64,000 nucleotides of DNA from positions 248,001 through 312,000 of the forward strand of contig NZ_NFHP01000002.1 in assembly GCF_002159335.1 (NCBI RefSeq), given 5' to 3'. The notes under the pieces were generated by a model. The model had not been told where the DNA came from and ran no database searches. It saw only the letters and a program-made list of their open reading frames with translations. The position numbers and the translations under genes were made by a program. Positions 1 to 64,000 of the stretch are shown here, piece after piece (position 1 is the stretch's first letter; every line of letters begins with the position of its first letter). The stretch is from Collinsella sp. An7 (GTDB taxonomy: Bacteria > Actinomycetota > Coriobacteriia > Coriobacteriales > Coriobacteriaceae).

Positions 1-152
1 GGGGTCTCGACGATCGGCTCGCCCACGGGAAAACGCACGCCGGGAACGGTTCGCGGGATGCGAGGGGCTTGGGTGTGGGTCGCTTGGGTGCGAGGGGCTT
101 GGGTGTGGGTCGCTTGGGTGCGGGCGGCTGGGGTTGCGTTGCGCGCGGACAT
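1..152 (-). CDS. N-terminal fragment of unidentified protein (runs off window)
   Basis: An ATG at 152-150 follows a strong Shine-Dalgarno (GGAGGAG) and opens a frame that stays open to the window edge, giving about 50 residues. Residues 12-31 are two copies of a ten-residue Thr/Gln/Ala/His/Pro repeat, encoded by the exact 30-bp tandem duplication at 61-120. The visible part is low in complexity, with no signal peptide or domain, so no function is offered. It lies downstream of and co-directional with the permease at 468-1829 and could belong to the same transcription unit. The start is well supported; the rest of the gene is outside the window. Confidence 0.55.
   Translation of the reverse strand, partial: MSARNATPAARTQATHTQAPRTQATHTQAPRIPRTVPGVRFPVGEPIVET
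61..120. repeat. two perfect 30-bp tandem copies inside the partial gene
   Basis: Positions 61-90 and 91-120 are identical. Thirty bases is ten codons, so the duplication keeps the frame and adds one ten-residue repeat to the partial protein. A recent slippage or unequal crossing-over is likely, because no base has diverged. Confidence 0.9.
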
Positions 153-200
153 GGTCTCCTCCTTGACGCAGATGGAGGGTAGTATACCGCTGCTCGTCTC

Positions 201-240
201 CGCCGTATGACAATGTACCTGTCACCATTGTCATACGGCG
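201..240. repeat. REP-like palindrome (copy A)
   Basis: Two perfect 15-bp arms (201-215, reading CGCCGTATGACAATG, and 226-240) flank a 10-base centre containing ACCTGTCAC. The outer nine bases also form the ends of the palindrome at 2799-2868, so the two are members of one family. It sits in the gap between the permease stop (468) and the partial gene. No gene is seen in 241-467. Confidence 0.85.
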
Positions 241-467
241 GGGCCTGGGTTCACGAGCGGGTTCATTGCGCGGGGTTTTGCCGCCAACTCCGGGCAAAAC
301 CCGCTGCAATGAACCCGGCAATGAATGCACTTGTGAACCAGCAGGTAGAGGAGTTAACGCATCTGCCCGCGTCCACCCACCGCCCGGCGCCGGCGCCGCC
401 GCCCGGTACCAGCCACCCGCCCAGCACCAGCCCCCGTCACTCGGCGCCGGCCACCCGCCACATGCCC

Positions 468-1829
468 CTACCGCACAAGACCGCGCTCGCACACGCGGCA
501 GGTAAGCAGATAGTAGAGCGCAAAGACCGCCGCCGTGGCGCCCACCGTTCCTGCGACGATGGGGACGAAACCCGCCGACTCCGCCATGAGGGCGAGCGCA
601 CCGATGAGCACGAACCCGAAGACGCAATGCGCGCACGCCATGGCGAAGGGTGCCGCAAAGCTCACCCCGACCTGCCGGCGGAGCGATCCCGCGGCCAGGC
701 GGCGCGGAGCCCCGAGCCGGTGCAGCGCGCGGTACGCGGCGTGCGCGTCCGCCGCTTGCGACAGCTGCTGCAGCGCAAGCACCGCCGCCGCGGCCACCAG
801 AAACGCCGCCCCGTAGAACACGCACGCGTAGGCGATGGGCGCCATGCCGTCGGCGCTCATGGCAAATTCGCTCGCACTCGCCCGGAGCCCCACGCTAAAG
901 ACGAGCCCCGCCACCACCATGCACAGACCGGCCGCGATGAGCACGCATTCGGCCGCCAGCGCCGCGCAGCCGCTCTCGACGCGTGCCTCAACCTGCCGCA
1001 CGGTAAAGGGGGTGAGCCCGGCGTAGTAGCGCTCGGGCCGGCGGGTACGCAGGCGCTCCGGCAGACGGCGAGCGAGCACGCGGAAAAGCAGGTAGGTTCC
1101 TCCTAGGGCGATAAAGCCCATGGGCACGATGAACACGATGAAGCCCCCCGGGTTGAGAAGGCACGTCCCCCACACGAGTGCAAGCAAAAGCGCCGCGGCG
1201 ACCGTCTGCGCCCGCAGCTGCCCCCGCCCCGCCAAGCGCGGCCGCTCCGGTGTGCGCTCGGTCTGCATGAGCTCGAGAAGCGTCCTGCGCCGGATGCTCC
1301 GCACGGCAAGCAGCGCCGCCACCACGGTGATGACGGCAAAGGAGCAGACGCACTGCACCGTGGCTTCGGGCGAGAACGTTGCCACCGGGTGCCACGACAC
1401 GCCGAAGACAAACGCCGCAACGAGCCCAAAGACGGGAGACAGCGCCGCGCCGAGCGCTATGCCCGCCACCAAGGCGAGCACCCCCATGAGCCCGCTCTCG
1501 AGCGCAAGTACCATCGAGACGTGCCCCGGCCCCATGCCGAGCAGCGTGTAGAGGCCAAACTCCCGCGTGCGCCGCCGCACCAGAAAAACGTTGGCGTAGC
1601 CGAGCAGGAAGACGAAGATCACGTCGATAAAGACCGAAAAGGCACCGAGGATCTCGCGCGCCTTATGGAAGTAGAGCCGTTGCGCCTCGGTAAGATCGAG
1701 CGCGAGCAGGTAATCCGTCGAGGCGAGAAACGAGTAGAGCAAACACGCCGCGAAGGCGAGCGTGAGCGCGTAGACGGAAAAATCGCGCGCGGAGCGGCGA
1801 ACGTTGCCGACGGCAAGCTTGAGAAGCAT
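468..1829 (-). CDS. FtsX/BceB-like ABC transporter permease, short form
   Basis: Polytopic membrane protein of 453 residues. The start at 1829 has a near-perfect Shine-Dalgarno (AGGAGGTG) and replaces a longer open frame running to 2123. The N-terminus (MLLKLAVGNVRRSARDFSVY) is typical of permeases of bacitracin/lantibiotic-type ABC exporters. About ten hydrophobic segments are visible, with the FtsX-type signature RRRTREFGLYTLLGMG near residues 104-119. BceB-type permeases are usually about 600-670 residues because of a large extracellular domain in the second half. Here only a short polar stretch fills that place, so this is either a reduced form or one half of a two-permease exporter. No ATPase subunit is in the window. 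Role (export of peptide or antimicrobial) is inferred from family only. Confidence 0.75.
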   Translation of the reverse strand: MLLKLAVGNVRRSARDFSVYALTLAFAACLLYSFLASTDYLLALDLTEAQRLYFHKAREILGAFSVFIDVIFVFLLGYANVFLVRRRTREFGLYTLLGMGPGHVSMVLALESGLMGVLALVAGIALGAALSPVFGLVAAFVFGVSWHPVATFSPEATVQCVCSFAVITVVAALLAVRSIRRRTLLELMQTERTPERPRLAGRGQLRAQTVAAALLLALVWGTCLLNPGGFIVFIVPMGFIALGGTYLLFRVLARRLPERLRTRRPERYYAGLTPFTVRQVEARVESGCAALAAECVLIAAGLCMVVAGLVFSVGLRASASEFAMSADGMAPIAYACVFYGAAFLVAAAAVLALQQLSQAADAHAAYRALHRLGAPRRLAAGSLRRQVGVSFAAPFAMACAHCVFGFVLIGALALMAESAGFVPIVAGTVGATAAVFALYYLLTCRVCERGLVR

Positions 1830-2161
1830 GGCACCTCCTGAGCGAATAGGACGGGGCTGAGCGGCCACCCTATCCTCCCACACGCCGGTTACCCCACCCT
1901 TACCGTTGGCGAACACTTTTGTAAGGCGTTTCGCGGCATCGACGCGAGGGCAAAACGAGGGCAGCCTCCCCACCTTCCGCGGTGAGGCACAAGACGTAGT
2001 ACCTTGTCTTTTTCGCAGGTCAGAGGTCTTGTCAAGACCATTTGACAGCCGCGAACGCCCTCCGCGAACCTCGTGTCGGGTCCTTTTGATGGTACGATGC
2101 CCACCGGCATGGCACGCTCCCATCTGACAGGGTCGCGCCGAGACGCAGAAAGGAGACGGGC
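1830..2161. other. divergent intergenic region, permease/XRE regulator
   Basis: The 332-bp gap separates the permease (minus) from the XRE regulator (plus), so both promoters should lie here. A TTGACA at 2042-2047 is the only good -35-like hexamer, but no convincing -10 follows at the right distance. A TACGAT at 2093-2098 is a possible -10. Besides the dyad at 2025-2039 no other structure is seen. Confidence 0.4.
2025..2039. promoter_or_regulatory. candidate operator dyad
   Basis: Perfect 7-bp inverted repeat with one central base (GGTCTTG-T-CAAGACC), three bases before the TTGACA at 2042. Its place between divergent genes, one of them a helix-turn-helix regulator, makes it the natural candidate site for that protein. 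Binding is inferred. Confidence 0.4.
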
Positions 2162-2791
2162 ATGGAGATCGGCAAGCGCATCCGCGAGCACCGCGCGGAA
2201 CTCGGACTCTCGCAGGACGATCTGGCGGCGCGCGTGTACGTAAGCCGCCAGACGATCAGCTCGTGGGAGAACGACAAAACCTACCCCGACGTCCAGAGCC
2301 TGCTCATCCTCTCCGACGTCTTCGGCGCGACCGTAGACAGCCTCATCAAAGGAGATGTGGAGACCATGACTGAAACCATCGACCGCGACGCTCGTCTCTT
2401 GATGCGCCTGGGCTACGCGATGCTCAGCTTTCTGCTGCTCATGGTGGCGACGCTCGTGTGGCTTGCCATCCAGAGCAGCGCATGGGACTGGCCGCTCGAC
2501 CAGTGCCTGCCCACATTTGTGCTCGCGCTCGTGCTCTGGGGTATCGCCATGGCAGCGGCGGTGTGGGCCGAGCGCATCAAGAAGGAGCACGACCTCATTA
2601 CCTACCGCGAGATCCTGGCGTTCTCAAAGGGCGAGAACGTTGACCGCGACACACCGCGCGGCCGCCGCGAGCGAATCATCCCGCGCTGGATGAAAATCGT
2701 GCGCACCGTAGGCTGGACACTCATCGCGGCAGCCGTTGGGGCGTTTGTGGGCTACCACGGAGCAGCCCTCGTAGACGTGCTGCTCGGTTAG
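2162..2791 (+). CDS. XRE-family regulator with C-terminal membrane segments
   Basis: 209 residues. Residues 1-65 are a Cro/C1-type helix-turn-helix domain (IGKRIREHRAELGLSQDDLA, then VSRQTISSWENDKTYPD). After a short linker come two hydrophobic segments at roughly 84-104 and 118-137, a charged cytosolic stretch and a third segment near 185-205, so the protein is probably membrane-anchored. Members of this class often sit beside ABC exporter genes and sense envelope stress, which fits the divergent BceB-like permease at 468-1829. AGGAG precedes the ATG. The ligand is unknown. Confidence 0.85.
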   Translation: MEIGKRIREHRAELGLSQDDLAARVYVSRQTISSWENDKTYPDVQSLLILSDVFGATVDSLIKGDVETMTETIDRDARLLMRLGYAMLSFLLLMVATLVWLAIQSSAWDWPLDQCLPTFVLALVLWGIAMAAAVWAERIKKEHDLITYREILAFSKGENVDRDTPRGRRERIIPRWMKIVRTVGWTLIAAAVGAFVGYHGAALVDVLLG

Positions 2792-2798
2792 CCAGGCA

Positions 2799-2868
2799 CG
2801 CCGTATGACAGCGGTGACAGGTCATTTTGTCGTATGACAAAAGAACCTGTCACCGCTGTCATACGGCG
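2799..2868. repeat. REP-like palindrome (copy B)
   Basis: Two perfect 24-bp arms (2799-2822 and 2845-2868) begin and end with the same CGCCGTATGACA as copy A and carry GGTGACAGGT. The 22-base centre contains its own 7-bp dyad (TTTTGTC...GACAAAA). It begins seven bases after the regulator stop and lies between two plus-strand genes. Confidence 0.9.
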
Positions 2869-2931
2869 ATGCGTCTCCGGTCGCGCGCGTCTTGGGTATA
2901 CCATGGGGTAGCCGACCGAACGGAGTCCCGA

Positions 2932-3702
2932 ATGGAGCAGTTCTTCAACAGCATCCTCGCCCTTCTGCCCGCGGGGTGGATGCGCCTCGCCGCCTGGTTC
3001 TGCATCGTGCTCATCGCCACGATCGCGGCGTCGCGCCTCGCCACCAGCGGCCTCAGGCGCTCGCTCAACAGCGACATCAACCCGCTCCCCTACACCTCGA
3101 TCATCGTGAACATCGTGCGCGGCGCCATCTGGCTCATCGGCGGCAGCATCATCCTCGACACGGTCTTTGGCTTTGACGTATCGAGCATTATCACCGCCCT
3201 CGGCGTCGGCGGTATCGCGATCTCGCTCGGCCTGCAAGACACCCTCTCCAACCTCATCGGCGGGCTGCAGCTCACCTTTATGCACGTCATCTCCCCCGGC
3301 GACCACATCCGCGTGGGCAGCGACCAGGGCGTGGTCAAAGACGTCGGTCTGCGCCACACCACCATCCAGAACGCCTCGGGGCAGATCGTCATCATCCCCA
3401 ACTCGGTGCTCTCCAAAACCTCGCTCGTGCAGATGCCGCCGGCCAACGTGGTCTCGGTGCCGTTTGCCGTGACTACGGGCGCCGCCCCCCTCGACGAGGA
3501 CGCCGCGCAGATTGCCGAGGCCGCCACGAAAGCCGTGGCCAAGGTCTCGAAGGTTATCTCGGACCCGCCGTGCCTCGTGCGCTTTACCGAGATCACCGAG
3601 TACAGCTTTAAGGGAACGGCGACCCTCAAGGTCGAGGACCCCGACCTGGTGAGCGCCGCGCTCGACGCCGCCGTGCGGGCCATCGCGCCGTTCACGCGGT
3701 AG
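2932..3702 (+). CDS. small-conductance mechanosensitive channel, MscS family
   Basis: 256 residues, starting at the ATG at 2932 after GGAG; upstream in-frame codons run through palindrome B and are not protein-like. Hydrophobic helices near 14-35 and 58-80 lead to the MscS pore helix and beta domain: GVGGIAISLGLQDTLSNLIG is the Gly/Ala-rich TM3 signature, followed by the PGDHIRVG and NASGQIVIIPNS strand motifs. It forms a tension-gated channel that releases solutes on osmotic downshock. It lacks the extra N-terminal helices of larger MscS relatives. It stands alone on the plus strand, with the next gene 215 bp downstream. Confidence 0.9.
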   Translation: MEQFFNSILALLPAGWMRLAAWFCIVLIATIAASRLATSGLRRSLNSDINPLPYTSIIVNIVRGAIWLIGGSIILDTVFGFDVSSIITALGVGGIAISLGLQDTLSNLIGGLQLTFMHVISPGDHIRVGSDQGVVKDVGLRHTTIQNASGQIVIIPNSVLSKTSLVQMPPANVVSVPFAVTTGAAPLDEDAAQIAEAATKAVAKVSKVISDPPCLVRFTEITEYSFKGTATLKVEDPDLVSAALDAAVRAIAPFTR

Positions 3703-3917
3703 CTCCGCGGCAGAAGTCCTGTACCCGTAACCCCGCAGCGGCAACCCCGTGCACCCGCCCGCGGGTCAATCGGGCATAATCGGGTACAAACCTCAGCAAT
3801 GTGCCGCGCTGCCCGCGGGCGTACGGGACGCCGGGCCGCCCCCGGCCAAGCGTCACCCCTAACAGCGCCCCGCCCGCAGCCGCCTCGCACACCAGCCCAC
3901 CACCGAGAGGAGTCCTC

Positions 3918-4268
3918 ATGCCCGTTATCAAGACCACCACGTCCGTCGCCATCCCCGAGGAGGCGCGCGTTGAGCTCAAGACCGCGTTTGGCCAGGCCAT
4001 CAGCGCTATCCCCGGCAAGTCCGAGGGCTGGCTCATGTGCGTCTTTACCGACGAGACGCCCATCTACTTTGCCGGGGACGATTCCCAACCGAGCGCGCTC
4101 ATCGAGGTGGGCGTCTTTGCGCGGAGCGAGGTGCCGGCAGACGCGTGGACGGCGCTTGTTGAGGCCATCACCCCCGCCGTCGCCGAGGTGCTCGGCATCG
4201 ACCCGGCCCGCATCTACGTAAGCTGCAGCTCAACCCCCAACTTTGGCTGGAACGGCACCACGTTCTAG
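3918..4268 (+). CDS. MIF/tautomerase-superfamily protein
   Basis: 116 residues with the MIF fold. The start at 3918 follows GAGAGGA and places Pro directly after Met (MPVIKTTTSV), the catalytic N-terminal proline of the tautomerase superfamily once Met is removed. A second family mark is the C-terminal NFGWNGTTF, matching the NxGWxxSTF end of MIF-like proteins. The middle (PGKSEGWLMC, IYFAGDD, IEVGVFA) follows the MIF strand pattern. Activity on phenylpyruvate-type keto-enol substrates is known for the family; the real bacterial substrate is not known. It precedes the thioesterase by 42 bp and may share its transcript. Confidence 0.85.
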   Translation: MPVIKTTTSVAIPEEARVELKTAFGQAISAIPGKSEGWLMCVFTDETPIYFAGDDSQPSALIEVGVFARSEVPADAWTALVEAITPAVAEVLGIDPARIYVSCSSTPNFGWNGTTF

Positions 4269-4310
4269 CGCGTCCCCGTCCCCGCACCGTCCGTAACCCC
4301 GAGGAGCACC

Positions 4311-5105
4311 ATGTCCCCCACCTGCCCGGAAGCTCGCCCGCAAACCCCCGCCACACCTACCGACCTGCCCGCGTCCAACGCCTTTGAGTACCCCTGCCAG
4401 GTGCGCTACAGCGAGGTGGGACATCGTGGCCTCATGACGCTGCCGGCGATCATCAACGCCTTCCAGGACTGCAGCATCTTTCAGTCCGAGATGCTCGGCC
4501 TCGGGGCGGCATGGCTCAAGCACGAGGCGCGCGCCTGGGTGCTCGTTCACTGGCAGATTGTGGTCGACCGCTACCCGTCGCTCTGCGAGCCCATCGCGGT
4601 GGGGACCTTTGCCACGAGCTTTCGCGGAGTCCAGGGCATGCGCAGCTTCTACCTGCGCGACGAGTCGGGCCGGCTCATTGTGCGCGGCAACTCCGCCTGG
4701 GCCTTTATGGACCTCGACCGCGGGCGGCCCACTCGCCCCAGCGCCGACCACGTTGAGCCCTACGGTACCGCCGAGCCCTTTGAGCTGCCGGCCGAGAGCC
4801 GCCACATCCCCGTGCCCGAGCAGCTGGAGCCCGGCACGCCCCTGACCGTGGGGCCGAGCCTCATAGACACCAACGAGCACGTCAACAACTGCCACTATGT
4901 GCAGATGGCGCTCGAGCAGCTGCCGCTCGAGCGCATCCCGGGCGCGGTGCGCGAGCGTGGCGTGCGCGAGGTGCGGGTGGATTACCGACGAGCCGCCGTG
5001 CTGGGAGACGTCATCGTGCCGTGCGTGGCGATTGAGCCCGAGCGGGTGGTAACGTCGCTCGCCGACGAGAACGGCGCACCCTACGCCGTGGTTGAGCTGC
5101 GATAA
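4311..5105 (+). CDS. acyl-ACP thioesterase (FatA/FatB-like)
   Basis: 264 residues, double hot-dog fold. The first domain begins near residue 25 (FEYPCQVRYSEVGHRGLMTL) and contains the central HotDog helix (AIINAFQDCSIFQSEMLGLG). The second domain carries the catalytic NEHVNNCHYVQMAL around residue 188, with the Asn/His pair of plant-type acyl-ACP thioesterases. It should hydrolyse acyl-ACP to free fatty acid and so set acyl chain length. AGGAG sits before the ATG. It is the last plus-strand gene of the cluster and ends just before a run of 14-bp repeats. Confidence 0.88.
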   Translation: MSPTCPEARPQTPATPTDLPASNAFEYPCQVRYSEVGHRGLMTLPAIINAFQDCSIFQSEMLGLGAAWLKHEARAWVLVHWQIVVDRYPSLCEPIAVGTFATSFRGVQGMRSFYLRDESGRLIVRGNSAWAFMDLDRGRPTRPSADHVEPYGTAEPFELPAESRHIPVPEQLEPGTPLTVGPSLIDTNEHVNNCHYVQMALEQLPLERIPGAVRERGVREVRVDYRRAAVLGDVIVPCVAIEPERVVTSLADENGAPYAVVELR

Positions 5106-5111
5106 GCGAGC

Positions 5112-5167
5112 ATCCGGGGGTGAGAATCCGGGGGTGAGAATCCGGGGGTGAGAATCCGGGGGTGAGA
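5112..5167. repeat. four tandem 14-bp repeats leading into palindrome C
   Basis: The unit ATCCGGGGGTGAGA is repeated four times without change. A fifth copy begins but diverges into the left arm of the 5162-5229 palindrome. The repeat is therefore an amplified edge of that palindrome, probably by slippage. Confidence 0.9.
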
Positions 5168-5229
5168 ATCCGGGGACGGGTGCGTTTTTCTCACTTTTGA
5201 GAAAAACGCACCCGTCCCCGGATTCTCAC
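5162..5229. repeat. perfect 32-bp palindrome (copy C)
   Basis: Arms 5162-5193 and 5198-5229 are exact reverse complements around the loop CTTT. The arms carry CCGGGGACGGGTGCG, the core found in the other copies, bounded by TGAGAA/TTCTCA. The right arm contains the stop codon of the pentapeptide gene (5226-5228), so the insertion or growth of the element shaped the 3' end of that gene. It may also act as a two-way terminator between the converging genes. Confidence 0.9.
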
Positions 5230-5888
5230 TCCTTGATCTTCACGCCGAGCATCCCCACCAAGTCGACCGCCTGCTCGGGGTCGATGATGCAGCCGCGGAG
5301 CTCGTGGAAGTCACTCGAGAGCACCAGACCCGCGATCTCGCAGGTCGAAAGGTCGATCCCGGCAAGGCGCGTGCGGAAGAACTCGGCGCGCGTGAGGTCG
5401 CAGTCCGCAAAACGCGCATCGCTCAGGTTCGACGCGTGCCACGAGCTCTCGGCCAGCACGGTAAACGAGGCGCGCAGGCCCTTGATCGTTGCCTCGGAAA
5501 AGTCGGCGTAGCGCAGCTGGCAATCGCTCAGCGACACGCCGGTGAGTCGGCTTTTTAGAACGGAGAGTCCCGGTGCCGAGCAACCGCAAAAATCAACGCG
5601 GTTCAACCAGCAGCGGCTCATGGCACAGGTGATAAAACGGCATCCGATGAACCGAACATTGGCGAAGGTGCTCCGCGAGAAGTCGACGTCCTCAAAGGTG
5701 CAATCGTGAAAGACGAGCTCCTCAAAGGTCGTGTCGCCCGCATCGACCCCCGCAAGCTCCAGACCCGAGAACGAGCTCATCGAGACAGTCTCGTCGCCCG
5801 CCGCGAGCGTGTACAGCAGCTCATCGCGCGTGATGTGCGCACCGATGGCCTCGCTCACCTGGGCATAGGTCGTGGCTTTGCGCTTCAT
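5226..5888 (-). CDS. pentapeptide-repeat protein
   Basis: 220 residues. After a short N-terminal helical region, residues about 45-190 hold successive A(D/N)LXX-like pentapeptides (TFEELVFHDCTFEDVDFSRS, LSDARFADCDLTRAEFFRTR) that fold as a right-handed quadrilateral beta helix. Some members of this superfamily mimic DNA and protect gyrase, but nothing here shows that role. AGGAGG precedes the start. The gene is 17 bp downstream of the PHP gene, and its last codons lie in palindrome C. Confidence 0.85.
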   Translation of the reverse strand: MKRKATTYAQVSEAIGAHITRDELLYTLAAGDETVSMSSFSGLELAGVDAGDTTFEELVFHDCTFEDVDFSRSTFANVRFIGCRFITCAMSRCWLNRVDFCGCSAPGLSVLKSRLTGVSLSDCQLRYADFSEATIKGLRASFTVLAESSWHASNLSDARFADCDLTRAEFFRTRLAGIDLSTCEIAGLVLSSDFHELRGCIIDPEQAVDLVGMLGVKIKE

Positions 5889-5905
5889 CCGGCACCCTCC
5901 TGCCG

Positions 5906-7357
5906 CTAGGCGAGCTTGCGCTCGCGACGGAACAGCTGCTCAACCGCCTCGCCAGCTTCCTCCGGCATGACGAACGCCTCGCCGAGTGCGGCGGGCGCCC
6001 CATACTTGCCATGATAGTCGCTACCGCCCGTTACGAAGAGCCCGTAGCGCGCCGCCGCCTCAAAGGCGAGCTCCTCATCAACCGCGCCATGGTCGGGATG
6101 GTACGCCTCGATGCCGAGCAACCCGGCTTGCACGAGCTCGGGCAGCGACACCCACGAGTTCATCTGGCCGGGATGCGCAAGCACGGGCACGCCGCCCTGC
6201 TCGCGAACGGCACGCACGGCGTCAGCCGCCGCGGGATAGCGGATATCGTGGTTGGCCGGACTCTCGCCCTTAAACTGGCACTGATAGAAGAACTGGTAAT
6301 CGGGGTCCTCGTGATGCCGGTGCGTGAGCGACTCCATAACGTGCTGCTTGTAGACGCCGAGGCTCTGCCCCGCCGTCTCCACCACGTTGTCGAGCGAGAT
6401 GTAACGCCCCGAGAACTCCGCCCCGCGGCGTTTGAGCACCCACGCCTGCCACAGCGTGTTGGCCGTGCGCTGGTAGAGTGTATCGTTAACGAGGCGCTCG
6501 AGCGGGCCCGACCCGTCCGACGTGGCCTCGAGACCAAACGCGAGGATGTGGACGTTGCGACCGGTGACGTAGTCGCGTGCCGAGACCTCGGTGCCCGCGA
6601 GCACCGGGAAGTTGAGCCGACGGGCGCAAGCGCGCACGGCACTGAGTTGGCGCAGGCTATCGTGGTCGGTGATGGCAAGACGCTCCAAGCCGGCCTCGAG
6701 CGCCTCGGCGATGAGCTCCTCGGGCGTGCAGGAACCGTCGGAGAAGACGGAGTGGCTGTGTAGGTCCCACGCGCCCGCAACCGTGCGAAACGCCGCCCGC
6801 CGCGGCGTAGGAGCGGGAAGGGATGCGCGAGCGGCTGCGGAGGGAAGTGCGGCGGTGCGGTCGGGCACTGTGACGCGCGAGGCACCGGGCGCGACGGTGG
6901 CCGCGGCGCGGCCGGCCGGCGCGGACGTATCGCGTTTTGAGGCGGCTTGCGCCGGGGTCGAGCTCAGCGTGCTGCCGGATGCTCGGCCTACCGGGGCCTC
7001 CGTCGCGGTGCGCGCATCGGCGGGAGTGGGCAGCCTCTTGATGGCGTCGGACTCAGTAGCCCGTTGTGCCCGGTGCTTGCCGGATGTGCCAGCCATTGCC
7101 GCCTTCTCAGGCTTGCCCGATGCGGTGCGCTCTGTGCGCCCAGCACACTCGGCATGCTTAGCGTGCTTGCCGTGCTTCTTGCGCTTTGCCGGCTTGGCCT
7201 CCGGGTTAGACGCCGCATCGGGCGCACCGTCGCTCCCAGCAAACCATCGCCCGTCCAGCAATGCATCGAAACGCTCGGCCGGGCTCAACGCCTTGCGCTC
7301 GACAGCCTTCCGCTCTTTCTTGCGCGCCTTCTCCTGCTTCTTGCGCTTCTTGCCCAT
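5906..7357 (-). CDS. PHP-domain phosphoesterase with long basic N-terminus
   Basis: 483 residues. Residues 1-190 are low in complexity and rich in Lys, Arg and Ala. The PHP domain starts near 197 (WDLHSHSVFSDGS, metal-binding HxH at 200/202), with ITDHDS near 236, HILAF, and later VLAHPGQ and GSDYHG metal ligands. The layout is that of the RNase AM/YciV group (3',5'-nucleotide bisphosphatase or 5'-3' exoribonuclease on short RNA). The family core is about 280 residues, so the extension is unusual and may bind nucleic acid. The start follows a weak GAGGCGCC. It is the upstream partner of the pentapeptide gene. Confidence 0.85.
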   Translation of the reverse strand: MGKKRKKQEKARKKERKAVERKALSPAERFDALLDGRWFAGSDGAPDAASNPEAKPAKRKKHGKHAKHAECAGRTERTASGKPEKAAMAGTSGKHRAQRATESDAIKRLPTPADARTATEAPVGRASGSTLSSTPAQAASKRDTSAPAGRAAATVAPGASRVTVPDRTAALPSAAARASLPAPTPRRAAFRTVAGAWDLHSHSVFSDGSCTPEELIAEALEAGLERLAITDHDSLRQLSAVRACARRLNFPVLAGTEVSARDYVTGRNVHILAFGLEATSDGSGPLERLVNDTLYQRTANTLWQAWVLKRRGAEFSGRYISLDNVVETAGQSLGVYKQHVMESLTHRHHEDPDYQFFYQCQFKGESPANHDIRYPAAADAVRAVREQGGVPVLAHPGQMNSWVSLPELVQAGLLGIEAYHPDHGAVDEELAFEAAARYGLFVTGGSDYHGKYGAPAALGEAFVMPEEAGEAVEQLFRRERKLA

Positions 7358-7498
7358 GGCGCCTCCTCACCCACGTTTGCAACCATGGTACCCCGGCGTA
7401 CGGACACCAAGCTCCGACAGCTCACGTGGAGTAGCGGGAAAGCGCGGCTTGAAGCTCGCATGATGACCCCGCAGCCCGCAGCAAACGCAGAGGCCAAA

Positions 7499-8671
7499 CT
7501 ATCCAAAGAGCCGGCAGGCGTTCTCCCAAGCGGCACGGGCAATCTCCGCGGCACCTTCACCCGTGCGCCCCGCACGGTCTCGGCAGAGGGCATCGGCGGT
7601 GAAAGCGATCATGGCCGGCTCGCACTCCAGCCCGCGGATGGGCTCGGGCGCCATGTAGGGGCAGTCCGTCTCAAAGAGGATGCGGTCGAGCGGGCATGCG
7701 GCAAAGGCCTCGCGGATGTGCTCGTTGCGCTTGAAGGTCGCCGCGCCGCCAAAGGCGATATGGCAGCCCAGCTCGAGAAAGCGCTCCATAGTCGGGCGGT
7801 CCTCGCCAAAGCAGTGGAGCACACATCCCGCCGCCGGCACGCCCACCTCGACGAGCACGCGCCGCGCGTCGGCATGGGCCTCGCGGCGCTCGTCGGCATC
7901 GTCGTTGCGCAGGTGCAGCTCAACGGGGACGTTGCGCGTCACGGCAAGCTCGAGCTGACGGGCCATGACCTCAATCTGCACGTCGTGCGGCGCTGCCTCG
8001 ATCTGATCGTCCGCGTCAAAGTGGTAGTCGAGCCCGATCTCGCCAATGCCCGTGCACCGCGAATCGTTGAGCGCGGCCTCGAGCACCGCATGGGTGGCGT
8101 CGGTGTAATCGGGCGCGCCATAGGGGTGCACACCCACGAGATAGCGGACGTGATCGATGAGGTCGAGCGCACCTGCTGCTACCGTGGCCGGCGCAGTCGC
8201 CGCATTCGACATCGGCGACGCCGTAGCTGGCGCCGTCACCGTAGCGCCACTGCCCAGACCTGCCGCAAGCGCGCGCTCGGCATCACCCGCAGTAGGCGCA
8301 CCAGCACACACATCCGCCCCCGCAAGCGCACGGGCAGCGTCGAGCCATACCGCAAGCTGCTCTTGGTAGGCGGCAAGGCCGTCAAAGTCGTCGCCAAGCG
8401 GGTCGTAAAGCGTCACGATGCGCCGCACACCCGCCCGCGCCGCACGCACGAGCACCTCGGCCGGGTCTTTTGTCCAAAAGCAGGTGAGGTGCGCATGGGT
8501 GTCAAAAAGCGGAGCAAGCGGGGCGGGCGCCTCGTACGTCTTCTCGCGATGCTTGACGTGCTTGGTAAAAACGAGAGGCGCCGCCAAACTTCCCGCCGGG
8601 GCCGCCGCTACAGCAGAAAGAGGCGCATCGGCAGTAGCGGTCGCACCGGGCACGCCACACACCCTGCTCAT
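7499..8671 (-). CDS. TatD-family metal-dependent DNase
   Basis: 390 residues against about 260 for typical TatD. The domain starts near residue 55 (LFDTHAHLT, metal-binding HxH at 59/61), followed by TGIGEIGLDYH, PVELHLRN, VLHCFGE and the final ETDCPYMAP metal site. The extra length is a 50-residue N-terminal extension and an Ala/Thr/Pro-rich insert at about 140-180. TatD enzymes are 3'-5' exonucleases on single-stranded DNA and RNA. The ATG overlaps the rsmA stop (ATGA), so translation is coupled to rsmA; this pairing is common in Gram-positive bacteria. Confidence 0.9.
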   Translation of the reverse strand: MSRVCGVPGATATADAPLSAVAAAPAGSLAAPLVFTKHVKHREKTYEAPAPLAPLFDTHAHLTCFWTKDPAEVLVRAARAGVRRIVTLYDPLGDDFDGLAAYQEQLAVWLDAARALAGADVCAGAPTAGDAERALAAGLGSGATVTAPATASPMSNAATAPATVAAGALDLIDHVRYLVGVHPYGAPDYTDATHAVLEAALNDSRCTGIGEIGLDYHFDADDQIEAAPHDVQIEVMARQLELAVTRNVPVELHLRNDDADERREAHADARRVLVEVGVPAAGCVLHCFGEDRPTMERFLELGCHIAFGGAATFKRNEHIREAFAACPLDRILFETDCPYMAPEPIRGLECEPAMIAFTADALCRDRAGRTGEGAAEIARAAWENACRLFG

Positions 8672-9549
8672 CGCGCATCCTTTGCGTCCGACGCAAACGC
8701 GCCCAGGCGGTCGAGCTCTTCGGTCAGCCGCGTAAAGTCCGCAACCGAGAGCGTCTCCGCTCGAGCGGTGGGTGCGATACCCGTGCTCTCAAAGGCGACA
8801 TCGAGCAGCGCCTTGTCAAAGCCCGACGAGCTCATGGAATTGCGGATGGTCTTGCGGCGCTGGGCAAAGGCGGCGTCGATCACGCGCATGGTGCGCGCCG
8901 CCTCGGGTCCGGGTGCAGCCACGCGCTCGAGCCGCACCACCGCAGAATCCACGTGCGGGGCGGGCAAAAAGCAACGCGGCGGCACCTCAAAGCGCCCCGT
9001 GACTTCGGCAAAAAGCGCGAGCTTTGCCGTATAGCCGCCGTAGGCCTTGGTGCCCGGACGCGCCGCGATGCGGTCCGCTACCTCCTTCTGAACCATCACG
9101 ACCGCACGCTCGAGCGCCGGCATCTGCTCAAAGAAGGAGAGGATGATCGTCGCCGCCACGTTGTAGGGAAGGTTTGCCACAAAGACCGTGGGCTCCCCGC
9201 CCGCCGCCTCGGCTATGGAGGCGAGCGGGACCTTGAGGGCGTCGCCCATGATGAAGCTAAAGGAGGGGTGCGCCTGGGCGTGGGCGGCGAGCACGGGCTC
9301 GAGCTCGTGGTCCATCTCGATGGAGACCACCCGGCTCGCCTCCTCCACGAGCGCGAGCGTGAGCGTGCCGATGCCCGGCCCCACCTCGAGCACGCGCTCG
9401 GAGCCCGTGAGCCCGGCAAGCGCCATGATGCGCTCGATCACATGGTTGTCGATGAGGAAGTTCTGGCCCAGACGGTGCTTGGTCGCCAGGCCAAACGCCT
9501 CGAGCAGCTCGCGCGTGGCGGCAGGACTCGCCAGCGGTGATGTGGTCAT
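8668..9549 (-). CDS. rsmA: 16S rRNA dimethyladenosine transferase
   Basis: 293 residues. Makes the two m6,2A residues near the 3' end of 16S rRNA using SAM. Visible motifs are the family start KHRLGQNFLID, SAM motif I VLEVGPGIGTLT, the acidic loop IEMD, and the catalytic NLPYNVA motif near residue 125. The C-terminal helical domain carries the RKTIRNS signature. Length is normal. AGAGGAA precedes the ATG. It is followed without gap by tatD and preceded by metG on the same strand. Confidence 0.96.
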   Translation of the reverse strand: MTTSPLASPAATRELLEAFGLATKHRLGQNFLIDNHVIERIMALAGLTGSERVLEVGPGIGTLTLALVEEASRVVSIEMDHELEPVLAAHAQAHPSFSFIMGDALKVPLASIAEAAGGEPTVFVANLPYNVAATIILSFFEQMPALERAVVMVQKEVADRIAARPGTKAYGGYTAKLALFAEVTGRFEVPPRCFLPAPHVDSAVVRLERVAAPGPEAARTMRVIDAAFAQRRKTIRNSMSSSGFDKALLDVAFESTGIAPTARAETLSVADFTRLTEELDRLGAFASDAKDAR

Positions 9550-9685
9550 ATAAGGTTCCTCTCACCTAAGATGCTGCTCGCGCAGATACCGAGGGCTGCC
9601 GCAGGGCCCCAGATTGCCCTGAACGGGGGCAGGTATGCCCCACGCGCTACGGGCGAAGGGCAAGGTGGGGCGCTACGGCAAGCCG

Positions 9686-11299
9686 TCAATCCACGAGACG
9701 CGGGAACAGCGGATCGCCCTTCTCCACCGGCTCACCGCCGGCCAGGCCGCCCCACACGCACGCGGCGGCAAGGTCCGTCGAAGGCTCGGTGGAAAGCGAC
9801 AGGCGGCGGCGCACCTCGGCCGAGATGCACGGCATGAAGGGCTCATAGAGTTCAGCCGCAATGCGGATGACCTCGATGAGGCTCCAGATCACACGGGCGA
9901 GCTCGTCAGCCTTTTCGGGATCCTTGGCGAGCGCCCAGGGCGCGCTGTCCTCGATGTAGTGGTTCGCAGCCGAGACGATGGCGAACACCTCACCCGCAGC
10001 CGCACCGTAATCCATCTGCTCCATCGCGGCGGCATAGCGCTCAAAGACACCCGCACAGGCATCGCGCACCGGCGAGGGCGCATCAAAGTCCGCAGGGCGC
10101 ACGGGCGCGCAACCGTCAAAGTACTTGACGCTCATGTTGAGCGTGCGCGACACAAGGTTGCCCCAGCTGTTGGCAAGGTCAGCATTGTAGACCTGGCGCA
10201 TACGGCCCCAGCTGATGGGCGCGTCGGTGCCGTGCGCCACGTCGGTCATAAAGTAATAGCGGTAGGCCTCGACGCCCAGCAGGTCGATGACCTCCTCGGG
10301 GGCGATGGCGTTGCCGCGGCTCTTGCTCATCTTCTCGATCTTGCCCGTCTCCTCGTTACGCACCGTGAGGAAGCCGTGCACAAAGACGCGCTCGGGCAGC
10401 GGCAGCCCCGCCGCCATGAGGAGCGCCGGCCAGATCACGCAGTGGAAGCGGATGATGTCCTTGCCCACCACGTGAACCTGCGCGGGCCAGCGACGGTGGA
10501 ACTCCGACTCGTCGTCCGAACCGTAGCCGAGCGCCGTGATGTAATTGATGAGCGCGTCCACCCACACGTAGGCCACGTGCTTCTCGTCAAAGGGGAAGGG
10601 CACGCCCCAGTCAAAGGTCGAGCGGCTGATGGAGAGGTCCTTGAGACCGCCCTTCACAAAACTGAGCACCTCGTTGCGACGGGTCTCGGGCTGGATAAAG
10701 TCGGGATGCGCCTCATAGAAGTCAAGAAGCGGCTGCTGGAACTCGGAAAGCTTGAAGAACCAGCTCTCCTCCTTGATGCGCTCGAGCGGACGATCGCAGT
10801 CGGGGCAGAGCGGATGCTCCGGGTCGGCCGGCTCCTCGCCGGCGGCACGGCGATCCTCCTCGTGGTGGCGGACCTGCGTGTCGGTAAAGTAGGTTTCGTC
10901 CGGACGGCAGTACCAGCCGTCGTAGGCGCCCTTGTAGATATAGCCGCGGTCGAGGAGCACCTGGAGGAACTTCTGGACGCCCGCGATGTGGCGCGGCTGG
11001 GTGGTGCGAATGAAGTCGTCGTTGGAAATCTCGAGCGTGCGCCAGAGGTCAGCGAAGGCCGGCTCCATGGAATCGCACCAGGCCTGCGGCGAGTCAAAGC
11101 CGTTCTTCTCTGCCGCCTCGGCGACCTTCTCGCCGTGCTCGTCCATGCCGGTGAGGAACTTGACGTCGCACCCGCACGCGCGGCGGAAGCGCGCCTGCAC
11201 ATCGGCAAGGATGGTGCAGTACGCCGTTCCGAGATGCGGCTTGGCGTTGACGTAGTAGATGGGCGTGGTGATGTAGTACGACGGCTTGGTGTGCTCCAT
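9686..11299 (-). CDS. metG: methionyl-tRNA synthetase
   Basis: 537 residues, class I synthetase. The start at 11299 has GGAAGGA and gives the standard N-terminus ending YYITTPIYYVNAKPHLGTAY, which includes the HIGH equivalent (HLGT). The KMSKSRGN loop is near residue 320. A zinc-like CPDCDR lies in the connective region. It lacks the C-terminal tRNA-binding EMAP domain of long forms. The 264-bp gap upstream shows no recognisable T-box or S-box. It lies in the order rsmI-metG-rsmA-tatD. Confidence 0.95.
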   Translation of the reverse strand: MEHTKPSYYITTPIYYVNAKPHLGTAYCTILADVQARFRRACGCDVKFLTGMDEHGEKVAEAAEKNGFDSPQAWCDSMEPAFADLWRTLEISNDDFIRTTQPRHIAGVQKFLQVLLDRGYIYKGAYDGWYCRPDETYFTDTQVRHHEEDRRAAGEEPADPEHPLCPDCDRPLERIKEESWFFKLSEFQQPLLDFYEAHPDFIQPETRRNEVLSFVKGGLKDLSISRSTFDWGVPFPFDEKHVAYVWVDALINYITALGYGSDDESEFHRRWPAQVHVVGKDIIRFHCVIWPALLMAAGLPLPERVFVHGFLTVRNEETGKIEKMSKSRGNAIAPEEVIDLLGVEAYRYYFMTDVAHGTDAPISWGRMRQVYNADLANSWGNLVSRTLNMSVKYFDGCAPVRPADFDAPSPVRDACAGVFERYAAAMEQMDYGAAAGEVFAIVSAANHYIEDSAPWALAKDPEKADELARVIWSLIEVIRIAAELYEPFMPCISAEVRRRLSLSTEPSTDLAAACVWGGLAGGEPVEKGDPLFPRLVD

Positions 11300-11562
11300 G
11301 GCGCGGATCCTTCCTATTGCGAGCCGGCGGGCATGAGACCCGGGGCAAGGCGCTTGAGATGGGGAAGCGCCGATTACCAGCATTCGCGACCAGAGACGCC
11401 GTGGCGAGGCGGATGCGGGCAAAGGCGAGGAAGGCGCAGCGGCGCTGCCCCGACGCAATGTAAGCCCGCAGGCGCCCGACACGGCGCGGCTAGATGCGGA
11501 ATGCTTTGATCAGCGTTTCTCTAGAAACACATGGTACCGCAAGTGGCGCTGCCTGCGGAACG

Positions 11563-12729
11563 TCACCCTTGGAGCTCGAGCACGAGCTCATAGACCGCGC
11601 GTTTGCGGCGGGAGTACCGCTGCGAGAGACGCTTGGCGATGGCGTTGGCCGGCTCGCCCTCCTCGAGAGCGCGAAGGATATCGGCACGGAGCGCCTCGTC
11701 GGGGTCGAGCGCGGGGCCTGCTCCCGCTGCGGTGCCATCCCCTTGCGCCGCGGCCAGGCCCGCAGCGTGCAGACGACCGAGGACCTCAAGTTCCTCAGCG
11801 CTGGGCGGAGCCACCACGATTACCATCTCGCCCTTGAGCGGCGCACCCGTCTCTTCACGTTGGGCTACCTCAGAGGCAAGCTCTACCGCAGTGCCGCGCA
11901 GCACCTCCTCGTGGAGCTTGGTGAGCTCGCGGCAGAGCGCAGCCTCGCGCGCGGGGAAGGCAACGGCGAGCGCATCGAGTGTCGCCCCTACGCGGTGCGG
12001 CGACTCATAAAAGAGTAGCGCCCCCGGCACCGGGGCAAGCTCGGCCAGACGGCGAGCGCGCTCCCCCGCCTTGCGGGGCAAAAAGCCCTCAAAGAAGAAG
12101 TGGTCGCAGGCAATGCCCGAGCTCACAAGCGCGGTGATGCAGGCCGTCGGCCCAGGGATGACCTCCACGGGCACCTCGGCCGCACGCGCCGCCTCAATGA
12201 GCACCTGCCCGGGGTCGGACACTCCCGGCATCCCCGCGTCGGAGGCAAAAGCGAGCACCTCGCCTGCGGCGAGACGTTCCACGAGCTCCGGGGCGCGGCG
12301 AGCGATCACGTTCTCGTCGCAGCGGATAAGCGGGCGCGAGACGCCTGCAGCAGCGAGCAGCTTACCCGTCACCCGCGTGTCCTCGCAGCAAACGGCATCC
12401 GCTGCTCGGAAGGCCTCGACGGCGCGCGGCGAGAGGTCGCCGAGATTGCCGATGGGAGTGCCGACCACGTAAAGCCGGCCCGATCGAGCAGCGGCACCCC
12501 GCGTCTTGCGTGATGCCTTGGACGCCGTCGCGGTGCCGGCACGCTGAGAATCTGCTCCCGGAGCGTCCACCTCTGGGACGCTTGCGCCCGGCACGACCAC
12601 TTCCCGTGCGGCTGTCTTCGGTGCGGCAACCTCCGGCACGTTCGCCCCCGGCGCACTCACACCCGCTCCGGCCTTATCCAGCGCGGCTGCGTCCACCACG
12701 CGCGCGTCCGCCCGGCTCTTCCCCGCCAT
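11563..12729 (-). CDS. rsmI: 16S rRNA (cytidine-1402-2'-O)-methyltransferase
   Basis: 388 residues. The methyltransferase core begins near residue 86 (LYVVGTPIGNLGD) and contains ASDAGMPGVSDPG and FYESPHR, all diagnostic for RsmI. The first 85 residues are an Ala/Pro/Val-rich extension with two copies of a PGA(N/S)VPEV unit and are not part of the family core. I chose the ATG at 12729 because an upstream GTG overlaps the Shine-Dalgarno (GGAGGT). The C-terminal helix-rich domain (residues about 320-388) is present. The gene begins 13 bp after the GH5-like gene and should be co-transcribed with it. Confidence 0.93.
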   Translation of the reverse strand: MAGKSRADARVVDAAALDKAGAGVSAPGANVPEVAAPKTAAREVVVPGASVPEVDAPGADSQRAGTATASKASRKTRGAAARSGRLYVVGTPIGNLGDLSPRAVEAFRAADAVCCEDTRVTGKLLAAAGVSRPLIRCDENVIARRAPELVERLAAGEVLAFASDAGMPGVSDPGQVLIEAARAAEVPVEVIPGPTACITALVSSGIACDHFFFEGFLPRKAGERARRLAELAPVPGALLFYESPHRVGATLDALAVAFPAREAALCRELTKLHEEVLRGTAVELASEVAQREETGAPLKGEMVIVVAPPSAEELEVLGRLHAAGLAAAQGDGTAAGAGPALDPDEALRADILRALEEGEPANAIAKRLSQRYSRRKRAVYELVLELQG

Positions 12730-12742
12730 GCGCACCTCCGCG

Positions 12743-13807
12743 CTAATCGATCATCGCGCGCTCGAGCGTGCCGAGCGCCACGCGGGCGTCCCACGCGGGG
12801 ATGCGCTTCTCGGTCTTCCAGGTCTGGAAGAACCAGCCGCGCGCATCAGCAAACGAGGCGAGCTCGTTAGAGATAAAGACGCGCTCGTAGGCGGCATGGC
12901 CCTCGGGCGTCATCGACGCGTTGGCAAAGACCGCCGCGCCCGACCACTCGCCCACGATCACGGGGAACCCTGCCGCGCGCGCCTCCTTGATGAGCTTGCG
13001 GTTGCGCGCAATCGCCGCCGAGAGGCCGCGCGGGCTCGTGATGTCCTGGGCATGCTCGTCGCGGTAATGATAGAGATGCACGTCCATGGCAACGCCCTCG
13101 TACTTGTCGCCCCGCATAAAGTGCTTCCACGCGGCCGGGTCGCCCGAGGCAGAGAAGACCACGAGCTTGTCGTCGGCCATGTGCAGGCGCACGAGCTCGT
13201 AGGCATCGCGATAGAAATTGCGCAGGTAGTGGCTCGGAATACCCTCCGTTACATTAAAGAACCCGCGGCGTCGGCTCATGATTGGCGAATCGAGGAGCTC
13301 AAGGCCGAGCAGACCCTCGCGCATGCCGTAGCGCGCGGCAAGCCGCTCGAGAACGTTGAGGGCGATATGGCGGCCGTTGGCGGACGAATGCCAAGCGGCA
13401 GTGGATTCCGGCGTACTCGGCGTGGCGTTGGAATCGCCTTGGCCGCCGGGCACCGTTGCGAGGTCGAGGAGCACGCCCATATGGTACTTCTCGGCCCACT
13501 CAAAGGCACGGTCGATGTAGTCGACGAGGGGGATATAGACCTCGCTCTCGCCTTGCGAACCAAAGGCGTACCACGGCACGGGCAAGCGCACGGCGTTGAG
13601 GCCGATGGCCGTGATGCGGCGAAAGTCGTCCTCGGAGATAAAGGTCTCGAGGTGGCGACGCAGGCGCTCGTTGTAGGTGGTCGCACCGAGAGCGCTCTGC
13701 AGCTCGGAGTCGTTAGACGCGCCCGTTGCCGCAAAGAGCGATGGCGTGACCCAGGGCTCCGGGATAAACCATCCGGAAAGATTGACGCCGCGGATCCTTT
13801 CAGTCAT
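12743..13807 (-). CDS. GH5-like glycoside hydrolase with altered acid/base site
   Basis: 354 residues, a TIM-barrel protein of the exo-beta-1,3-glucanase/cellulase type: RGVNLSGWFIPEPWVTPSLF at the start, VRLPVPWYAF near 73-82, DLATVPGGQGDSN at 115-127 and DVHLYHY near 242. The nucleophile motif VIVGEWSG (Glu about 287) is intact. The strand-4 motif that normally reads LLNEP reads LLDSP (171-175), so the acid/base Glu is Ser. There is no signal peptide; the protein is probably cytoplasmic. It may be catalytically reduced, a transglycosylase-like variant or a binding protein. The start at 13807 has GAGGGGAC. Confidence 0.82.
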   Translation of the reverse strand: MTERIRGVNLSGWFIPEPWVTPSLFAATGASNDSELQSALGATTYNERLRRHLETFISEDDFRRITAIGLNAVRLPVPWYAFGSQGESEVYIPLVDYIDRAFEWAEKYHMGVLLDLATVPGGQGDSNATPSTPESTAAWHSSANGRHIALNVLERLAARYGMREGLLGLELLDSPIMSRRRGFFNVTEGIPSHYLRNFYRDAYELVRLHMADDKLVVFSASGDPAAWKHFMRGDKYEGVAMDVHLYHYRDEHAQDITSPRGLSAAIARNRKLIKEARAAGFPVIVGEWSGAAVFANASMTPEGHAAYERVFISNELASFADARGWFFQTWKTEKRIPAWDARVALGTLERAMID

Positions 13808-14059
13808 GCCGTCCCCTCTCTCTCGCTCGCGCCTCGCGCATATCGGTGCCCCTGAGTATAGCCGAACGAGCTGCGGAGCCGGGCTTCTCGGTTGGCAATC
13901 GCGCGCTCCCGGCATCCCGGAGTACGTCATTTGGCAAAGCTACTGGGCCTTGCTCGCACCATTGCCCAGGCCATCGGCTGTTACGCAGCCCGCCATGCGG
14001 TCGGGGGCCGCAAAACCCTGAAAGACGGCGCCCTTGCCGCCAGAACATGCCGCACTACG

Positions 14060-14086
14060 AAAAAAGCCCAGGCACGGTGCCTGGGC
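14060..14086 (-). terminator. rho-independent terminator of tRNA-Phe
   Basis: Nine-bp perfect stem (14066-14074 with 14078-14086) and three-base loop, followed on the minus strand by six T (14065-14060). It lies 15 bp past the tRNA 3' end. Confidence 0.9.
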
Positions 14087-14101
14087 TCGCAATGCAAAGG
14101 G

Positions 14102-14174
<73 letters not shown>

Positions 14175-14200
14175 GGGGCTGTCTCAAGGACAGCTTGTTA

Positions 14201-14228
14201 AATATACCAAAATCGTCTGCGAGGTCAA
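14201..14228 (-). promoter_or_regulatory. promoter of tRNA-Phe
   Basis: On the minus strand TTGACC (14228-14223) and TATATT (14206-14201) are 16 bases apart, 27 bp before the tRNA. This is the clearest housekeeping-type promoter in the region. Nothing else is seen between it and the hicB stop at 14484. Confidence 0.75.
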
Positions 14229-14483
14229 GCACGAATCTCGTTCAATTTTCAAGGTACACTCGAGGGGACACTTCCTGCTCGCACGATGGACCGTCAATAC
14301 CCAATCGGGCACGGTACGCTACGTGCGTAAACGTGCAGGGGCGCACGCCGCTCCGTCGCGCACCCGCGGCCAATCGTTGAGCGGCGCCCAAACACGAGGG
14401 CGCGCCGTCAGCCCATCTCCAAGGCAGGCGACATCCCAACCCCACACGTTGCCCGCAACTGCTACACGCGGCTGGCCGTCATG

Positions 14484-14933
14484 CTATGCCGCCTCAGAAG
14501 AACAAGGCCTCCCCGGTTTTGGGTCATCCTCCTTGCGCGCCTCGACCGAAGCGCGCGACACCATGCGACGCGTCCCGTCCTTCCATGAGTCGAGCAAGCC
14601 CGCCCTGATAAGCTGCGACACCCGCGCTCTTGTTACCCCGAGCTCCCGCGCTGCGTCCGAGGCGGTCATCGCGGGGATATCATCAAGCTCACGGGAGACT
14701 GCGATGGCGATGATCTGCCCTCCACGCTCAGGCGTATGACCAAATTCCATGGGCGGCAACGCCACCCCGTTCATCAGATGGTCGTCCACCACCGTCATCA
14801 GAAAATCCGCTGCCATCTCTACGGCCTCCTGCAGATTCTCGCCATAGGTCGCCCCGTAGCCAAGGTCTCCGCACGGAAACGCATCGACCATTCCGTTTGA
14901 CTCAAAGAACTCAAACTCCCAGATGTACACCAT
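14484..14933 (-). CDS. hicB: HicB-family antitoxin with C-terminal helix-turn-helix
   Basis: 149 residues. Residues 1-70 have the HicB partial RNase-H-like fold (aromatic first strand, FPCGDLGYGATYGENLQEAV near 19-38, then a hydrophobic helix). Residues 90-135 are a MerR/excisionase-like DNA-binding helix-turn-helix (TASDAARELGVTRARVSQLI). HicB neutralises the HicA mRNA interferase and represses the operon. AGGAGG precedes the ATG. The toxin frame is 33 bp upstream but shifted, so HicB may now be an orphan repressor. The natural operator is the palindrome at 15157-15182. Confidence 0.85.
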   Translation of the reverse strand: MVYIWEFEFFESNGMVDAFPCGDLGYGATYGENLQEAVEMAADFLMTVVDDHLMNGVALPPMEFGHTPERGGQIIAIAVSRELDDIPAMTASDAARELGVTRARVSQLIRAGLLDSWKDGTRRMVSRASVEARKEDDPKPGRPCSSEAA

Positions 14934-14966
14934 GCGGCTCCTCCTTAGGTGACACGCTCACCACTA

Positions 14967-15136
14967 TCAACGCAGCCAGGCCTCGCGTAGAATACGAAGC
15001 GCCACCTGGTCCTCAATCTCTCGATGGCGCTTTACCAGGACCCTTTCCTTCCCCGCGTGAACAGCTCGTGCTTCGATCCTCCCCGGGACACAAACCCCGC
15101 CCGCAGCAGGAGCCTCACCAGCTCTCGCCGTTGCAA
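14967..15136 (-). pseudogene. hicA: HicA-family toxin, frameshifted
   Basis: Too short for routine ORF calling. From a TTG at 15136 (GGAG six bases before) the frame reads QRRELVRLLLRAGFVSRGGS then KHELFTRGRKGSW and stops at 15032. The -1 frame carries on in register as VLVKRHREIEDQVALRILRE and ends at 14967. The joined product, about 56 residues, is a whole HicA: double-stranded-RNA-binding-like fold with the GGSKHE histidine and the KRHREIE tail. The 170-nt length fits one lost base in the run CGGGGAAGGAAAGGG. It could be a real inactivation, a sequencing error or, less likely, programmed frameshifting. Confidence 0.75.
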
Positions 15137-15156
15137 CCCAGCTCCTCTCCGGTACC

Positions 15157-15182
15157 TATATCTTAACATGTGTTAAGATATA
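15157..15182. promoter_or_regulatory. hicAB operator palindrome
   Basis: Perfect 12-bp arms (TATATCTTAACA and its complement) around TG, 21 bp before the hicA start. It is AT-rich in a GC-rich region, so it probably overlaps the promoter. HicB proteins with a DNA-binding tail repress through such sites. Confidence 0.75.
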
Positions 15183-15243
15183 TGACCCTCGTTAGCACCG
15201 GACCAATCGCCTCCACAGACGGAGCAGTCACCCAAACGACCTG

Positions 15244-15879
15244 CTAGGCAGCATCGGGATAGGACGGTGGGGACGGCGCGGGTGCCACAAGGCGCAGGCT
15301 CGGCGGCTCGTGGCCGCGCGGTGTGGGCCGCTCGAGCACCGATACGGCGCCGGGGCATGAGAGAACCTTCCATGGACCGACGGCCACATGGACCTCAATC
15401 GCACGCCCCGATGCATCGAGAAACGCCACGTCAATGGGGTAGTTCATAAAGCAGGTGTGGACCGAGCGGCACCGCGGAAACCCCATCGCGAGAGACCGCA
15501 TGTCCCCACGCGGTACCTTGCGTGCCGCCGCGTCCGGCGCTGTCGGCGCGGCCGGTGCGCCAGCATCCGGCGCCGGAAAACCGGTTAACCCTCGGAGCCG
15601 TGGCACGAAACGCTCCGCCACCACAAGCCGCGCCGGCTCCCACCCAAGTTCTCGGAGCGCCCGACGAAACCCATACGGGTCGAGCACCACAATGGGAGCC
15701 CGGGCAGGAAACCGCCGGCTGCGCAGCCACTCCGCCGCCCGCATGCGAGCAAACCTCCTGCGGGCGCGGACAAGCGCCGCACGAGTCGCACGCACCATAC
15801 GGCATCGAATGCTCGAGTCCGTCGCATCACATCGGCCAACGCCCTGCACCGACCGCCTCTGTCTCTCGATCCGCCGCAT
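15244..15879 (-). CDS. DUF192-family protein at end of Tad operon
   Basis: 211 residues from the ATG at 15879, two bases after the upstream stop. The C-terminal half contains the DUF192 pattern: a conserved Arg/Cys/Met strand (RSVHTCFMNYPIDVAFLDA), then EVHVAVGPWKVLSCPGAVSVLE. The N-terminal third is Arg-rich and poorly conserved. DUF192 proteins are small beta domains of unknown role, often found near secretion or pilus genes in Actinomycetota. Co-transcription with the pilins suggests a part in pilus biogenesis, which is inference. Confidence 0.75.
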   Translation of the reverse strand: MRRIERQRRSVQGVGRCDATDSSIRCRMVRATRAALVRARRRFARMRAAEWLRSRRFPARAPIVVLDPYGFRRALRELGWEPARLVVAERFVPRLRGLTGFPAPDAGAPAAPTAPDAAARKVPRGDMRSLAMGFPRCRSVHTCFMNYPIDVAFLDASGRAIEVHVAVGPWKVLSCPGAVSVLERPTPRGHEPPSLRLVAPAPSPPSYPDAA

Positions 15880-15881
15880 CG

Positions 15882-16346
15882 CTACATCACCACCCCCGGG
15901 CGCCACGGATCGACCGTGACCGCCCGCTCGTGCTCCAGAACCGCCGGAGCCCCCAGACGCACCCCCGCGATAGAAAGCCCGCTCGGCCAGGGCGAGAAAC
16001 GCATCGTGCACCGGTACGTGTGAAGCGCACCCACGAGCGAGAGCATCGCCGCGCTCTCCGCACCCTCCTCATCGCAGGAAACCGACACCTCAACGGGGTA
16101 GTCGCCCATGGCCCGGGCAAGCTCACCCTCTACCGCCTCAACCGCGTCCGCAGCCTCCTCGCCGCCTGCAGGCGAGACACCCTGGGCCATCACCACATCG
16201 GCCGCCACCCGATCAAAGCGCACCACTGCCGCGGCGTAGAGCATCAGGTTGTAGACGATGAGTGCAAGCACCAGGAGAGTGGGGAGCACGACCGCCATCT
16301 CGACCATCGCCTGCGCCGACGTCTCGTGTGCCCTGACGCGCATCAT
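15882..16346 (-). CDS. TadE-like minor pseudopilin
   Basis: 154 residues from the ATG at 16346, which overlaps the upstream stop (ATGA). The N-terminus has the TadE pattern, a short charged leader then SAQAMVEMAVVLPTLLVLAL, with Glu five residues into the hydrophobic helix as in type IV prepilins. The rest is a globular domain with two Cys (about 98 and 121) that could form a disulfide. It would be processed by a prepilin peptidase, which is not in this window. Confidence 0.82.
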   Translation of the reverse strand: MMRVRAHETSAQAMVEMAVVLPTLLVLALIVYNLMLYAAAVVRFDRVAADVVMAQGVSPAGGEEAADAVEAVEGELARAMGDYPVEVSVSCDEEGAESAAMLSLVGALHTYRCTMRFSPWPSGLSIAGVRLGAPAVLEHERAVTVDPWRPGVVM

Positions 16347-18382
16347 GGCAGCTCGCCTCCCATCAGGTCCTGCACTTGGATGGTGAGGGGAATCGACCCG
16401 CCGCCGGGCAGCGGAATCTCCGCAAGGGTGAACGTGGCGCCGCTCAAGGTCTCCCCCACCTCGTACGAGAGCGCCTGCATCATCGGCGCCGGATCCGTAG
16501 ACCCCACGGGAAGCGATCGAAGCGCGCTCTGCACGTCCGAGAGCCCCGACGAACCCGACCGTGCTATAACGTTGGCGGAGTCGGTGAGCACCGGCTTCAT
16601 GAGGGTGAGGTCCACCGGCTCGAGCCCAAGAGCATGAACCGCACCGCTCACTTGGTTGGAGAGCCACGAGGCTATCGACCCCATGCCGAGCGAGCTAAGT
16701 CCGCCAAGCAGGTCGTCCATCACCCCCGCGAGACCGTCAGCCGCATTGCCGTACGTCACGAGCAGCCGGCCCCACAGCCCCATCACGTCGTCGATAAGTC
16801 CCGCCGCACCTCCGCCGCTCGTGCGCGAGGCGATGGTGCTGAAGAAATCCGCAAGCACATTGTTCTCCTCGGTCGCGGGGTCCGGGGCGAGCACCGATCC
16901 CGCAACGGCACCGCGCGCGGTAAGCATCCCTCCGGGCGCAAAGGCGCTCTCGAGCTCCTCGGGCGTTGTCACCTCGCCCGTCACGGCAAAGCCGACGCAC
17001 CCGTCGCGCCCGGGCGGGGCGATGTGCGGTCGCTTGCCCGCGAGCGTTCCGAGTGCCGCCTCAAAGGCATCCGAGGCACCCTCCGCCTCTTGTCGAACCT
17101 CCTGCTCAAGCTCGAGCTCCCGGTCGCGACAGGAGATGTACTCGTTGAGCGCGAGCGTGAAGGCTCGCAGGTGGTACTCAAAACCGTTCTCGATGGAGGT
17201 CGAAGCAGCCGGCGCACGACCCACGTCGCCAACTCCAAACCGGCAGGTGGGGCACTCCCGCGCCGTTCCGTTCTCGGTCGCGGCGAGCGAAAGTGCCGGC
17301 CCCGCCGCGCCCGCAGCGCCCGGGCAGGCCGCGCTGTAGTGAAGCGTGAGTCCCTCCGCCTCGACCGTGGAGGGCCAAACCGCCTCGGTGTAGAGGGAGG
17401 TCGCCCGCACATCGTCGGTATTGCGGGGCAGAAGCGGAACCGTGGAGACCACCCGCCCGTCCACCTCCTCGATCCGCGCCGCCTCGAGCTCCTCGAGCGC
17501 AAAGCGGTAGAACGCAGAGCGCGCGGCGGCATCGGCTGCAGCCTCAGTTCCGGGCCCCTCGGGCTCGTTATGGGCCAAGCGCCAGCGATAGTACGCCCGG
17601 GCACGATCGAGACCGACCTGAGGCTCCCACGTGATGCTCGAGGCATAGTCGGGGTTCTCCCTGGCAGTAAGGCCCGAGAGACGCGCCGCCCGCTCCTGCA
17701 TGTTGGCGCCGTCGCTGCCGCAGTCTGCCAACCAGGCAGCCCGCTTGGCCTCCTCGGTAGCGGCGGAGGCCTCGGCAAGGCGCTCGGCAGCCGCGCCTAG
17801 CTCGTCCGATGCTTGAGAGAGCCCCTCGGTGGGGATGCCCTCACCCTCAAGCGCCGGAAACTCCGATGCGGAATCGCGCGGGACCGCGAGCGCTGTGCCC
17901 GTGTACGAGACCTGCTCGCTCCCCTGCGCCGTACAGGTGCGCGCCGCATTGGCGGCCACCAAGTACGGCAGCGCGGACTCGAGCGCGGAGAGCCCGCGCG
18001 ACGCCGAGGCCGCCAGCTTGTTTCTGAGCTCGAGCATGCGGATCCCCGCCTGAACGGTCTCGCCCGCGGCGGCCTGCGCACCCGGCACCAGCATGCCCAC
18101 CAAGCCGGCCCCGGTGGTGCAGAGCCCCGCGAGCCCCATGCTCAGCACCGCCGCATCGGCCACCGTAGCCGCCGTGCGGTAGGACGCAACCACATTGGAC
18201 CCAGCAAGCGCCGTGGCATCAGCTGCAACCTGCACCTCCCCCGAGCGGGAGAGGGTCCACGCCGCCGTAATCGCCGAGAAGAGCAACGTGAGCGTTACCA
18301 GCATGGTTACGGCAGCAGCCACCGTGGTGTAGGCGCCGTCCTCGATGAACAGGTCAATCCCAAGCCGCAGTCCACGTTTCAT
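16343..18382 (-). CDS. large TadG-like pilus-associated protein
   Basis: 679 residues. I chose the ATG at 18382 because it has GGAGGGGAG; it overlaps the upstream TadE-like gene by 29 bp. One N-terminal hydrophobic helix (about 22-45: AAAVTMLVTLTLLFSAITAA) is followed by AADATALAGSNVVASY, the vDaAALAGA signature of TadG/Flp-assembly proteins. The long remainder is Ala/Glu-rich, with predicted coiled-coil stretches (about 200-230 and 430-460) and a Cys cluster near 405-420. It is far longer than usual TadG and is a candidate surface or tip subunit. Confidence 0.75.
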   Translation of the reverse strand: MKRGLRLGIDLFIEDGAYTTVAAAVTMLVTLTLLFSAITAAWTLSRSGEVQVAADATALAGSNVVASYRTAATVADAAVLSMGLAGLCTTGAGLVGMLVPGAQAAAGETVQAGIRMLELRNKLAASASRGLSALESALPYLVAANAARTCTAQGSEQVSYTGTALAVPRDSASEFPALEGEGIPTEGLSQASDELGAAAERLAEASAATEEAKRAAWLADCGSDGANMQERAARLSGLTARENPDYASSITWEPQVGLDRARAYYRWRLAHNEPEGPGTEAAADAAARSAFYRFALEELEAARIEEVDGRVVSTVPLLPRNTDDVRATSLYTEAVWPSTVEAEGLTLHYSAACPGAAGAAGPALSLAATENGTARECPTCRFGVGDVGRAPAASTSIENGFEYHLRAFTLALNEYISCRDRELELEQEVRQEAEGASDAFEAALGTLAGKRPHIAPPGRDGCVGFAVTGEVTTPEELESAFAPGGMLTARGAVAGSVLAPDPATEENNVLADFFSTIASRTSGGGAAGLIDDVMGLWGRLLVTYGNAADGLAGVMDDLLGGLSSLGMGSIASWLSNQVSGAVHALGLEPVDLTLMKPVLTDSANVIARSGSSGLSDVQSALRSLPVGSTDPAPMMQALSYEVGETLSGATFTLAEIPLPGGGSIPLTIQVQDLMGGELP

Positions 18383-18893
18383 AACTCCCCTCCAGCCATG
18401 ACGGGCGACCCGCATAGGTCACCTCAACGGTTACCTCCACATCGCCCTGAGCGTTGCGCGAGCCCCAGAGCCCCACGAATGCGCCGAGCACCGGAAGCGG
18501 CGTCACCGCCCCCGTAATGGCAACGCGCACGGTGCCCTCCCCCGACGAAGCGGGTGAGCACTCGACATCCCACGAGAGAGGACCTCCCGCATGGAAAATC
18601 GAGAGGTCGGGTACTGCCGCGAGCCGCCTGAGCGCAAAGGCGCGATACGCATCGGACCCATCGCCGCCAGACTCCCCCTCGGCCCGAGAATCCGCCTCCC
18701 CCGTGACCATGAGCCGCGCCGTCTCGGCCGCCGCACCCTCCATAACGGCACGGGTGTAGAGCACGCAAACCGGCTGCAGCGCCAGCAGTATGACGATGAG
18801 AAAGCTCGGCAGCAGCACGGCAGCCTCCACCGTTGCCTGCGCGGTGGCCTCGCCCAAGACCCACCGCACACGACGTGCTGCCCGGCGCGCCAT
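18354..18893 (-). CDS. TadE-like minor pseudopilin
   Basis: 179 residues from the ATG at 18893, one base after the upstream stop. The leader is ATAQATVEAAVLLPSFLIVI, a textbook TadE N-terminus with Glu at position five of the hydrophobic helix. The downstream globular part is beta-rich with one Cys. Together with the proteins at 15882 and 18895 it makes a set of prepilin-like proteins. The in-frame region upstream to 19463 overlaps other genes and is not counted. Confidence 0.82.
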   Translation of the reverse strand: MARRAARRVRWVLGEATAQATVEAAVLLPSFLIVILLALQPVCVLYTRAVMEGAAAETARLMVTGEADSRAEGESGGDGSDAYRAFALRRLAAVPDLSIFHAGGPLSWDVECSPASSGEGTVRVAITGAVTPLPVLGAFVGLWGSRNAQGDVEVTVEVTYAGRPSWLEGSYETWTAAWD

Positions 18894-18894
18894 G

Positions 18895-19359
18895 TCAAAA
18901 GAGCGCGATATCAAGGGCTCCAAGCCCATCCATCTGATGCGACGCCGCCCGCTCGGCCGCCTCAACAAAGACGCCCCGCTCCCCCGCGCGCCACAGACAG
19001 GCAAGCCCCACCGCGAGCGCAAGCAGGGCCACGATGGTGAGCGCATACTCGAGCGTCGCCTGCGCCCGCTCCTCCCCCATGCGCGGCGGCCCGCATCCGG
19101 CGCAGTCTCCCCTTCGCATGGCATCGGTGTCTGTGACAGGTCGGACGCACCTCGATTGCCACGGGAACGCACGCAACGCAGCCAGTCGCCCGACCGGGTC
19201 AACCTCGTGCCGAATCGAAAACTCCGCTCGCGCCCCGCGGCGGCTCGATCTCCGAGCGCCCGCTCCCGCGTCCTGCGGCTCCATCCCAATGTTCCGCTGC
19301 CCCGCCGGCGCACCTGCAATGCGCGCCATGTGCAGCGCCCCCGTTGACCTACGCCCCAT
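18895..19359 (-). CDS. pilin-like protein with single TM helix, start uncertain
   Basis: Up to 154 residues. The C-terminal 60 hold ERAQATLEYALTIVALLALA, a Flp/TadE-type prepilin helix with the Glu at the expected site, then a short amphipathic tail. The ATG at 19359 has by far the best Shine-Dalgarno (GGGGGAGGT), giving a 95-residue Arg-rich leader. The ATG at 19080 would give a 61-residue protein but has no clear ribosome site. The Flp protein at 20091 also has a leader of more than 55 residues, which makes the long form plausible. Confidence 0.6.
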   Translation of the reverse strand: MGRRSTGALHMARIAGAPAGQRNIGMEPQDAGAGARRSSRRGARAEFSIRHEVDPVGRLAALRAFPWQSRCVRPVTDTDAMRRGDCAGCGPPRMGEERAQATLEYALTIVALLALAVGLACLWRAGERGVFVEAAERAASHQMDGLGALDIALF

Positions 19360-19401
19360 TGCAAAACCTCCCCCATCGTCTCCAACCCCTTTACCCCCTC
19401 G

Positions 19402-20061
19402 TCACGACTCCGGTGCCGCGCTCGCCAACAGACGCGCAACGTGCACGGTGGCCGAGCCGTCATCCGCCGCCGATGTCACCGTGACCACATCGACCCATCC
19501 GCGCGCATCCTGCACAAGAGCTGCCCACACATTGCCCCTGAGGTCGAGGTAACCGCTCGTGGCAAGCGTGGCCGTAGCGATATCGCCGTACGCGGTTAGC
19601 ACATCGGACGCGAGAGATACCAACCCACGCTCCTCCGTCCAGCTCACGGCAACCTCGCCGGCATCCTCCGAAGTCGCCGCACTACCCGCCTCCTCACTTT
19701 TGCGGGCAAGCTCGGCCAGAAACGTTTCTGTCGAGAGGTCGGCAGCCTTCGCATCCGGCGGCGCCGACGACTCGCTGCCACTCGCTCCCGCGCCCGCGGC
19801 TTCCGAACCACCACCAGCCTCTTCAAACGCTCCACCCGCTTCCGGCGCGGCAGAGCCCACCCCGGCACCTTCTCCATCGGCAGGCGCCGTTTGAGCCGAC
19901 CCCGTCGCCCCGACATCCGGCGTGCAGCCCCGGAACGCACCCCCGGCGGCAGCCATCGCAACACCCAGCCCGCACACGCCGAGGAGAAGCGCTGCCACGA
20001 CCCGCACCCACCCTGCAGACCCGCAGGGACGGAACGGTCCGGTACGCCGGACCGTCCCCAC
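19402..20061 (-). CDS. membrane-anchored Ala/Gly/Glu-rich protein of the Tad operon
   Basis: About 219 residues from a GTG at 20061; the frame is open to 20127 and the start is not certain. One hydrophobic helix (VVAALLLGVCGLGVAMAAAG) is followed by a long Ala/Gly/Ser/Glu linker and a C-terminal domain of about 90 residues (TETFLAELARKSEE ... VTVTSAADDGSATVHVARLL). This looks like an exported, membrane-tethered protein. I do not recognise the C-terminal domain. It sits between flp and the pilin-like gene and is probably a pilus accessory factor. Confidence 0.6.
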   Translation of the reverse strand: MGTVRRTGPFRPCGSAGWVRVVAALLLGVCGLGVAMAAAGGAFRGCTPDVGATGSAQTAPADGEGAGVGSAAPEAGGAFEEAGGGSEAAGAGASGSESSAPPDAKAADLSTETFLAELARKSEEAGSAATSEDAGEVAVSWTEERGLVSLASDVLTAYGDIATATLATSGYLDLRGNVWAALVQDARGWVDVVTVTSAADDGSATVHVARLLASAAPES

Positions 20062-20090
20062 GCACTTCCGGGCTCGCGCGCCGCGTTGCG

Positions 20091-20387
20091 CTACAGGCTG
20101 TTGATGCCGTCGGAGATGGCGGTCCACAGCTCGCTCACCCGGTCACGAAACGCCACGATGGCGATGATCGCGATAACCACGAGGACCCCAACCAGGATGG
20201 CGTACTCCGTTGTGCCCTGCGCCCGCTCCTCTCTTGCCAGTTGCTGTGCCTGCCACAAAGCGCACCTCAGCCGCTCGCCACCGTACGCCGCTGCGTTGCG
20301 GGCCTGTAGCGCAACCGATTTTGCTCCCGCCGGTACGACCGCCGCACACTTCTCCGCCTGCTCCCACGCGACCTTTCCCATCAACAT
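20091..20387 (-). CDS. flp: Flp-type major pilin
   Basis: 98 residues from the ATG at 20387 (AGGAGGAG just before). The signature is EERAQGTTEYAILVGVLVVI, the Flp helix with Glu-Tyr at positions five and six of the mature protein, cleaved after Gly. The mature chain would be about 40 residues, normal for Flp pilin. The leader of about 57 residues is unusually long and contains a helical AEKCAAVVPAGAKSVALQAR segment. It is the likely main subunit of the fibre whose motor is encoded upstream. Confidence 0.85.
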   Translation of the reverse strand: MLMGKVAWEQAEKCAAVVPAGAKSVALQARNAAAYGGERLRCALWQAQQLAREERAQGTTEYAILVGVLVVIAIIAIVAFRDRVSELWTAISDGINSL

Positions 20388-20550
20388 GACTCCTCCTTCT
20401 TCCCGCTTCTTCCTCCTGCACTCCACATGGCCCTAAGTCACTTAACCTCCCCTCATCGTGCCTCCCTCCATCAGCTCTCATCTACACGCCGCCACGCACT
20501 GCCCCCGCAGCACTCCGTCGCGCATGCGTGCCACCCCTGTGCACCGCGCA

Positions 20551-21192
20551 CTACCACATGCCACTCGCCGCCATAAGCGGACCGACGATCGAGAGCAGCA
20601 GGGCCGGCAAGATGAGCGTCCCCGTAGGGATGAGCAGCTTGACCGGCGTACGCTCGATCTGCCGCTCCACCTCGGCGCGGTGCGCGGCGCGCATCTCGCG
20701 GCTCTGGGCAGCAAGCGTGTCCACCAGAGGAGCCCCGAGCGCGAGCGCTTGGGTAACCGCGATGGCAAATGACTCCAACGCCCGCAAGTCCAGCAACCGC
20801 GCCGCACGCGTCAGCTCCTCCTCACGCGAGCCGATGCCGATCCGCCATGCCAGCAGCGCACGCGCCATCCCGCGGGCGAGCGGTGTCTGGCGCGACCCGC
20901 AATAGAGCTCAAGCGAGGCATCGAAGGAAAGCCCGGCGGAAAGCCCCAGATTGATGACGTCGATCATCTCGGAGGCCTCCGCAAGCGTGACGTCGGGAGC
21001 GCCTGTGCCGGCCGACCGCGCCGCTGTCAGCCTGCCCACCAGGCGCCGTAGCCTCTGCGCCATCTGCTCCAAGGCTTTACGCACCTCTCCGTTTAGCCAC
21101 GCCCGCTCTGCCGGGCTCCACGAGAGCGCCACCGCCACAGCGCACGCGACAGCACCGCCAATCGCTGCAATCGATGCCAACCCGCCGGCCAT
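20551..21192 (-). CDS. tadC: Tad pilus inner-membrane platform protein TadC
   Basis: 213 residues from the ATG at 21192 (TGATG overlap with tadB). It has a T2SF domain: LAEASEMIDVINLGLSAGLS near 83, LARGMARALLAWRIGIGSRE and a final two-helix hairpin with KLLIPTGTLILPALLLSIVG. With TadB it forms the membrane platform on which the TadA motor works. Length is slightly short for TadC (usually about 280-320), mainly because the N-terminal region is reduced. Confidence 0.88.
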   Translation of the reverse strand: MAGGLASIAAIGGAVACAVAVALSWSPAERAWLNGEVRKALEQMAQRLRRLVGRLTAARSAGTGAPDVTLAEASEMIDVINLGLSAGLSFDASLELYCGSRQTPLARGMARALLAWRIGIGSREEELTRAARLLDLRALESFAIAVTQALALGAPLVDTLAAQSREMRAAHRAEVERQIERTPVKLLIPTGTLILPALLLSIVGPLMAASGMW

Positions 21193-22163
21193 CAGAGCCT
21201 CACCTCCATAACGCGCCGGATGATGAGCCAGGCGCATCCGTCGAGCACGAGCGCAACCGCCACGGCGAGCGCACCGCCCGGCGATGACACCCCGGCGCGA
21301 AAATCCGGCGAGAGCAGCGCAAGGGCGCCCACCATCGCAAGCGGCATGATCGTCACCAGGCGTGCCGAGAGCCGCGCCTGCGCCGTCTTGACCTCAAGGC
21401 GCCGCGCCAGCTCGATGCGCTCGCCCACCATGCCCGCCGCCTGCGCAAGCAGGTCCTTGAGCGGGGCGCCGGTGCGCTGCGACACGGCAAGCGCTGTTGC
21501 CACGAGCTCGAGTCCCGGCGCCGGCAAACGCCGCAGCAGCTCGTCAAGCGCCTCACGTGCGGGAACTCCGCACGTGAGGGCAGACGCCGCACGCAAGAAC
21601 TCCGTCCGCACGGGTTCCTGCGCATGACCGCCCACAAACCTCAGGGCCTGCGCCAGCGAATGGCCGGACCCAAGCGAGATGGCAAGCGCCTGGAATGCCT
21701 CGGGCATAGCGGACTCCACGCGACGCGCCTGCTCGCGAGAGCGCTTTGCCGCAGCTCCGGCACAGAACGCCACCGGAGCCACCGCGCCAACGAGCGCACC
21801 AAGGGGCGACAGGGCAATCACCGCGCCAGCCACGGCACCGCCAAGACACCCCAACGCCAAAAGCCCGCGGGCGCAAACCCGCTCATCGGCCGCCGCGCCA
21901 ACCAGCGGCCGCGCCACACGCGCCGCCTCCGCTGCCCAGGCATCGAGTACACCTTCCCCGCGCGGCATCACCGGCACGTGCGCCCCAGCCGCGCGCGCGA
22001 GGGCAACAACACGGGCCGCAAGGTGCGCTCGCGCCGCCTCGGCATCCCACGCACCCGCCGCACCAGACGCCAGCGCTCCATACGGTGCGCACACCGCACT
22101 TGCCATCCCCCACACGCTGCAAGCCGCAAGCACGCCCACCATCAGGGGCACGATCTCCGCCAT
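21192..22163 (-). CDS. tadB: Tad pilus inner-membrane platform protein TadB
   Basis: 323 residues. Starts 22 bp inside tadA. Two N-terminal helix regions lead to a T2SF domain (VESAMPEAFQALAISLGSGH near 148-167, then a repeated VSQRTGAPLKDLL pattern) and C-terminal hydrophobic segments. Forms the platform with TadC. The 22-bp overlap with tadA and the TGATG junction with tadC mean the three are translated together. Confidence 0.88.
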   Translation of the reverse strand: MAEIVPLMVGVLAACSVWGMASAVCAPYGALASGAAGAWDAEAARAHLAARVVALARAAGAHVPVMPRGEGVLDAWAAEAARVARPLVGAAADERVCARGLLALGCLGGAVAGAVIALSPLGALVGAVAPVAFCAGAAAKRSREQARRVESAMPEAFQALAISLGSGHSLAQALRFVGGHAQEPVRTEFLRAASALTCGVPAREALDELLRRLPAPGLELVATALAVSQRTGAPLKDLLAQAAGMVGERIELARRLEVKTAQARLSARLVTIMPLAMVGALALLSPDFRAGVSSPGGALAVAVALVLDGCAWLIIRRVMEVRL

Positions 22164-23476
22164 TGCTCCACCTCCTCCTCGCTAAGCTCGCCCGAGGCAA
22201 GCGCCTCCTCGATAAACGGTGGCTCCCGGTCGAGCGACCACGTACCGCTCGCCCGGTCAAAACTCACGTAGCGCTCGAGCTCCACTCCGCCGCCGGGCGC
22301 GCGCGAGACCCCCGCGTACGACGAGACAAAGCGCCTGCCGTCCGCGCGCCGCTCGGACATCACGATGCCGTCGAGCGCAAGTGCTATCTGCTCCTCGATG
22401 AGCTCCGACGGCAGGTTGATGCCGTAACGCGCCAGAAGCGTCAGGCGCACGACCGCCTCCTCCTCGCTGCCAGCGTGGAGCGTGGTAAGCGAACCGTCGT
22501 GGCCGGTCTGCATCGCGCTCAGCATGTCGATGGCCTCGGCGCCTCGCACCTCACCCACGACGATGCGGTCGGGGCGCATGCGCAGGGCGTTTGCCACCAG
22601 GTCGCGGATGGTTACCGCACCCTCTCCCTCAATCGACGCCTCGCGCGCCTCCAGCCGGACCACATGCGGATGGTGGCTGAACTTAAGCTCTGCCGAGTCC
22701 TCGATCGTCACGATGCGCTCGCCGGTGGGAATCTCGCACGAGAGCGCGTTGAGGAGCGTCGTCTTGCCCGAACCGGTCCCGCCCACGACGGCAAGGTCCT
22801 GCCTGAGCGCCACAGCGCACGAGAGCAGGCCGGCATACCACTCGGGCAGAGACCCCAGCTCCACAAGCTCCCTGAGCGAGGTGATGCGGTCGGAGAACTT
22901 GCGAATGGTGAGTGTGGGGCCGTCGATCGCGACGGGCGGAATCACAGCGTTGACGCGGTAACCGCTCTTGAGGCGCGCGTTGACCAACGGGCTCCGCTCA
23001 TCGATGCGCCTGCCGAGCGGGGCGATGATCCGGTCGATGAGAATGCGAATCTGCTCATCGCTCTCAAAGAGGTTCTCCATGGGGTAGAGCACGCCGCCGC
23101 GCTCGTAAAACGCCGAGCGGCAGCCGTTGACCATGATCTCGCTCACCGAGTCGTCCTCGAGCAGTGGCTGAAGCGGGCCGAGCCCCACGATGTCATCGAG
23201 CGCGCAATCCACCACGTCCTCGCGCTCGCCAGGTTCGAGCTCGAGCGCACTCTGCGCGTTCACCACCGCCTCGACGGCGGGGCGCAGCTCCTCGCGCGAA
23301 CGGCTGACCTCCTCGTCCGCCACCAGATGGGCCATCTCGTCAAACCCAACTCGCTCGAGCACCCCACGCTTAACGGCACTCATGAGCGAGCGGTTGGCGC
23401 GTGCTCCGCGCACCGAACGCCGGCAGCGACTGCTCCGCTCCTTGCGCACGCGCTCCACGCGCGCCATCACGCTCAT
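22142..23476 (-). CDS. tadA: Tad pilus assembly ATPase TadA/CpaF
   Basis: 444 residues from the ATG at 23476 (ATGA overlap with tadZ; GGAGGAGG upstream). Secretion ATPase: N-terminal helical domain, then SEIMVNG near 112, Walker A GGTGSGKTT at 232-240, Asp box TIEDSAEL, Walker B IVVGEVRGAEA and the His box TLHAGS. It hydrolyses ATP as a hexamer to drive Flp fibre assembly. All catalytic motifs are intact, so the locus looks functional. Confidence 0.95.
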   Translation of the reverse strand: MSVMARVERVRKERSSRCRRSVRGARANRSLMSAVKRGVLERVGFDEMAHLVADEEVSRSREELRPAVEAVVNAQSALELEPGEREDVVDCALDDIVGLGPLQPLLEDDSVSEIMVNGCRSAFYERGGVLYPMENLFESDEQIRILIDRIIAPLGRRIDERSPLVNARLKSGYRVNAVIPPVAIDGPTLTIRKFSDRITSLRELVELGSLPEWYAGLLSCAVALRQDLAVVGGTGSGKTTLLNALSCEIPTGERIVTIEDSAELKFSHHPHVVRLEAREASIEGEGAVTIRDLVANALRMRPDRIVVGEVRGAEAIDMLSAMQTGHDGSLTTLHAGSEEEAVVRLTLLARYGINLPSELIEEQIALALDGIVMSERRADGRRFVSSYAGVSRAPGGGVELERYVSFDRASGTWSLDREPPFIEEALASGELSEEEVEQWRRSCP

Positions 23477-25191
23477 GCGGTTCCACCTCCTCCGTGCTTC
23501 CAGGGCAGCCGGATGCGCGGGCGCTCGGCAGCCGGTGCCACCTCGGGAATCTCGGCCCCCGCCAAGATGGAGCAGCCGAGCTCCCGCAGCAGAAGATCGG
23601 TAAACTCGCACACGCTCGTGCGAAAGGCCCCGGGATGTTCCATGGCCGTATCGAGATGACCCAGCGCCGCGAGCCCCGCGAGCTCCGACCCGCCGTCGGC
23701 GATGCGCCCCTTAAGGCCGAGCGCTGTAGTGAACTCAAACCGCGATGCAGCGTCCTCGCTCGCGTCGTGCGTCGAGAACCGGTTGAAGACGCTCGCCATC
23801 TTGGTGCGCGGCACGCCAATCCGCGCTGCAAGGTCGATGACCCGCTCGGCAGCGGCAACGGACCCCGTCCGTGCATCGCCCAGCACAAGGCACCGGTCGC
23901 ACGCCGCCACCGCTGCGGCAACCGCGTCGCTCCAATATGTCGAGGTGTCGACGATGATGAGATCGGCCTCGCTGCGCATCACCCTGATCAGCTGCTCCAC
24001 GGGCGCGCCCATGAGCTCGGCGTGCTCCGGTGCGCGCACCGGCCCCCACACGGTGAGTCCCGGTGCCACCCGCATCGAGGCGCGCACGATATCCGCCTCC
24101 TCGAGCCTGCCGGCGCGCGCCGGGACCACAAGCGTCGCCGCATCATGCGGCTCCTCTACGCCGAGCAAAGTGGCAAGGTTTCCAAACATGAGATCGAGGT
24201 CAAGTACCGCGGTGCGCAGCTCAAGGGCCGCCGCCCTGAGTGCCATCGCCGCGGTAAGCGTTGTCTTGCCGCATCCGCCCCGGCCCGCCACCAGCACAAC
24301 GAGCCGAGCCTGCTGAGCATCGCCTCCCGCTTGGGACGTCTCCCCGCGCGGCACGGGAACGCACCCCGGAGGAGCAACCCGATCCGGCCACGCAGCAGCA
24401 TCCGCAGGTCGCGCCGGGTAGTTGCCAGCGTGCATCGTCTCAGGCGTTACCGACGCCGCACCGCACACCGCCGGCGCATGGACTCTCTCCTCAAGCGAGT
24501 CGCCACCCGTACCGACGCCCTCAGCGGTCCCACCAGCGTGCCGCTCGCCGGGCGGCACCCCATCGCCGGCCCTACCGCGCGCAGACGATGCAGGCGCCCC
24601 CAACGACGCCACGCGTCCGCCGAGGTCATCAGCCCGACACGCATCGGGCTCATCAAGGTCGTCCACAAACCGGTACCGCCCTGCCGTACATGGCGCCGCC
24701 TCAGCCAGGGAGGCGGGCGCCGTCCTCGTCTGGGCCGCCTGCCGCGTGGCAGCATCGCTCCCAGCAGCCAAACGTACGTCATCGCGGGGCGGTGCAGCAC
24801 GCCCTCCGGTGATACGGTGCCCCGTCTCCGGACACTCCCTGTTTTCGCTAGCATTCGGGGCGTCTCCGCTCCCCGCGATGACCTCGGTTGCACCCGCTTG
24901 GAAAAGCTGTGCGATAAACCCGGGGTCGAGGTCGTCGAGCACCACCACAACCTGCCGCACGCCCCCGTTGTGCGCCAGGTCCGCAACGGTGCGCAGCAGC
25001 CCTTCGTCGCACCCTCCGCGCAGCGCAACCGAAATCGAGCCGCTCGACCGCACAAACGCCTCGACCATGCGCCCCAGCGCCGCAAGGTCGGCCACGCGCA
25101 ATATGTGGGCAGACGCCTCGCGCGCCTCGACTTCTCGCTGAATCTCTGGGTAGCCTGCGCAACTGCAGCAGGCGAGCCAAATCTTCCCCAT
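23473..25191 (-). CDS. tadZ: TadZ/CpaE-like ParA-type ATPase
   Basis: 572 residues, longer than the usual 380-400. Residues 1-110 resemble a receiver-like atypical domain (VVVVLDDLDP, ATEVIAGSG). Residues 115-290 are a disordered Ala/Gly/Arg-rich linker. The ParA/MinD ATPase starts near 297 with the deviant Walker A GRGGCGKTT, followed by AVLDLDLMFGNLATLLG and DLIIVDTSTYWSD. TadZ places the pilus machine at the cell pole. TGATG and ATGA overlaps link it to cpaB and tadA. Confidence 0.88.
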   Translation of the reverse strand: MGKIWLACCSCAGYPEIQREVEAREASAHILRVADLAALGRMVEAFVRSSGSISVALRGGCDEGLLRTVADLAHNGGVRQVVVVLDDLDPGFIAQLFQAGATEVIAGSGDAPNASENRECPETGHRITGGRAAPPRDDVRLAAGSDAATRQAAQTRTAPASLAEAAPCTAGRYRFVDDLDEPDACRADDLGGRVASLGAPASSARGRAGDGVPPGERHAGGTAEGVGTGGDSLEERVHAPAVCGAASVTPETMHAGNYPARPADAAAWPDRVAPPGCVPVPRGETSQAGGDAQQARLVVLVAGRGGCGKTTLTAAMALRAAALELRTAVLDLDLMFGNLATLLGVEEPHDAATLVVPARAGRLEEADIVRASMRVAPGLTVWGPVRAPEHAELMGAPVEQLIRVMRSEADLIIVDTSTYWSDAVAAAVAACDRCLVLGDARTGSVAAAERVIDLAARIGVPRTKMASVFNRFSTHDASEDAASRFEFTTALGLKGRIADGGSELAGLAALGHLDTAMEHPGAFRTSVCEFTDLLLRELGCSILAGAEIPEVAPAAERPRIRLPWKHGGGGTA

Positions 25192-25991
25192 CAGGCACCT
25201 CCCCCGCTCGCCGCGGCATCGGCAGCCGCACCATCGGCCTCCTTGCCGGCAGACGCATCGCCATCGCCCTCCGCGCCGGCATCATCGGCCTTACCGTCGC
25301 TCGCAGCTTCATCCGCCTCTTCGGCATCGTCCGTGCTACCACCCTCGGCCTCCTGGTCGAGCGTCGCATCCGGGAGCGTCAGGCTCACCGACCCCTTTGC
25401 CGTCGCCGCGAGCACCTCAGTCACGCGCTCCGGCTCAATCGCCAGGGTCGCCCACGAGATGGTCGTGCCCTCGGTCTCCTTGCCATGCGCACTCGTGTCG
25501 ATCACGCCCGCCCGGCAGAGCAGGTCGGCAACGCCGTTGTTAGAAACGTAGACATCAACCTGGTCGCCCGGAGATATGGCGCCGCCCACCGCGTGTTCCT
25601 CATCCACGGGGACCGAAACCGCCACCGTGCCCGCAGGCACCTCAATGGCGCCGTCCTCCTGCTCGAGGTAGACGGGACAAATCACCGCCCGCTCCGGGAT
25701 GCTCGAGGTCGCTCGCGATCCGGCAATGTCGGCAACCGAGGTCACCGCTCCGTCGGGGAGCAGGCTCGCAACCCACTCCTCAACGTGCACGTTCGCCTCG
25801 CTCAACGCCTCGCCGGCATCGATGTCGCGCGACGCCACGCAAACGCTCACGAGCTCGCCGCCATATGCGGCGAGTGCCTCTTGCCGAGCCTGTTCCGCCT
25901 CGGCGCGCACGGAGGAGCCGTACCAAAGGGCGAGCGCTGCAGCCAGCACCCCCGAGGTCACACTCAATAGCAATTTGGTCGTCCGTTTCAC
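25191..25991 (-). CDS. cpaB: CpaB/RcpC-family pilus assembly protein (SAF domain)
   Basis: 266 residues, GTG start at 25991 with GGAGG. An N-terminal helix (LLLSVTSGVLAAALALWYGS) anchors it outside. The SAF domain follows (VASRDIDAGEALSEANV near 52-68) and a RcpC-like part (VPAGTVAVSVPVDEEHAVGG, ISPGDQVDVYVS). The last 55 residues are an acidic Ala/Asp/Glu tail. It is the first gene of the Tad operon, so the promoter should be in 26000-26410. No secretin gene occurs, as expected without an outer membrane. Confidence 0.85.
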   Translation of the reverse strand: MKRTTKLLLSVTSGVLAAALALWYGSSVRAEAEQARQEALAAYGGELVSVCVASRDIDAGEALSEANVHVEEWVASLLPDGAVTSVADIAGSRATSSIPERAVICPVYLEQEDGAIEVPAGTVAVSVPVDEEHAVGGAISPGDQVDVYVSNNGVADLLCRAGVIDTSAHGKETEGTTISWATLAIEPERVTEVLAATAKGSVSLTLPDATLDQEAEGGSTDDAEEADEAASDGKADDAGAEGDGDASAGKEADGAAADAAASGGGA

Positions 25992-26113
25992 GCGCGCCTC
26001 CGCTCCAGAAGAACCGGGAGCGCCCCGACGGCTCCCCCTGGTTTCATTCTCAAAGCGGCAGGTCAGAGGGCTTAGATCAATCTGAGAAAGTTCGACACGT
26101 TCTTACCAAAAGC

Positions 26114-26151
26114 TGTCACGAATCTAACCACCCGGTTAGATTCGTGACAGA
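26114..26151. repeat. 17-bp perfect palindrome upstream of the Tad operon
   Basis: Arms CTGTCACGAATCTAACC (26114-26130) and its exact complement (26135-26151) with four bases between. It has no T tract, so it is not a terminator. It lies 122 bp before cpaB. It may be a regulator site for the pilus operon or another REP-type palindrome; it lacks the GGGGAC core of the other copies. Confidence 0.6.
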
Positions 26152-26303
26152 AGCCGTAGAAAAACGGTCAGGATTTGGTTGGACAAACATTGAAGCGTTT
26201 AAAGTTTGGCTCAACTCACTTTTTCTGACACAAAGCGACACAGAACCTCCACGCCGCTCGGGCGCCACCCCAAGACGCACGCCTTCTGCTCGCGAGCCCG
26301 TGC

Positions 26304-26330
26304 AAAAAACAGGCGGCCCAACAAGCCGCC
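26304..26330 (-). terminator. rho-independent terminator of rsgA
   Basis: On the minus strand GGCGGC and GCCGCC form a stem with a 7-base loop, followed by TGTTTTTT. It is about 85 bp past the rsgA stop. Confidence 0.8.
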
Positions 26331-26414
26331 CGCACGCCTATATATGCTCCGCCACACGCCGCGCGCCCGCACCGCGCAGCGCCCCGGCACCCAACGGCAC
26401 CGGCAGCGCACCCG

Positions 26415-27578
26415 CTACAGCTTTACATCCGGGTCGAGACTCTGGGCACTCACGCGCATCGCCCGTGCCAGGGTCAGGCACGCCTCGAGCCGCACCGAGT
26501 CGAGCTCGCCCGCGGCCTCGGCCTCGCGCACCGCGCAACCCGGCTCATGCGTATGCGTGCAGTCGTTAAAGCGACAACCGTGCGCCGCCTCCACCACCTC
26601 GGGAAAGACGCGCGCCAGCCCGCGCTCATGCCCCACCAGGGGCAAGCTCCTAAGACCCGGCGCATCGGCAACCACCCCGCCACCGGGGAGCAAGACCATC
26701 ACGCGCGCGACCGTGGTGTGCCGGCCCGCGTCATCGCGCTCGCGCACGGCACTCGTGGCCAGCACCTCATGCCCAAGCAACGCGTTGAGCAGGGTGGACT
26801 TACCCGCGCCCGATTCTCCCAGAATCATGGCGCACGTCCCCACCGGTACACGCTCGCGCACTGCGTCGACGCCCTCACCCTCCGCCGACGAGGTCACCAC
26901 CACGTCAACGCCCGAGCCCACCAGCCGCCGCACGCGCCCAAGCTCATGCTCGAGTTCGTCCGGCGTGCAGCGATCGGCCTTGGTGAGCACCACGGTCGCC
27001 GCCGCGCCGCAATCCGCCGCGAGCACGAGGGAGCGCGCGATGCGGTCGAGCAGCACCTCGCCCGCCCCGAGCGCCGCCACCACGAGCACGCGGTCAACGT
27101 TGGCGCAGAGCACCTGCCGCTCGCCGCGGTTCTTGCCACGCCACCGCTCGAAGGCGTTGCGCCGCGGCAGCACACGCTCGATCACGCCCATGTCGTGCCC
27201 CGGGGCGAGGCGCACAGCTACCGCGTCGCCGATGGCGGGCAACAGCCCCTCGTCGCGCTCGCGGTCGCGCTTGGCAAAACCCACGGCGTGCTCGGCGCGA
27301 AACGTCGCCTCCGCCGTCGTCACCAGGGGAAACCCCCGGTCGAGCCTGATCACAAACCCGAGGTGCATCTCGTCGGGAGCGTCGCTCCCCGCCCGGAACT
27401 CCTCAAAGGCCGCGCGCTGCGCATCGTCCACACGGAGGTCGTCGAACGACGGGGCATCGGCCAGGGCCGCGCCGGAGGGCAGCGATGCGATCGCCGCGGC
27501 ATCCAGAGCCGCGTCCGCCCCTGCACGCCGCCGAGCGCCGGCGCGCGAACCCGTCTTCTTCCGAGCTTTCTTTGCCAT
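26415..27578 (-). CDS. rsgA: ribosome small-subunit-dependent GTPase A
   Basis: 387 residues. Circularly permuted GTPase that checks maturation of the 30S subunit. The OB fold lies at about 70-155, then G4 TKAD (near 212), G1 GESGAGKST (near 268) and G3 DAPGL. The zinc region CRFNDCTHTHEPGC near 345 gives the Cys/His/Cys ligands. The first 40 residues are Lys/Arg/Ala-rich and extra to the family. GGAGGT precedes the ATG. Confidence 0.95.
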   Translation of the reverse strand: MAKKARKKTGSRAGARRRAGADAALDAAAIASLPSGAALADAPSFDDLRVDDAQRAAFEEFRAGSDAPDEMHLGFVIRLDRGFPLVTTAEATFRAEHAVGFAKRDRERDEGLLPAIGDAVAVRLAPGHDMGVIERVLPRRNAFERWRGKNRGERQVLCANVDRVLVVAALGAGEVLLDRIARSLVLAADCGAAATVVLTKADRCTPDELEHELGRVRRLVGSGVDVVVTSSAEGEGVDAVRERVPVGTCAMILGESGAGKSTLLNALLGHEVLATSAVRERDDAGRHTTVARVMVLLPGGGVVADAPGLRSLPLVGHERGLARVFPEVVEAAHGCRFNDCTHTHEPGCAVREAEAAGELDSVRLEACLTLARAMRVSAQSLDPDVKL

Positions 27579-27606
27579 GCAAACCTCCGCAAGCTACCTG
27601 CGGAGA

Positions 27607-28089
27607 TTATAGCAGCGTCTTGTCTGGGCTAACCAAGAGGCTCCAAGACCGGCAATCTGCCGCCTTGCACCCGCGCGGGGCTTCAACGGCATGCTGCGGC
27701 ATGGCACTGCGCAGCTGTGACCGCGGCGAGAAGTCCTTGCCGGGAAACACTGCCGTGAGCACCTCGGGTGCCGGAACGACGACCTCCCTGCCGTCGGCAA
27801 GCGTATAGATCACCGCCCCGCACATCAGCATGATCCTAACCTGACGGTGGACGGGATCCTGCGGGTTGAACCCTCCCCGCCTGCCGAAGCACCCGTCAAC
27901 GAACTCCCGGTAGCGCTCCATCGACGAGTACGCGGGCGCGGGCAGCTCAAACGGCGCGCGACCGTCCTCGCCAGACGCGTCCGCGCCGCATGCGCCCTCG
28001 TCGCCCGGCTCGTCTTCGCCATCTGGCGCCAGCATGTCCTCCGTCAGCCACATATCGGGTGCAACCAGCTCGCCCGCCTTGTCCCTCAT
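27607..28089 (-). CDS. hypothetical protein
   Basis: 160 residues from the ATG at 28089, preceded by TGAGGA. Third-codon GC is high throughout, as in neighbouring real genes, so I believe it is coding. The middle is Asp/Glu-rich; residues 75-135 (YREFVDGCFGRRGGFNPQDP ... GAVIYTLADGREVVVPAPEV) look folded. No signal peptide, membrane helix or known motif is seen. It ends 28 bp before the rsgA start and may be in the same transcript. Confidence 0.55.
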   Translation of the reverse strand: MRDKAGELVAPDMWLTEDMLAPDGEDEPGDEGACGADASGEDGRAPFELPAPAYSSMERYREFVDGCFGRRGGFNPQDPVHRQVRIMLMCGAVIYTLADGREVVVPAPEVLTAVFPGKDFSPRSQLRSAMPQHAVEAPRGCKAADCRSWSLLVSPDKTLL

Positions 28090-28178
28090 GGTCCTCACCA
28101 CCCGTTCCGAAGCCCCACGGTCCAGCCCCGGGCCCGGCAGCACGCCGCCGGCCCGCAATCTCTCGCCGGATGCCCGTC

Positions 28179-28793
28179 TCAGCAGTCCTCGTCGGGCGCC
28201 TGGCCGTCGTGCGCCGCCCATTCGCAGGGGCCGAGCGAGATGTCGCTGAACCGCGCCGTGAACGACGAGTCTTCCGGCGATGCCGCGTACACGCCCACGC
28301 GCACCGCGCCCGCAGCCTCGTGCAGATGGCAGATGCGCATCTGCTGCCAGCTTGCGCCGTCGCCGGAGCACTCGATGCGAAAGTCGTCCTCGCGGCGGCT
28401 CAGGCGATACCACATCTGGCGCGTAGACGCGGGAATCTCGGTCGTCGCCCAGTCGGACCATCCATGGTTGGTAACGACGCTCCCCAGGTGCTGGTACTCC
28501 TCGTTCTCGTACTCAACCGATGCCTTGATCCAGTTCTCGGCGTCAAGGTAGAGCGCGACACCGCACTGGTCGAAGCGATGGTGCGCGTCGGAGAAATCCG
28601 TGCGCACGACGAACGAGAAAAAGCGCTCGGCAATCTCGAGCTGCAGCACCGGCGCGTTGTCGTTGCGAAAGTGATAGTAGGTGCGCTGCCACAGGTCGGT
28701 CCCGGGCTCCGTGGTGATGGCGAGTGCGCCGTCCGCGACCTCCCAAGAGCGCGGCTCGCGCGTCCACGTCATCGTCTTCCAGTCAACCGTCAT
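28179..28793 (-). CDS. DUF1349 (YesU-like) concanavalin-fold protein
   Basis: 204 residues. Family marks are the start VDWKTMTWTREP, GTDLWQRTYYHFRNDNAPVL, RFDQCGVALYLDAENWIKAS, TRQMWYRLSRRED and the end VRVGVYAASPEDSSFTARFS, all typical of DUF1349. The fold is a lectin/glucanase-like beta sandwich; relatives such as YesU sit in sugar-use clusters, but activity is not established. The ATG at 28793 is preceded by GAGAGGGGA at a long distance. Confidence 0.85.
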   Translation of the reverse strand: MTVDWKTMTWTREPRSWEVADGALAITTEPGTDLWQRTYYHFRNDNAPVLQLEIAERFFSFVVRTDFSDAHHRFDQCGVALYLDAENWIKASVEYENEEYQHLGSVVTNHGWSDWATTEIPASTRQMWYRLSRREDDFRIECSGDGASWQQMRICHLHEAAGAVRVGVYAASPEDSSFTARFSDISLGPCEWAAHDGQAPDEDC

Positions 28794-28985
28794 ATCGATC
28801 GCACATCCCCTCTCTCGCAGCCGCCGCACAGCGGGCCGGGGCTCGCAGCGCCCCCATCCGTCCATGCGCTCGTCACACGTGCACTACGGCAATGGTAATA
28901 CGATTCGTCGCCCCCCGGGCGTAACCAATGTGCTGGCGCCGAGCGGCCGGGAACCCGCACAGCGAGGCATCGCCAGAGAACCGCT

Positions 28986-29486
28986 TTAGCGCTTCTTGTG
29001 CGGCCACTTTTTCGCCGGCGCCTCCTCGGCCTGCCGGGCGCGCATCCCGCGCACCTCGCCGGAGAACTCCTCCCCCGCCTTCGTGAACCCGTCCATCTTG
29101 CGGCTCACCTTGCCTGCGTGCGCCTCGGCCCTCTTCTTGCCCTCGACGGCGGCCTCGGCGCGCTTTTGGCGGTTGAGCTCCTCGAGATTTACGCCCGCCT
29201 CGCCCATGAGCGCCTCGACGTTCTTCTTGGCGTTGGTGGTCCCCACCTTGAGCACCACGGACATGAGCGCACCCAGCACGAGCGCCACCACGCCCACGAT
29301 GCCCCACCCGGCGCCAAAGCCGCCGTAGAACCCGCCGTAACCCAGCAGGAAGCCGACCGCCACGAGAGAGTACCCCAGGCGCAGCCACACGTTCAGCCGC
29401 TGGATGGCATCGGTCTGCAGGCGCGCCTCGCGAATGAAGTCGTCGCGCGTCCAGCGGGAGGTGTCGAGGGGGTTGAGCTTGGCCAT
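28986..29486 (-). CDS. small two-helix membrane protein with basic coiled tail
   Basis: 166 residues from the ATG at 29486 (GAGGAGA). After 30 polar residues two hydrophobic helices (about 36-56, GYSLVAVGFLLGYGGFYGGF, and 60-82, IVGVVALVLGALMSVVLKVG) are joined by a tight turn. The C-terminal 85 residues are Lys/Arg/Glu-rich and helical, probably cytosolic. I do not recognise the family. The gene stands alone. Confidence 0.7.
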   Translation of the reverse strand: MAKLNPLDTSRWTRDDFIREARLQTDAIQRLNVWLRLGYSLVAVGFLLGYGGFYGGFGAGWGIVGVVALVLGALMSVVLKVGTTNAKKNVEALMGEAGVNLEELNRQKRAEAAVEGKKRAEAHAGKVSRKMDGFTKAGEEFSGEVRGMRARQAEEAPAKKWPHKKR

Positions 29487-29607
29487 GATGCGTCTCCTCA
29501 CGCGGGAAACCGATAATGAAACGATACACGTAAAACAAGGAAGGGGCTGCGGAACAGAGCGCCCGCAGCCCCTCGATGCGATCACGAAAGCACGGCAGCG
29601 CCTTGCG

Positions 29608-29823
29608 TTACGCCCCGGCCGTTGCGATGGTCGCCGCGCCGAAGAAGCCGATCACCGAGCCCACGAAGGCGACCACAAGCAGGATGAGCATCGTGATGAT
29701 GGGGCTGACCTTCTTCTTGGACATGAGCCACCAGCACAGCAGGGTGAAGATCAGGGGCAGCAGCTTGGGGAAGATGCCGTCGAGCGTGCCCTGGAGCGTG
29801 CCGCCGCCGGGTCCGCGCCCCAC
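29608..29823 (-). pseudogene. C-terminal remnant of a mannose-family PTS IID subunit
   Basis: The last 65 codons (TLQGTLDGIFPKLLPLIFTL ... KKKVSPIITMLILLVVAFVG) match the C-terminal end of PTS IID proteins of the mannose/fructose/sorbose class: the conserved LD.IFP.LLPL segment and the KKKVSP turn between two helices. At about 29800 the homology stops and the DNA continues as a HAD hydrolase in another frame. A GTG at 29823 could start a 71-residue peptide, but no ribosome site supports it. The rest of the about 280-residue protein is absent. Confidence 0.75.
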
Positions 29824-30320
29824 AGCTCACAGAGGGCGCGCACCGCGTGAGCCTTGTTGGTGCCCCGCGGCATCACCTCGATGAGGATGTTCGAGGAGCG
29901 CATGACGGCGAGCTCAGGAAAGCGCCCGCGCAGCTCGCCCTCGATGCCCACCGTCTGGGCGGGATCGCAGATGAGCAGGAGCTTCTGCACCTCGTCGTGC
30001 GCGATGGACGCGATGTCGCCCTCGCGCGCCTCGGCCATCACGATGCGCTCCTCGTTTCTGAGGCGCTCGTCGTCCTTGCGCGGCGAGACCCAGTCCTCGA
30101 AGGCGTAGGCGCTCCACGTGAGGTCGAACCCCCGCCGCTCGATGAACTCGACCACGTCCTGCGCGGTCTTTTTGCTAAAGCCGTGATGGTAGACAACGGA
30201 GCGGTCCCGGTCCAGGACAACGCCGCCGCTGTAGGTGACCACCGGGCACGCGATGTCGTTCTGCTCGAGCATGGGGTAGGTACCTGTGATACCGCGCGCC
30301 GTGACGATCACGAACGGCAG
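29811..30320 (-). pseudogene. middle part of a Cof-type HAD phosphatase
   Basis: 170 codons read as LPFVIVTARGITGTYPMLEQ through a typical cap domain to NILIEVMPRGTNKAHAVRAL. These are motif II, the C2 cap and the Lys-region equivalent of sugar-phosphate HAD enzymes. Both ends are missing: no DxDGT nucleophile motif at the start and no GDxxND metal motif at the end. It cannot be active. The left end joins the PTS IID remnant and the right end joins the UTRA remnant within four bases. Confidence 0.8.
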
Positions 30321-30323
30321 GCG

Positions 30324-30473
30324 GCGCTCTTCGGCCTCGACGCCGGCGCCCCCGCCTTCCGCATCACGCGCGTCACCTACGACGCCAACGAGCGCCCCTT
30401 CGAACTCACCGTCACCCTCGCCCCCGGAGACCGCAACAGTTACGAGCTCTCCTCCCCGAACGGCCTCGCATAG
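30324..30473 (+). pseudogene. C-terminal remnant of a GntR/UTRA regulator
   Basis: 49 codons on the plus strand (GAPAFRITRVTYDANERPFE, then LTVTLAPGDRNSYEL, ending at 30473) match the last strand and helix of UTRA ligand-binding domains, where the pattern is a hydrophobic-Arg-x-TY-D then an acidic tail with GDR. No DNA-binding domain is present. The remnant starts four bases from the end of the HAD fragment, which is on the other strand. Confidence 0.7.
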
Positions 30474-30534
30474 CCAACAAGTCCGCACGTCCTGAGCCTG
30501 GCTCCGATTTATGCCAACGGCTCCGCATAACAAA

Positions 30535-30614
30535 GGGCCGGGCGCAACCCCGGAGGGTGTTTCCCGCAGCCGCAAAGCGGCGAGGACCACACCCGAAGGG
30601 GTTGCGCCCGGCCC
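30535..30614 (-). ncRNA. structured repeat element, copy 1
   Basis: Outer 17-bp perfect stem (30535-30551 with 30598-30614), then an inner helix GGGTGT/ACACCC and a 4-bp CCGC/GCGG tip. On the minus strand the sides of the internal part read TGGTCCTCG and CTGCGGGAAAC, which recur in the copies at 37794 and 38242. It starts 28 bp past the ATPase stop in the same direction, so it may end or stabilise that mRNA. It has no T tract. Confidence 0.6.
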
Positions 30615-30641
30615 GGTCAGGTCGAAGCGTGTAGCGCGCCC

Positions 30642-33326
30642 TTACGCGTCCTTCTCCACCGAACGCATGATGGCCTTGTAGACCTCCATGAGCGGGATGA
30701 TGAGGAACGCAAGACCCAGTGCAGAGGCAAGCGCCACCGGCGGCAGCTCCATGAAGCCGAACATCTCGGCCAAGAACGGCACCTCGACCACGATGACCGT
30801 CAGGATGAGCGCGAGCACCGCGGCACCCCAGAGCCACATGTTCTGCTTCTTCATGGTGAAGAGCGACTGACGGCGGCTGCGCATGTTAAAGCAGTGGAAG
30901 ATCTCGACCATGGAAAGCGTAATAAACGCCATGGTCACACCCTCTTCGTCGGCGGTACCGGCAATCATGTCGGCGATGTTGATATAGCCCATGTCGAAGT
31001 ACACGCCCACAAAGAAGCTCGCGAGCACAAGCGCGGTGATGATGATGCCCTGCACCACGATATCGAGGCCCATGCCGCCAGCGAAGACGCCGTCCTTGGC
31101 GTTACGCGGCTTGCGCTTCATGATGTCGCCCTCGGCGCCTTCCATACCGAGCGCAAGCGCCGGGAAGCAGTCCGTCACGAGGTTGATCCACAGCAGCTGC
31201 ACCGGCTGGAAGATGGTAAAGCCCACGAGCGTGGCCACAAAGACCGAGAGCACCTCGGCGATGTTGGCCGAGAGCAGGAACTGGATGACCTTGCGAATGT
31301 TGTCGTAGATGCGACGACCCTCTTCCACCGCGTTGATGATGGTGGCGAAGTTGTCGTCGGCGAGCACCATGTCGGCCACGTTCTTGGTGACGTCGGTACC
31401 GGTGATACCCATGCCGACGCCGATGTCGGCGCGCTTGATGGAGGGCGCGTCGTTAACGCCGTCGCCCGTCATGGCGACGATGTTGCCGCGGCTCTTCCAA
31501 GCGTCGACGATGCGCGCCTTGTGCTCGGGCTGGACGCGCGCATAGACGCTGTACTCGGTGACCTTCTCGTGGAAGTCCTCGTCGGAGATCTTGTCGAGCT
31601 CGGCGCCGGTGATGGCGTGGCCCGCGCCGTCGCCCTCGAGGATGCCGAGGTTCTTGGCGATGGCCACGGCGGTATCGATGTGGTCGCCCGTGATCATGAC
31701 CGGGCGGATGCCGGCCTCGCGGGCCTCGGCGATGGCGGGTGCCACCTCGGGGCGCTCGGGGTCGATCATGCCGGAGAGACCGCAGAACACGAGGTCGTGC
31801 TCGAGCGCCTCAGGGCTGCAGTCGGCGGGCACCTCGTCCCAGGTGCGGCTCGCGAGCGCCAGCACGCGCAGGGCCTCATCGGCCATGGCCTTGTTGGCGG
31901 CCAGGAGCTCGGCCTTGCGCTCGGCCGTGAGCGGGACAATCGCATCGCCGTCGTAGATCTGCGTGCACAGGTCGAGCACCACGTCGGGCGCGCCCTTGGT
32001 GTACTGCTCAAAGGTGCCGTCGGCCTCTTCCACAACAACCGACATCATCTTGCGGCTCGAGTCAAAGGGCGCCTCGCCCACACGCGGGTGCTCGACCTCG
32101 AGCCCTTTCATGCCGGCCTTGGCGGCGTCGTTAACGAGCGCGCACTCGGTGGGCTCGCCCTGGGCCTCGCCGGCCTCCTCGTCCCACTTGGCGTCGGAGC
32201 AGAGCGCCATGCCGGCGAGGAACTTCTCCTCGGGCGCAGCGAGCACGTGCTTGACCACGGTCATCTTGTTCTGGGTGAGAGTGCCGGTCTTGTCCGAGCA
32301 GATGACGGTCGTGCAGCCGAGGGTCTCGACCGCCGTCATCTTGCGGATGATGGCCTGACGCTTGGCCATCTTGGTGACGCCCATCGAGAGCACGATCGTG
32401 ACCACGGCCACGAGGCCCTCGGGGATGGCGGCGACGGCGAGCGACACGGCGACCATAAAGGTGTCGAGGATCATCTCGGGGTTCTGGCCGAGCTCGCTGC
32501 CGTGGCGGATGAGGTCGACGGCAAAGATGACCACGCAGATGCCGAGCACGAGCTTGGTGAGGATACCCGAGAGCTCGTTGAGCTTGATCTGCAGCGGCGT
32601 GAGCTCCTTCTTGGCGGTGGTGAGGGCGTCGGCGATCTTGCCCATCTCGGTCTTCATGCCGGTCGCGACCACCACGGCCATACCGCGTCCGTACACCACG
32701 GTGGAGCCCATGTAGCACATGTTCTTGCGGTCGCCGAGCGGCACGTCGTCGGAGTCGGGGGAAAGCTCGATGGCCTGCACGTGCTTCTCCACCGGCACGG
32801 ACTCGCCGGTGAGGGCGGCCTCCTCGATCTTCATGCTGGCGCTCTCGAGCACGCGGCAGTCGGCCGGCACCGAGTCGCCCGCCTCGAGCACCACGATGTC
32901 GCCGGGCACGAGCTCAGACGAGGGCAGGTGCACGAGCTTGCCGTCGCGGATCACCTTGGACTGCGCGGCGCTCATCTGCTGCAGGGCCTCGAGAGCCTGC
33001 TCGCTCTTGGCCTCCTGCACCACACCGAGCACCGAGTTGATGATAACGACGGCCAGGATGATGATGACATCGGCCCACTCGGGCTCGCCCTGGATGGTGC
33101 CCGTGATGGCCGAGATAGCCGCCGCCACGATGAGCATGATGACCATCGGGTCGGCCATCTGCTCAAAGAACCGCTTCCACAGCGGCGTCTTCTCCTCCTC
33201 CTTGAGCTTGTTGGGACCCACGGCCGCCAGGCGCGACGCCGCCTCCGCGGAGCTAAGACCCATCTCGGCGCCCACAGATTGCTCCGCAAGCACCTCCTCA
33301 GCCGAAGCCAAGTATTCCTTTGACAT
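30642..33326 (-). CDS. P-type cation-transporting ATPase, calcium (SERCA-like) type
   Basis: 894 residues from the ATG at 33326 (AGGAGGGG). Order: N-terminal cation-ATPase domain; first helices (about 58-98); actuator TGESVPVEK at 173; IPEGLVAVVT in M4 near 301; phosphorylation motif DKTGTLT at 345-351; nucleotide domain; hinge TGDGVNDAPSIKRADIG near 610; six C-terminal helices. The M4 PEGL and overall layout match Ca2+-exporting ATPases of Gram-positive bacteria. It should pump Ca2+ or a related cation out of the cell. The DKTGT and hinge motifs are intact. Stands alone, followed by structured element 1. Confidence 0.92.
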   Translation of the reverse strand: MSKEYLASAEEVLAEQSVGAEMGLSSAEAASRLAAVGPNKLKEEEKTPLWKRFFEQMADPMVIMLIVAAAISAITGTIQGEPEWADVIIILAVVIINSVLGVVQEAKSEQALEALQQMSAAQSKVIRDGKLVHLPSSELVPGDIVVLEAGDSVPADCRVLESASMKIEEAALTGESVPVEKHVQAIELSPDSDDVPLGDRKNMCYMGSTVVYGRGMAVVVATGMKTEMGKIADALTTAKKELTPLQIKLNELSGILTKLVLGICVVIFAVDLIRHGSELGQNPEMILDTFMVAVSLAVAAIPEGLVAVVTIVLSMGVTKMAKRQAIIRKMTAVETLGCTTVICSDKTGTLTQNKMTVVKHVLAAPEEKFLAGMALCSDAKWDEEAGEAQGEPTECALVNDAAKAGMKGLEVEHPRVGEAPFDSSRKMMSVVVEEADGTFEQYTKGAPDVVLDLCTQIYDGDAIVPLTAERKAELLAANKAMADEALRVLALASRTWDEVPADCSPEALEHDLVFCGLSGMIDPERPEVAPAIAEAREAGIRPVMITGDHIDTAVAIAKNLGILEGDGAGHAITGAELDKISDEDFHEKVTEYSVYARVQPEHKARIVDAWKSRGNIVAMTGDGVNDAPSIKRADIGVGMGITGTDVTKNVADMVLADDNFATIINAVEEGRRIYDNIRKVIQFLLSANIAEVLSVFVATLVGFTIFQPVQLLWINLVTDCFPALALGMEGAEGDIMKRKPRNAKDGVFAGGMGLDIVVQGIIITALVLASFFVGVYFDMGYINIADMIAGTADEEGVTMAFITLSMVEIFHCFNMRSRRQSLFTMKKQNMWLWGAAVLALILTVIVVEVPFLAEMFGFMELPPVALASALGLAFLIIPLMEVYKAIMRSVEKDA

Positions 33327-33648
33327 ACGTTCGACCCCTCCTGGGTGCATCAAGCCGCTCGGCAGATTGACGCCCGATCATAATTCCCCAGGGGTCGGGG
33401 CAAGGGCTCGTCAAGGCTGCCATGCCGAGAGGCAGCTGACAATAGCGACCATGATAGCGCAAATTGGGGGCGTGCTCCGCCGCGGGTGGCAATTCAAGAC
33501 GCAGGCCCCTCTTAAGACTTAGTTAATGGAAAAATCTTCCAAAATCGGCGTGCGGTAGAAATTTCTCGGTTATCGGTTTTTTGTTGACGCTATAATGACG
33601 CGCGGATTCAGATGAGACGTAAGGCGACGTAGAACCAAGGAGGTTCGC
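33327..33648. other. divergent promoter region, ATPase/pyk
   Basis: The gap holds a TATGAT (minus, 33382-33377) as a possible ATPase -10, with TTGCCC 15 bases upstream, and the pyk promoter. AT content is raised at 33520-33600. No gene is seen. Confidence 0.4.
33568..33596 (+). promoter_or_regulatory. pyk promoter
   Basis: A perfect TATAAT at 33591-33596 lies 53 bp before the pyk start in an AT-rich patch. The hexamer 17 bases before it is weak; a TTGACG at 33584 is too close to be its -35. The -10 is confident, the -35 is not. Confidence 0.6.
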
Positions 33649-35109
33649 ATGTACAAACACACCAAGATCGTTTGTACGATGGGTCCGGCGTGCGACAACG
33701 ACGACACCATCCGCGAGATGATCAAGGCCGGCATGAACGTGGCGCGCTTTAACTTCAGCCACGGTTCGTACGAGGAGCACCACGGCCGCATTGAGCGCGT
33801 CAAGCGCATCGCTGAGGAGCTCGACACCCCCATCGGCATCCTGCTCGACACCAAGGGCCCCGAGATCCGCACCGGTCTTCTTGAGGACCACAAGAAGATC
33901 ACCGTGGCCGCCGGCGACAAGATCGTCGTGACCGCCGAGCCCACCAGCGAGGACCGCCTCGGCAACGCGAGCCACATCTCCCTCGACTACCTCGACCTGC
34001 CCCGCGAGGTCAAGGTCGGTTCCAAGATCCTGATCGACGACGGCCTCATCGGCCTCGTGGTTGACTCCATCGACGGCCAGGACATCCACTGCACCGTCGA
34101 GAACGGCGGCGAGATCGGCGAGCGCAAGGGCGTCAACGTCCCCAACGTCGAGATCGGCCTCCCCGCGATCACCGAGCGCGACCGTGAGGACATCCTCTTT
34201 GGTCTTAAGGAGGGCATCGACTACATCGCGGCCTCCTTCATCCGCGACGGCAACGCCGTGCGCGAGATTCGCCAGCTCTGCGACGAGAACGGCGGCGAGA
34301 ACGTCGGCATCTTCCCCAAGATCGAGTGCGCTCTCGGCGTTAAGAACTTCGATGACATCCTCAAGGCCTCCCAGGGCGTGATGGTGGCGCGCGGCGACCT
34401 CGGTATCGAGATCCAGCCCGAGCTCGTGCCGCACATCCAGAAGACGATCATCGCCAAGTGCAATGCGGCCTACAAGCCCGTCATCACCGCCACCCAGATG
34501 CTCGACTCCATGATCCGCAACCCGCGCCCGACCCGCGCCGAGGTTGCCGACGTGGCCAACGCCATCTACGACGGCACCGACGCCGTGATGCTCTCCGGCG
34601 AGACCGCGGCCGGTAAGTACCCGGTCGAGGCTGTGCGCATGCAGGCCTCCATCGCTCACGAGACCGAGCGCCACATCGCTGAGCACGGTCCGCTCGAGGT
34701 CCCGGCTGGCAGCCACGGCACCCGCGTGATCAACAACGTCGTGGGTCTCTCCGCCGTGAACATGGCCACCACCATCGACGCCAAGGCGATCATCGTCCCG
34801 ACCACCACGGGCCGCTCCGCGCGCCTGATTTCGCACTTCCACCCCAAGACCCCGGTCGTGGCGTTCTCGCGTCACAAGTGGGCCGTCCAGAAGATGATCA
34901 TGTACTGGGGCGTTGAGCCGCACTATGCCGCCATCACCCAGGGCACCGTGGACGAGACCGTTCAGAAGGCCATCCAGGCCGCCAAGGACTGCGGTTGCGT
35001 GGAGAAGAACGACCTCGCCGTGGTGACCGTGGGCGACCCCAAGACCTCCGTTGCCCTGGCCGACAAGGTAACCTCCACCAACGTGGCCTACGTGGTGCAG
35101 GTGCACTAA
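33649..35109 (+). CDS. pyk: pyruvate kinase
   Basis: 486 residues. Converts phosphoenolpyruvate and ADP to pyruvate and ATP. AAGGAGG precedes the ATG. Motifs: TKIVCTMGPACDN at the N-terminus, MNVARFNFSHG near 26, LDTKGPEIRTG near 65, the active-site KIECALGV near 223, ARGDLGIEI and TQMLDSM near 280, and the C-terminal allosteric domain with VPTTTGRSARLISHFHPKTP near 383. Its codon choice is strongly biased to C-ending codons, as expected for a highly expressed gene. Confidence 0.97.
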   Translation: MYKHTKIVCTMGPACDNDDTIREMIKAGMNVARFNFSHGSYEEHHGRIERVKRIAEELDTPIGILLDTKGPEIRTGLLEDHKKITVAAGDKIVVTAEPTSEDRLGNASHISLDYLDLPREVKVGSKILIDDGLIGLVVDSIDGQDIHCTVENGGEIGERKGVNVPNVEIGLPAITERDREDILFGLKEGIDYIAASFIRDGNAVREIRQLCDENGGENVGIFPKIECALGVKNFDDILKASQGVMVARGDLGIEIQPELVPHIQKTIIAKCNAAYKPVITATQMLDSMIRNPRPTRAEVADVANAIYDGTDAVMLSGETAAGKYPVEAVRMQASIAHETERHIAEHGPLEVPAGSHGTRVINNVVGLSAVNMATTIDAKAIIVPTTTGRSARLISHFHPKTPVVAFSRHKWAVQKMIMYWGVEPHYAAITQGTVDETVQKAIQAAKDCGCVEKNDLAVVTVGDPKTSVALADKVTSTNVAYVVQVH

Positions 35110-35166
35110 GGCACACGCGGACAGAGGTTGCCGCGAGGCAGCTTGGCCGACTTGCTAGCTGTACAG

Positions 35167-35196
35167 GCCGCCGGGTTTGCGCCCGGCGGCTTTTTT
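35167..35196 (+). terminator. rho-independent terminator of pyk
   Basis: Perfect 9-bp stem GCCGCCGGG with six-base loop and six T at 35191-35196, 58 bp after the pyk stop. Confidence 0.92.
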
Positions 35197-35250
35197 GTGT
35201 CGCGGGGGCCGGGAGGCCGATGCCGCATGCCTGCGCAGGCAGCGCTGCGC

Positions 35251-36528
35251 CTAGGCATCGAGCGGGCCGCGGTAGAAGCCGCCGTAGAAGTTCTCCGTGC
35301 GCATGGTGTTGACGACGGCGCGCTCGTCCTCCCCACGCACCACGTGCAGAACGTCATCGAGCTCGTACGACGAGATGACCGTGGTGATGACCCAGTAGCG
35401 CTCGCGGCTGTAGCCGCCGATGACCTCCGCGCACGACGACCCGTGCCGAAACGCCTCGTGGTAGGCGCCGAGCACCTCGTCGGGCCGCTTGGTGGTGATC
35501 TGCAGGGTCAGACGATCGTAGCGGTGATAGAAGGTCTCGATCGCCTTGGTGGAGATGAACTGGAAGATGATGGAATAGGCCGCGGCGCGCCAGCCAAAGA
35601 GCACGCCAAAGATGCCGAGGACCACGCAGTTCCCCGCAAAGATGATGCCCCAGATGCTCCGACCCGTGCGGTTTGAGACCATGAGCGAAATAAAGTCCGT
35701 CCCCGCCGTGGAGGCACCGGCCCTAAGCGCCACCGCGATGGAGAAGCCGTACAGAAAGCCACCAAAGACCACCTGGAGCATGAGGTCGGCCACGAGCGGC
35801 CGGGTGCCGGTAAAGAAGTGCAAAAAGAACGACGAGAGCGCCACCTGCAGAAGCGAGAACACCACAAAGCGCCGGCTGATGCTCCGCCAGCAGATGAGGG
35901 CGACGGGGATGTTGAGGGCGATCATGCCGAGCGACGTGGAGAAGTGCACGCCAAAGAGCCCCGTGATGCGCTCGATGAGCAGGGCGAGACCGGTAAAACC
36001 GCTCGAGAGGAGCCCGGCGGGGCGCACAAAGGCCGCGATGGTGTAGGCCTGGAGGAGCGCCGAGACGATAACCGAAGTGAGCGTCCAGAGCCGGCGCACG
36101 ACCGTGATGCGCCGGAAGCGACGGAGGCGCTCCATCTCGGCGGAGACGTCCAGGCGCGGCATGGGCGCGCGGAAGTTGATGCGGCGCCGACGGCGGGGGC
36201 CCGAGCCCCGGCGCGAGCGGTAGGCGCCGTGGAGCGGGTGCCGGTGCGGTGAGGGGGTGTTGGGCGAGGCGGCGGTGGGGGCCGCAGCCGACGCGGAGGC
36301 GGCGGTGGGGGCCGCAGCCGATGCGGAGGCGGCGGACTCTGCGGCCGCATAGGCGGACGCAGAGGCGCCCGACGCCGGCACATCGGACGGTGTGCCAGAG
36401 CCCAAAGCGCTCATCGGCGCCCTCTCGGGCCCGGAGGCATTGGCCGACGTCATGCCGGGAGCCTCTTCCCCGCCCGTCAAAGACCCCTCGGACCCTGACG
36501 TCCCATCCTGCCGGCCCGTCGTCTCCAT
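35251..36528 (-). CDS. YitT-family membrane protein (DUF161 + DUF2179)
   Basis: About 425 residues from the ATG at 36528; other in-frame ATGs (36453, 36414) are possible and none has a strong ribosome site. The first 120 residues are Ala/Pro/Ser-rich, including a duplicated SAASASAAAPTAA-like segment made by a 30-bp tandem repeat near 36270-36330. Five to six membrane helices follow (VIVSALLQAYTIAAFVRPAG, GLLSSGFTGLALLIERITG), with the YitT marks GGFLYGFSIAVALRAGASTAG. A cytosolic DUF2179 domain closes the protein (ETFYHRYDRLTLQITTKRPD). Its substrate is unknown. Confidence 0.82.
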   Translation of the reverse strand: METTGRQDGTSGSEGSLTGGEEAPGMTSANASGPERAPMSALGSGTPSDVPASGASASAYAAAESAASASAAAPTAASASAAAPTAASPNTPSPHRHPLHGAYRSRRGSGPRRRRRINFRAPMPRLDVSAEMERLRRFRRITVVRRLWTLTSVIVSALLQAYTIAAFVRPAGLLSSGFTGLALLIERITGLFGVHFSTSLGMIALNIPVALICWRSISRRFVVFSLLQVALSSFFLHFFTGTRPLVADLMLQVVFGGFLYGFSIAVALRAGASTAGTDFISLMVSNRTGRSIWGIIFAGNCVVLGIFGVLFGWRAAAYSIIFQFISTKAIETFYHRYDRLTLQITTKRPDEVLGAYHEAFRHGSSCAEVIGGYSRERYWVITTVISSYELDDVLHVVRGEDERAVVNTMRTENFYGGFYRGPLDA

Positions 36529-36937
36529 GCGACCAAACCCCCTGCTCAGCGTATCCGCAGGGCCGCACCGGCCAGTCCGCGCGCCGGACCAGGCAAGCGC
36601 AGCCCCTCGCGACCGTCTCGTTCCACGACGAGGATACCGCAGACCGCGCGCCACAGGGGCGTCATTCCGGTAAGCGTCCGGGCAACTACCGCAGACTTCT
36701 TCGCATCGTTTGAAATGACCCCCTCCTCCAAATGGCTTTTGTTGTTCACTCATCCTTTGTGCGAAATGCAGCCAAATTCTGCTCAAAGGGTGAGTGAACG
36801 GCAAAAGCAATGTGCACAAAAGCTGAGTGAACGACGGGTGCCCCTCGGGGACAGGGTCAGAGGCGGGAGCGGAGGGCGGGCGGCACGCCAAACGAACAGC
36901 GGCTCGCCTGTCTTGACGGTCTCAATAACCGCAGCGG
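36529..36937. other. gene-free stretch between YitT and phospholipase-like gene
   Basis: Includes the imperfect inverted repeat at 36737-36808, a third copy of its GAGTGAACG motif at 36823, and a GGGGACAGGGT core at 36848. The yitT upstream frame runs in here but codes nothing protein-like. Confidence 0.4.
36737..36808. repeat. imperfect 24-bp inverted repeat
   Basis: CTTTTGTTGTTCACTCATCC (36737-36756) continues for four more bases and pairs with 36785-36808 with three mismatches. The downstream GCTGAGTGAACGACG is a further partial copy. It is probably a decayed palindrome of the REP family, since GGGGACAGGGT follows. Confidence 0.6.
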
Positions 36938-37771
36938 CTAGAGGCGCGCGGCGAGCAGCTCCTCGGTGCGATCGAGCGCCTCGGCAAACACATGCTCAAA
37001 AAAGTCGGTGGTGAGGAGCTCGTAGCGCGGGTTCTGGTCGCCGTGGTTGGTGCGGACGGTCTCGTGCGCCACGCCGATGGAGAAGAGTGTGGGTTGCTCC
37101 TCGATGGGATACTGCGGAAACGCCGCCGCGGCCGCGATGAGCCGCTTCGTTGCGCGCGGAACCATATCGAGCGGCAGCGCCTTGCCAAAGCGATCGAAGT
37201 CCCCCTGCTTCTTGATGCGGAACGACTCGCTCGGACGCCCGCCGTGCGCCTCGAGGAACTCGTTGACGCGCGTGTTCCAGAGGTTATCGGCCACCAGATG
37301 CGACCACGCACCGAGCACGAGGTCAAAGCGGGAGGCGTCCACTGCCTCGGGTGAGGTGTCCTCATCGGCCGCACATGCCTGCCACACCGGCGGCTCCGCC
37401 TCGGCATAGCGCTGGGGATAATGCAGGCGGCTCACATAGTCCTGCTCCACGCTGAGAAGCGCCACAGGGATGGGCTGATCGGCACCCTCGCGCCGCGTGC
37501 CGGCCGAGATACCGAGCCGCTGGGCGAGCGGCGCCACATAGGTGTCCCAGAACTCCCACTCCCGCGGCTTGGGGATGTGCTCGGGACGCGCCACGTGGGT
37601 CACGCGGTAGGCGATGGGATGCTCGATACCCGGAACCATATAGCCCACGTAGATGTCGGGCACGAGGTTGCCAAAGAGGAAGGCGTTGCGGTCGACCACG
37701 GTCTGCGCCACGACTCCCCCGCGGTTGAGCAGCCGCTCGGTCTGAGCGATATGGATGTTCCAACTCGGCAC
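36938..37771 (-). CDS. putative zinc-dependent phospholipase C-like protein
   Basis: 277 residues. The start MPSWNIHIAQTERLL and the FLFGNLVPDIYVGYMVPG segment near 31-48 are typical of a bacterial family annotated as zinc-dependent phospholipase C-like. Candidate metal ligands are His6, Asp39, and GAWSHLVADNLWN (His/Asp pair near 159-163), as in the S1-P1/phospholipase C helical fold. There is no signal peptide, so it is not the secreted toxin type. Activity is not established. The gene stands alone. Confidence 0.65.
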   Translation of the reverse strand: MPSWNIHIAQTERLLNRGGVVAQTVVDRNAFLFGNLVPDIYVGYMVPGIEHPIAYRVTHVARPEHIPKPREWEFWDTYVAPLAQRLGISAGTRREGADQPIPVALLSVEQDYVSRLHYPQRYAEAEPPVWQACAADEDTSPEAVDASRFDLVLGAWSHLVADNLWNTRVNEFLEAHGGRPSESFRIKKQGDFDRFGKALPLDMVPRATKRLIAAAAAFPQYPIEEQPTLFSIGVAHETVRTNHGDQNPRYELLTTDFFEHVFAEALDRTEELLAARL

Positions 37772-37793
37772 AGGGGCCTCCCGTTCTCCTGAA

Positions 37794-37897
37794 CGTCTCC
37801 GGGCTTGGAATCCCTCCGCTCGTCGCCCTCAGCTCTTTTGCGCCCTGCGTAAAAGAACCTGCGGGAAACTCGCTGCGGGATTCCAAGACCGGAGACG
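37794..37897 (+). ncRNA. structured repeat element, copy 2
   Basis: A 21-base arm (37794-37814) pairs with 37877-37897 with a single G/A mismatch. Inside are the sides CCGCTCGTCGCCCTCAGC and CCTGCGGGAAACTCGCTGC, matching copy 3, and a tip helix TCTTTTGCG/CGTAAAAGA with one mismatch. The outer stem sequence differs fully from copies 1 and 3 yet still pairs. It lies just upstream of the phospholipase-like gene in the opposite direction. Confidence 0.6.
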
Positions 37898-38241
37898 CGA
37901 CGTGGTCGCACGGTCGGGTGTAAAGAAAAGATGTTGCATGGGCGCCATGCGTGCACGGCGCCCGTAGGTCTGACGTGCATTAACCAGTTCTGGTTGCTAT
38001 TGTACGTGTGTTTTGGGTCGGTTGGCGTCGCGGGAAGGTAAGGAGCGATGCAAGGAGCTCACCAACCGAAAGCACCGCGCCGCGCCCCAAAGTGCAACGC
38101 GCAACAAGGCCAACGCCCGCAGCAACCACAAGCCCCTCCCCGTTGTTTCCTCCCCCCAGCAGGGGGCGCGAAGCCAGCCCCCGGGGTCCGGGCACGCTAC
38201 GACCCCGTGCGCTCAACTGAGTAGCCAGACGCCGACGGCGG

Positions 38242-38324
38242 GCGGTATCCCGGTAGCGAGTTTCCCGCAGGCGGCTCGCGCGGGAGCGCGAGCCGCCGAG
38301 GACCACGAGCGAACGGGATACCGC
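38242..38324 (-). ncRNA. structured repeat element, copy 3
   Basis: Outer 11-bp perfect stem (38242-38252 with 38314-38324), extended past a bulge by CGACGG/CCGTCG. The tip is a perfect 12-bp helix (38270-38281 with 38286-38297). On the minus strand the internal sides read TTCGCTCGTGGTCCTCG and CTGCGGGAAACTCGCTAC, nearly identical to copy 2. It lies 47 bp downstream of pheT in the same direction. Confidence 0.65.
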
Positions 38325-38371
38325 GCACCGTCGACCGGTCTGGTCAGTCCATCGTGCAAGCAAAGGGCAGC

Positions 38372-40834
38372 CTAGCCGCGCACCTCGCCGCCGACCGCCT
38401 TGCACACCTTCGTCACAAGCTTCCCGTGCACCCGCTCGACCTCCTCCGAGGTCAGGGTGTGGTCGTCGGCCCGATAGGTCAGCGCAAAGGCCATCGACTT
38501 CTTGCCCTCGCCCACGCGCTCCGCGTCGCGGTACACGTCAAAGAGCCGCACGTCGCGCAGAAGCTTGCCGCCCGCCGAGGTCAGGCGCTGCACGAGGGTC
38601 TCGCAGGTCACCGACTCGTCCACCACGATGGCCAGGTCGACGTCAACCGAGGGGAACGTGGAGAACCCGCGGTAGGCCGCCTGGTCGCGCGCGGCACGCA
38701 GCAACGCGTCGAGCGAGAGCTCAAAGGCAACCACGGGCAGGGCGATGTCGTAACGCTCGCGGACCTCGGGGTGAATCTCGCCCACCCAGCCGAGCACCGT
38801 GCCGCCGGAGAGCACCTCGGCGCCGCGGCCCGGCTGCAGGAAGGCGTAGCCCTCGCCCTCCGCCGGACGGAAGCGCACCTTCTCCACGCGAAGCTGCGCC
38901 AAAAGCTCCTCCACGACGCCCTTGCCGTCAAAGAAGCGCAGCGGCTTGCGAGGCTGGTTCCACGTAACGTCGCCCCACGCGCCCGAGAGCACACCGGCCA
39001 CGCTCTGGCGCTCCTTGGGCAGGCTCGCGTTCTCGCGCCCGTGGAAGAGCGTGCCCATCTCATAGAGGTGCACGTTCTCGCTGCCGTGCGCCTCGTTATA
39101 GGCCACCGAGATCAGAAGCCCGGGCAGAAGCGTCCGGCGCATCTCGGACTGCTCGGCCACGAGCGGGCGCATGATCTTGACCGGCACGCCGCGACCCTCC
39201 TCGGTCATGCCCGTGCGCTCCAGATCGCCCGGTGCGGCAAAGGCGTAGGAGATGGTCTCGTTGAGGCCGCAGGCGCGCAGGATCTCGCCCACGCGGCGCA
39301 CGAGCCGCTGGTCGTGGGTGAGACCGCCGATGTGGTTGCGGGCAGCGGGGATGGTCGCCGGCACGCGGTCCATGCCCCACAGGCGCAGGATCTCCTCGAT
39401 GAGGTCGATCTCGCGCTCAAGATCGGGGCGGTTGGTGGGCACCGTCACGCTGAGGGTGCCGTCCGTCTCCTCGGCAACGGTGCAGCCGAGGCGGCGCAGG
39501 CGTGCGACCATGAAGTCGGTCGGGATCTCCACGCCCGAGATGGCGCAGGCGCGCTCGGGACGCAGGCCGATCACGCGCGGCTCAACGGGCACCGGGTACA
39601 CGTCGATGGCGCCCGAGACCACCGTCGCGCCGCAGCACTGCTCAAAGAGCGCCGCCGCAATGGACGAGACCTCCGGGCAGCGGGTGCGGTCGACCTGGCG
39701 CTCGTAGCGAATCGACGCCTCGGAGATGAGCGAGAGGTTGCGGCTCGTGCGCGAGATGTGGCTCGAGTCAAAGCACGCGGCCTCGAGGAGCACGTCGTGG
39801 GTGGTCTCGTCGATCTCGGAATCGAGCGAGCCCATCACGCCGGCAAGGCACACGGGGCGCGCGCCGTCGTCGGTGATGACGCACATGTCGGGCTCGAGCG
39901 TGCGGTCCTGGCCGTCGAGGGTCTGGATCTGCTCGCCTTCGCGCGCCGCGCGCACCACCACGTGACGACGACCGTCGCGCTCAGAGAGCTTGCCGAGGTC
40001 AAAGGCATGGAGCGGCTGGCCGGTGAGCATCATGACGTAGTTGGTGACATCGACCACGTTGTTGATGGGGCGCATACCGGCGGCAGCGACGCGCTCGGCG
40101 AGCCAGTCGGGCGAGGGCCCGATCTTGACGCCGCGCACCACGCGCGCCGTGTAGCGGCTGCAGAGCTCGGGGGCGTCGATGCGCACCTCAACGAGGTCCT
40201 CCACGTGCACGGAGGTGTCCTCGTGCAGGATCTGGGGCAGCTCGATGTGCGTGTCGCGGTCAAAGATGGCGGAGGTCTCCTGCGCCATGCCCATCATCGA
40301 GAGGCAGTCGGGGCGGTTGGGGGTGATCTCGCAGTCGAGCACCGTGTCGGCGGTCTGGTAGTAGTCGGCAAACGGCACGCCCACCGGCGCGTCCTCGGGC
40401 AGGATCATGATGCCAGAATGATCCGAGCCGAGCCCCAGCTCGCGGGCCGAGCAGTTCATGCCGCACGACATAACGCCGCGGAGCTTGCTCTTCTTGATCT
40501 TGACGCCGCCGGGGAGCTCGGCCCCCACGAGCGCGGTGACGATATGGTCGCCGGCGTTGAAGTTCTGCGCGCCGCAGACGATCTGCAGCGGCGCGGGCTC
40601 GCCGTCCTCACCGAGGTTGAAACGACCGACGTCGACCAGGGTGACCCACATGTGGTCGGAGTCGGGGTGCGGCTCCTTGCTCACCACCTGCGCGGTAACG
40701 ATGTGGTCGAACGCATCGCCCACGGTCTCGATCGCCTCGACCTCAGTGCCGGTGCGGATGTACTCGCGGCTGAGCTCCTCCGGCGATTCCGGCACGTCGA
40801 TGAGGTCTTTCAGCCAGTTATATGAAACCTTCAT
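38372..40834 (-). CDS. pheT: phenylalanyl-tRNA synthetase beta subunit
   Basis: 820 residues, normal length. N-terminal tRNA-binding OB domain (about 40-150; VTAQVVSKEPHPDSDHMWVT), B3/B4 editing domain (about 210-390), B5 DNA-binding-like domain, and C-terminal FDX-ACB anticodon domain ending near 816. The SVVDVTNYVMMLTGQPLHAFD-like NNVVDVTNYVMMLTGQPLHA motif near 257 is diagnostic. With PheS it makes the (alpha-beta)2 enzyme that charges tRNA-Phe. The 229-bp gap after pheS carries two hairpins. Confidence 0.97.
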   Translation of the reverse strand: MKVSYNWLKDLIDVPESPEELSREYIRTGTEVEAIETVGDAFDHIVTAQVVSKEPHPDSDHMWVTLVDVGRFNLGEDGEPAPLQIVCGAQNFNAGDHIVTALVGAELPGGVKIKKSKLRGVMSCGMNCSARELGLGSDHSGIMILPEDAPVGVPFADYYQTADTVLDCEITPNRPDCLSMMGMAQETSAIFDRDTHIELPQILHEDTSVHVEDLVEVRIDAPELCSRYTARVVRGVKIGPSPDWLAERVAAAGMRPINNVVDVTNYVMMLTGQPLHAFDLGKLSERDGRRHVVVRAAREGEQIQTLDGQDRTLEPDMCVITDDGARPVCLAGVMGSLDSEIDETTHDVLLEAACFDSSHISRTSRNLSLISEASIRYERQVDRTRCPEVSSIAAALFEQCCGATVVSGAIDVYPVPVEPRVIGLRPERACAISGVEIPTDFMVARLRRLGCTVAEETDGTLSVTVPTNRPDLEREIDLIEEILRLWGMDRVPATIPAARNHIGGLTHDQRLVRRVGEILRACGLNETISYAFAAPGDLERTGMTEEGRGVPVKIMRPLVAEQSEMRRTLLPGLLISVAYNEAHGSENVHLYEMGTLFHGRENASLPKERQSVAGVLSGAWGDVTWNQPRKPLRFFDGKGVVEELLAQLRVEKVRFRPAEGEGYAFLQPGRGAEVLSGGTVLGWVGEIHPEVRERYDIALPVVAFELSLDALLRAARDQAAYRGFSTFPSVDVDLAIVVDESVTCETLVQRLTSAGGKLLRDVRLFDVYRDAERVGEGKKSMAFALTYRADDHTLTSEEVERVHGKLVTKVCKAVGGEVRG

Positions 40835-40854
40835 GCTGCACTCTTTCTATCAAA

Positions 40855-40920
40855 TGGGTCATTTGGGGACGTGTTCCATGTGACCCATGGGTCATCTTGG
40901 GACGGGGTTGTTTTGACCCA
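40855..40920. repeat. two tandem REP-like hairpins between pheS and pheT
   Basis: Each hairpin is bounded by TGGGTCA and TGACCCA (40855-40887 and 40888-40920). The interiors carry GGGGACGTGTTCC and GGGACGGGGTTG, the family core, in the same direction. They lie inside the pheST transcription unit and could reduce read-through or protect the upstream mRNA. Confidence 0.75.
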
Positions 40921-41063
40921 TCCAGCTTTTCCTCCAGCAAGATCTACGGCGTTCTCAAGTGCGACAAATCGGCGTGAACGAGGAGGGAGCACGCTTTGCG
41001 TGCGGCGACCGACGAGTGAACGCCGAGGTGCCGTGCTTGAGGACGCCGGCCGGGTCAGTCAAC

Positions 41064-42140
41064 CTAGAACTGCGCTAAAAAGCGCATATCTCCCGTCATC
41101 AGCGTCCGCAGGTCGGGCAGGTCGTAGCGCAGAGCCGCGACGCGCTCCACACCGATGCCAAAGGCAAAGCCGGTGTAGCGCTCCGGGTCGACGCCGCAGT
41201 TGATGAGCACGTTGGGGTCGACCATGCCGCAGCCCAGAATCTCGATCCAGCCCGAGTGCTTGCAGAAGCTGCAGCCCTTGCCGCCGCACACATGGCACGA
41301 CACGTCGAGCTCGCAGCTGGGCTCGGTGAAGGGGAAGAAGTGCGGGCGGTAGCGCGTCTTGCGCTCCGGGCCAAACATGGCGCGGGCGAAGTAGTCGAGT
41401 GTGCCCTTGAGATCGCCGAAGGTGATGCCCTCGTCCACCACAAGGCCCTCGACCTGGTGGAACTGCGGCAGATGGCAGGCGTCGGCCGTGTCGGGCCGGT
41501 AGACCGCGCCGGGCACGATGGCGTAGATGGGCGGCTTCTGATGCTCCATGATGTGCACCTGCGTGCCGGAGGTCTGGGTGCGCAGCAGCACGTCGGACTC
41601 GCCCGCGGCGTGCTCCTCGGGGTGCGTCACGCTGCCGGGCGCGTTGTCGACCACATAGAAGGTGTCGCGCGCCGAGCGGCTGGGATGATCCATGGGGGCG
41701 TTGAGCGCGGTGAAGTTGTACCAGCTCGTCTCGACCTCGGGACCGGCCTCCACGGTGTAGCCGATGGCGCAGAAGACGTCCTCGATCTCGTGGCGGATCT
41801 GGTTGATGAGGTGCTCGTGGCCGAGCGTGGGGCGCGCGCCGGGAAGCGTCACGTCCACGGCCTCGGCCCCGATGAGCGCCGCCATGGCCTCGCGGCGCAG
41901 GCCCTTGCCGCGGCGCTCGAGCAGGCTCTCGGCCATGCGGCGCAGCTCGTTGGCGCGCTTGCCGAGCACCGGCCGCTCCTCGGGGGCAACCTTGCCCATC
42001 ATGTGCATGACCGAGGTAATCTCACCCTTCTTGCCGAGCAGCGCCACGCGCGCCGCCTCGAGCGCCGCGGCGTCGCCCGCCCCCTCGATGAGGTTGTGCG
42101 CCCGCGCCTCCAATGCGTTAAGCTCGTCAATCAGACCCAT
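41064..42140 (-). CDS. pheS: phenylalanyl-tRNA synthetase alpha subunit
   Basis: 358 residues from the ATG at 42140 (AAGGGGAG). N-terminal coiled coil (1-90), then the class II catalytic core: NFTALNAPMDHPSRSARDTF (motif 1 region) near 150, HIMEHQKPPIYAIVPGAVYR (motif 2), and GFAFGIGVERVAALRY (motif 3) near 325. The FPFTEPSCELDV Phe-pocket motif is present. A four-Cys cluster (CHVCGGKGCSFC) near 278 is typical of some bacterial PheS. Expression is set by the T-box leader. Confidence 0.97.
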   Translation of the reverse strand: MGLIDELNALEARAHNLIEGAGDAAALEAARVALLGKKGEITSVMHMMGKVAPEERPVLGKRANELRRMAESLLERRGKGLRREAMAALIGAEAVDVTLPGARPTLGHEHLINQIRHEIEDVFCAIGYTVEAGPEVETSWYNFTALNAPMDHPSRSARDTFYVVDNAPGSVTHPEEHAAGESDVLLRTQTSGTQVHIMEHQKPPIYAIVPGAVYRPDTADACHLPQFHQVEGLVVDEGITFGDLKGTLDYFARAMFGPERKTRYRPHFFPFTEPSCELDVSCHVCGGKGCSFCKHSGWIEILGCGMVDPNVLINCGVDPERYTGFAFGIGVERVAALRYDLPDLRTLMTGDMRFLAQF

Positions 42141-42172
42141 GCTCTCCCCTTCTCGTACGTGGGGACGGCACG

Positions 42173-42450
42173 AAAAAAGCCGCCCCCGGGACAATCCCAA
42201 GGACGGCTCTAATAACCGCGGTACCACCTTGCTTGACCTGCGGGATTTCTCCCCGCAGACCCACTCTTGCCCGGTATCGCCCGGGTGGGCGGCTCCCCTA
42301 CTGAGCCCGGCCGCCGCTCGCGGGCGACGGGACCGACCGTTCAGGTCGCTGCTCGGGAGTGAACGCTGCATCCTTGCCTCCGCAGGTGGGCTCTCAGCCG
42401 GTGACCCTCCCTCTCTTGGCGGCGACGCGGCGGGTGCAGCCCTCTCCGTC
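42173..42450 (-). promoter_or_regulatory. T-box leader of pheST
   Basis: On the minus strand the leader carries the T-box signature AGGTGGTACCGCGG (42229-42216), the antiterminator region, and then a terminator: an AGCCG...CGGCT stem with six T ending at 42173, 33 bp before pheS. Upstream helices form stem I. A UUC (Phe) codon at 42363-42361 in a candidate specifier loop (GCGTTCAC) fits sensing of uncharged tRNA-Phe. T-box location is certain; the exact 5' end and specifier are inferred. Confidence 0.9.
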
Positions 42451-42536
42451 AACGCGTTGGGCAGTATGGTAGCACAGCGCGCGGCATCCGGGGTGCTCCA
42501 TCTGAGTCGGACGCGCACCAAAACGCACCCGCAGTG

Positions 42537-42682
42537 TCAACTCAAGCCGGAAAACTGTGTAAGAACCGCGGTGGGCAAAGTAGTCCAAAACCCGGTAAAG
42601 CCCCGACCCGCGCGTTCTTTGCGCAGGCCGAGGCTTCTACTCGGCATATCCCGTTCCTTACACAGTTTTCCGGCCTGAGTTG
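42537..42682. repeat. MITE-like element, 30-bp imperfect terminal inverted repeats
   Basis: Ends 42537-42566 and 42653-42682 are inverted copies with two differences (CCGGAAAACTGTGTAAG in the left end). The 86-bp interior codes nothing. The GTGTAAG/CTTACAC ends resemble those of IS256-family transposons. No clear target duplication is visible. It lies between the pheST leader and the large fusion gene. Confidence 0.6.
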
Positions 42683-42758
42683 ACCAGACGAGCGGGCACG
42701 GGGGCGTCAACCGCGCCCCATGCCCGCTCAGATGCACCCGTTCCAGACGGTACCGGCG

Positions 42759-45700
42759 CTACTTGGCCGCGCCGGCGCCGACACCCTCGCCCAGGCGCTC
42801 GGCCACGGCCGCCACGGCGTCCTCGCCAAAGGCGCCGCAGCTCCCGCACGCGCCCGCCGGGCTCGCGCTCGCGGCGGCACGTCCGCTGTCGCCCTCGTGG
42901 TTGGGCCGGAACTTCTGGTCCACCTCGTCCATGGCAAGGGGCTTGACGCTCTCCATCTTAAAGCCCTTGCCGGCGCGCATGTTCTCCTTGGCCACGCTGA
43001 TCATGAGCTTGATGCGGTTGAGCTGGTTGACCTCAGAGGCACCCGGGTCGTAGTCAACGGCCACGATGTTGCTCTCGGGGTGCAGCCGGCGGAGTTCCTT
43101 GATCACAGCCTTGCCCACCACGTGGTTGGGCAGGCACGCAAACGGCTGCGTGCAGATGATGTTGGGCGCGCCATGGTCGATGAGGTCGAGCATCTCGGCC
43201 GTGAGCAGCCACCCCTCGCCCATGTTGTTGCAGAGACTGAGGACCGTGTTGGCCTTCTCGGCCATGACCGAGATGGGCTCGGGGCGCTCAAAGCGCGTCG
43301 ACTTCTCCAGCAGCTCGTCCACGGGCTTGCGCATCCAGTCCACGAGGCCGATCACCGCATCCATGGCCGCACGCGAAGCCGCCGAGCTGCCGAGCTCGTC
43401 CTTCTGCACCTTGGCGTTGCTCATGGAGTAGAGGAAGAAGTCCAGGAGCCCGGGTACCACGGCCTCGCAGCCCTCGTGCTCGATCACGTCGACCACGTGG
43501 TTGTTGGCCGTGGGGTGGAACTTGACGAGGATCTCGCCCACCACGCCCACGCGCGGCTTGGTGCCCTCACCCACGAGCGGCATGGTGTCGAAGGCGCGGA
43601 TGGCCTCGCGCGCAAGGCGGGTGAAGGTGCGGCGCGTAAACTTGGGCGCGAGCTTGCGGGCGCGCTCCATATACTCGTCAAAGAGCGCGTTGGCCGCACC
43701 CGGCTCGGCCTCGTAGGGGCGCGTGCGGTAGAGCATCTGCATCATCACATCGCCAAAGAGCACGCAGTACACAGCCGCCTTGAGGAGCCCCGGCGACAGC
43801 TTGAAGCCAGGGTTGTGCTCGTCGAGCTTAACGGCCGAGAGCGAGATGACGGGAATCTCGGGGTGGCCCGACTCGCGCAGCGCCTTGCGGATGAGCGCGA
43901 TGTAGTTGGTGGCGCGGCAGCCGCCGCCCGTCTGGCTGATGATCACGGCCGTCTTGGAGAGGTCGTAGCGGCCGCTCTCGATGGCCTCCATGATCTGGCC
44001 CGTCACCAGGATCGACGGGTAGCAGATGTCGTTGTTGACGTAGCGCAGGCCCGCCTCGACGGCACCGCGGTCGGTGGAGGGCAAAAGCTCAAAGTTGTAG
44101 CCCGCGGCCTTCATGACCTCCTTGACCAGGTCAAAGTGGATGGGCGCCATCTGCGGGCAGAGGATGGTGTAGCCCGCCTCGCGCATCTCCTCGGTAAAGG
44201 GCACCTTCTCAAAGGCGGCCGAGTTGGCGCGGCGCTGCGCGGCGAGCGCATACTTGTGCGTGGCAAAGGCCGGGGCGTCCGCGCTCGGCGCCACGGGGGC
44301 GGCGTCGCCCTGCTCGTAGGTCCCGCCGGTGCGCGCGGCCTCGGCGGCGCGCTCGGCCTCCTGATCTTTGAGGGCCGCCATGAGCGAGCGGATGCGGATG
44401 CGAGCCGCACCCAGGTTAGAGACCTCGTCGATCTTGAGCACAGTGTAGATCTTGCCCGAGCCCTCGAGGATCTCCTGCACCTGGTCGGTCGTGAGCGCGT
44501 CCAGGCCGCAGCCAAACGAGTTGAGCTGGATGAGGTCGAGGTCGTTGCGCAGCGTCACCAGCTTGGCCGCGCGGTAGAGGCGGCTGTGGAACATCCACTG
44601 GTCCACGACGCGGATGGGCCGGTCGGGCTTGACGAGGTGCGCCACCGAGTCCTCGGTGAGCACCGCAAAGCCAAAGCTCGTGATGAGCTCGGGCAGGGCG
44701 TGGTTGATCTCGGGGTCGTTGTGGTAGGGGCGCCCGGCGAGCACGATGCCGTGGCCGCCGTGCTCCTCAATCCAGTGAATGGCCTCCTCGCCCATCTCCT
44801 GGATCTTCTCGTGGAAGGCCGCGTCGGCCTCGTAGGCAGCGTTGACCGCGGCGTCGATCTCGGAGCGGGTGATGCGCTCGCCGCGCACCCGGCCGCGCCC
44901 GGCCTCGGCGTCGGCCACGCGCTCAACGGCGATGAGCTCGTAGAGGCGCCGCTTGAGCTCAACCTTGTCGTGGTAGGGCACAAAGGGGTACATGAACTCG
45001 ACGTTCTTGGCCGCGATGTCGTCGATGTTGAGGCCGAGCGCCGTGGGGTAGCTCATCACAATCGGGCAGTTGTAGCAGTTGCCCGCCTGCGGGTCCTCCT
45101 TGCGCTCCCAGCGGATGCACGGCATCCAGATAAAGTCGACGTCCTTGTCGATGAGGTTCATGATGTGCCCGTGGCTGAGCTTGGCCGGGTAGCATACCGA
45201 CTCCGAGGGCATGGACTCGATGCCCGCCTCGTAGGTCTTCTTGCTCGAGTTGTCCGAGAGCACCACGGCAAACCCGAGGTGCGTAAAGAACGCGTGCCAG
45301 AACGGGTAGTTCTCGTACATGTTGAGCGCGCGGGGCAGGCCCACGGTGCCGCGCGGGGCGTCCTCGGGCGTGAGCACCGGCCGGTCGAAGAGCAGGCGGT
45401 TCTTCTCGGTAAAGAGGTTGGGGACCTCCTGCTTCTTGGCGTGGTTGCCCGCGCCCTTCTCGCAGCGGTTGCCCGTGATAAAGCGCCGCCCGCCGCCAAA
45501 GTCGTTGATGGTGAGCAGGCAGTTGTTGGAGCAGCGGCCGCAGCGCGCGTGCTTCTGCGTCACGGTGAGCGCGGCGATCTCGGCGGCCGAGAGGATGGTC
45601 GAGGTGCCCTCGGCCCCGGCGCGGTCGCGGGCGAGGAGCGCCGCTCCGTAAGCGCCCATGCAGCCGGCGATGTCCGGGCGGATGGCGTTCACACCGGTCA

Positions 45701-47651
45701 GGAGCTCAAAGGCGCGCAGCGTCGCGTCGGACATGAAGGTGCCGCCCTGCACGATCACCTTGGTGCCGATCTCTTTGGGATCGCGCAGCTTGATGACCTT
45801 GAAGAGCGCGTTTTTGATGACCGAGTACGAGAGGCCGGCCGCGATGTCGCCCACCGTGGCGCCCTCTTTCTGGGCCTGCTTAACGCGGCTGTTCATAAAG
45901 ACGGTGCAGCGGCTGCCCAGGTCGACGGGGTTCTTGGCGCGAATGGCCTCCTCGGCAAAGGCGCGCACGTCCATGTTCATCGAGACGGCAAAGCTCTCGA
46001 TAAAGCTGCCGCAGCCCGACGAGCACGCCTCGTTGAGCATGATGTGCTCGATCACGCCGTCGCGCACGCGCAGGCACTTCATGTCCTGGCCACCGATATC
46101 GAGGATGAACTCCACACCGGGCAGAAACGCCTTGGCGCCGCGCAGGTGGGCGACGGTCTCGATCTCGCCGGAGTCCGCCTTGAGGGCCTCGATGAGCAGG
46201 GCCTCGCCGTAGCCGGTGGTAGTTACGTGGCCGATCGTGGCGCCCGCGGGGATGTGCTCGTAAAAGTCGGCCATGATGATCTTGGCCGTGCCGAGGATGT
46301 CACCGTTGTTGTTGCCGTACCAGGTGTGCAGCAGCTGGCCGTCCTCACCCACCATCGCGGCCTTCATGGTCGTGGAGCCGGCGTCGATGCCGATGAACAC
46401 GCGCTTGCCCGTGTAGGTGGCTGCGTCACCGCGGGGCACGACCTCCTGGTCGTGACGGGTCTTGAACGCGCGGTAGTCCTCCTCACTTGCAAAGAGCGGG
46501 TCCAGACGCGCCACCTCGGAGCCCTGCGTATCGCCGAGGGCGTCGATAGCCTGGATGAGCCCCGGGAAGGTCGAGAGTTTGTTGGACTCGTGCGCCATGG
46601 CCGCGCCCGACGCCACAAAGAGATGGGCGTTCTCGGGCACGATGCGGTGCTCCTCGTCGAGGTCGAGCGTGAGGTAGAAGCGGTGGCGGAGCTCAGAGAG
46701 GTACTGGAGCGGGCCGCCCAGGAAGGCCACGTTGCCGCGGATGGGGCGACCGCACGCAAGGCCCGAGATGGTCTGGGTCACGACCGCCTGGAAGATCGAG
46801 GCGGCAACGTCCTCGGGCGCCGCACCCTCGTTGAGCAGCGGCTGCACGTCCGACTTGGCAAAGACCCCGCAGCGGCTCGCGATGGGGTAGATGGTCGTGG
46901 CATGGCGGGCGAGGTCGTTGAGGCCCGAGGCGTCGGTGTGCAGGAGCGTGGCCATCTGATCGATGAACGCGCCCGTGCCGCCGGCGCAGGTGCCGTTCAT
47001 GCGCTGCTCGATGCCCTGATCGAAGTAGATGATCTTGGCGTCCTCGCCGCCGAGCTCGATGGCGACGTCGGTCTGGGGAATGAGCGTCTCGACGGCGCGC
47101 TTGCTCGCGATGACCTCCTGCACAAATTCGAGGCCCAGCCACTGGCTGAGCAGAAGGCCGCCCGAGCCGGTAATGGCGCAGGTCATGGGTGTGTTCTTGA
47201 GGAGCCCGGCCGCGCCGACAAAGAGGTCACGGGCGCAGGCGCGCACGTCGGTGTGGTGGCGCTGGTACTTGGCGTAGACGATCTGGTTGTCGTCGTTGAG
47301 CACAGCGAGCTTGACGGTGGTGGACCCCACGTCGATGCCGAGGTGGAGGGTGCCGTAAGCGTTGTCCGGATTCCAGATCGCACCTTGGGGGACACTGACC
47401 TGGTCGGGCGCATCTAGCACCGCACCTTGCCCCTCAACTTCGGGCTTGCGTACCTCAGTACGCGGCGCCCTCGTTTCGGGGCAACCTGGGGCATCAGCTG
47501 CACCCGTCTCCGTGGTTGCTTTTTCGGCCTGGTCGGGTAGCACCTCACTCGGCTCCGTGGCCGTTTTATCTGTCTGCGAGGTCTCCTCGGCTGCGCAGGT
47601 GCGGCAGGGGGGCTGCTCGTCCATAAGGTCCGTCACCGGAATCTTAACCAT
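42759..47651 (-). CDS. 2-hydroxyacyl-CoA dehydratase activator/component fusion
   Basis: 1630 residues. After a 100-residue linker two BadF/BadG ATPase domains follow: LGIDVGSTTVKLAV near 104 with CAGGTGAFIDQMA near 222, and IGIDAGSTTMKAAM near 417 with NEACSSGCGSFIES near 543; the Cys of these motifs bind a [4Fe-4S] cluster. A CGRCSNNC region near 702, then DUF2229 (PSESVCYPAKLSHGH) and an HgdB-like C-terminal part complete it. Such proteins pass ATP-driven electrons to 2-hydroxyacyl-CoA dehydratases, often in amino acid fermentation, but the true target of the fused form is not established. AGGAGG precedes the ATG, which overlaps the tetR stop by eight bases. Confidence 0.9.
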   Translation of the reverse strand: MVKIPVTDLMDEQPPCRTCAAEETSQTDKTATEPSEVLPDQAEKATTETGAADAPGCPETRAPRTEVRKPEVEGQGAVLDAPDQVSVPQGAIWNPDNAYGTLHLGIDVGSTTVKLAVLNDDNQIVYAKYQRHHTDVRACARDLFVGAAGLLKNTPMTCAITGSGGLLLSQWLGLEFVQEVIASKRAVETLIPQTDVAIELGGEDAKIIYFDQGIEQRMNGTCAGGTGAFIDQMATLLHTDASGLNDLARHATTIYPIASRCGVFAKSDVQPLLNEGAAPEDVAASIFQAVVTQTISGLACGRPIRGNVAFLGGPLQYLSELRHRFYLTLDLDEEHRIVPENAHLFVASGAAMAHESNKLSTFPGLIQAIDALGDTQGSEVARLDPLFASEEDYRAFKTRHDQEVVPRGDAATYTGKRVFIGIDAGSTTMKAAMVGEDGQLLHTWYGNNNGDILGTAKIIMADFYEHIPAGATIGHVTTTGYGEALLIEALKADSGEIETVAHLRGAKAFLPGVEFILDIGGQDMKCLRVRDGVIEHIMLNEACSSGCGSFIESFAVSMNMDVRAFAEEAIRAKNPVDLGSRCTVFMNSRVKQAQKEGATVGDIAAGLSYSVIKNALFKVIKLRDPKEIGTKVIVQGGTFMSDATLRAFELLTGVNAIRPDIAGCMGAYGAALLARDRAGAEGTSTILSAAEIAALTVTQKHARCGRCSNNCLLTINDFGGGRRFITGNRCEKGAGNHAKKQEVPNLFTEKNRLLFDRPVLTPEDAPRGTVGLPRALNMYENYPFWHAFFTHLGFAVVLSDNSSKKTYEAGIESMPSESVCYPAKLSHGHIMNLIDKDVDFIWMPCIRWERKEDPQAGNCYNCPIVMSYPTALGLNIDDIAAKNVEFMYPFVPYHDKVELKRRLYELIAVERVADAEAGRGRVRGERITRSEIDAAVNAAYEADAAFHEKIQEMGEEAIHWIEEHGGHGIVLAGRPYHNDPEINHALPELITSFGFAVLTEDSVAHLVKPDRPIRVVDQWMFHSRLYRAAKLVTLRNDLDLIQLNSFGCGLDALTTDQVQEILEGSGKIYTVLKIDEVSNLGAARIRIRSLMAALKDQEAERAAEAARTGGTYEQGDAAPVAPSADAPAFATHKYALAAQRRANSAAFEKVPFTEEMREAGYTILCPQMAPIHFDLVKEVMKAAGYNFELLPSTDRGAVEAGLRYVNNDICYPSILVTGQIMEAIESGRYDLSKTAVIISQTGGGCRATNYIALIRKALRESGHPEIPVISLSAVKLDEHNPGFKLSPGLLKAAVYCVLFGDVMMQMLYRTRPYEAEPGAANALFDEYMERARKLAPKFTRRTFTRLAREAIRAFDTMPLVGEGTKPRVGVVGEILVKFHPTANNHVVDVIEHEGCEAVVPGLLDFFLYSMSNAKVQKDELGSSAASRAAMDAVIGLVDWMRKPVDELLEKSTRFERPEPISVMAEKANTVLSLCNNMGEGWLLTAEMLDLIDHGAPNIICTQPFACLPNHVVGKAVIKELRRLHPESNIVAVDYDPGASEVNQLNRIKLMISVAKENMRAGKGFKMESVKPLAMDEVDQKFRPNHEGDSGRAAASASPAGACGSCGAFGEDAVAAVAERLGEGVGAGAAK

Positions 47652-48396
47652 CGATATCCTCCTTGATCGGGGTGTCGTCAGATGCCGGGCCCTGCAGGTT
47701 GAGGCCCAAGAGCTTCATGCCGTACGCCGGCACGTTGATGTCGATCGGCTTGCCATAGAGGTCGCCGGGGCGCACAAACGCCACAACGGTCATGATGCGC
47801 GCCATGGTCTCGGGGCTCTCGGCAAGGCCCGTCTCAAACCACCGCACGATGATGCCCATCTCGGCCGCCACCACGTACGACAGGTAGTAGTCAAAGAAGG
47901 TGCCGAGCACCCCGGGAAAGATGCCGGTCTTCATGCGGCTCGCCACGGTCTCGCGCGCGATGGCCATGATGCGCTGGCCAAAGGCCGGGTCGCCGCAGGG
48001 GCCGAGCAGCGCGCCGATGAGCGCGCCGTTCTCTTTAAGGTACGCGAGAAGCTCCACCGAGCCGGGCGCCGGCTCGAGGTCGTCGATGTTCTCGTAGAGA
48101 CCCTCCAGGTCGGTTGCCGCGAGCGCGGCAAGGCGACGGCGGATCTCGGCCAAAATACCGGCCTCCGTCTGCTCCACAAAATCCGAGATGTCCTGGTAGT
48201 GGGTGTAAAAGGTGCGACGCGTAAGGCCCGCGTGCTCGGTGAGCGAGGCCACGGTGATGCGCGTGAGATCCTCGCCGGTGTTGATGAGCCCAGCGAGCGC
48301 CGCGCGAAGCAGGCGCTGGCTGCGTGCCGAGCGACGGTCGAGCTTGGCCACGGTGAGCGGCGGGGCGGCCGCGCGCATGGTTGCGACGGGTGCCAA
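47644..48396 (-). CDS. TetR-family regulator of the activator/dehydratase operon
   Basis: 250 residues. I chose the TTG at 48396, four bases after AAGGAGG; an ATG at 48378 is the alternative. The DNA-binding helix-turn-helix is near 45-65 (TVASLTEHAGLTRRTFYTHY, a typical TetR core). The ligand domain is helical and extends to the C-terminus. It overlaps the fusion gene, so both are made together and the protein should repress its own operon through the palindrome at 48417-48454. Confidence 0.85.
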   Translation of the reverse strand: MAPVATMRAAAPPLTVAKLDRRSARSQRLLRAALAGLINTGEDLTRITVASLTEHAGLTRRTFYTHYQDISDFVEQTEAGILAEIRRRLAALAATDLEGLYENIDDLEPAPGSVELLAYLKENGALIGALLGPCGDPAFGQRIMAIARETVASRMKTGIFPGVLGTFFDYYLSYVVAAEMGIIVRWFETGLAESPETMARIMTVVAFVRPGDLYGKPIDINVPAYGMKLLGLNLQGPASDDTPIKEDIDG

Positions 48397-48416
48397 GGAC
48401 CCTCCTTGGTTGCGTT

Positions 48417-48454
48417 CTTTCACGACATGTGCATTATTGCACACATCGTGAAAG
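48417..48454. promoter_or_regulatory. putative TetR operator
   Basis: A 17-bp arm CTTTCACGACATGTGCA and its complement with two mismatches, four bases apart, 21 bp before the tetR start. The AT-rich centre may overlap the promoter. Typical size and place for TetR self-repression. Confidence 0.65.
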
Positions 48455-48482
48455 AATATGCATCTGCGCAGAACCCCAACAA

Positions 48483-48542
48483 TGTGACAGTGGGGACAGG
48501 TTGCTTTGTCACGTGACAAAGCAGCCTGTCCCCACTGTCACA
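48483..48542. repeat. REP-like palindrome (copy G)
   Basis: Two 30-bp arms with one mismatch and no loop. The left arm carries GTGGGGACAGGTTGC and the centre TTGTCACGTGACAA. It is the clearest full member of the family. It sits between the decarboxylase stop (48556) and the tetR operator. Confidence 0.9.
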
Positions 48543-48555
48543 CTCTCAGCGTGGT

Positions 48556-49974
48556 TTAGCGCGCGGCCTCCTCCGTGGCATACGCCGCGAGGCGCCGGAT
48601 GACCTCGCGCATCTCCTCCTCGGAGGTGCGCGGGTGGATGGCGCAGATGCGCAACACCTTCTTGCCGCCGAGCTCGGTGGTAAAGACGCCCGCGTAGCCG
48701 CTCTCGAGCATCCGCTGCGAGACGCGCAGGTTGAGCGCGTCGAGCTCTTCCTCGCTCAGACCCTCCGGCGCAAACCGGAAGTTCACCATGGCCATCTGCG
48801 CCGGCGTGACGATCTGCGCATCGGACGTGTGGCGCAGCTCGTCCTCGGCCCAGCGCGCAAGGTCAAAGCCGTGCTCCACCGCGGCCGCCATACCCTCGGA
48901 GCCCATCACCTGCAGCGTAAACCACAGCTTAAGCCCGCGCGCGGGACGGGTGAGCTCGGGGCTCAGGTCCCAGGGGTTGGCAAGCGCTTCGCCCTCGCTC
49001 GCACCCTGCTCAAGGTCGGCAAGGTACTCGGGGTGCGTGGAGAAGCTCGCCAGCAGCGTCCGCGCGTCGCGCACGAGCACCATGCCGCACGAGTAGGTCT
49101 GGAAGAGCCACTTGTGCGCGTCCCACGAGAGCAAGTCGGCGAGCTCCACGCCGTCGAGCATGTCGCGAAAGCGGGTGAGGAGCACGCTTGCCCCAAAGGC
49201 GCCGTCCACGTGCATCCACAGGTTGTGCGCGCGGCAGATGCCCGCGATCGTGCGCAGCGGGTCGACGGAGCCGGTGTTGGTGGTGCCCGCCGTTGCGATT
49301 ACGAGGAAGGGCGAGAGCCCCGCCGCCTCGTCCGCAGCGATGACGCGCTCGAGCTCGTCGGTGCGCATGCGAAAGCCCCCGTCCACCCCGATCACGCGGA
49401 TGTGGTCGGCCGGCACACCGATCATGTGCAGGCCCTTGGCGGCCGAGCTGTGCGTCTGCTCCGAGACGTAGGCCACCGCGCTCCCCCAGCGCTCGGGCGC
49501 GAGCTTGGCGTCGCGCGCGGCAATCGCCGCCGTAAAGTTGGCCATCGAACCACCCGAAGTAAAGACGCCCGTCGCCGTCTCGGGAAAGCCCGCGCGGTCG
49601 CAGAGCCACCGCAGGAGCGTCTGCTCGGCGCGGCACCCCGCCGGGTAGTTGGCCACGCTCCCCGCATGACGGTTGTAACCCGCGGCGATCATGTCACCGA
49701 GCCACGAGACCGCAGACGTCGGCCCCGGCACAAAGCCCATGAAGCGCGCGTGATCGGCGTTGTAGCCATAGCCGATGACGTCCCGCTCCATCTCCTGCAC
49801 CACGTCCTCGAGCCCGCGTCCCTCGGCGGGAATGCCCTGCGCGGCGACGCGCTCGAGCACCTCATCGGAGGGCTCCGAGATCACGGGGCCGTCGGAAAGA
49901 CGACGGTTACGCTCAAAGAGGTCGCAGACAAATCCGCGAGGTGCTCCGCGAGGAAGAGATTGTCCTCGTGGCAC
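48556..49974 (-). CDS. PLP-dependent amino-acid decarboxylase, N-terminus disturbed
   Basis: 472 residues, group II decarboxylase (aspartate/glutamate/aromatic amino acid type). GYNADHARFMGFVPGPTSAV, TSGGSMANFTAAI, HVDGAFGASV and the PLP-lysine motif DAHKWLF are intact. The substrate cannot be told from sequence. The usual first residues are replaced: family similarity begins at FERNRRLSDGPVISEP, while the 14 residues before it are read from the antisense of a truncated LysR gene. A GTG at 49974 opens the frame but has no good ribosome site. Expression is doubtful. Confidence 0.75.
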   Translation of the reverse strand: MPRGQSLPRGAPRGFVCDLFERNRRLSDGPVISEPSDEVLERVAAQGIPAEGRGLEDVVQEMERDVIGYGYNADHARFMGFVPGPTSAVSWLGDMIAAGYNRHAGSVANYPAGCRAEQTLLRWLCDRAGFPETATGVFTSGGSMANFTAAIAARDAKLAPERWGSAVAYVSEQTHSSAAKGLHMIGVPADHIRVIGVDGGFRMRTDELERVIAADEAAGLSPFLVIATAGTTNTGSVDPLRTIAGICRAHNLWMHVDGAFGASVLLTRFRDMLDGVELADLLSWDAHKWLFQTYSCGMVLVRDARTLLASFSTHPEYLADLEQGASEGEALANPWDLSPELTRPARGLKLWFTLQVMGSEGMAAAVEHGFDLARWAEDELRHTSDAQIVTPAQMAMVNFRFAPEGLSEEELDALNLRVSQRMLESGYAGVFTTELGGKKVLRICAIHPRTSEEEMREVIRRLAAYATEEAAR

Positions 49975-50420
49975 AGCCGGGGCTCATCGCGCGCGCTCGA
50001 AAGGAGCAACCGGGCACCGCCGGCTCCACGCCGGCACCCCTCTCGCCCACCGAGCTCGCCACGCTCCCCTTTGTTCTCACGGAGCGGGGCGAGAGCTACC
50101 GGCTCGAGCTCGACCGCGCGCTCGCCGCGTACGACATCGCGCTCACCCCCGTGGTGGAGACCGGCAACACCGAGACCCTCGTGCACCTAGCCGAGTGCGG
50201 GGTGGGCGTGGCGTTTCTGCCGCGCTTCTCGGTGGAGGGGGCGCTTGCCGCGGGAACGCTCGAGCTGGTGCAAAGCGAGCTCGCACCCGTGCGGATGGCG
50301 AGTCAGCTCTTCTACCATCAGAAAAAATGGGTGAGCCCGCTCATGGCGGCGTTTCTTGCCACAGTGCGCGAGGGCTTTGCCACGCACAAAATGGGTCAGT
50401 TGGGGACGTGTTCCAACTGA
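49923..50420 (+). pseudogene. LysR-type regulator, C-terminal half only
   Basis: The frame from about 49923 reads EEEIVLVAQPGL, then LPFVLTERGESYRLELDRAL, TGNTETLVHLAECGVGVAFL and a LysR-like end. This is the second half of a LysR substrate-binding domain. The DNA-binding domain and first subdomain (about 150 residues) are missing; the upstream DNA is the start of the decarboxylase on the other strand. A GTG at 49941 could start a peptide of 159 residues, but without the DNA-binding part it cannot regulate. The end runs into palindrome H. Confidence 0.8.
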
Positions 50421-50475
50421 CCCATTCTCCCTGAAAAAATGGGTCAGTTGGAACACGTCCCCAACTGACTCATTT
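50389..50475. repeat. REP-like double hairpin (copy H)
   Basis: Two 38-bp arms (50389-50426 and 50438-50475) are inverse copies with one mismatch; each arm is itself a hairpin bounded by TGGGTCAGTTGG/CCAACTGACCCA with GGGGACGTGTT inside. The left arm contains the LysR remnant stop; the right arm ends one base before the HAD stop at 50476. Confidence 0.9.
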
Positions 50476-51339
50476 CTAGGCGATGGTGGTGTAGTTGCCG
50501 GCGGCGCGCTGCTCGCGCAGGGTCCGCATGATGTGGCGCGGCGCCGCATGGAAGGCGCAGTACCCGATGGTCTCGCTCGCCGCCTCCTTGGCCTCATCGG
50601 AGCCGTTGGCCATGGCGTAGGAGTGCTTGAAGCGCTTGAGCATGGCAATGTCGTTGCCGCCGTCGCCGTAGACCGCGCACTCGTCCTCAGAGATGCCGTA
50701 GTGCGCAGCGAGCCACGCCACGCCGGCGCCCTTGTTGGCGTCGCGGTCCGAGATCTCAAACATCTCGGGGTTAAACGGCGCATTCACGAGCGTGTCGGTG
50801 TGCTCGGCCAGATAGGCCTTGAGCTCGCGCGCAAGGCCTTCGTCCGGCACGCGGCAGTTGAGCTTGCAGACGTTGAGCTTGAGGATGTCCTCGGTTTTCT
50901 GGTCAAAGACCATGTGGTAGGTGGGCAGGGGGCCGCGCATGCCGCGCATGATGATGCGACGGATCACGTGGTCGCGCTTAAAGCCCTCCTCGTGCTGCGC
51001 CTTGCTGCCGCGGATAAAGACGCCGTCGGGCGTGGCGCAATCGAAGGGGATCGTCGGGAAGGTCCGCAGCACGTCCTCAAGCACCTCCGGCTCGATGGGG
51101 AAAGTCTTGAGCAGCCTGCCCGTGCGGTCACGCACGATGGTGCCGTTGGAGCCCAGGATGTCGACGGGCATCCCGCCAAAGCCGTGGTCGTTGGTGGTCT
51201 GCATGGCGCGGCCCGTGGCGATGGCCAGATGAGCGCCGGCGTCAACCACCTCCTGCACGGCGCGCAGGATGGTCTTGTCGGTGGTGTGCAGAATGTTGAG
51301 CAGTGTTCCGTCGAGGTCGCAGGCAAAAAGCTTGATCAT
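50476..51339 (-). CDS. Cof-type HAD phosphatase
   Basis: 287 residues from the ATG at 51339 (AAAGGGGA at a long distance). Motif I ACDLDGTLL, motif II GSNGT, motif III Lys (near 205) and motif IV YGDGGNDIAML are all present, with a C2 cap between. It is a sugar-phosphate or cofactor phosphatase of unknown substrate. Unlike the fragment at 29811-30320 it is whole, so that fragment is not its twin in function. Confidence 0.88.
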   Translation of the reverse strand: MIKLFACDLDGTLLNILHTTDKTILRAVQEVVDAGAHLAIATGRAMQTTNDHGFGGMPVDILGSNGTIVRDRTGRLLKTFPIEPEVLEDVLRTFPTIPFDCATPDGVFIRGSKAQHEEGFKRDHVIRRIIMRGMRGPLPTYHMVFDQKTEDILKLNVCKLNCRVPDEGLARELKAYLAEHTDTLVNAPFNPEMFEISDRDANKGAGVAWLAAHYGISEDECAVYGDGGNDIAMLKRFKHSYAMANGSDEAKEAASETIGYCAFHAAPRHIMRTLREQRAAGNYTTIA

Positions 51340-51448
51340 AGGTTGGCAGGGTCCCCTTTCGTGCATCGCGCTGGCAGCGGGCACAGATACCCCGTGCGCC
51401 GCGGCGCCGCCTCGCGCTGTGCTCGGGCCCGCCAGGGTCAACGGTGCG

Positions 51449-52270
51449 TTAGCCCAAGGCCACGTCGAGCACCATCATGATCACGAAGCCGAAGATAACC
51501 CCGAGCGTCCCCGCGTTGGAGTGCTCGCCCAGGTGCGCCTCGGGGATAAGCTCCTCTACCACCACGTAGATCATGGCGCCTGCCGCAAAGGCCAAAAGCC
51601 ACGGCATGTACGGAGCGATCCAGCCGCTAGCCAGCACTACGAGGATACCAAAGATGGGTTCGACAATGCCCGAGAGCGAGCCGGCTGCAAAAGCCCTTAC
51701 ACGACCCATACCTTCGCGGCGGAGCGGCAGCGAGATGGCCGCGCCCTCGGGAAAGTTCTGGAGCCCGATGCCCACGGCAAGCGCAACGGCCATGCCAAGG
51801 TAGGCCTCCCCCGCCGCGCCCGCCGTCTGCGATGCCATGGCAAAGAGCAGGCCCACGCTCATGCCCTCGGGGATGTTATGGAGGGTCACGGCCGAGACGA
51901 GGAGCGTGGTGCGCTTCCAACTGGTGTGGATGCCCTCGGGCTCGTCAGAATCTGCGTGGAGATGCGGCAGGAGCGTGTCGAGGAGCATGAGAAAGCCCAC
52001 GCCGAGCAAAAAGCCGCCCGCCGCGGGGACCCAGCCCACCTGGCCGAGCTCCTCGGCCCGCTCGATAGCGGGGTTGAGCAGCGACCACACCGACGCCGCG
52101 ATCATAACGCCCGCCGCAAACCCGAGGAAAATCTGGCTTGCGAGCGTGCTGCTCTTTTTGCCCCGGCCGGTAAAAAGCACTACCGCCGAGCCCGCGGTGG
52201 TCATGAGCCACGTAAAGCCGCAACCGAGCGCCGCCCATACGAGCGCTTGGATGGTCTCCTGGTCGAGCAT
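51449..52270 (-). CDS. ZIP-family divalent metal transporter
   Basis: 273 residues, about eight helices. The metal-binding helices are seen: TLHNIPEGMSVGLLFAMA near 138 and GIGLQNFPEGAAISLPLRRE near 167. A His/Asp/Glu-rich loop (PHLHADSDEPEG) lies near 100 as in other ZIP proteins. It imports zinc or related ions. GGAC-type ribosome site. The 402-bp gap upstream (52271-52672) is shared with the divergent methyltransferase and shows no clear metal-regulator box. Confidence 0.88.
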   Translation of the reverse strand: MLDQETIQALVWAALGCGFTWLMTTAGSAVVLFTGRGKKSSTLASQIFLGFAAGVMIAASVWSLLNPAIERAEELGQVGWVPAAGGFLLGVGFLMLLDTLLPHLHADSDEPEGIHTSWKRTTLLVSAVTLHNIPEGMSVGLLFAMASQTAGAAGEAYLGMAVALAVGIGLQNFPEGAAISLPLRREGMGRVRAFAAGSLSGIVEPIFGILVVLASGWIAPYMPWLLAFAAGAMIYVVVEELIPEAHLGEHSNAGTLGVIFGFVIMMVLDVALG

Positions 52271-52672
52271 GGCTTGTCCTTTCTGAATGGAGCGGCACGG
52301 GCTAGATGGAAGACAATCGCCCCTGCCCGCGCCCTGTTGTTATGGCGGAGCGTGGGTCCGTACCGATCGGGCCACTTTGCGTGCCTCTCTCTGCCCGAAA
52401 CGACACCGCCGAAGTTGTTCGCAAACATTGAGGTTAATGTCGGTTAACTATAGCAGAGCTGTGCAGCGTTCGGAACCGCCCCAGGTAGAGCGTGGCGGGG
52501 CTGGCGGTGGGACGGCACGAACAAGGCGGGACGAGCGGGACGGGGCGCGCTGTGCCACAATGGGATACGTTGCATCTGCGCAACCGCCCGCGACGCGACC
52601 TGCCAGTAACGTCGGTCGCGCGCGGTGCCCGGCCAAACCCGCCCGATCTTCCGTCCGCGCGAAAGGAGCCCT
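52271..52672. other. divergent intergenic region, ZIP/methyltransferase
   Basis: A short AT-rich part at 52420-52455 with two GGTTAA motifs and a TATAGC may hold the promoters. No gene or repeat is seen in the remaining sequence. Confidence 0.35.
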
Positions 52673-53605
52673 GTGGACGCACGCAAACTCACGCGATTTG
52701 CCACCTGCGAGCAGCTGCTCGCCTGCCCCGTCTGCGGCGAGTCGCTCCGGCTCGACGGCACCTGCCTTGCCTGCAGCCACGGGCACCGCTTCGACATCGC
52801 ACGGCAGGGCTACGTCAACCTCCTGCGCGGTGTCCATCGCGAGCAGCACTACGACCGCACCTCGTTTGAACAGCGCCGCACCGTCTTTGCAAGCGGCCTC
52901 TACGCACCCATCGCGCAGGCGCTCTGTGAGGAGGTCGAACGCGCGGCGGCGGCAGGCGCCGACACCGTGGGCATCACCAAAGCCACAGGCGCCGCGATTA
53001 CGCCCACCAGCCCAGCGCCCACCTCAGGCACAGGCAGCGCACTCCGCCCCCTCCGCATTGTGGACGCCGGATGCGGCGAGGGCTACTTTGCGCGCACGGT
53101 CCGGCACACCACGGGGGCAACGGTATGCGCCTTTGACATCTCGCGCGACTCCGTGCAGCTCGCCGCCCGCGAGGACGTCGAGGACGGTATCTCCTGGCTC
53201 GTGGCCGACCTCGCAGCCATCCCCGTGCAGACCGGCGCTGCCGACGTGGTGCTCGACGTCTTCTCCCCCGCCCACTACGGCGAGTTCCGCCGCATCCTTG
53301 CTCCGGGCGGGCGGCTCATCAAGGTCGTGCCCACCGCCAACCACCTCCGGGAGGTCCGCGAGCTCGCCGCCGGCCAGCTCCGCCACCGCGGCTACTCCAA
53401 CGAGCGCGTCGTGGAGCACCTCGAGGCGTCGTGCACCCTACTCAGCCGCCGCACCGTGTCGAGCACCCTCGAGCTCACGCCCGAAGTGCGCGACGCCCTC
53501 GTGGCCATGACGCCGATTCTCTTCTCCGTCGACACCGCGACTATCGACTGGACGCCCCTTACGCACGCCACGGTTGAGGCCGAGGTGCTTGTCGGCACCT
53601 GGTAG
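52673..53605 (+). CDS. RlmA/TlrB-type 23S rRNA (guanine-N1)-methyltransferase
   Basis: 310 residues from the GTG at 52673, five bases after GAAAGGAG. An N-terminal zinc finger (Cys18, Cys21, Cys34, His38) has the RlmA spacing. RQGYVNLLRG follows, then SAM motif I IVDAGCGEGYFARTVRH near 125 and LDVFSPAHYGEFRRIL near 205. The family methylates G745 or G748 in 23S rRNA; TlrB-type members give macrolide tolerance. A Thr/Ala/Pro insert at about 88-117 is extra. Which guanine is modified is not known. Confidence 0.88.
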   Translation: MDARKLTRFATCEQLLACPVCGESLRLDGTCLACSHGHRFDIARQGYVNLLRGVHREQHYDRTSFEQRRTVFASGLYAPIAQALCEEVERAAAAGADTVGITKATGAAITPTSPAPTSGTGSALRPLRIVDAGCGEGYFARTVRHTTGATVCAFDISRDSVQLAAREDVEDGISWLVADLAAIPVQTGAADVVLDVFSPAHYGEFRRILAPGGRLIKVVPTANHLREVRELAAGQLRHRGYSNERVVEHLEASCTLLSRRTVSSTLELTPEVRDALVAMTPILFSVDTATIDWTPLTHATVEAEVLVGTW

Positions 53606-54127
53606 TCGCAGGGCAATCGGTGGCCCAACCAAGCAGACGGGCCACTGGGCGGCAGCCAGCACAAACGCAGAGAGACCGTTGCGAGATAGCGCCCACAACC
53701 AAACGATATCGTGGTCAAAAATCACGCCGAAAAAGTAATTGGCTCCCTGGCCCATGCACTCAAGCAGCCCTCCGAGCGAGCACAGGCGCCCAAAACTGGG
53801 CCGTAGGGTAGCTCCAGGGTCTTAAAATGGCCCGCCGGGAACCCGCCTGCAGCCGCTCCCGCTGGCCAACATACTTTTTCGACCCCACTTTTGGCCACAA
53901 ACGCGTTCAGCCGTGGAGCACTTGCATCAAGCGACGCAACAAGCTGCCAAAACGCAGCGGGCGGCGCGTCCTGCCCCCGTCGCCCCCGTCGTGTACCCGC
54001 GCTACGCACACAAAACCGCCCCTTCCCATACAGAACGGAAAGGGGCGGCAACAGCAGGTTCTGATTACGCGGGCCAAAGCGGCACGGTCACCACCCGCAG
54101 TACGCGCCAGTCAGCGCGGCGACAAGC
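53606..54127. other. gene-free stretch between methyltransferase and nagB
   Basis: The 522 bp contain the nagB terminator but no protein-like frame, no RNA gene and no repeat I can recognise. Confidence 0.5.
54012..54048 (-). terminator. terminator of nagB
   Basis: On the minus strand CCGCCCCTT and AAGGGGCGG form a 9-bp stem with a 15-base loop, followed by TTTTG. It lies 80 bp after the nagB stop. Confidence 0.75.
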
Positions 54128-54862
54128 CTACGCGTTGGGGCAGAGCGCGAGCGCCTCCTCGTCGGCAACCACCACAACGTTGTTGTGGAGCTGCAGGATC
54201 GAGGCCGGGCAGCGCGGGGTCACCGGGCCGTAGCACATGTCGTAGACGGCTTGAGCCTTGGCGCGGCCGTTGGCGGCGATCACGATCATGCGGGCAAACA
54301 TGATGGTCTGCACGCCCATGGTGTAGGCCTGGCGCGGCACGTCCTCAATGCGATCAAAGAGGCGGCTGTTGGCCTGGATGGTCGACTCGGTCAGGTCGAC
54401 GCAGTGCGTGCCCTTGGAGAAGTGATCATCGGGCTCGTTAAAGCCGATGTGCCCGTTGTTGCCAATGCCCAAGAGCTGCAGGTCGGGGTAGCCCGCCGCG
54501 GCCACGATGCGGTCGTAATCGGCGCAGGCGGCCTCGGCGTCGGGGTTGGAGCCGTCCGGCACGTGGGTGTTGGCCTGGTCGATGTTGATGTGATCGAAGA
54601 AGTTGGTCTTCATGAAGTAGTGGTAGCTCTGCGGGTCGTCGTGCGAGAGGCCACGGTACTCATCGAGGTTATAGGTCGAGACCTGCGAAAAGTCGCAATC
54701 GCCCTTCTTGTTCCACTCCGCGAGCTGCTTGTAGGCGCCAATGGGCGTCGAGCCCGTGGCAAGGCCCAGCACGCTCTCGGGCTTAAGGATAACCTGAGCG
54801 GAGATGATGTTTGCCACCTTGCGGCTCATGTCATCGTAGTCACGTGCACGAACGATCTTCAT
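54128..54862 (-). CDS. nagB: glucosamine-6-phosphate deaminase
   Basis: 244 residues from the ATG at 54862 (GAAAGGGG). Converts glucosamine-6-P to fructose-6-P and ammonia. Motifs: LGLATGSTPIGAYKQL near 40, TYNLDEYRGLSHDDPQSYHY near 70 (catalytic Asp), LLGIGNNGHIGFNEPDDHF near 130 (catalytic His), and the VYDMCYGPVTPRCPASILQL end. The C-terminus is slightly short. The PTS EIIA gene lies 69 bp upstream on the same strand, so amino sugar uptake and use may be linked. Confidence 0.96.
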   Translation of the reverse strand: MKIVRARDYDDMSRKVANIISAQVILKPESVLGLATGSTPIGAYKQLAEWNKKGDCDFSQVSTYNLDEYRGLSHDDPQSYHYFMKTNFFDHINIDQANTHVPDGSNPDAEAACADYDRIVAAAGYPDLQLLGIGNNGHIGFNEPDDHFSKGTHCVDLTESTIQANSRLFDRIEDVPRQAYTMGVQTIMFARMIVIAANGRAKAQAVYDMCYGPVTPRCPASILQLHNNVVVVADEEALALCPNA

Positions 54863-54931
54863 AGCGACCCCTTTCAAGAGCCAACCAAACCGTAAACGGC
54901 ACCGGTAGAACCGGCGCCATCCATACCCCGC

Positions 54932-55429
54932 TCAGCGCTCGCGCGCTGTGATAAGTTTGTCGAGCTCCAAGACCGTGTCGCCAACACGGCCCTTGATGCT
55001 CGAGAACTCCGCCGCATTGCAGATGAGGATCGGCACGGTGATGTCGTAGCCTTCCTCCCTGATGGCCTCGCGGTCGAACTCGATGAGAAGATCGCCCTGC
55101 TTGACCGTATCACCAACCTGCGCATGGACGGTAAAGTGCCGTCCGCCGAGCTTGTAGGTGTCGAGCCCCACGTGAATGAGCACGTCGAGCCCGTCGTCGG
55201 TATGGAGGGCCACCGCATGACCGGTGGGAAAGATTGCCGTGACCTTGCCGTCGGCCGGAGCCACCACGCGGCAGCCACTCGGCTCGATGGCCACGCCCTC
55301 TCCGAGCGAGCCCGAGGAGAACGTGGGGTCGGACACCTCCGAGAGCGGTATCACGGTACCGGCGAGCGGCGCGCGCAGAACGCTCCCCTTGCCATGTGGC
55401 ACCAACGAATGAAACAACCGGCTGAACAT
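54932..55429 (-). CDS. crr: glucose-family PTS EIIA component
   Basis: 165 residues, a lone EIIA-Glc domain. The active-site pair is visible: GHAVAL (His71) and LDVLIHVGLDT (His86, the phosphorylated one). APADGKVTAIFPTGHAVAL and GDLLIEFD are family motifs. Being separate from any EIIBC it may serve several sugar permeases or act as a signalling Crr. AGGGGG precedes the start. Confidence 0.9.
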   Translation of the reverse strand: MFSRLFHSLVPHGKGSVLRAPLAGTVIPLSEVSDPTFSSGSLGEGVAIEPSGCRVVAPADGKVTAIFPTGHAVALHTDDGLDVLIHVGLDTYKLGGRHFTVHAQVGDTVKQGDLLIEFDREAIREEGYDITVPILICNAAEFSSIKGRVGDTVLELDKLITARER

Positions 55430-55635
55430 GATCCCCCTAGATCATCTCAAGCGCTCTCGCACGGGGCGCGGTACCCCGTTTCCGACGCCTCCATGGTACC
55501 CCAAAACAGGAGGCATCGTCACGAGCATAAAACAACCCTTTGACCTGCGGCGATAAAGCTGGTATCGATTTTATGACCCACTATGTGCGCCACGTGGGCG
55601 GGTAGGTTGGCTACCCATATGCGTTGCCACGGCAT

Positions 55636-55664
55636 AAAAAACGGGGCCGCCCGAAGGCAGCCCC
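55636..55664 (-). terminator. terminator of the rplM-rpsI operon
   Basis: On the minus strand GGGGCTGCC-TTCG-GGCGGCCCC with G followed by six T. The TTCG tetraloop makes it very stable. It is 28 bp past the rpsI stop. Confidence 0.92.
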
Positions 55665-55692
55665 GCTGCGTGCGCATAGGTCCAAGCAAAGA

Positions 55693-56088
<396 letters not shown>

Positions 56089-56091
56089 GTT

Positions 56092-56535
56092 TTACGCCTC
56101 CAGCTCGATCTTGACGGGGTTCTGGGCAGCATGGGGATGCTCCGTGCCAGCGTAGACCTTGAGCTTGGTCAGCTGCTTGCGGCCGAGCGTGGTCTTGGGG
56201 AGCATGCCGCGCACGGCGCGCTCGATGACCTTCTCGGGGTGCTTCTCCATGGCTGCACGGAAGGACTCCGCCTTGAGGCCGCCGTTCCAGCCGCTGTGGC
56301 GATAGTAGGTCTTGTGAGCGGCCTTGTTGCCGGTAAGCTGGACCTTATCGGCATTGATGACCACCACGAAGTCGCCGCAGTCGGAGTTGGGGGTGAACTG
56401 GGGCTTGTTCTTGCCGCGCAGAATCATGGCGATCTGGGTGGCAAGGCGGCCCAGCACAGCGCCCTCGGCATCGATGAGGACCCAGTTGCGGGCGACCTCA
56501 CCCTGCTTGGCGTAGCGAGTCGATTTGGAAATCAC
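56092..56535 (-). CDS. rplM: 50S ribosomal protein L13
   Basis: 147 residues from the GTG at 56535 (GGAGGAG upstream); upstream codons in frame are not L13-like. [40 protein letters not shown] and [20 protein letters not shown] are diagnostic. First gene of the operon. Confidence 0.98.
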
Positions 56536-56601
56536 TTGACTCCTCCAGGTACAGTACGTGTCTTGACAGAGATTCACGGGGCTCTGAAAAGTAACCCGAT
56601 G

Positions 56602-56629
56602 AGTGTACCACCCTCGGCGCAGGCGTCAA
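56602..56629 (-). promoter_or_regulatory. rplM-rpsI promoter
   Basis: TTGACG (56629-56624) and TACACT (56607-56602) on the minus strand, 16 bases apart, 67 bp before the start. Confidence 0.7.
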
Positions 56630-56735
56630 CCACAAAAGACGGCTCATTCGCAGAGTCTTCGCAAGGATTGCGCGAGACGGAGGGGCGGTCGCTGCCGCAC
56701 GGCTGCAGCAAAAAGCGGCCGCAGATAATCTCGGC

Positions 56736-56874
56736 CCCCGATGTGAGTGCATCTTTAGCGGCGAGTCGAGTAGACGTCTCATAACAGGCCGTTTTGACCA
56801 TCAAAAGACCAGTTGGGCACTTTAGTATAGTGCAGTGTACTCGGGCATCTCCAAAAGATGCACTCACATCGGGG
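56736..56874. repeat. 139-bp element with perfect 21-bp inverted ends
   Basis: Ends 56736-56756 (CCCCGATGTGAGTGCATCTT and one more base) and 56854-56874 are exact complements, 97 bp apart. The interior contains GTTTTGACCATCAAAA and a TATACT box. The size and layout match the elements at 42537-42682 and 58692-58838, though the sequence does not. Confidence 0.75.
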
Positions 56875-56898
56875 ATCGAGTTTCCAGCGGGGGCAGCG

Positions 56899-57798
56899 CT
56901 ACGCCGCAACGGCGCGAATCTGCGCAAGCAACCGCATGGCCTCCTGGCGGCCCTGGATGTAGAGACTGAGGAGTTTCTCGGGGTCGCGCTCCACGTGGCC
57001 CACCTCAACCGGCTCGGGCGGTGCCACCACAAGTGCGCGCCCCTCCTGCTCGTAGGCCCAGATGTGCTCGCGCTGCGCGTTGTAGCGCTCGGGGCGCGTC
57101 TCGAGCGCGTCGAGGAAGTACGGGTAGTCGCCGTAGCGGGCGCGCGCCGGCCGCATGAGCTCGTAAGGGCCCTTCTGGTACGCGCGATGCTGGGTGAGGA
57201 CCACAACCGCACGGTCAAAGCCGTCGTGCTCGAGCGCGCGCTCCACCGGCACCGAGTCGGCGATACCGCCGTCGAGGTAGAGGCGACCGCCAAGCTCGAC
57301 CGGCGGGGTCACGAGCGGCATGGAGGTCGAGGCGCGCACGGCGTCGATGTCGAGGATCGGATCTTTGACCTCGAGGTATTCCGCGGTGCCAAAAACGATG
57401 TCGGTGACGGTGGCAAAAAGGGGCATGGGATTGGCGAGGAAGGTCGCCGTATCAAAGGGGTCGATGCGGTCCTGCACGTCGTAGAGGATGAAGTCGTAGC
57501 CCACGAGACTCCCCGACGAGGCGATCGCGCGCGAGCCCATATAGCGGCTGTCGTTGCAAAAGGCGAGGTTAACGCGGTTGGCGCGACCGATCTGGTGCGA
57601 CTTATAGCTGAGACCGCACAGGGTGCCGGCCGAGACCCCGTAGCAGGCATCAAAGGTGACGCCCTGCTCCATAAGAACGTCGAGCACGCCCGCCGTAAAC
57701 TGGCAACGGAAGCTCCCACCCTCGAGGACGAGCGCCACCTTGCCGCGCCCGGCCGCAGGCGCGTCCTGCGCCGACCGTACGTTTTCCTGCTCAGCCAT
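56899..57798 (-). CDS. patatin-like phospholipase
   Basis: 299 residues from the ATG at 57798 (GAGAGGACA). Serine-aspartate lipid hydrolase fold: VALVLEGGSFRCQFTAGVLD (oxyanion loop, Arg replaces Gly), nucleophile GVSAGTLCGLSY near 54 and DGGIADSVP catalytic Asp near 190. The C-terminal part is Arg/Pro-rich and helical. It resembles the YjjU/RssA group, whose natural lipids are not known. No signal peptide; cytoplasmic. Confidence 0.9.
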   Translation of the reverse strand: MAEQENVRSAQDAPAAGRGKVALVLEGGSFRCQFTAGVLDVLMEQGVTFDACYGVSAGTLCGLSYKSHQIGRANRVNLAFCNDSRYMGSRAIASSGSLVGYDFILYDVQDRIDPFDTATFLANPMPLFATVTDIVFGTAEYLEVKDPILDIDAVRASTSMPLVTPPVELGGRLYLDGGIADSVPVERALEHDGFDRAVVVLTQHRAYQKGPYELMRPARARYGDYPYFLDALETRPERYNAQREHIWAYEQEGRALVVAPPEPVEVGHVERDPEKLLSLYIQGRQEAMRLLAQIRAVAA

Positions 57799-58146
57799 GG
57801 TATGTCCTCTCGATTGGGCTTTGGCTCCCCTGCCGCCGCGTTGGTCCTTTCCTGCCCTTCTACCACAAACCGGCACTCCTGAGACAGACGGGTTGTCGCC
57901 CAGCTGTGCGGTGCGCCGCGACACCGGGTGGCGCCTGGACGGCCACACCCCTCGTATGCCGTGTGGTAGCCGTGGGTATACAATACAAGCTGCATCTTCC
58001 AACTGTGGTACGATGCAAGGCCCGCTGGCCGCAACGGCACGCGGGATGTTCTTTGACAAGGTCGATGGCCGGGCATACGCCGGGCCGCCGGCTGTCTTTG
58101 CGAGGCAGGCGCTTCCCCTGAGTGCGAGCGCCAAGCACCTCGTCAA
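57799..58146. other. divergent region patatin/ssrA
   Basis: Should hold the ssrA promoter; TATACAAT at 57977-57984 and TACGAT at 58011-58016 are candidates without good -35 partners. No gene or repeat is seen. Confidence 0.35.
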
Positions 58147-58514
58147 GGGGGCGACTGGTTTCGACGCGATAGCTCTGAGAGAGGAAGCAGGCCGTGGTCT
58201 CCTCGCCACGTTAAACAGGGGTACCGTCAAAATGAATTGACAAGAACACTTCTTACGAGCCCCAGCTGGCTCTTGCCGCTTAATTACTAGCAGGCACGCC
58301 AATCCCGGATGTTCCCCGCTCCGGGTGCGGTGTCATCTTAGGGGAATGCTCCCACGCACGTAATCGGTATGGCGCGGGCTAAGACCGAACCGGTTGGGAC
58401 GCCGCGAGCGTGTCGCTGCGCGCAACGCGTCCGAGATCAAACCAGCGACTGAGCCTGGAGATGCCGATCAGGGGGCTTTCGTGGACCGGAGTTCGATTCT
58501 CCGCGCCTCCACCA
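58147..58514 (+). ncRNA. ssrA: transfer-messenger RNA
   Basis: 368 nt. The 5' end GGGGGCGACTGGTTTCGACG pairs with the 3' end CGCCTCC to make the tRNA-like acceptor, and GGAGTTCGATTCTCCG is the T arm, followed by an encoded ACCA. The tag frame 58239-58283 reads DKNTSYEPQLALAA and then TAA; the LALAA end is the usual degradation signal. The first tag residue is inferred. Rescues stalled ribosomes with SmpB. Confidence 0.95.
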
Positions 58515-58524
58515 TCCATGATGA

Positions 58525-58556
58525 GCAGGTAGATGTACGTATCTACCTGCTTTTTT
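58525..58556 (+). terminator. ssrA terminator
   Basis: 10-bp perfect stem GCAGGTAGAT/ATCTACCTGC with 6-base loop and six T, 10 bp after the tmRNA. Confidence 0.95.
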
Positions 58557-58691
58557 GTTACCGGTTTGGCATAGCAGCGGAGAATCGAACCCCGTGCGGG
58601 GCGCGGAGCTGCGAAAACCGCGCAAGCGGTTTGCCAGCGCAGCGCGCGAGGCGGCGCGAGCCGCAACAACGCCAACTTCTCGATGCGACTG

Positions 58692-58838
58692 GTCAAAATC
58701 TGGAGAAATCAACGATTTGCCCTTGCGCGTTCGTGATGCATAAGACGTGACCTGCAGTTTTTCTGCTGCGAACACGCCACCGCACTATTGCAGCCCTCCG
58801 CATGCGTCCAAGAATCGCTGATTTCTCCGGATTTTGAC
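58692..58838. repeat. 147-bp element with 26-bp imperfect inverted ends
   Basis: Ends 58692-58717 (GTCAAAATCTGGAGAAATCA and six more) and 58813-58838 pair with two mismatches. The 95-bp interior codes nothing. Same size class as the elements at 42537 and 56736. Confidence 0.65.
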
Positions 58839-59055
58839 CGCAGCGGCAGATGATTACCGTCGGTCCCGCGCCGACCTTCAAGGAACATCCGATATTTTGC
58901 ATATTTCACTGTATATATGCATGATGATAATAGGGTCCTCGTCAGCCGCTTGGTGGGCGGCCTTTCCGGGCGCACGCCCATTACAAACCGATCCCCCGCC
59001 GCGGTCCCCACGCTCCGCAAAACCCGCCGCACACAACCTTGCGCCCCTAACACAT

Positions 59056-59138
59056 CACGGCCCCACGGCGTTTCCGCCGCGGGGCCGTGCCTCGATAAGC
59101 GAGGGGTAGGTATGCATGGCAGGTCAGACCTACCCCTC
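59056..59138 (-). terminator. two hairpins after the opp operon
   Basis: A stem CACGGCCCC/GGGGCCGTG (59056-59089, with a second CGGCG/CGCCG helix inside) and a stem GAGGGGTAGGT/ACCTACCCCTC (59101-59138). Neither has a T tract on either strand. They probably end or protect the opp mRNA. Confidence 0.5.
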
Positions 59139-59222
59139 ACCGGGAAGGAGGCTTCTCAAGCGCGCTCGCCGGCCTCCCGGCTGCCCAAAACAAGCAGGCA
59201 CCGGCGCGCGCAGCCGCCGAAC

Positions 59223-60323
59223 CTACACCTCCGGCGTTACCACCGGATCGGCGTTTATCAGGTCGCTCCCGCGGCCATAGCTCGGGCGCGCCGCATCGTA
59301 CTGCATGTCAATCGCGAGCTGACGCACCGCGTCGGCGCCCACGTTGTCGTAGCGATGGCACGCGCAGAGATGGTCGGGCAGCACCTCACGCTGATCGGGC
59401 GCGCTCACGTCGCAGGCGCCCACCTTGGCAAAGCACCGGCTCGCAAACCGGCACCCGACGGGCGGGTCGATGGGGCTCGGCACATCGCCCTCCAAGATGA
59501 TGCGCTTGCGCTGGAGCTTGGGGTCGGGGCTCGGAATGGCCGAGAGCAGCGCCTGCGTATAGGGGCAGAGCGGCTCATGGTAGAGGCTGTTTTTGGGTGC
59601 AACTTCCATGAGGCGCCCCAAGTACATCACGCCCACGCGGTCCGAGATGTGCTTGACCACGTTAAGCCCGTGCGCAATGAAAAGGTACGTCAGGCCAAAC
59701 TGATCCTTGAGGTCGTCGAGGAGGTTCAAGACCTGCGCCTGGATGGACACGTCGAGCGCCGAGACCGGCTCGTCGCAAACGATGAGCTTGGGGTTTACCG
59801 CAAGCGCTCGGGCGATGCCCACGCGCTGACGCTGTCCGCCCGAGAACTCGTGCGGGTAGCGGTTCTTCATGTAGGCGGCCAGTCCCACGCGCTCCAGCAG
59901 CTCCTCCACACGGCCATCCACCTGGTCGCGCGGCAGGATGTTGTTGGTGATGATGGGCTCGGCCACGATCTGCCCGATCGTCATGCGCGGATTGAGGCTC
60001 GCATACGGATCCTGGAAGATGAGCTGGATATCACGGCAGTGCTCGCGACGCTCCTTGCGGTTCATCGCGGTGATATCCTGCCCCTCAAAGAGGATCCGCC
60101 CACTCGTGGGCTTGAGCAACCCCACGATCATCTTGCCGATCGTGGTCTTGCCGCAGCCCGACTCGCCCACGAGACCAAAGGCCTCGCCGCGACGAATGGT
60201 GAAGCTCACGTCGTCGACAGCCTGAACAAAGGACGTCGGCTTGCCAAAGAAGTTGGACTCGGCCACAAAGCTCTTGGTGAGGTGCTGCACCTCGATGAGG
60301 TTATCGGTCTTATCGATCGCCAT
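59223..60323 (-). CDS. oppF: oligopeptide ABC transporter ATP-binding protein (OppF-like)
   Basis: 366 residues. Walker [10 protein letters not shown] near 54, Q loop [16 protein letters not shown], signature [14 protein letters not shown] and Walker [13 protein letters not shown] are intact. The H-loop reads AHGLNVV where AHDLSVV is usual; the His is kept. The C-terminal oligopeptide-transporter domain ([20 protein letters not shown]) has the Cys spacing of Opp/Dpp ATPases. Last gene of the operon, overlapping oppD by 14 bp. Confidence 0.92.
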
Positions 60324-61446
60324 CTGCGGGCACCTCCTCTAGCTCCTGCGGGCGACGCACCGACGCCGCAGCCGCGGCCGCGGCGGCCGCCTCGATACGC
60401 TCGCGCTCCTCGGCCTCGAGCTTTGCCTTGACCTGATGCGCAGCCTCCGTTGCCACAACGGCACGCTCCACCTCGGCAGCGTCGTCGTAGAGGAAGCACC
60501 GCACGCGGCGCGTCGTCCCGGGAACGGTGGTGAGCTCGGGCACCTCGGTGCGGCAGCGCTCAAAGCAGCGGTCGCACCGGTCGGAGAACGGGCATCCCGG
60601 CGGCATCTCGAGCGGATTGGGCACCGAGCCCCGAATCATGTAGAGGCGCTCGGACTCCTCGTCCTCGAGCCGCGGGATGGACTTCAGAAGGCCCAGCGTG
60701 TAGGGATGGAGCGGATGCTCGAAGAGCTCGAACTTCTCGCCCTCCTCAACCACCTGGCCGCAGTACATAACCACCACACGGTCGGCAACCTCGGACACCA
60801 CGCCCAGGTCGTGCGTAATGAGCAGCACCGCCATGTTAAACTCGCTGCGCAGCTTGTAGATGAGGTCCAAGATCTGCGCCTGGATGGTCACGTCGAGAGC
60901 CGTTGTGGGCTCGTCGGCGATGAGGAGCTTGGGGTCGCACGAGAGCGCCATGGCAATCATGACGCGCTGGCGCATACCGCCCGACATCTGGTGCGGATAG
61001 TCTCGCGCGCGCTCCTCGGGACTCGGGATTCCCACCACGCGGAGCATCTCCACGGCGCGAGCCCACGCGTCCTTCTTGCTCATGTCGGAGTGAGTGCGGA
61101 TGGCCTCCACAATCTGGTCGCCCACGCGGTAAACCGGGTTCAGGCTCGTCATGGGCTCCTGGAAGATCATCGAGATCTGCCCGCCGCGCACCCGCTCCAT
61201 CTCGGCCTCCGAGGCAGCGAGCAGGTCCTCACCGTCAAAGGTAATCGAGCCGGATGCCACGTGGCCCGGGTCCTGCAGAAGGCGCATGATGGAAAGGGAC
61301 GTTACGCTCTTACCCGAGCCCGACTCGCCCACCACGGCAAGGATCTCGCCGCTCTCGACATCAAAGGTCACGCCGTTGACGGCACGAACGACACCCTTGC
61401 GCGTGGGGAACTCGGTCACCAGGTCGCGTACTTCAAGCAATGCCAT
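60310..61446 (-). CDS. oppD: oligopeptide ABC transporter ATP-binding protein (OppD-like)
   Basis: 378 residues. Walker [11 protein letters not shown] loop [15 protein letters not shown], signature [15 protein letters not shown], Walker [13 protein letters not shown] and H-loop ITHDLGVV are intact. [20 protein letters not shown] near 270 is the oligopeptide domain. The last 55 residues are an Ala/Glu/Arg-rich helix not usual in OppD. Pairs with OppF. Confidence 0.93.
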
Positions 61447-61452
61447 AGCTCA

Positions 61453-62415
61453 TCACCGCTTCCGCGCTTTGGGGTCGAAGGCATCGCGGATGCCGTCGCC
61501 GAGCAGGTTGAACGCGAGCACGGTCACGGTGATGGCGAGGCCCGGGAAGATCATGGCAAACGGCGCGGCAAAGATGTAGTTGCGGCCGCGACCGAGCATG
61601 TCGCCCCACTCCGCCGCCGGCGGCTGCACACCGAGGCCGAGGAAGCCGAGCGCCGCCGCATCGAGGATGGCGCTCGAGATGCCGAGCGTCGCGCGAACGA
61701 TGATCGAGGGCGTAACGTTGGGCAGCACGTGCCGGAAGATGATGACGGCGTCGGAATCGCCGATGACGCGCGCGGCAGCAACGTAGTCGCTCTGCCTCAC
61801 GGCGAGCACCTGGCTACGCACGATACGGGCGTACTCGGGGATCGACACAAAGCCGATGGCGATGATCGCCTTGTCGATGCCGCGGCCGAGCGCCGCCATA
61901 AAGGCGATGGCCAGAAGAATCGACGGGATGGCGAGCATCATGTCCATGATGCGCATGATAACGGTGTCGATCCTGCCACCCTTGTAGCCGGCGATGGCGC
62001 CGATCGTCACGCCGATAACGAGCGAGATGGCTACCGAGAGCAGGCCCACGGTAATCGAGATCTGGCTGCCGATGAGCACGCGGCAGAAGATGTCGCGGCC
62101 CTGCTGGTCGGTCCCAAACCAGTGCTCAGCGCTCGGCGGCTGGAACGACGCAGAAAGATCCTGCTGGTAGGGATCGTAGGGCAGAACGCCCGGAGCCACA
62201 AAGGTCACGATCGCCACGATCACGAGCGCAAGAATCACAAAGAGGCTCACCATGGCGGGGATGTTCTGACGGAGCGAGTACCAGACATCCTTCCAGAGAG
62301 ACTCCGACTTTTCCGCGTTCGAGGTGGGAGCGTTCTTAGGGCCACCTGGGGTGGTCGGGTCGGTCTGGGGCGTGCGGGCGTTATCCGCATCTGCCGAAAG
62401 GGTTGCTGCTGCCAT
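61453..62415 (-). CDS. oppC: oligopeptide ABC transporter permease (OppC-like)
   Basis: 320 residues from the ATG at 62415 (GAGGGG). A 45-residue polar N-terminus precedes six helices. The EAA loop AARVIGDSDAVIIFRHVLPN near 217 is the contact for the ATPase. HWFGTDQQGRDIFCRVLIGS near 105 is the DppC/OppC mark. Confidence 0.93.
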   Translation of the reverse strand: MAAATLSADADNARTPQTDPTTPGGPKNAPTSNAEKSESLWKDVWYSLRQNIPAMVSLFVILALVIVAIVTFVAPGVLPYDPYQQDLSASFQPPSAEHWFGTDQQGRDIFCRVLIGSQISITVGLLSVAISLVIGVTIGAIAGYKGGRIDTVIMRIMDMMLAIPSILLAIAFMAALGRGIDKAIIAIGFVSIPEYARIVRSQVLAVRQSDYVAAARVIGDSDAVIIFRHVLPNVTPSIIVRATLGISSAILDAAALGFLGLGVQPPAAEWGDMLGRGRNYIFAAPFAMIFPGLAITVTVLAFNLLGDGIRDAFDPKARKR

Positions 62416-62420
62416 GAGTA

Positions 62421-63437
62421 TCACCCCTCTTCCTTGGTATAGGTGATGCGCGGATCGAGGTAGGCGTAGATCACGTCGACCACGAGATTGATCACGATAA
62501 AGATCACGCCGATGAGGAGCACCGCTCCCTGCACGACGGGAAAGTCCGACTTTAAGATGGAGTCGACCACGTACTTGCCGATACCCGGCCAAGCAAAGAC
62601 CGTCTCGGTGAGCATGGCGCCGCCGAGGAGGCTTCCCAGCTGCAGGCCGATCACCGTGGTGATGGGGAGCATGGCGTTGCGCAGCGCATGGTGAATGTCC
62701 ACGCGGCGCTTCTTGAGTCCCTTGGCGCGGGCGGTGCGGACGTAGTCCTCGCTAAGCGTCTCGAGCATGCTTGAACGCGTCATACGGGTGATAACCGCCA
62801 TGGAGTACATGGAGAGCGCGAGCGCCGGCAAGATGATGTGCGACGCCGCATCGCTAAAGGCCTCGAAATCGCCCATGAGCAGGGTGTCGAGGAGATAGAA
62901 GCCCGTGCCGCCCACCGGCTGGAGGAGCGGGTCGATGCGGCCCGAGCTCGGCAGCACGTGGAGCACGCCGGCAAAGAAGATAATGAGCAGCACGCCCAAC
63001 CAGAAGATCGGCATCGAGACGCCCACGAGCGCGAGGATCGTGGCGAGCCCGTCGATGGGCGAGTTCTTGTGGGTGGCCGAGATCACACCGAGCACCACGC
63101 CGATCACCGCGGCAATGATGATGGCCACGAGCGCGAGCTCAACCGTGGCCGGGAAGCGCGAGAGCAGCTCCTGGGTCACGGGGGTGTGCGTGTAGTAGCT
63201 CTCTCCGAGGTTACCCGTGAGGGCACCCGCAAGGAAGTTGAAGTATTGAACGATGAGCGGGTCGTTCAGCCCGTTTGCCTCGCGCCATTGATTCATGGCC
63301 TCGGCCGTAGCGTGTTGGCCGAGCACGACGGGCGCCGGGTCGGCCGAGAAGACGCGCATGATGAGAAACACGATGACCGAGACGCCGAGGAGCACCGGGA
63401 TCGCCAGCAAGATGCGCTTCACGATGTATTTAAGCAC
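62421..63437 (-). CDS. oppB: oligopeptide ABC transporter permease (OppB-like)
   Basis: 338 residues, GTG start at 63437 with GGAGGAGG. Six helices. YIVKRILLAIPVLLGVSVIV at the N-terminus, EDYVRTARAKGLKKRRVDIH (EAA loop) near 226 and LLGGAMLTETVFAWPGIGKY are typical of OppB/DppB. It follows the binding-protein gene by 117 bp, with a hairpin between. Confidence 0.93.
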   Translation of the reverse strand: MLKYIVKRILLAIPVLLGVSVIVFLIMRVFSADPAPVVLGQHATAEAMNQWREANGLNDPLIVQYFNFLAGALTGNLGESYYTHTPVTQELLSRFPATVELALVAIIIAAVIGVVLGVISATHKNSPIDGLATILALVGVSMPIFWLGVLLIIFFAGVLHVLPSSGRIDPLLQPVGGTGFYLLDTLLMGDFEAFSDAASHIILPALALSMYSMAVITRMTRSSMLETLSEDYVRTARAKGLKKRRVDIHHALRNAMLPITTVIGLQLGSLLGGAMLTETVFAWPGIGKYVVDSILKSDFPVVQGAVLLIGVIFIVINLVVDVIYAYLDPRITYTKEEG

Positions 63438-63490
63438 GCTACCTACCTCCTCCCCTATCGGTTAGGCGCGCCTGCCACGCGCCGCAAACG

Positions 63491-63522
63491 CAAGACGGGC
63501 CGAGCAATCCCGGCCCGTCTTG
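63491..63522 (-). terminator. intercistronic hairpin between binding protein and permease
   Basis: 12-bp perfect stem CAAGACGGGCCG/CGGCCCGTCTTG with 8-base loop and only GTTTG after it. It probably lets part of the transcripts stop or be protected after the binding-protein gene, which is usually needed in excess. Confidence 0.65.
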
Positions 63523-63554
63523 CTACCAGGTCCTGTGTGACGCAGCCGTCGGCA

Positions 63555-64000
63555 CTAGGCACTCTTGGTGACGCCCTCCATGTGCACAACGCCGGTCGGG
63601 TGATAGAAGAAGCCCTTGACCTTGGGGCTGTAGCCCGCGAGGTTCTTGGAGTGGCTGATGAGCATCCAGGGCATCTCGTCGGCGACCATCTGCTCGCACT
63701 GCTTGTAGATCGCGTCGCGCTCGTCGCCCTCGGGCGTGGCGAGGCCCTGCTGGATGAGCGCGTTGTACGCGTCGGAGCGGTAACGACCCACGTTCATCGA
63801 GACGTTCTCGTCGGCCAGCAGGTTCATGAAGTTGTCCGGGTCGCCGTTGTCGCCCACCCAGCCGTAGAGACAGCAGTCGAAGGCGTCGGTCTCGACCTTG
63901 GTCTGGTACGTGGTCCAGTCGTAGGAGACGATGTCCATGTCAACGCCGGCATCGGCCAGGTAACCCTGGATGGCCTCGGCGAGCGCCTGACCACCGATGG
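63555..64000 (-). CDS. oligopeptide-binding lipoprotein (SBP_bac_5), C-terminal part
   Basis: About 148 residues are visible before the window edge. DCCLYGWVGDNGDPDNFMNL, the conserved W-(x)-D-x-x-DP motif of OppA/DppA, and the end DEMPWMLISHSKNLAGYSPK identify the family 5 solute-binding proteins. The reading frame is open to position 64000. The N-terminal lipobox and most of the ligand site are outside. Substrate (peptide or nickel or other) cannot be told. Confidence 0.9.
   Translation of the reverse strand, partial: IGGQALAEAIQGYLADAGVDMDIVSYDWTTYQTKVETDAFDCCLYGWVGDNGDPDNFMNLLADENVSMNVGRYRSDAYNALIQQGLATPEGDERDAIYKQCEQMVADEMPWMLISHSKNLAGYSPKVKGFFYHPTGVVHMEGVTKSA

What the first reader, a model, noticed from the sequence alone, without database searches (positions are those of the whole stretch)
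13270..13300. GH5-like enzyme with Ser in place of the acid/base Glu
The strand-4 motif LLNEP, where Glu is the proton donor, reads LLDSP; the strand-7 nucleophile Glu (GEWSG) is kept. The gene is intact, in an operon with rsmI, and has no signal peptide. A kept fold with one catalytic residue lost suggests a new role: binding, activated-substrate transglycosylation or a pseudoenzyme.
Basis: partly seen in the sequence, partly recalled or inferred. Interest (0 to 1): 0.6.

Follow-up and report, generated by a model that had tools for sequence, protein, structure and literature searches.

The report
Conserved dead glycosidase beside rsmI
A gene that looks like a sugar-cutting enzyme has lost its cutting residues yet is kept in nearly every member of two families of (mostly gut) bacteria, always next to the same rRNA-modification gene, so it probably does a new, non-cutting job inside the cell.

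Summary
In detail: window 12743-13807 (-) encodes a 354-aa cytosolic GH5_9-like protein (closest solved relatives: exo-beta-1,3-glucanases) with Asp173-Ser174 where catalytic relatives have Asn-Glu, and with GEWS (Glu287) kept. It is not a strain mutation. The strand-3 active-site His is also lost (Ala117). All 60 Coriobacteriaceae genomes checked carry the gene, as do 101 of 104 Atopobiaceae genomes. Every one of 190 copies sits directly upstream of rsmI; none of 19 intact GH5_9 paralogues does. All 19 paralogues keep His/Asn/Glu/Glu. The rsmI-linked clade has lost the His throughout. Its acid/base is Ser, Thr or Ala in Coriobacteriaceae and varies freely in Atopobiaceae. Its nucleophile is Lys, Ala, Ser or Thr in most Atopobiaceae. 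One 73%-identical orthologue in the window's own family has lost both glutamates (LLDAP, IGAWS). Purifying selection is strong (dN/dS about 0.1-0.2) and the barrel is predicted intact. Best reading: an ancient, conserved pseudo-glycosidase, probably a ligand-binding or partner protein co-expressed with rsmI. Function is unproven. I found no description of it in the papers searched.

The parts
12743..13807 (-). GH5_9-like pseudo-glycosidase CDS, 354 aa, ATG start at 13807, stop at 12743-12745
   Evidence: homologues begin at the same Met
13812..13820 (-). putative ribosome-binding site (AGGGGA core)
   Evidence: read directly in the sequence
13586..13588 (-). Arg74 codon (strand-2 active-site Arg), kept in all linked and canonical sequences
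13457..13459 (-). Ala117 codon, where all 19 canonical paralogues have the strand-3 active-site His
13286..13291 (-). Asp173-Ser174 codons, in place of Asn-Glu (acid/base) of the NEP motif
13076..13078 (-). His244 codon (strand-6 active-site His, kept)
13070..13072 (-). Tyr246 codon (kept in all but one of the Coriobacteriaceae read; variable in Atopobiaceae)
12947..12949 (-). Glu287 codon, nucleophile position of GEWS; Ala in L226, Lys/Ala/Ser/Thr in most Atopobiaceae
12818..12820 (-). Trp330 codon of the clade-invariant GWFFQTWKT motif
11563..12735 (-). rsmI (16S rRNA C1402 2'-O-methyltransferase), 7 nt downstream; catalytic core preceded by a low-complexity N-terminal extension
   Evidence: TIGR00096 207.9 bits; synteny
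9686..11482 (-). metG (methionyl-tRNA synthetase), same strand, next in cluster
8668..9549 (-). rsmA/ksgA (rRNA adenine dimethylase), same strand
7499..8671 (-). tatD (TatD-family DNase), same strand
14100..14174 (-). tRNA-Phe(GAA), upstream neighbour

Best explanation
The gene encodes an ancient, vertically inherited pseudo-glycosidase: a cytosolic GH5 subfamily-9-like barrel that no longer hydrolyses beta-glucosides. Shown: the active-site His was lost at the base of a clade found only in Coriobacteriaceae and Atopobiaceae; the NEP Asn-Glu and then, in several lineages, the nucleophile Glu were replaced; fold, open frame, chromosomal position (immediately 5' of rsmI) and most pocket-wall residues (R74, H244, W330, the GWFFQTWKT motif, plus a new set R180, G189, R196, N197, R200, T300, G303) stayed under purifying selection. 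Inferred: it works by binding, not catalysis. The barrel mouth probably holds a sugar-like or other small ligand (or a protein partner), and the protein acts as a sensor, chaperone or partner, made together with RsmI and the rRNA/tRNA housekeeping genes downstream.
For: Motif and gene verified. All 60 Coriobacteriaceae genomes and 101 of 104 Atopobiaceae genomes have a match; no other family in 398 class genomes has more than an E~1e-4 hit. 190 of 190 linked copies are directly upstream of rsmI, 0 of 19 canonical paralogues are. Canonical paralogues are 19/19 H-N-E-E, while the linked clade has 0 of 96 His, mostly Asp for Asn, nine different residues at the acid/base and E/K/A/S/T at the nucleophile. 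The linked clade is one clade (SH-aLRT 99) with 1 His loss, at least 11 Glu/non-Glu changes at the acid/base and 6 state changes at the nucleophile, on a tree built without those columns (22/11 and 5 after dropping long branches). A complete single-contig genome of another genus of the same family carries a 73%-identical orthologue with LLDAP and IGAWS, so neither Glu, still followed by rsmI. dN/dS is 0.10 against the nearest relative and has a median of 0.20 within the family. AlphaFold2 models of the window protein (pLDDT 80, pTM 0.85) and of a double-mutant orthologue (pLDDT 88, pTM 0.89) both match GH5_9 structures best (TM about 0.80). The catalytic face is as conserved as the rest even where the nucleophile is gone (mean entropy 1.22 vs 1.27 bits).
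Against: Glu287 and Asp173 are invariant, and residue 174 is nearly always Ser/Thr, across Coriobacteriaceae apart from L226 and L214. That is more constraint than a bystander site would show, so some chemistry could persist there. Fourteen representative Atopobiaceae sequences keep both glutamates. No activity, ligand or partner was measured. Synteny with rsmI could reflect operon position rather than joint function: genus g56 of Atopobiaceae keeps rsmI without this gene.
Confidence: 0.68

Rival explanations
1. In Coriobacteriaceae the protein is still an enzyme with altered chemistry: Glu287 attacks the anomeric carbon of a glycoside with a good leaving group (activated sugar, thioglycoside or phosphate), and no acid/base Glu is needed. 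It would work like myrosinase or engineered acid/base mutants, or as an intracellular phosphorylase or transglycosidase; Asp173 might assist.
For: Glu287, Asp173, Arg74, His244, Tyr246 and Trp330 are kept in all 32 family representatives, and 55 of 56 distinct sequences have Ser/Thr at 174 through many synonymous codons (TCG, TCC, TCT, TCA, AGT, ACG, ACC).
Against: An orthologue of the same family with 73% identity has Ala at both positions and Phe at 246. Orthologues at the same locus in the sister family lost the nucleophile. The strand-3 active-site His is gone. No carbohydrate gene is nearby: the neighbours are rsmI, metG, rsmA, tatD and a tRNA.
Confidence: 0.17
2. Some Atopobiaceae orthologues (acid/base Glu kept, nucleophile Ala) are natural counterparts of engineered glycosynthases, making beta-glucosides from alpha-activated donors such as UDP-glucose or glucose-1-phosphate.
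For: Eight of 96 representatives are Glu/Ala, the configuration of deliberate glycosynthase mutants such as PDB 4m80 (E292S of C. albicans exoglucanase; listed).
Against: The same locus elsewhere is Asp/Lys, Ala/Ser, Thr/Ser, Gln/Ser or Asn/Thr, which no such mechanism explains. The strand-3 His is absent. It would not explain the window protein (Ser/Glu).
Confidence: 0.05
3. A decaying relic of an exo-beta-glucanase on its way to loss.
For: Catalytic columns drift in Atopobiaceae, and pairwise dN/dS is higher there (median 0.40). Genus g56 lacks the gene.
Against: Near-universal retention, intact frames, dN/dS 0.1-0.2 in Coriobacteriaceae, about 50 near-invariant columns over both families, and fixed synteny.
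Confidence: 0.05

Closest known systems
GH5 subfamily 9 exo-beta-1,3-glucanases (PDB 6zb9 moose-rumen enzyme, 8z2w AoBgl, 1cz1 C. albicans Exg)
   Same: Barrel fold; N-terminal GVNL.GW; strand-2 Arg; DxHxY; GEWS; C-terminal W.WKTE..WD motif; about 28% identity
   Different: No strand-3 His, Asn-Glu replaced by Asp-Ser, no signal peptide, fixed position beside rsmI; GH5_9 assignment rests on structural best matches, not on a CAZy subfamily model
Canonical GH5_9 paralogues in the same two bacterial families (L103, L104, L176-L192)
   Same: About 36-38% identity for the two Coriobacteriaceae copies, same fold family
   Different: 19/19 keep His, Asn, Glu and Glu; none is beside rsmI; patchy distribution
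Known pseudo-glycosidases (Klotho KL domains in GH1, YKL-40/CHI3L1 chitinase-like lectins, beetle GH28 pseudoenzymes, PMC6549527)
   Same: A glycosidase fold kept after loss of catalytic acids, with a new binding or regulatory role (known examples; general knowledge apart from PMC6549527)
   Different: Those are extracellular or eukaryotic; this one is a cytosolic bacterial core gene of the GH5 barrel tied to an rRNA-methyltransferase operon, with no known ligand
Myrosinase-type or engineered acid/base-less retaining glycosidases
   Same: Nucleophile Glu kept, acid/base Glu absent (window protein)
   Different: Orthologues also lose the nucleophile; no activated substrate or carbohydrate gene context

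Membership tests
GH5 glycoside hydrolase (catalytically competent) | GH5 sequence/fold (Pfam Cellulase) | tested here: met
   PF00150 24.2 bits vs cut-off 23.5; 75 of 76 clade members match PF00150; Foldseek best hits GH5_9
GH5 glycoside hydrolase (catalytically competent) | Acid/base Glu at the end of strand 4 (NEP) | tested here: not met
   Ser174, aligned with Glu167 of 6zb9
GH5 glycoside hydrolase (catalytically competent) | Nucleophile Glu at the end of strand 7 | tested here: met
   Glu287 in the window; not met in L226 or in most Atopobiaceae orthologues
GH5 glycoside hydrolase (catalytically competent) | Strand-3 active-site His and NEP Asn | tested here: not met
   Ala117 and Asp173; 19/19 canonical paralogues have His and Asn
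GH5 glycoside hydrolase (catalytically competent) | Hydrolytic activity | not testable with these tools
   needs a bench assay
GH5 subfamily 9 | Closest characterised relatives are GH5_9 exo-beta-1,3-glucanases | tested here: met
   formal CAZy subfamily assignment not available
Pseudoenzyme (pseudo-glycosidase) | Enzyme fold kept, catalytic residues lost, gene under purifying selection | tested here: met
Pseudoenzyme (pseudo-glycosidase) | Absence of catalysis demonstrated | not testable with these tools
   inferred only
Acid/base-less retaining glycosidase (myrosinase-like) | Conserved nucleophile across orthologues | tested here: not met
   nucleophile lost in Atopobiaceae and in L226

The most novel reading that the evidence does not exclude
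A cytosolic pseudo-GH5 serves as a sugar- or metabolite-sensing partner of RsmI or of the rRNA-maturation operon (rsmI-metG-rsmA-tatD), tying carbohydrate status to ribosome maturation in Coriobacteriaceae and Atopobiaceae. It would be a core, lineage-defining gene whose ancestor was a beta-glucan hydrolase.
Probability: 0.15. Interest if true: 0.75.

Novelty: new variant of a known kind. Interest (0 to 1): 0.52.

Why it matters
Most pseudo-glycosidases known are eukaryotic or secreted. Here is a bacterial core gene, present in nearly every Coriobacteriaceae and Atopobiaceae genome (Collinsella, Enorma, Olsenella and relatives), that any annotation pipeline will call a cellulase or GH5 enzyme although its catalytic residues are eroded. 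Sampled orthologues show successive stages of loss (Asn-Glu kept, Glu/Ala, Asp/Lys, neither Glu) at one fixed locus, which makes it a usable natural series for studying how an enzyme becomes a non-enzyme. It also warns against counting this gene as carbohydrate-degrading capacity in gut-microbiome surveys. Its link to rsmI points to a testable role in translation-related housekeeping.

Tried and rejected
Strain mutation or sequencing error: rejected, conserved in the family. Another Glu taking the acid/base place: Glu170 of LGLE170LLDSP is nearby but is equally invariant in catalytic paralogues, so it is not a substitute; no inserted Glu is seen in the alignments, and no atomic coordinates were available to measure distances. 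A decaying relic: rejected on dN/dS and retention. A separate intact paralogue doing the catalysis in this genome: none found with this protein as query; three other weak PF00150 hits in the genome were not characterised. Basic RNA-binding character: predicted pI is about 6.0, the same as catalytic paralogues, so no support. Viral or mobile origin: no relative in viral contigs. Literature: nine searches found no description of this clade; the library lacks most subscription papers. The 'catalytic face' entropy comparison used hand-drawn loop limits from DSSP and is indicative only. dN/dS values for Atopobiaceae pairs are near saturation. The 190 linked copies include the same genomes seen through two collections (128 distinct sequences).

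Full report
What is there. The ORF at window 12743-13807 (-) encodes 354 aa starting MTERIRGVNLSGWF. A ribosome-binding site precedes the ATG, and strand 1 of the barrel starts at residue 7, so there is no signal peptide. Pfam gives Cellulase/GH5 just over its cut-off (24.2 vs 23.5 bits). The best solved relatives are GH5_9 exo-beta-1,3-glucanases: 6zb9 at E = 4e-43 by sequence and at Foldseek E = 1.4e-26, TM 0.80 by predicted structure (pLDDT 80, pTM 0.85). In the alignment, acid/base Glu167 of 6zb9 falls on Ser174 and nucleophile Glu295 on Glu287. The strand-3 His falls on Ala117 and the NEP Asn on Asp173.

Is it conserved? Seventy-nine loci from genome contigs and searches of whole genomes show that the gene is a core gene: 60 of 60 Coriobacteriaceae genomes at least 90% complete, 101 of 104 Atopobiaceae genomes, and nothing comparable in other families of the class or in a sample of the phylum (which otherwise finds only partial hits at E = 2e-20 or weaker). 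Among 56 distinct Coriobacteriaceae sequences residue 174 is Ser or Thr in 55 and Ala in one, spelled with eight different codons, and 173 is always Asp. The later-fetched L226 adds a second Ala.

Position. All 190 copies of this clade (128 distinct sequences) lie directly upstream of rsmI on the same strand, usually within some tens of bases (median 22 nt from domain end to rsmI core); none of 19 catalytic-type GH5_9 paralogues from the same families does. In the window the rsmI start lies 7 nt after the stop codon, and metG, rsmA and tatD follow. In some Atopobiaceae yaaT/ricT lies upstream, and in genus g56, which lacks the gene, yaaT precedes rsmI directly. So the gene sits in a translation-related cluster and is dispensable for keeping rsmI.

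Catalytic residues across the clade. The 19 paralogues all read Arg, His, Asn, Glu, His, Tyr, Glu at the seven active-site columns. In 96 representatives of the rsmI-linked clade (clustered at 90% identity) the strand-3 His is never present; Asn is Asp in 80; the acid/base is Glu 30, Ser 28, Asp 23, Thr 5, Ala 5, Asn 2, Arg, Gly, Gln 1 each; the nucleophile is Glu 47, Lys 35, Ala 9, Ser 3, Thr 2. A maximum-likelihood tree built without these columns makes the linked clade one clade (SH-aLRT 99) and needs one change for the His, 23 state changes for the acid/base (11 between Glu and not-Glu) and six for the nucleophile; dropping the long branches gives nearly the same counts.

The telling case. 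L226, from a complete one-contig genome of another genus of the window's family, is 73% identical to the window protein over 353 residues without a gap, sits before rsmI, and reads LLDAP and IGAWS. Both catalytic glutamates are gone while everything around them is kept. This is the nearest natural control for whether Glu287 matters, and it says that the conserved function can do without it. It is also a nucleophile loss independent of that in Atopobiaceae.

Selection and fold. dN/dS against the nearest relative is 0.10 (dS 0.81, dN 0.084); the family median is 0.20. A model of an Atopobiaceae orthologue with Ala/Asp/Asp/Lys at the four positions has pLDDT 88 and pTM 0.89 and again matches GH5_9 structures. 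About 50 columns are near-invariant over both families. Some are shared with catalytic relatives (R74, E170, D242, W288). Others are not seen in the paralogues: R180, G189, R196, N197, R200, T300, G303, W325, W330, K331, T332; of these, the C-terminal W.WKTE..WD stretch is shared with fungal GH5_9. Many lie on the loops at the barrel mouth, which suggests, without proving, that the protein still binds something there.

Interpretation. Shown: conserved, syntenic, purifying selection, fold kept, catalytic set eroded several times. Inferred: a non-catalytic role at the barrel mouth, co-expressed with rsmI. The alternative that Coriobacteriaceae members keep Glu287 for an activated substrate remains open at about 17%. 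The function itself is not known, and I found nothing on this clade in nine literature searches of the open-access library.

Noticed in passing
window 12510-12735 (-): RsmI of this genome appears to have a 75-80 aa low-complexity N-terminal extension (VPGASVPEV-like repeats) before the LYVVGTPIGNLGD core; in C. aerofaciens the core starts about 22 nt after the pseudo-GH5 gene.
   Followed up: partly
L060, L145, L147, L151, L077, L202, L205, L210: Natural orthologues with the acid/base Glu kept and Ala at the nucleophile, the configuration of engineered glycosynthases.
   Followed up: partly
L218, L221, L222 (genus g56 of Atopobiaceae): Lack the pseudo-GH5 gene; yaaT/ricT directly precedes rsmI, a natural loss or empty site for comparison.
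   Followed up: partly
L105 (G017 contig C124): A second, Atopobiaceae-type copy (Asp/Lys) on a 3.8-kb contig of a Coriobacteriaceae assembly, most likely contamination.
   Followed up: no
window 16343-18415 (-): Large 690-aa ORF without a Pfam match, next to a likely pilus/secretion-type protein gene; conserved upstream of the pseudo-GH5 gene in most Coriobacteriaceae loci.
   Followed up: no

Follow-up and report, generated by a model that had tools for sequence, protein, structure and literature searches.

Bacterial pseudogenes and deletional bias are a topic of the literature (e.g., PMC2916853). Scars left by the deletion of bacterial operons consist of truncated genes joined end to end, the missing parts being absent from the genome, and both traits are shared by the locus described here, which lies in Collinsella sp. 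An7 within a window of 64,000 nucleotides (the whole stretch of DNA that was analysed). It does not differ in kind from the known operon scars and, with three genes from both strands abutting in 866 bp, is a tidy example. Regarding its origin, the remnants are parts of a Man/Fru/Sor PTS operon with a HAD-IIB phosphatase and a GntR-UTRA regulator, intact in a relative (G007), whereas the window lacks IIA, IIB, IIC and MarR and holds IID, HAD and GntR as fragments. We consider it very probable that this stretch is the deletion scar of a mannose-family PTS operon. The scar is ordinary gene loss, and the companion gene that it orphaned is the more interesting part of the locus. In the accessible parts of the literature on illegitimate recombination and pseudogenes, on PTS loss in Collinsella and on deletional bias, the locus is not described; it represents a clear, datable case of an operon lost step by step in gut Coriobacteriia.

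The window belongs to a 407-kb contig of the An7 genome (G000; 2.37 Mb, 18 contigs, rated 99.73% complete), in which the genes at the site succeed each other as RsgA, a DUF1349 gene, a two-helix membrane-protein gene, three remnants, a P-type ATPase and pyruvate kinase (enzyme names not derived from Pfam or NCBIfam matches were assigned by reading the sequences). The ATPase gene (30642-33353, minus strand) is intact and forms the right-hand anchor of the site, the neighbouring gene of relatives being 90-94% identical. Pfam searches and comparison with G007 showed that positions 29608-30473 comprise, with zero spacers, the C-terminus of IID (minus strand), the middle of a Cof-type HAD protein (minus strand) and the C-terminus of a UTRA protein (plus strand), the identities and order being those that the preliminary description of this DNA had proposed from the letters alone; Pfam and the G007 proteins confirmed all three. 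None of the old reading frames (IID, HAD and UTRA) contains an in-frame stop.

The IID remnant (29608-29811, minus strand) is the C-terminal 67 of about 284 residues and is all that the window retains of the PTS domains. It matches EIID-AGA profile positions 213-265 of 265 (Pfam, 29608-29823, minus strand, E 3.7e-17), residues 218-274 of the 284-residue G007 protein at 81%, and the G007 DNA with 84% identity over 29624-29811 (BLASTN). The HAD remnant (Cof-type, HAD-IIB; 29812-30317, minus strand) corresponds to about residues 42-214 of 275. It aligns with Hydrolase_3 positions 27-203 of 255 (Pfam, E 4.3e-22, in the frame 29751-30590 of the minus strand), with TIGR00099 at E 1.9e-18, under the curated cut-off of this NCBIfam model, and with residues 39-216 of the 275-residue G007 protein at 83%, the DNA identity being 78%. 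Both of its ends are lacking, the N-terminal DxDGT and the C-terminal GDSHND of the G007 protein falling in the deleted parts. We take DxDGT and, at the C-terminus, GDxxND to be the catalytic stretches of HAD-IIB (Cof-type) phosphatases, and an active enzyme with both is not found in the window. The GntR-UTRA remnant (30318-30473, plus strand) is limited to the C-terminal 51 residues, the helix-turn-helix being gone, and matches UTRA positions 99-139 of 141 (Pfam, E 5.2e-8, in the frame 29847-30473 of the plus strand). This frame aligns with residues 178-253 of the 253-residue G007 GntR protein at 70%, a stretch that takes in foreign sequence left of the joint, and from 30318 to the ATPase the DNA is 90% identical to that of G007. 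An active GntR-UTRA repressor, with a winged helix-turn-helix and a full UTRA domain, is likewise not found in the window. The three remnants presumably yield nothing useful today.

In a DNA search of all nine genus genomes, the same four blocks were found in the same order in G007, an uncultured Collinsella (L032), spread over about 5.5 kb; from the IID stop to the GntR stop, 5,537 bp in this genome stand against 866 bp in the window. The G007 order is RsgA, two-helix gene, IID, IIC, IIB, IIA, MarR and HAD (all minus strand), followed by GntR-UTRA (plus), P-type ATPase (minus) and pyruvate kinase (plus). Pfam assigns its cluster to EII-Sor (IIC), PTSIIB_sorb, EIIA-man, MarR, Hydrolase_3 and GntR with UTRA, IID being PF03613, so that IIA-man, IIB-sorb, EII-Sor and EIID, which together denote a mannose-family PTS, are all present. 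This is the intact cluster that the preliminary description had suggested looking for between the two-helix gene and the ATPase, with the order and orientation of the remnants, and its proposal of a mannose-family PTS locus as common source holds, the fragments matching this one locus and not unrelated ones. It had also named a fused arrangement expressed as a gene in relatives as contrary evidence; among the nine genomes searched, only the window's own shows the fusion. G007 is the one of eight same-genus relatives with an intact cluster at the same place, and the remnants are colinear with it and sharply joined. When the HAD piece was searched against named genomes, two loci came up: that of G007 and, in an Atopobiaceae bacterium, one with a weak match of 41% (L048), which was not used.

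The missing genes have not moved elsewhere. Indeed, no orthologue of the cluster's IIC was found in the window's genome at E 1e-30, and a DNA search of this genome with a 6.1-kb stretch of G007 gave, besides the four blocks of the scar, five short weak pieces, all within other IID or IIC genes and none of them the missing cluster. With no copy elsewhere in the genome, relocation was ruled out. A phage or plasmid origin was likewise dismissed, as BLASTN of positions 29500-30650 against phage and plasmid collections gave no match. The genome retains three full IID genes from other clusters, so the loss concerned one transporter among several of this type: the lineage gave up one sugar route and kept three other IID-type transporters.

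Base-level comparison with G007 locates both joints closely. At the first (IID/HAD, 29806-29812), IID matches up to 29811 and the HAD match starts at 29806, the BLASTN pieces overlapping over 29806-29811; at the second (HAD/UTRA, 30317-30318), the HAD match ends at 30317 and unmixed UTRA sequence begins at 30318, the two sides sharing one base. These overlaps (at most 6 bases and 1 base) are estimates measured against G007, and not against a parental sequence of the same species; in G004 and G008 (and in G001 for IID), matching ends at the same bases as in G007. The remnants thus abut as the preliminary description had seen, with zero spacer between IID and HAD in place of about 20 bases, and with the HAD/UTRA joint a few bases to the left of the 30320-30324 it had given. 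By G007 coordinates, the first joint lacks 3,788 bp, comprising most of IID, IIC, IIB, IIA, MarR and the 3' end of HAD, and the second about 882 bp, comprising the 5' end of HAD, the divergent promoter region and GntR to about residue 201.

The ancestor would have carried, as G007 does, IID-IIC-IIB-IIA-MarR-HAD reading leftward and GntR-UTRA reading rightward between the two-helix gene and the ATPase. A deletion of about 3.8 kb would have fused IID to HAD and a separate one of about 0.88 kb HAD to UTRA, taking the divergent promoter region, which makes at least two separate deletions. The transporter was presumably dispensable. Repeated deletions had been proposed before, as the collapse of a whole operon; two of them do explain the difference, but the two-helix companion gene survives intact. 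Short repeats at the joints, which the preliminary description had suggested looking for, do not exceed chance, and long direct repeats are not apparent. In G007, the longest words shared by the two sides of each joint were of 5 bases within 15 bases either side (a length attained by 215 of 396 random pairs of places) and of 6 and 7 bases within 40 bases (attained by 307 and 139 of 398 random pairs), no longer than at random places. Illegitimate events with short or no homology, such as replication slippage or alternative end-joining, are thus the likely origin of the joints. No Ku gene was found in the window's genome by a search whose control was detected in Bacillus subtilis, which counts against Ku-dependent end-joining today, and this route was rejected.

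With respect to the history of the cluster, the tree of the ATPase gene (nine rows) places G000 as sister to G003, G006 and G007 with support 99/99. G003 and G006, nearer to G007 than G000 is by this gene, lack the cluster at the site: past the ATPase, G003 has an 83-bp repeat and then RsgA, and G006 a set of other genes spanning 6.6 kb. In G002, where the contig ends at this point, the ATPase is directly followed by the start of the DUF1349 gene; G008 and G004 carry the cluster at other genome places and G001 at a contig end, on a different contig from the ATPase. Among 65 family genomes, IIC was found in 17 (E 1e-100) and HAD in 9, the window's fragment counted (E 1e-60). The cluster thus appears to be readily moved or lost, being elsewhere or absent in relatives and patchy in the family. 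Since G003 and G006 branch with G007 and lack it here, its presence in the common ancestor has to be set against separate arrivals in the G000 and G007 lineages, and independent gain in these two is conceivable.

The interval between RsgA and the ATPase is a variable site in the genus, holding zinc-ribbon and surface-like proteins in G006 (L037 7223-13848), an AAA-type ATPase-like gene in G004 (L040 6360-7926; types read by eye in both) and nothing in G003. Of note, the G004 cluster (L033 7075-11217) contains, between its PTS genes and HAD, a 1,380-residue GH32 (fructan hydrolase-type) protein with a FIVAR repeat and a probable cell-wall anchor (read by eye). This gene hints at fructose-type sugars, which the cluster's transporter may take up.

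Other origins for the fused stretch can be envisaged. Pieces gathered from different places, or having arrived already broken, would fit the patchiness of the cluster just described and the variability of the RsgA-ATPase interval, but their order, strands and both outer neighbours agree with the intact G007 locus and more events would be needed than the two of stepwise deletion, which makes this origin quite improbable. We give very little credence to the idea that the joints are assembly errors or result from mixing, in an organism that has an intact cluster: the genome is indeed split over 18 contigs, but none of these carries the missing genes, in an assembly of such completeness, and both joints preserve order and orientation well within a single long contig.

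It is just as improbable that the stretch has become a new expressed chimeric gene, either as the frame of 279 residues at 29751-30590 (minus strand) or as that of 208 residues at 29847-30473 (plus strand). Both are open, the first traversing the HAD piece and the second ending in the UTRA piece, and the HAD part differs from G007 mostly by silent changes (dN/dS 0.05). However, these frames cross the antisense of the adjoining pieces and, for the longer one, also that of the terminator-like repeat, and in a window so rich in G+C long antisense frames are nothing unusual (105 frames of at least 40 residues in 13 kb). Moreover, a search of 28900-30700 gave no sigma-70-like promoter, the joint is seen in no relative among the nine genomes, and a low dN/dS of HAD is what one would expect of pieces that were parts of intact genes for the greater part of their history.

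Such a history, in which the deletion scar is a late event, is compatible with the substitution counts, which are small and mixed. For IID, silent and replacing changes stand at 9:10, 4:6 and 5:6 on the G000 side and at 5:2, 10:4 and 11:4 on the G007 side with G008, G004 and G001 as respective outgroups, all small counts, with a stronger leaning to replacing changes on the G000 side. For HAD on the G000 side they are mixed, mostly silent with G008 (27:9) and less so with G004 (15:12), and for UTRA 4:1. As a measure of relaxed selection since the deletions, these counts point in no single direction. Dating by the lack of stops was set aside as weak, since about 6% of simulations at a neutral divergence of 0.15 per site (substitutions only, without indels) also keep zero stops. 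Between G000 and G007, dS amounts to 1.6 for HAD, 1.8 for the two-helix gene and 0.37 for the ATPase. As HAD also exceeds IID between G007 and G008 (1.27 and 0.53), this excess was read as different codon constraint and was not used as a historical signal.

Just past the ATPase stop codon lies an 83-bp imperfect palindrome (30532-30614) that is dispersed in the genus and may be a REP-like element and a terminator at once, or one of the two. Copies 94-95% alike occur in relatives (L032 4199-4281 and 10305-10387; L036 6212-6294; L037 7141-7223 and 13848-13927), and a pair brackets the two-helix gene and the cluster in G007 and another gene set in G006. Given the near-identical flanking copies in G007, one recombination could take out two-helix gene and cluster together. 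In the window, repeat-mediated loss was rejected: the two-helix gene is kept, there is one repeat copy and the joints lie outside it. Nor does G003 agree with a simple crossover of these G007 copies, as the sequence to the left of its single copy resembles G006 and not G007.

The comparison of scar and intact locus also revealed a small unnamed membrane protein tied to this transporter. Its gene (28986-29486, minus strand, 166 residues), the companion of the lost operon, is intact in the window and separated from IID by a spacer with a terminator-like hairpin (29541-29574, minus strand; 13-pair stem, T-rich tail), a strong hairpin being present in this spacer in all five genomes compared. Homologues lie directly beyond IID in G007, G008, G004 and G001, and the alignment of five sequences (A1) has 30 invariant columns. 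Within the family, the gene occurs in 18 of 65 genomes, namely the 17 with IIC and the window's own, always lying some 1 kb past IIC on the IIC strand. In a class sample of 296 genomes (cut-offs E 1e-6 for the two-helix protein and E 1e-90 for IIC, the two tables being matched by eye), it was found in 59, IIC in 58 and both in 57, in every case with roughly 0.9-1.4 kb between the two on one contig and one strand. The two-helix gene occurs without IIC in G000 and G255, and IIC without the two-helix gene in G228, although the status of G255 and G228 could shift with stricter or laxer cut-offs.

The two-helix gene was thus part of the PTS operon, 57 of 58 IIC carriers having it beyond IID, and not the mere landmark that the preliminary description had taken it for. 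The protein matches no Pfam model at E 0.001 and NCBIfam models only at chance-level E-values, and it is not described in the accessible parts of the literature on accessory proteins of mannose PTS. Compared with G007, the window's gene differs mainly by silent changes (dN/dS 0.11, with a dS of 1.8 that is near saturation). Our guess is that the protein is an accessory part of the transporter. Chances seem even that it is a near-obligate accessory of one Coriobacteriia mannose-family PTS lineage so far unrecognised, and that the window is a natural knock-out, the transporter gone and the accessory gene kept, in which it perhaps serves another of the genome's mannose-family transporters. G000 offers a genome for examining what the protein does when this transporter is absent. 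In four genomes of another genus (G024, G031, G043 and G047), the two-helix profile match contains one TAG at a similar place, which may simply be where a shorter protein normally ends.
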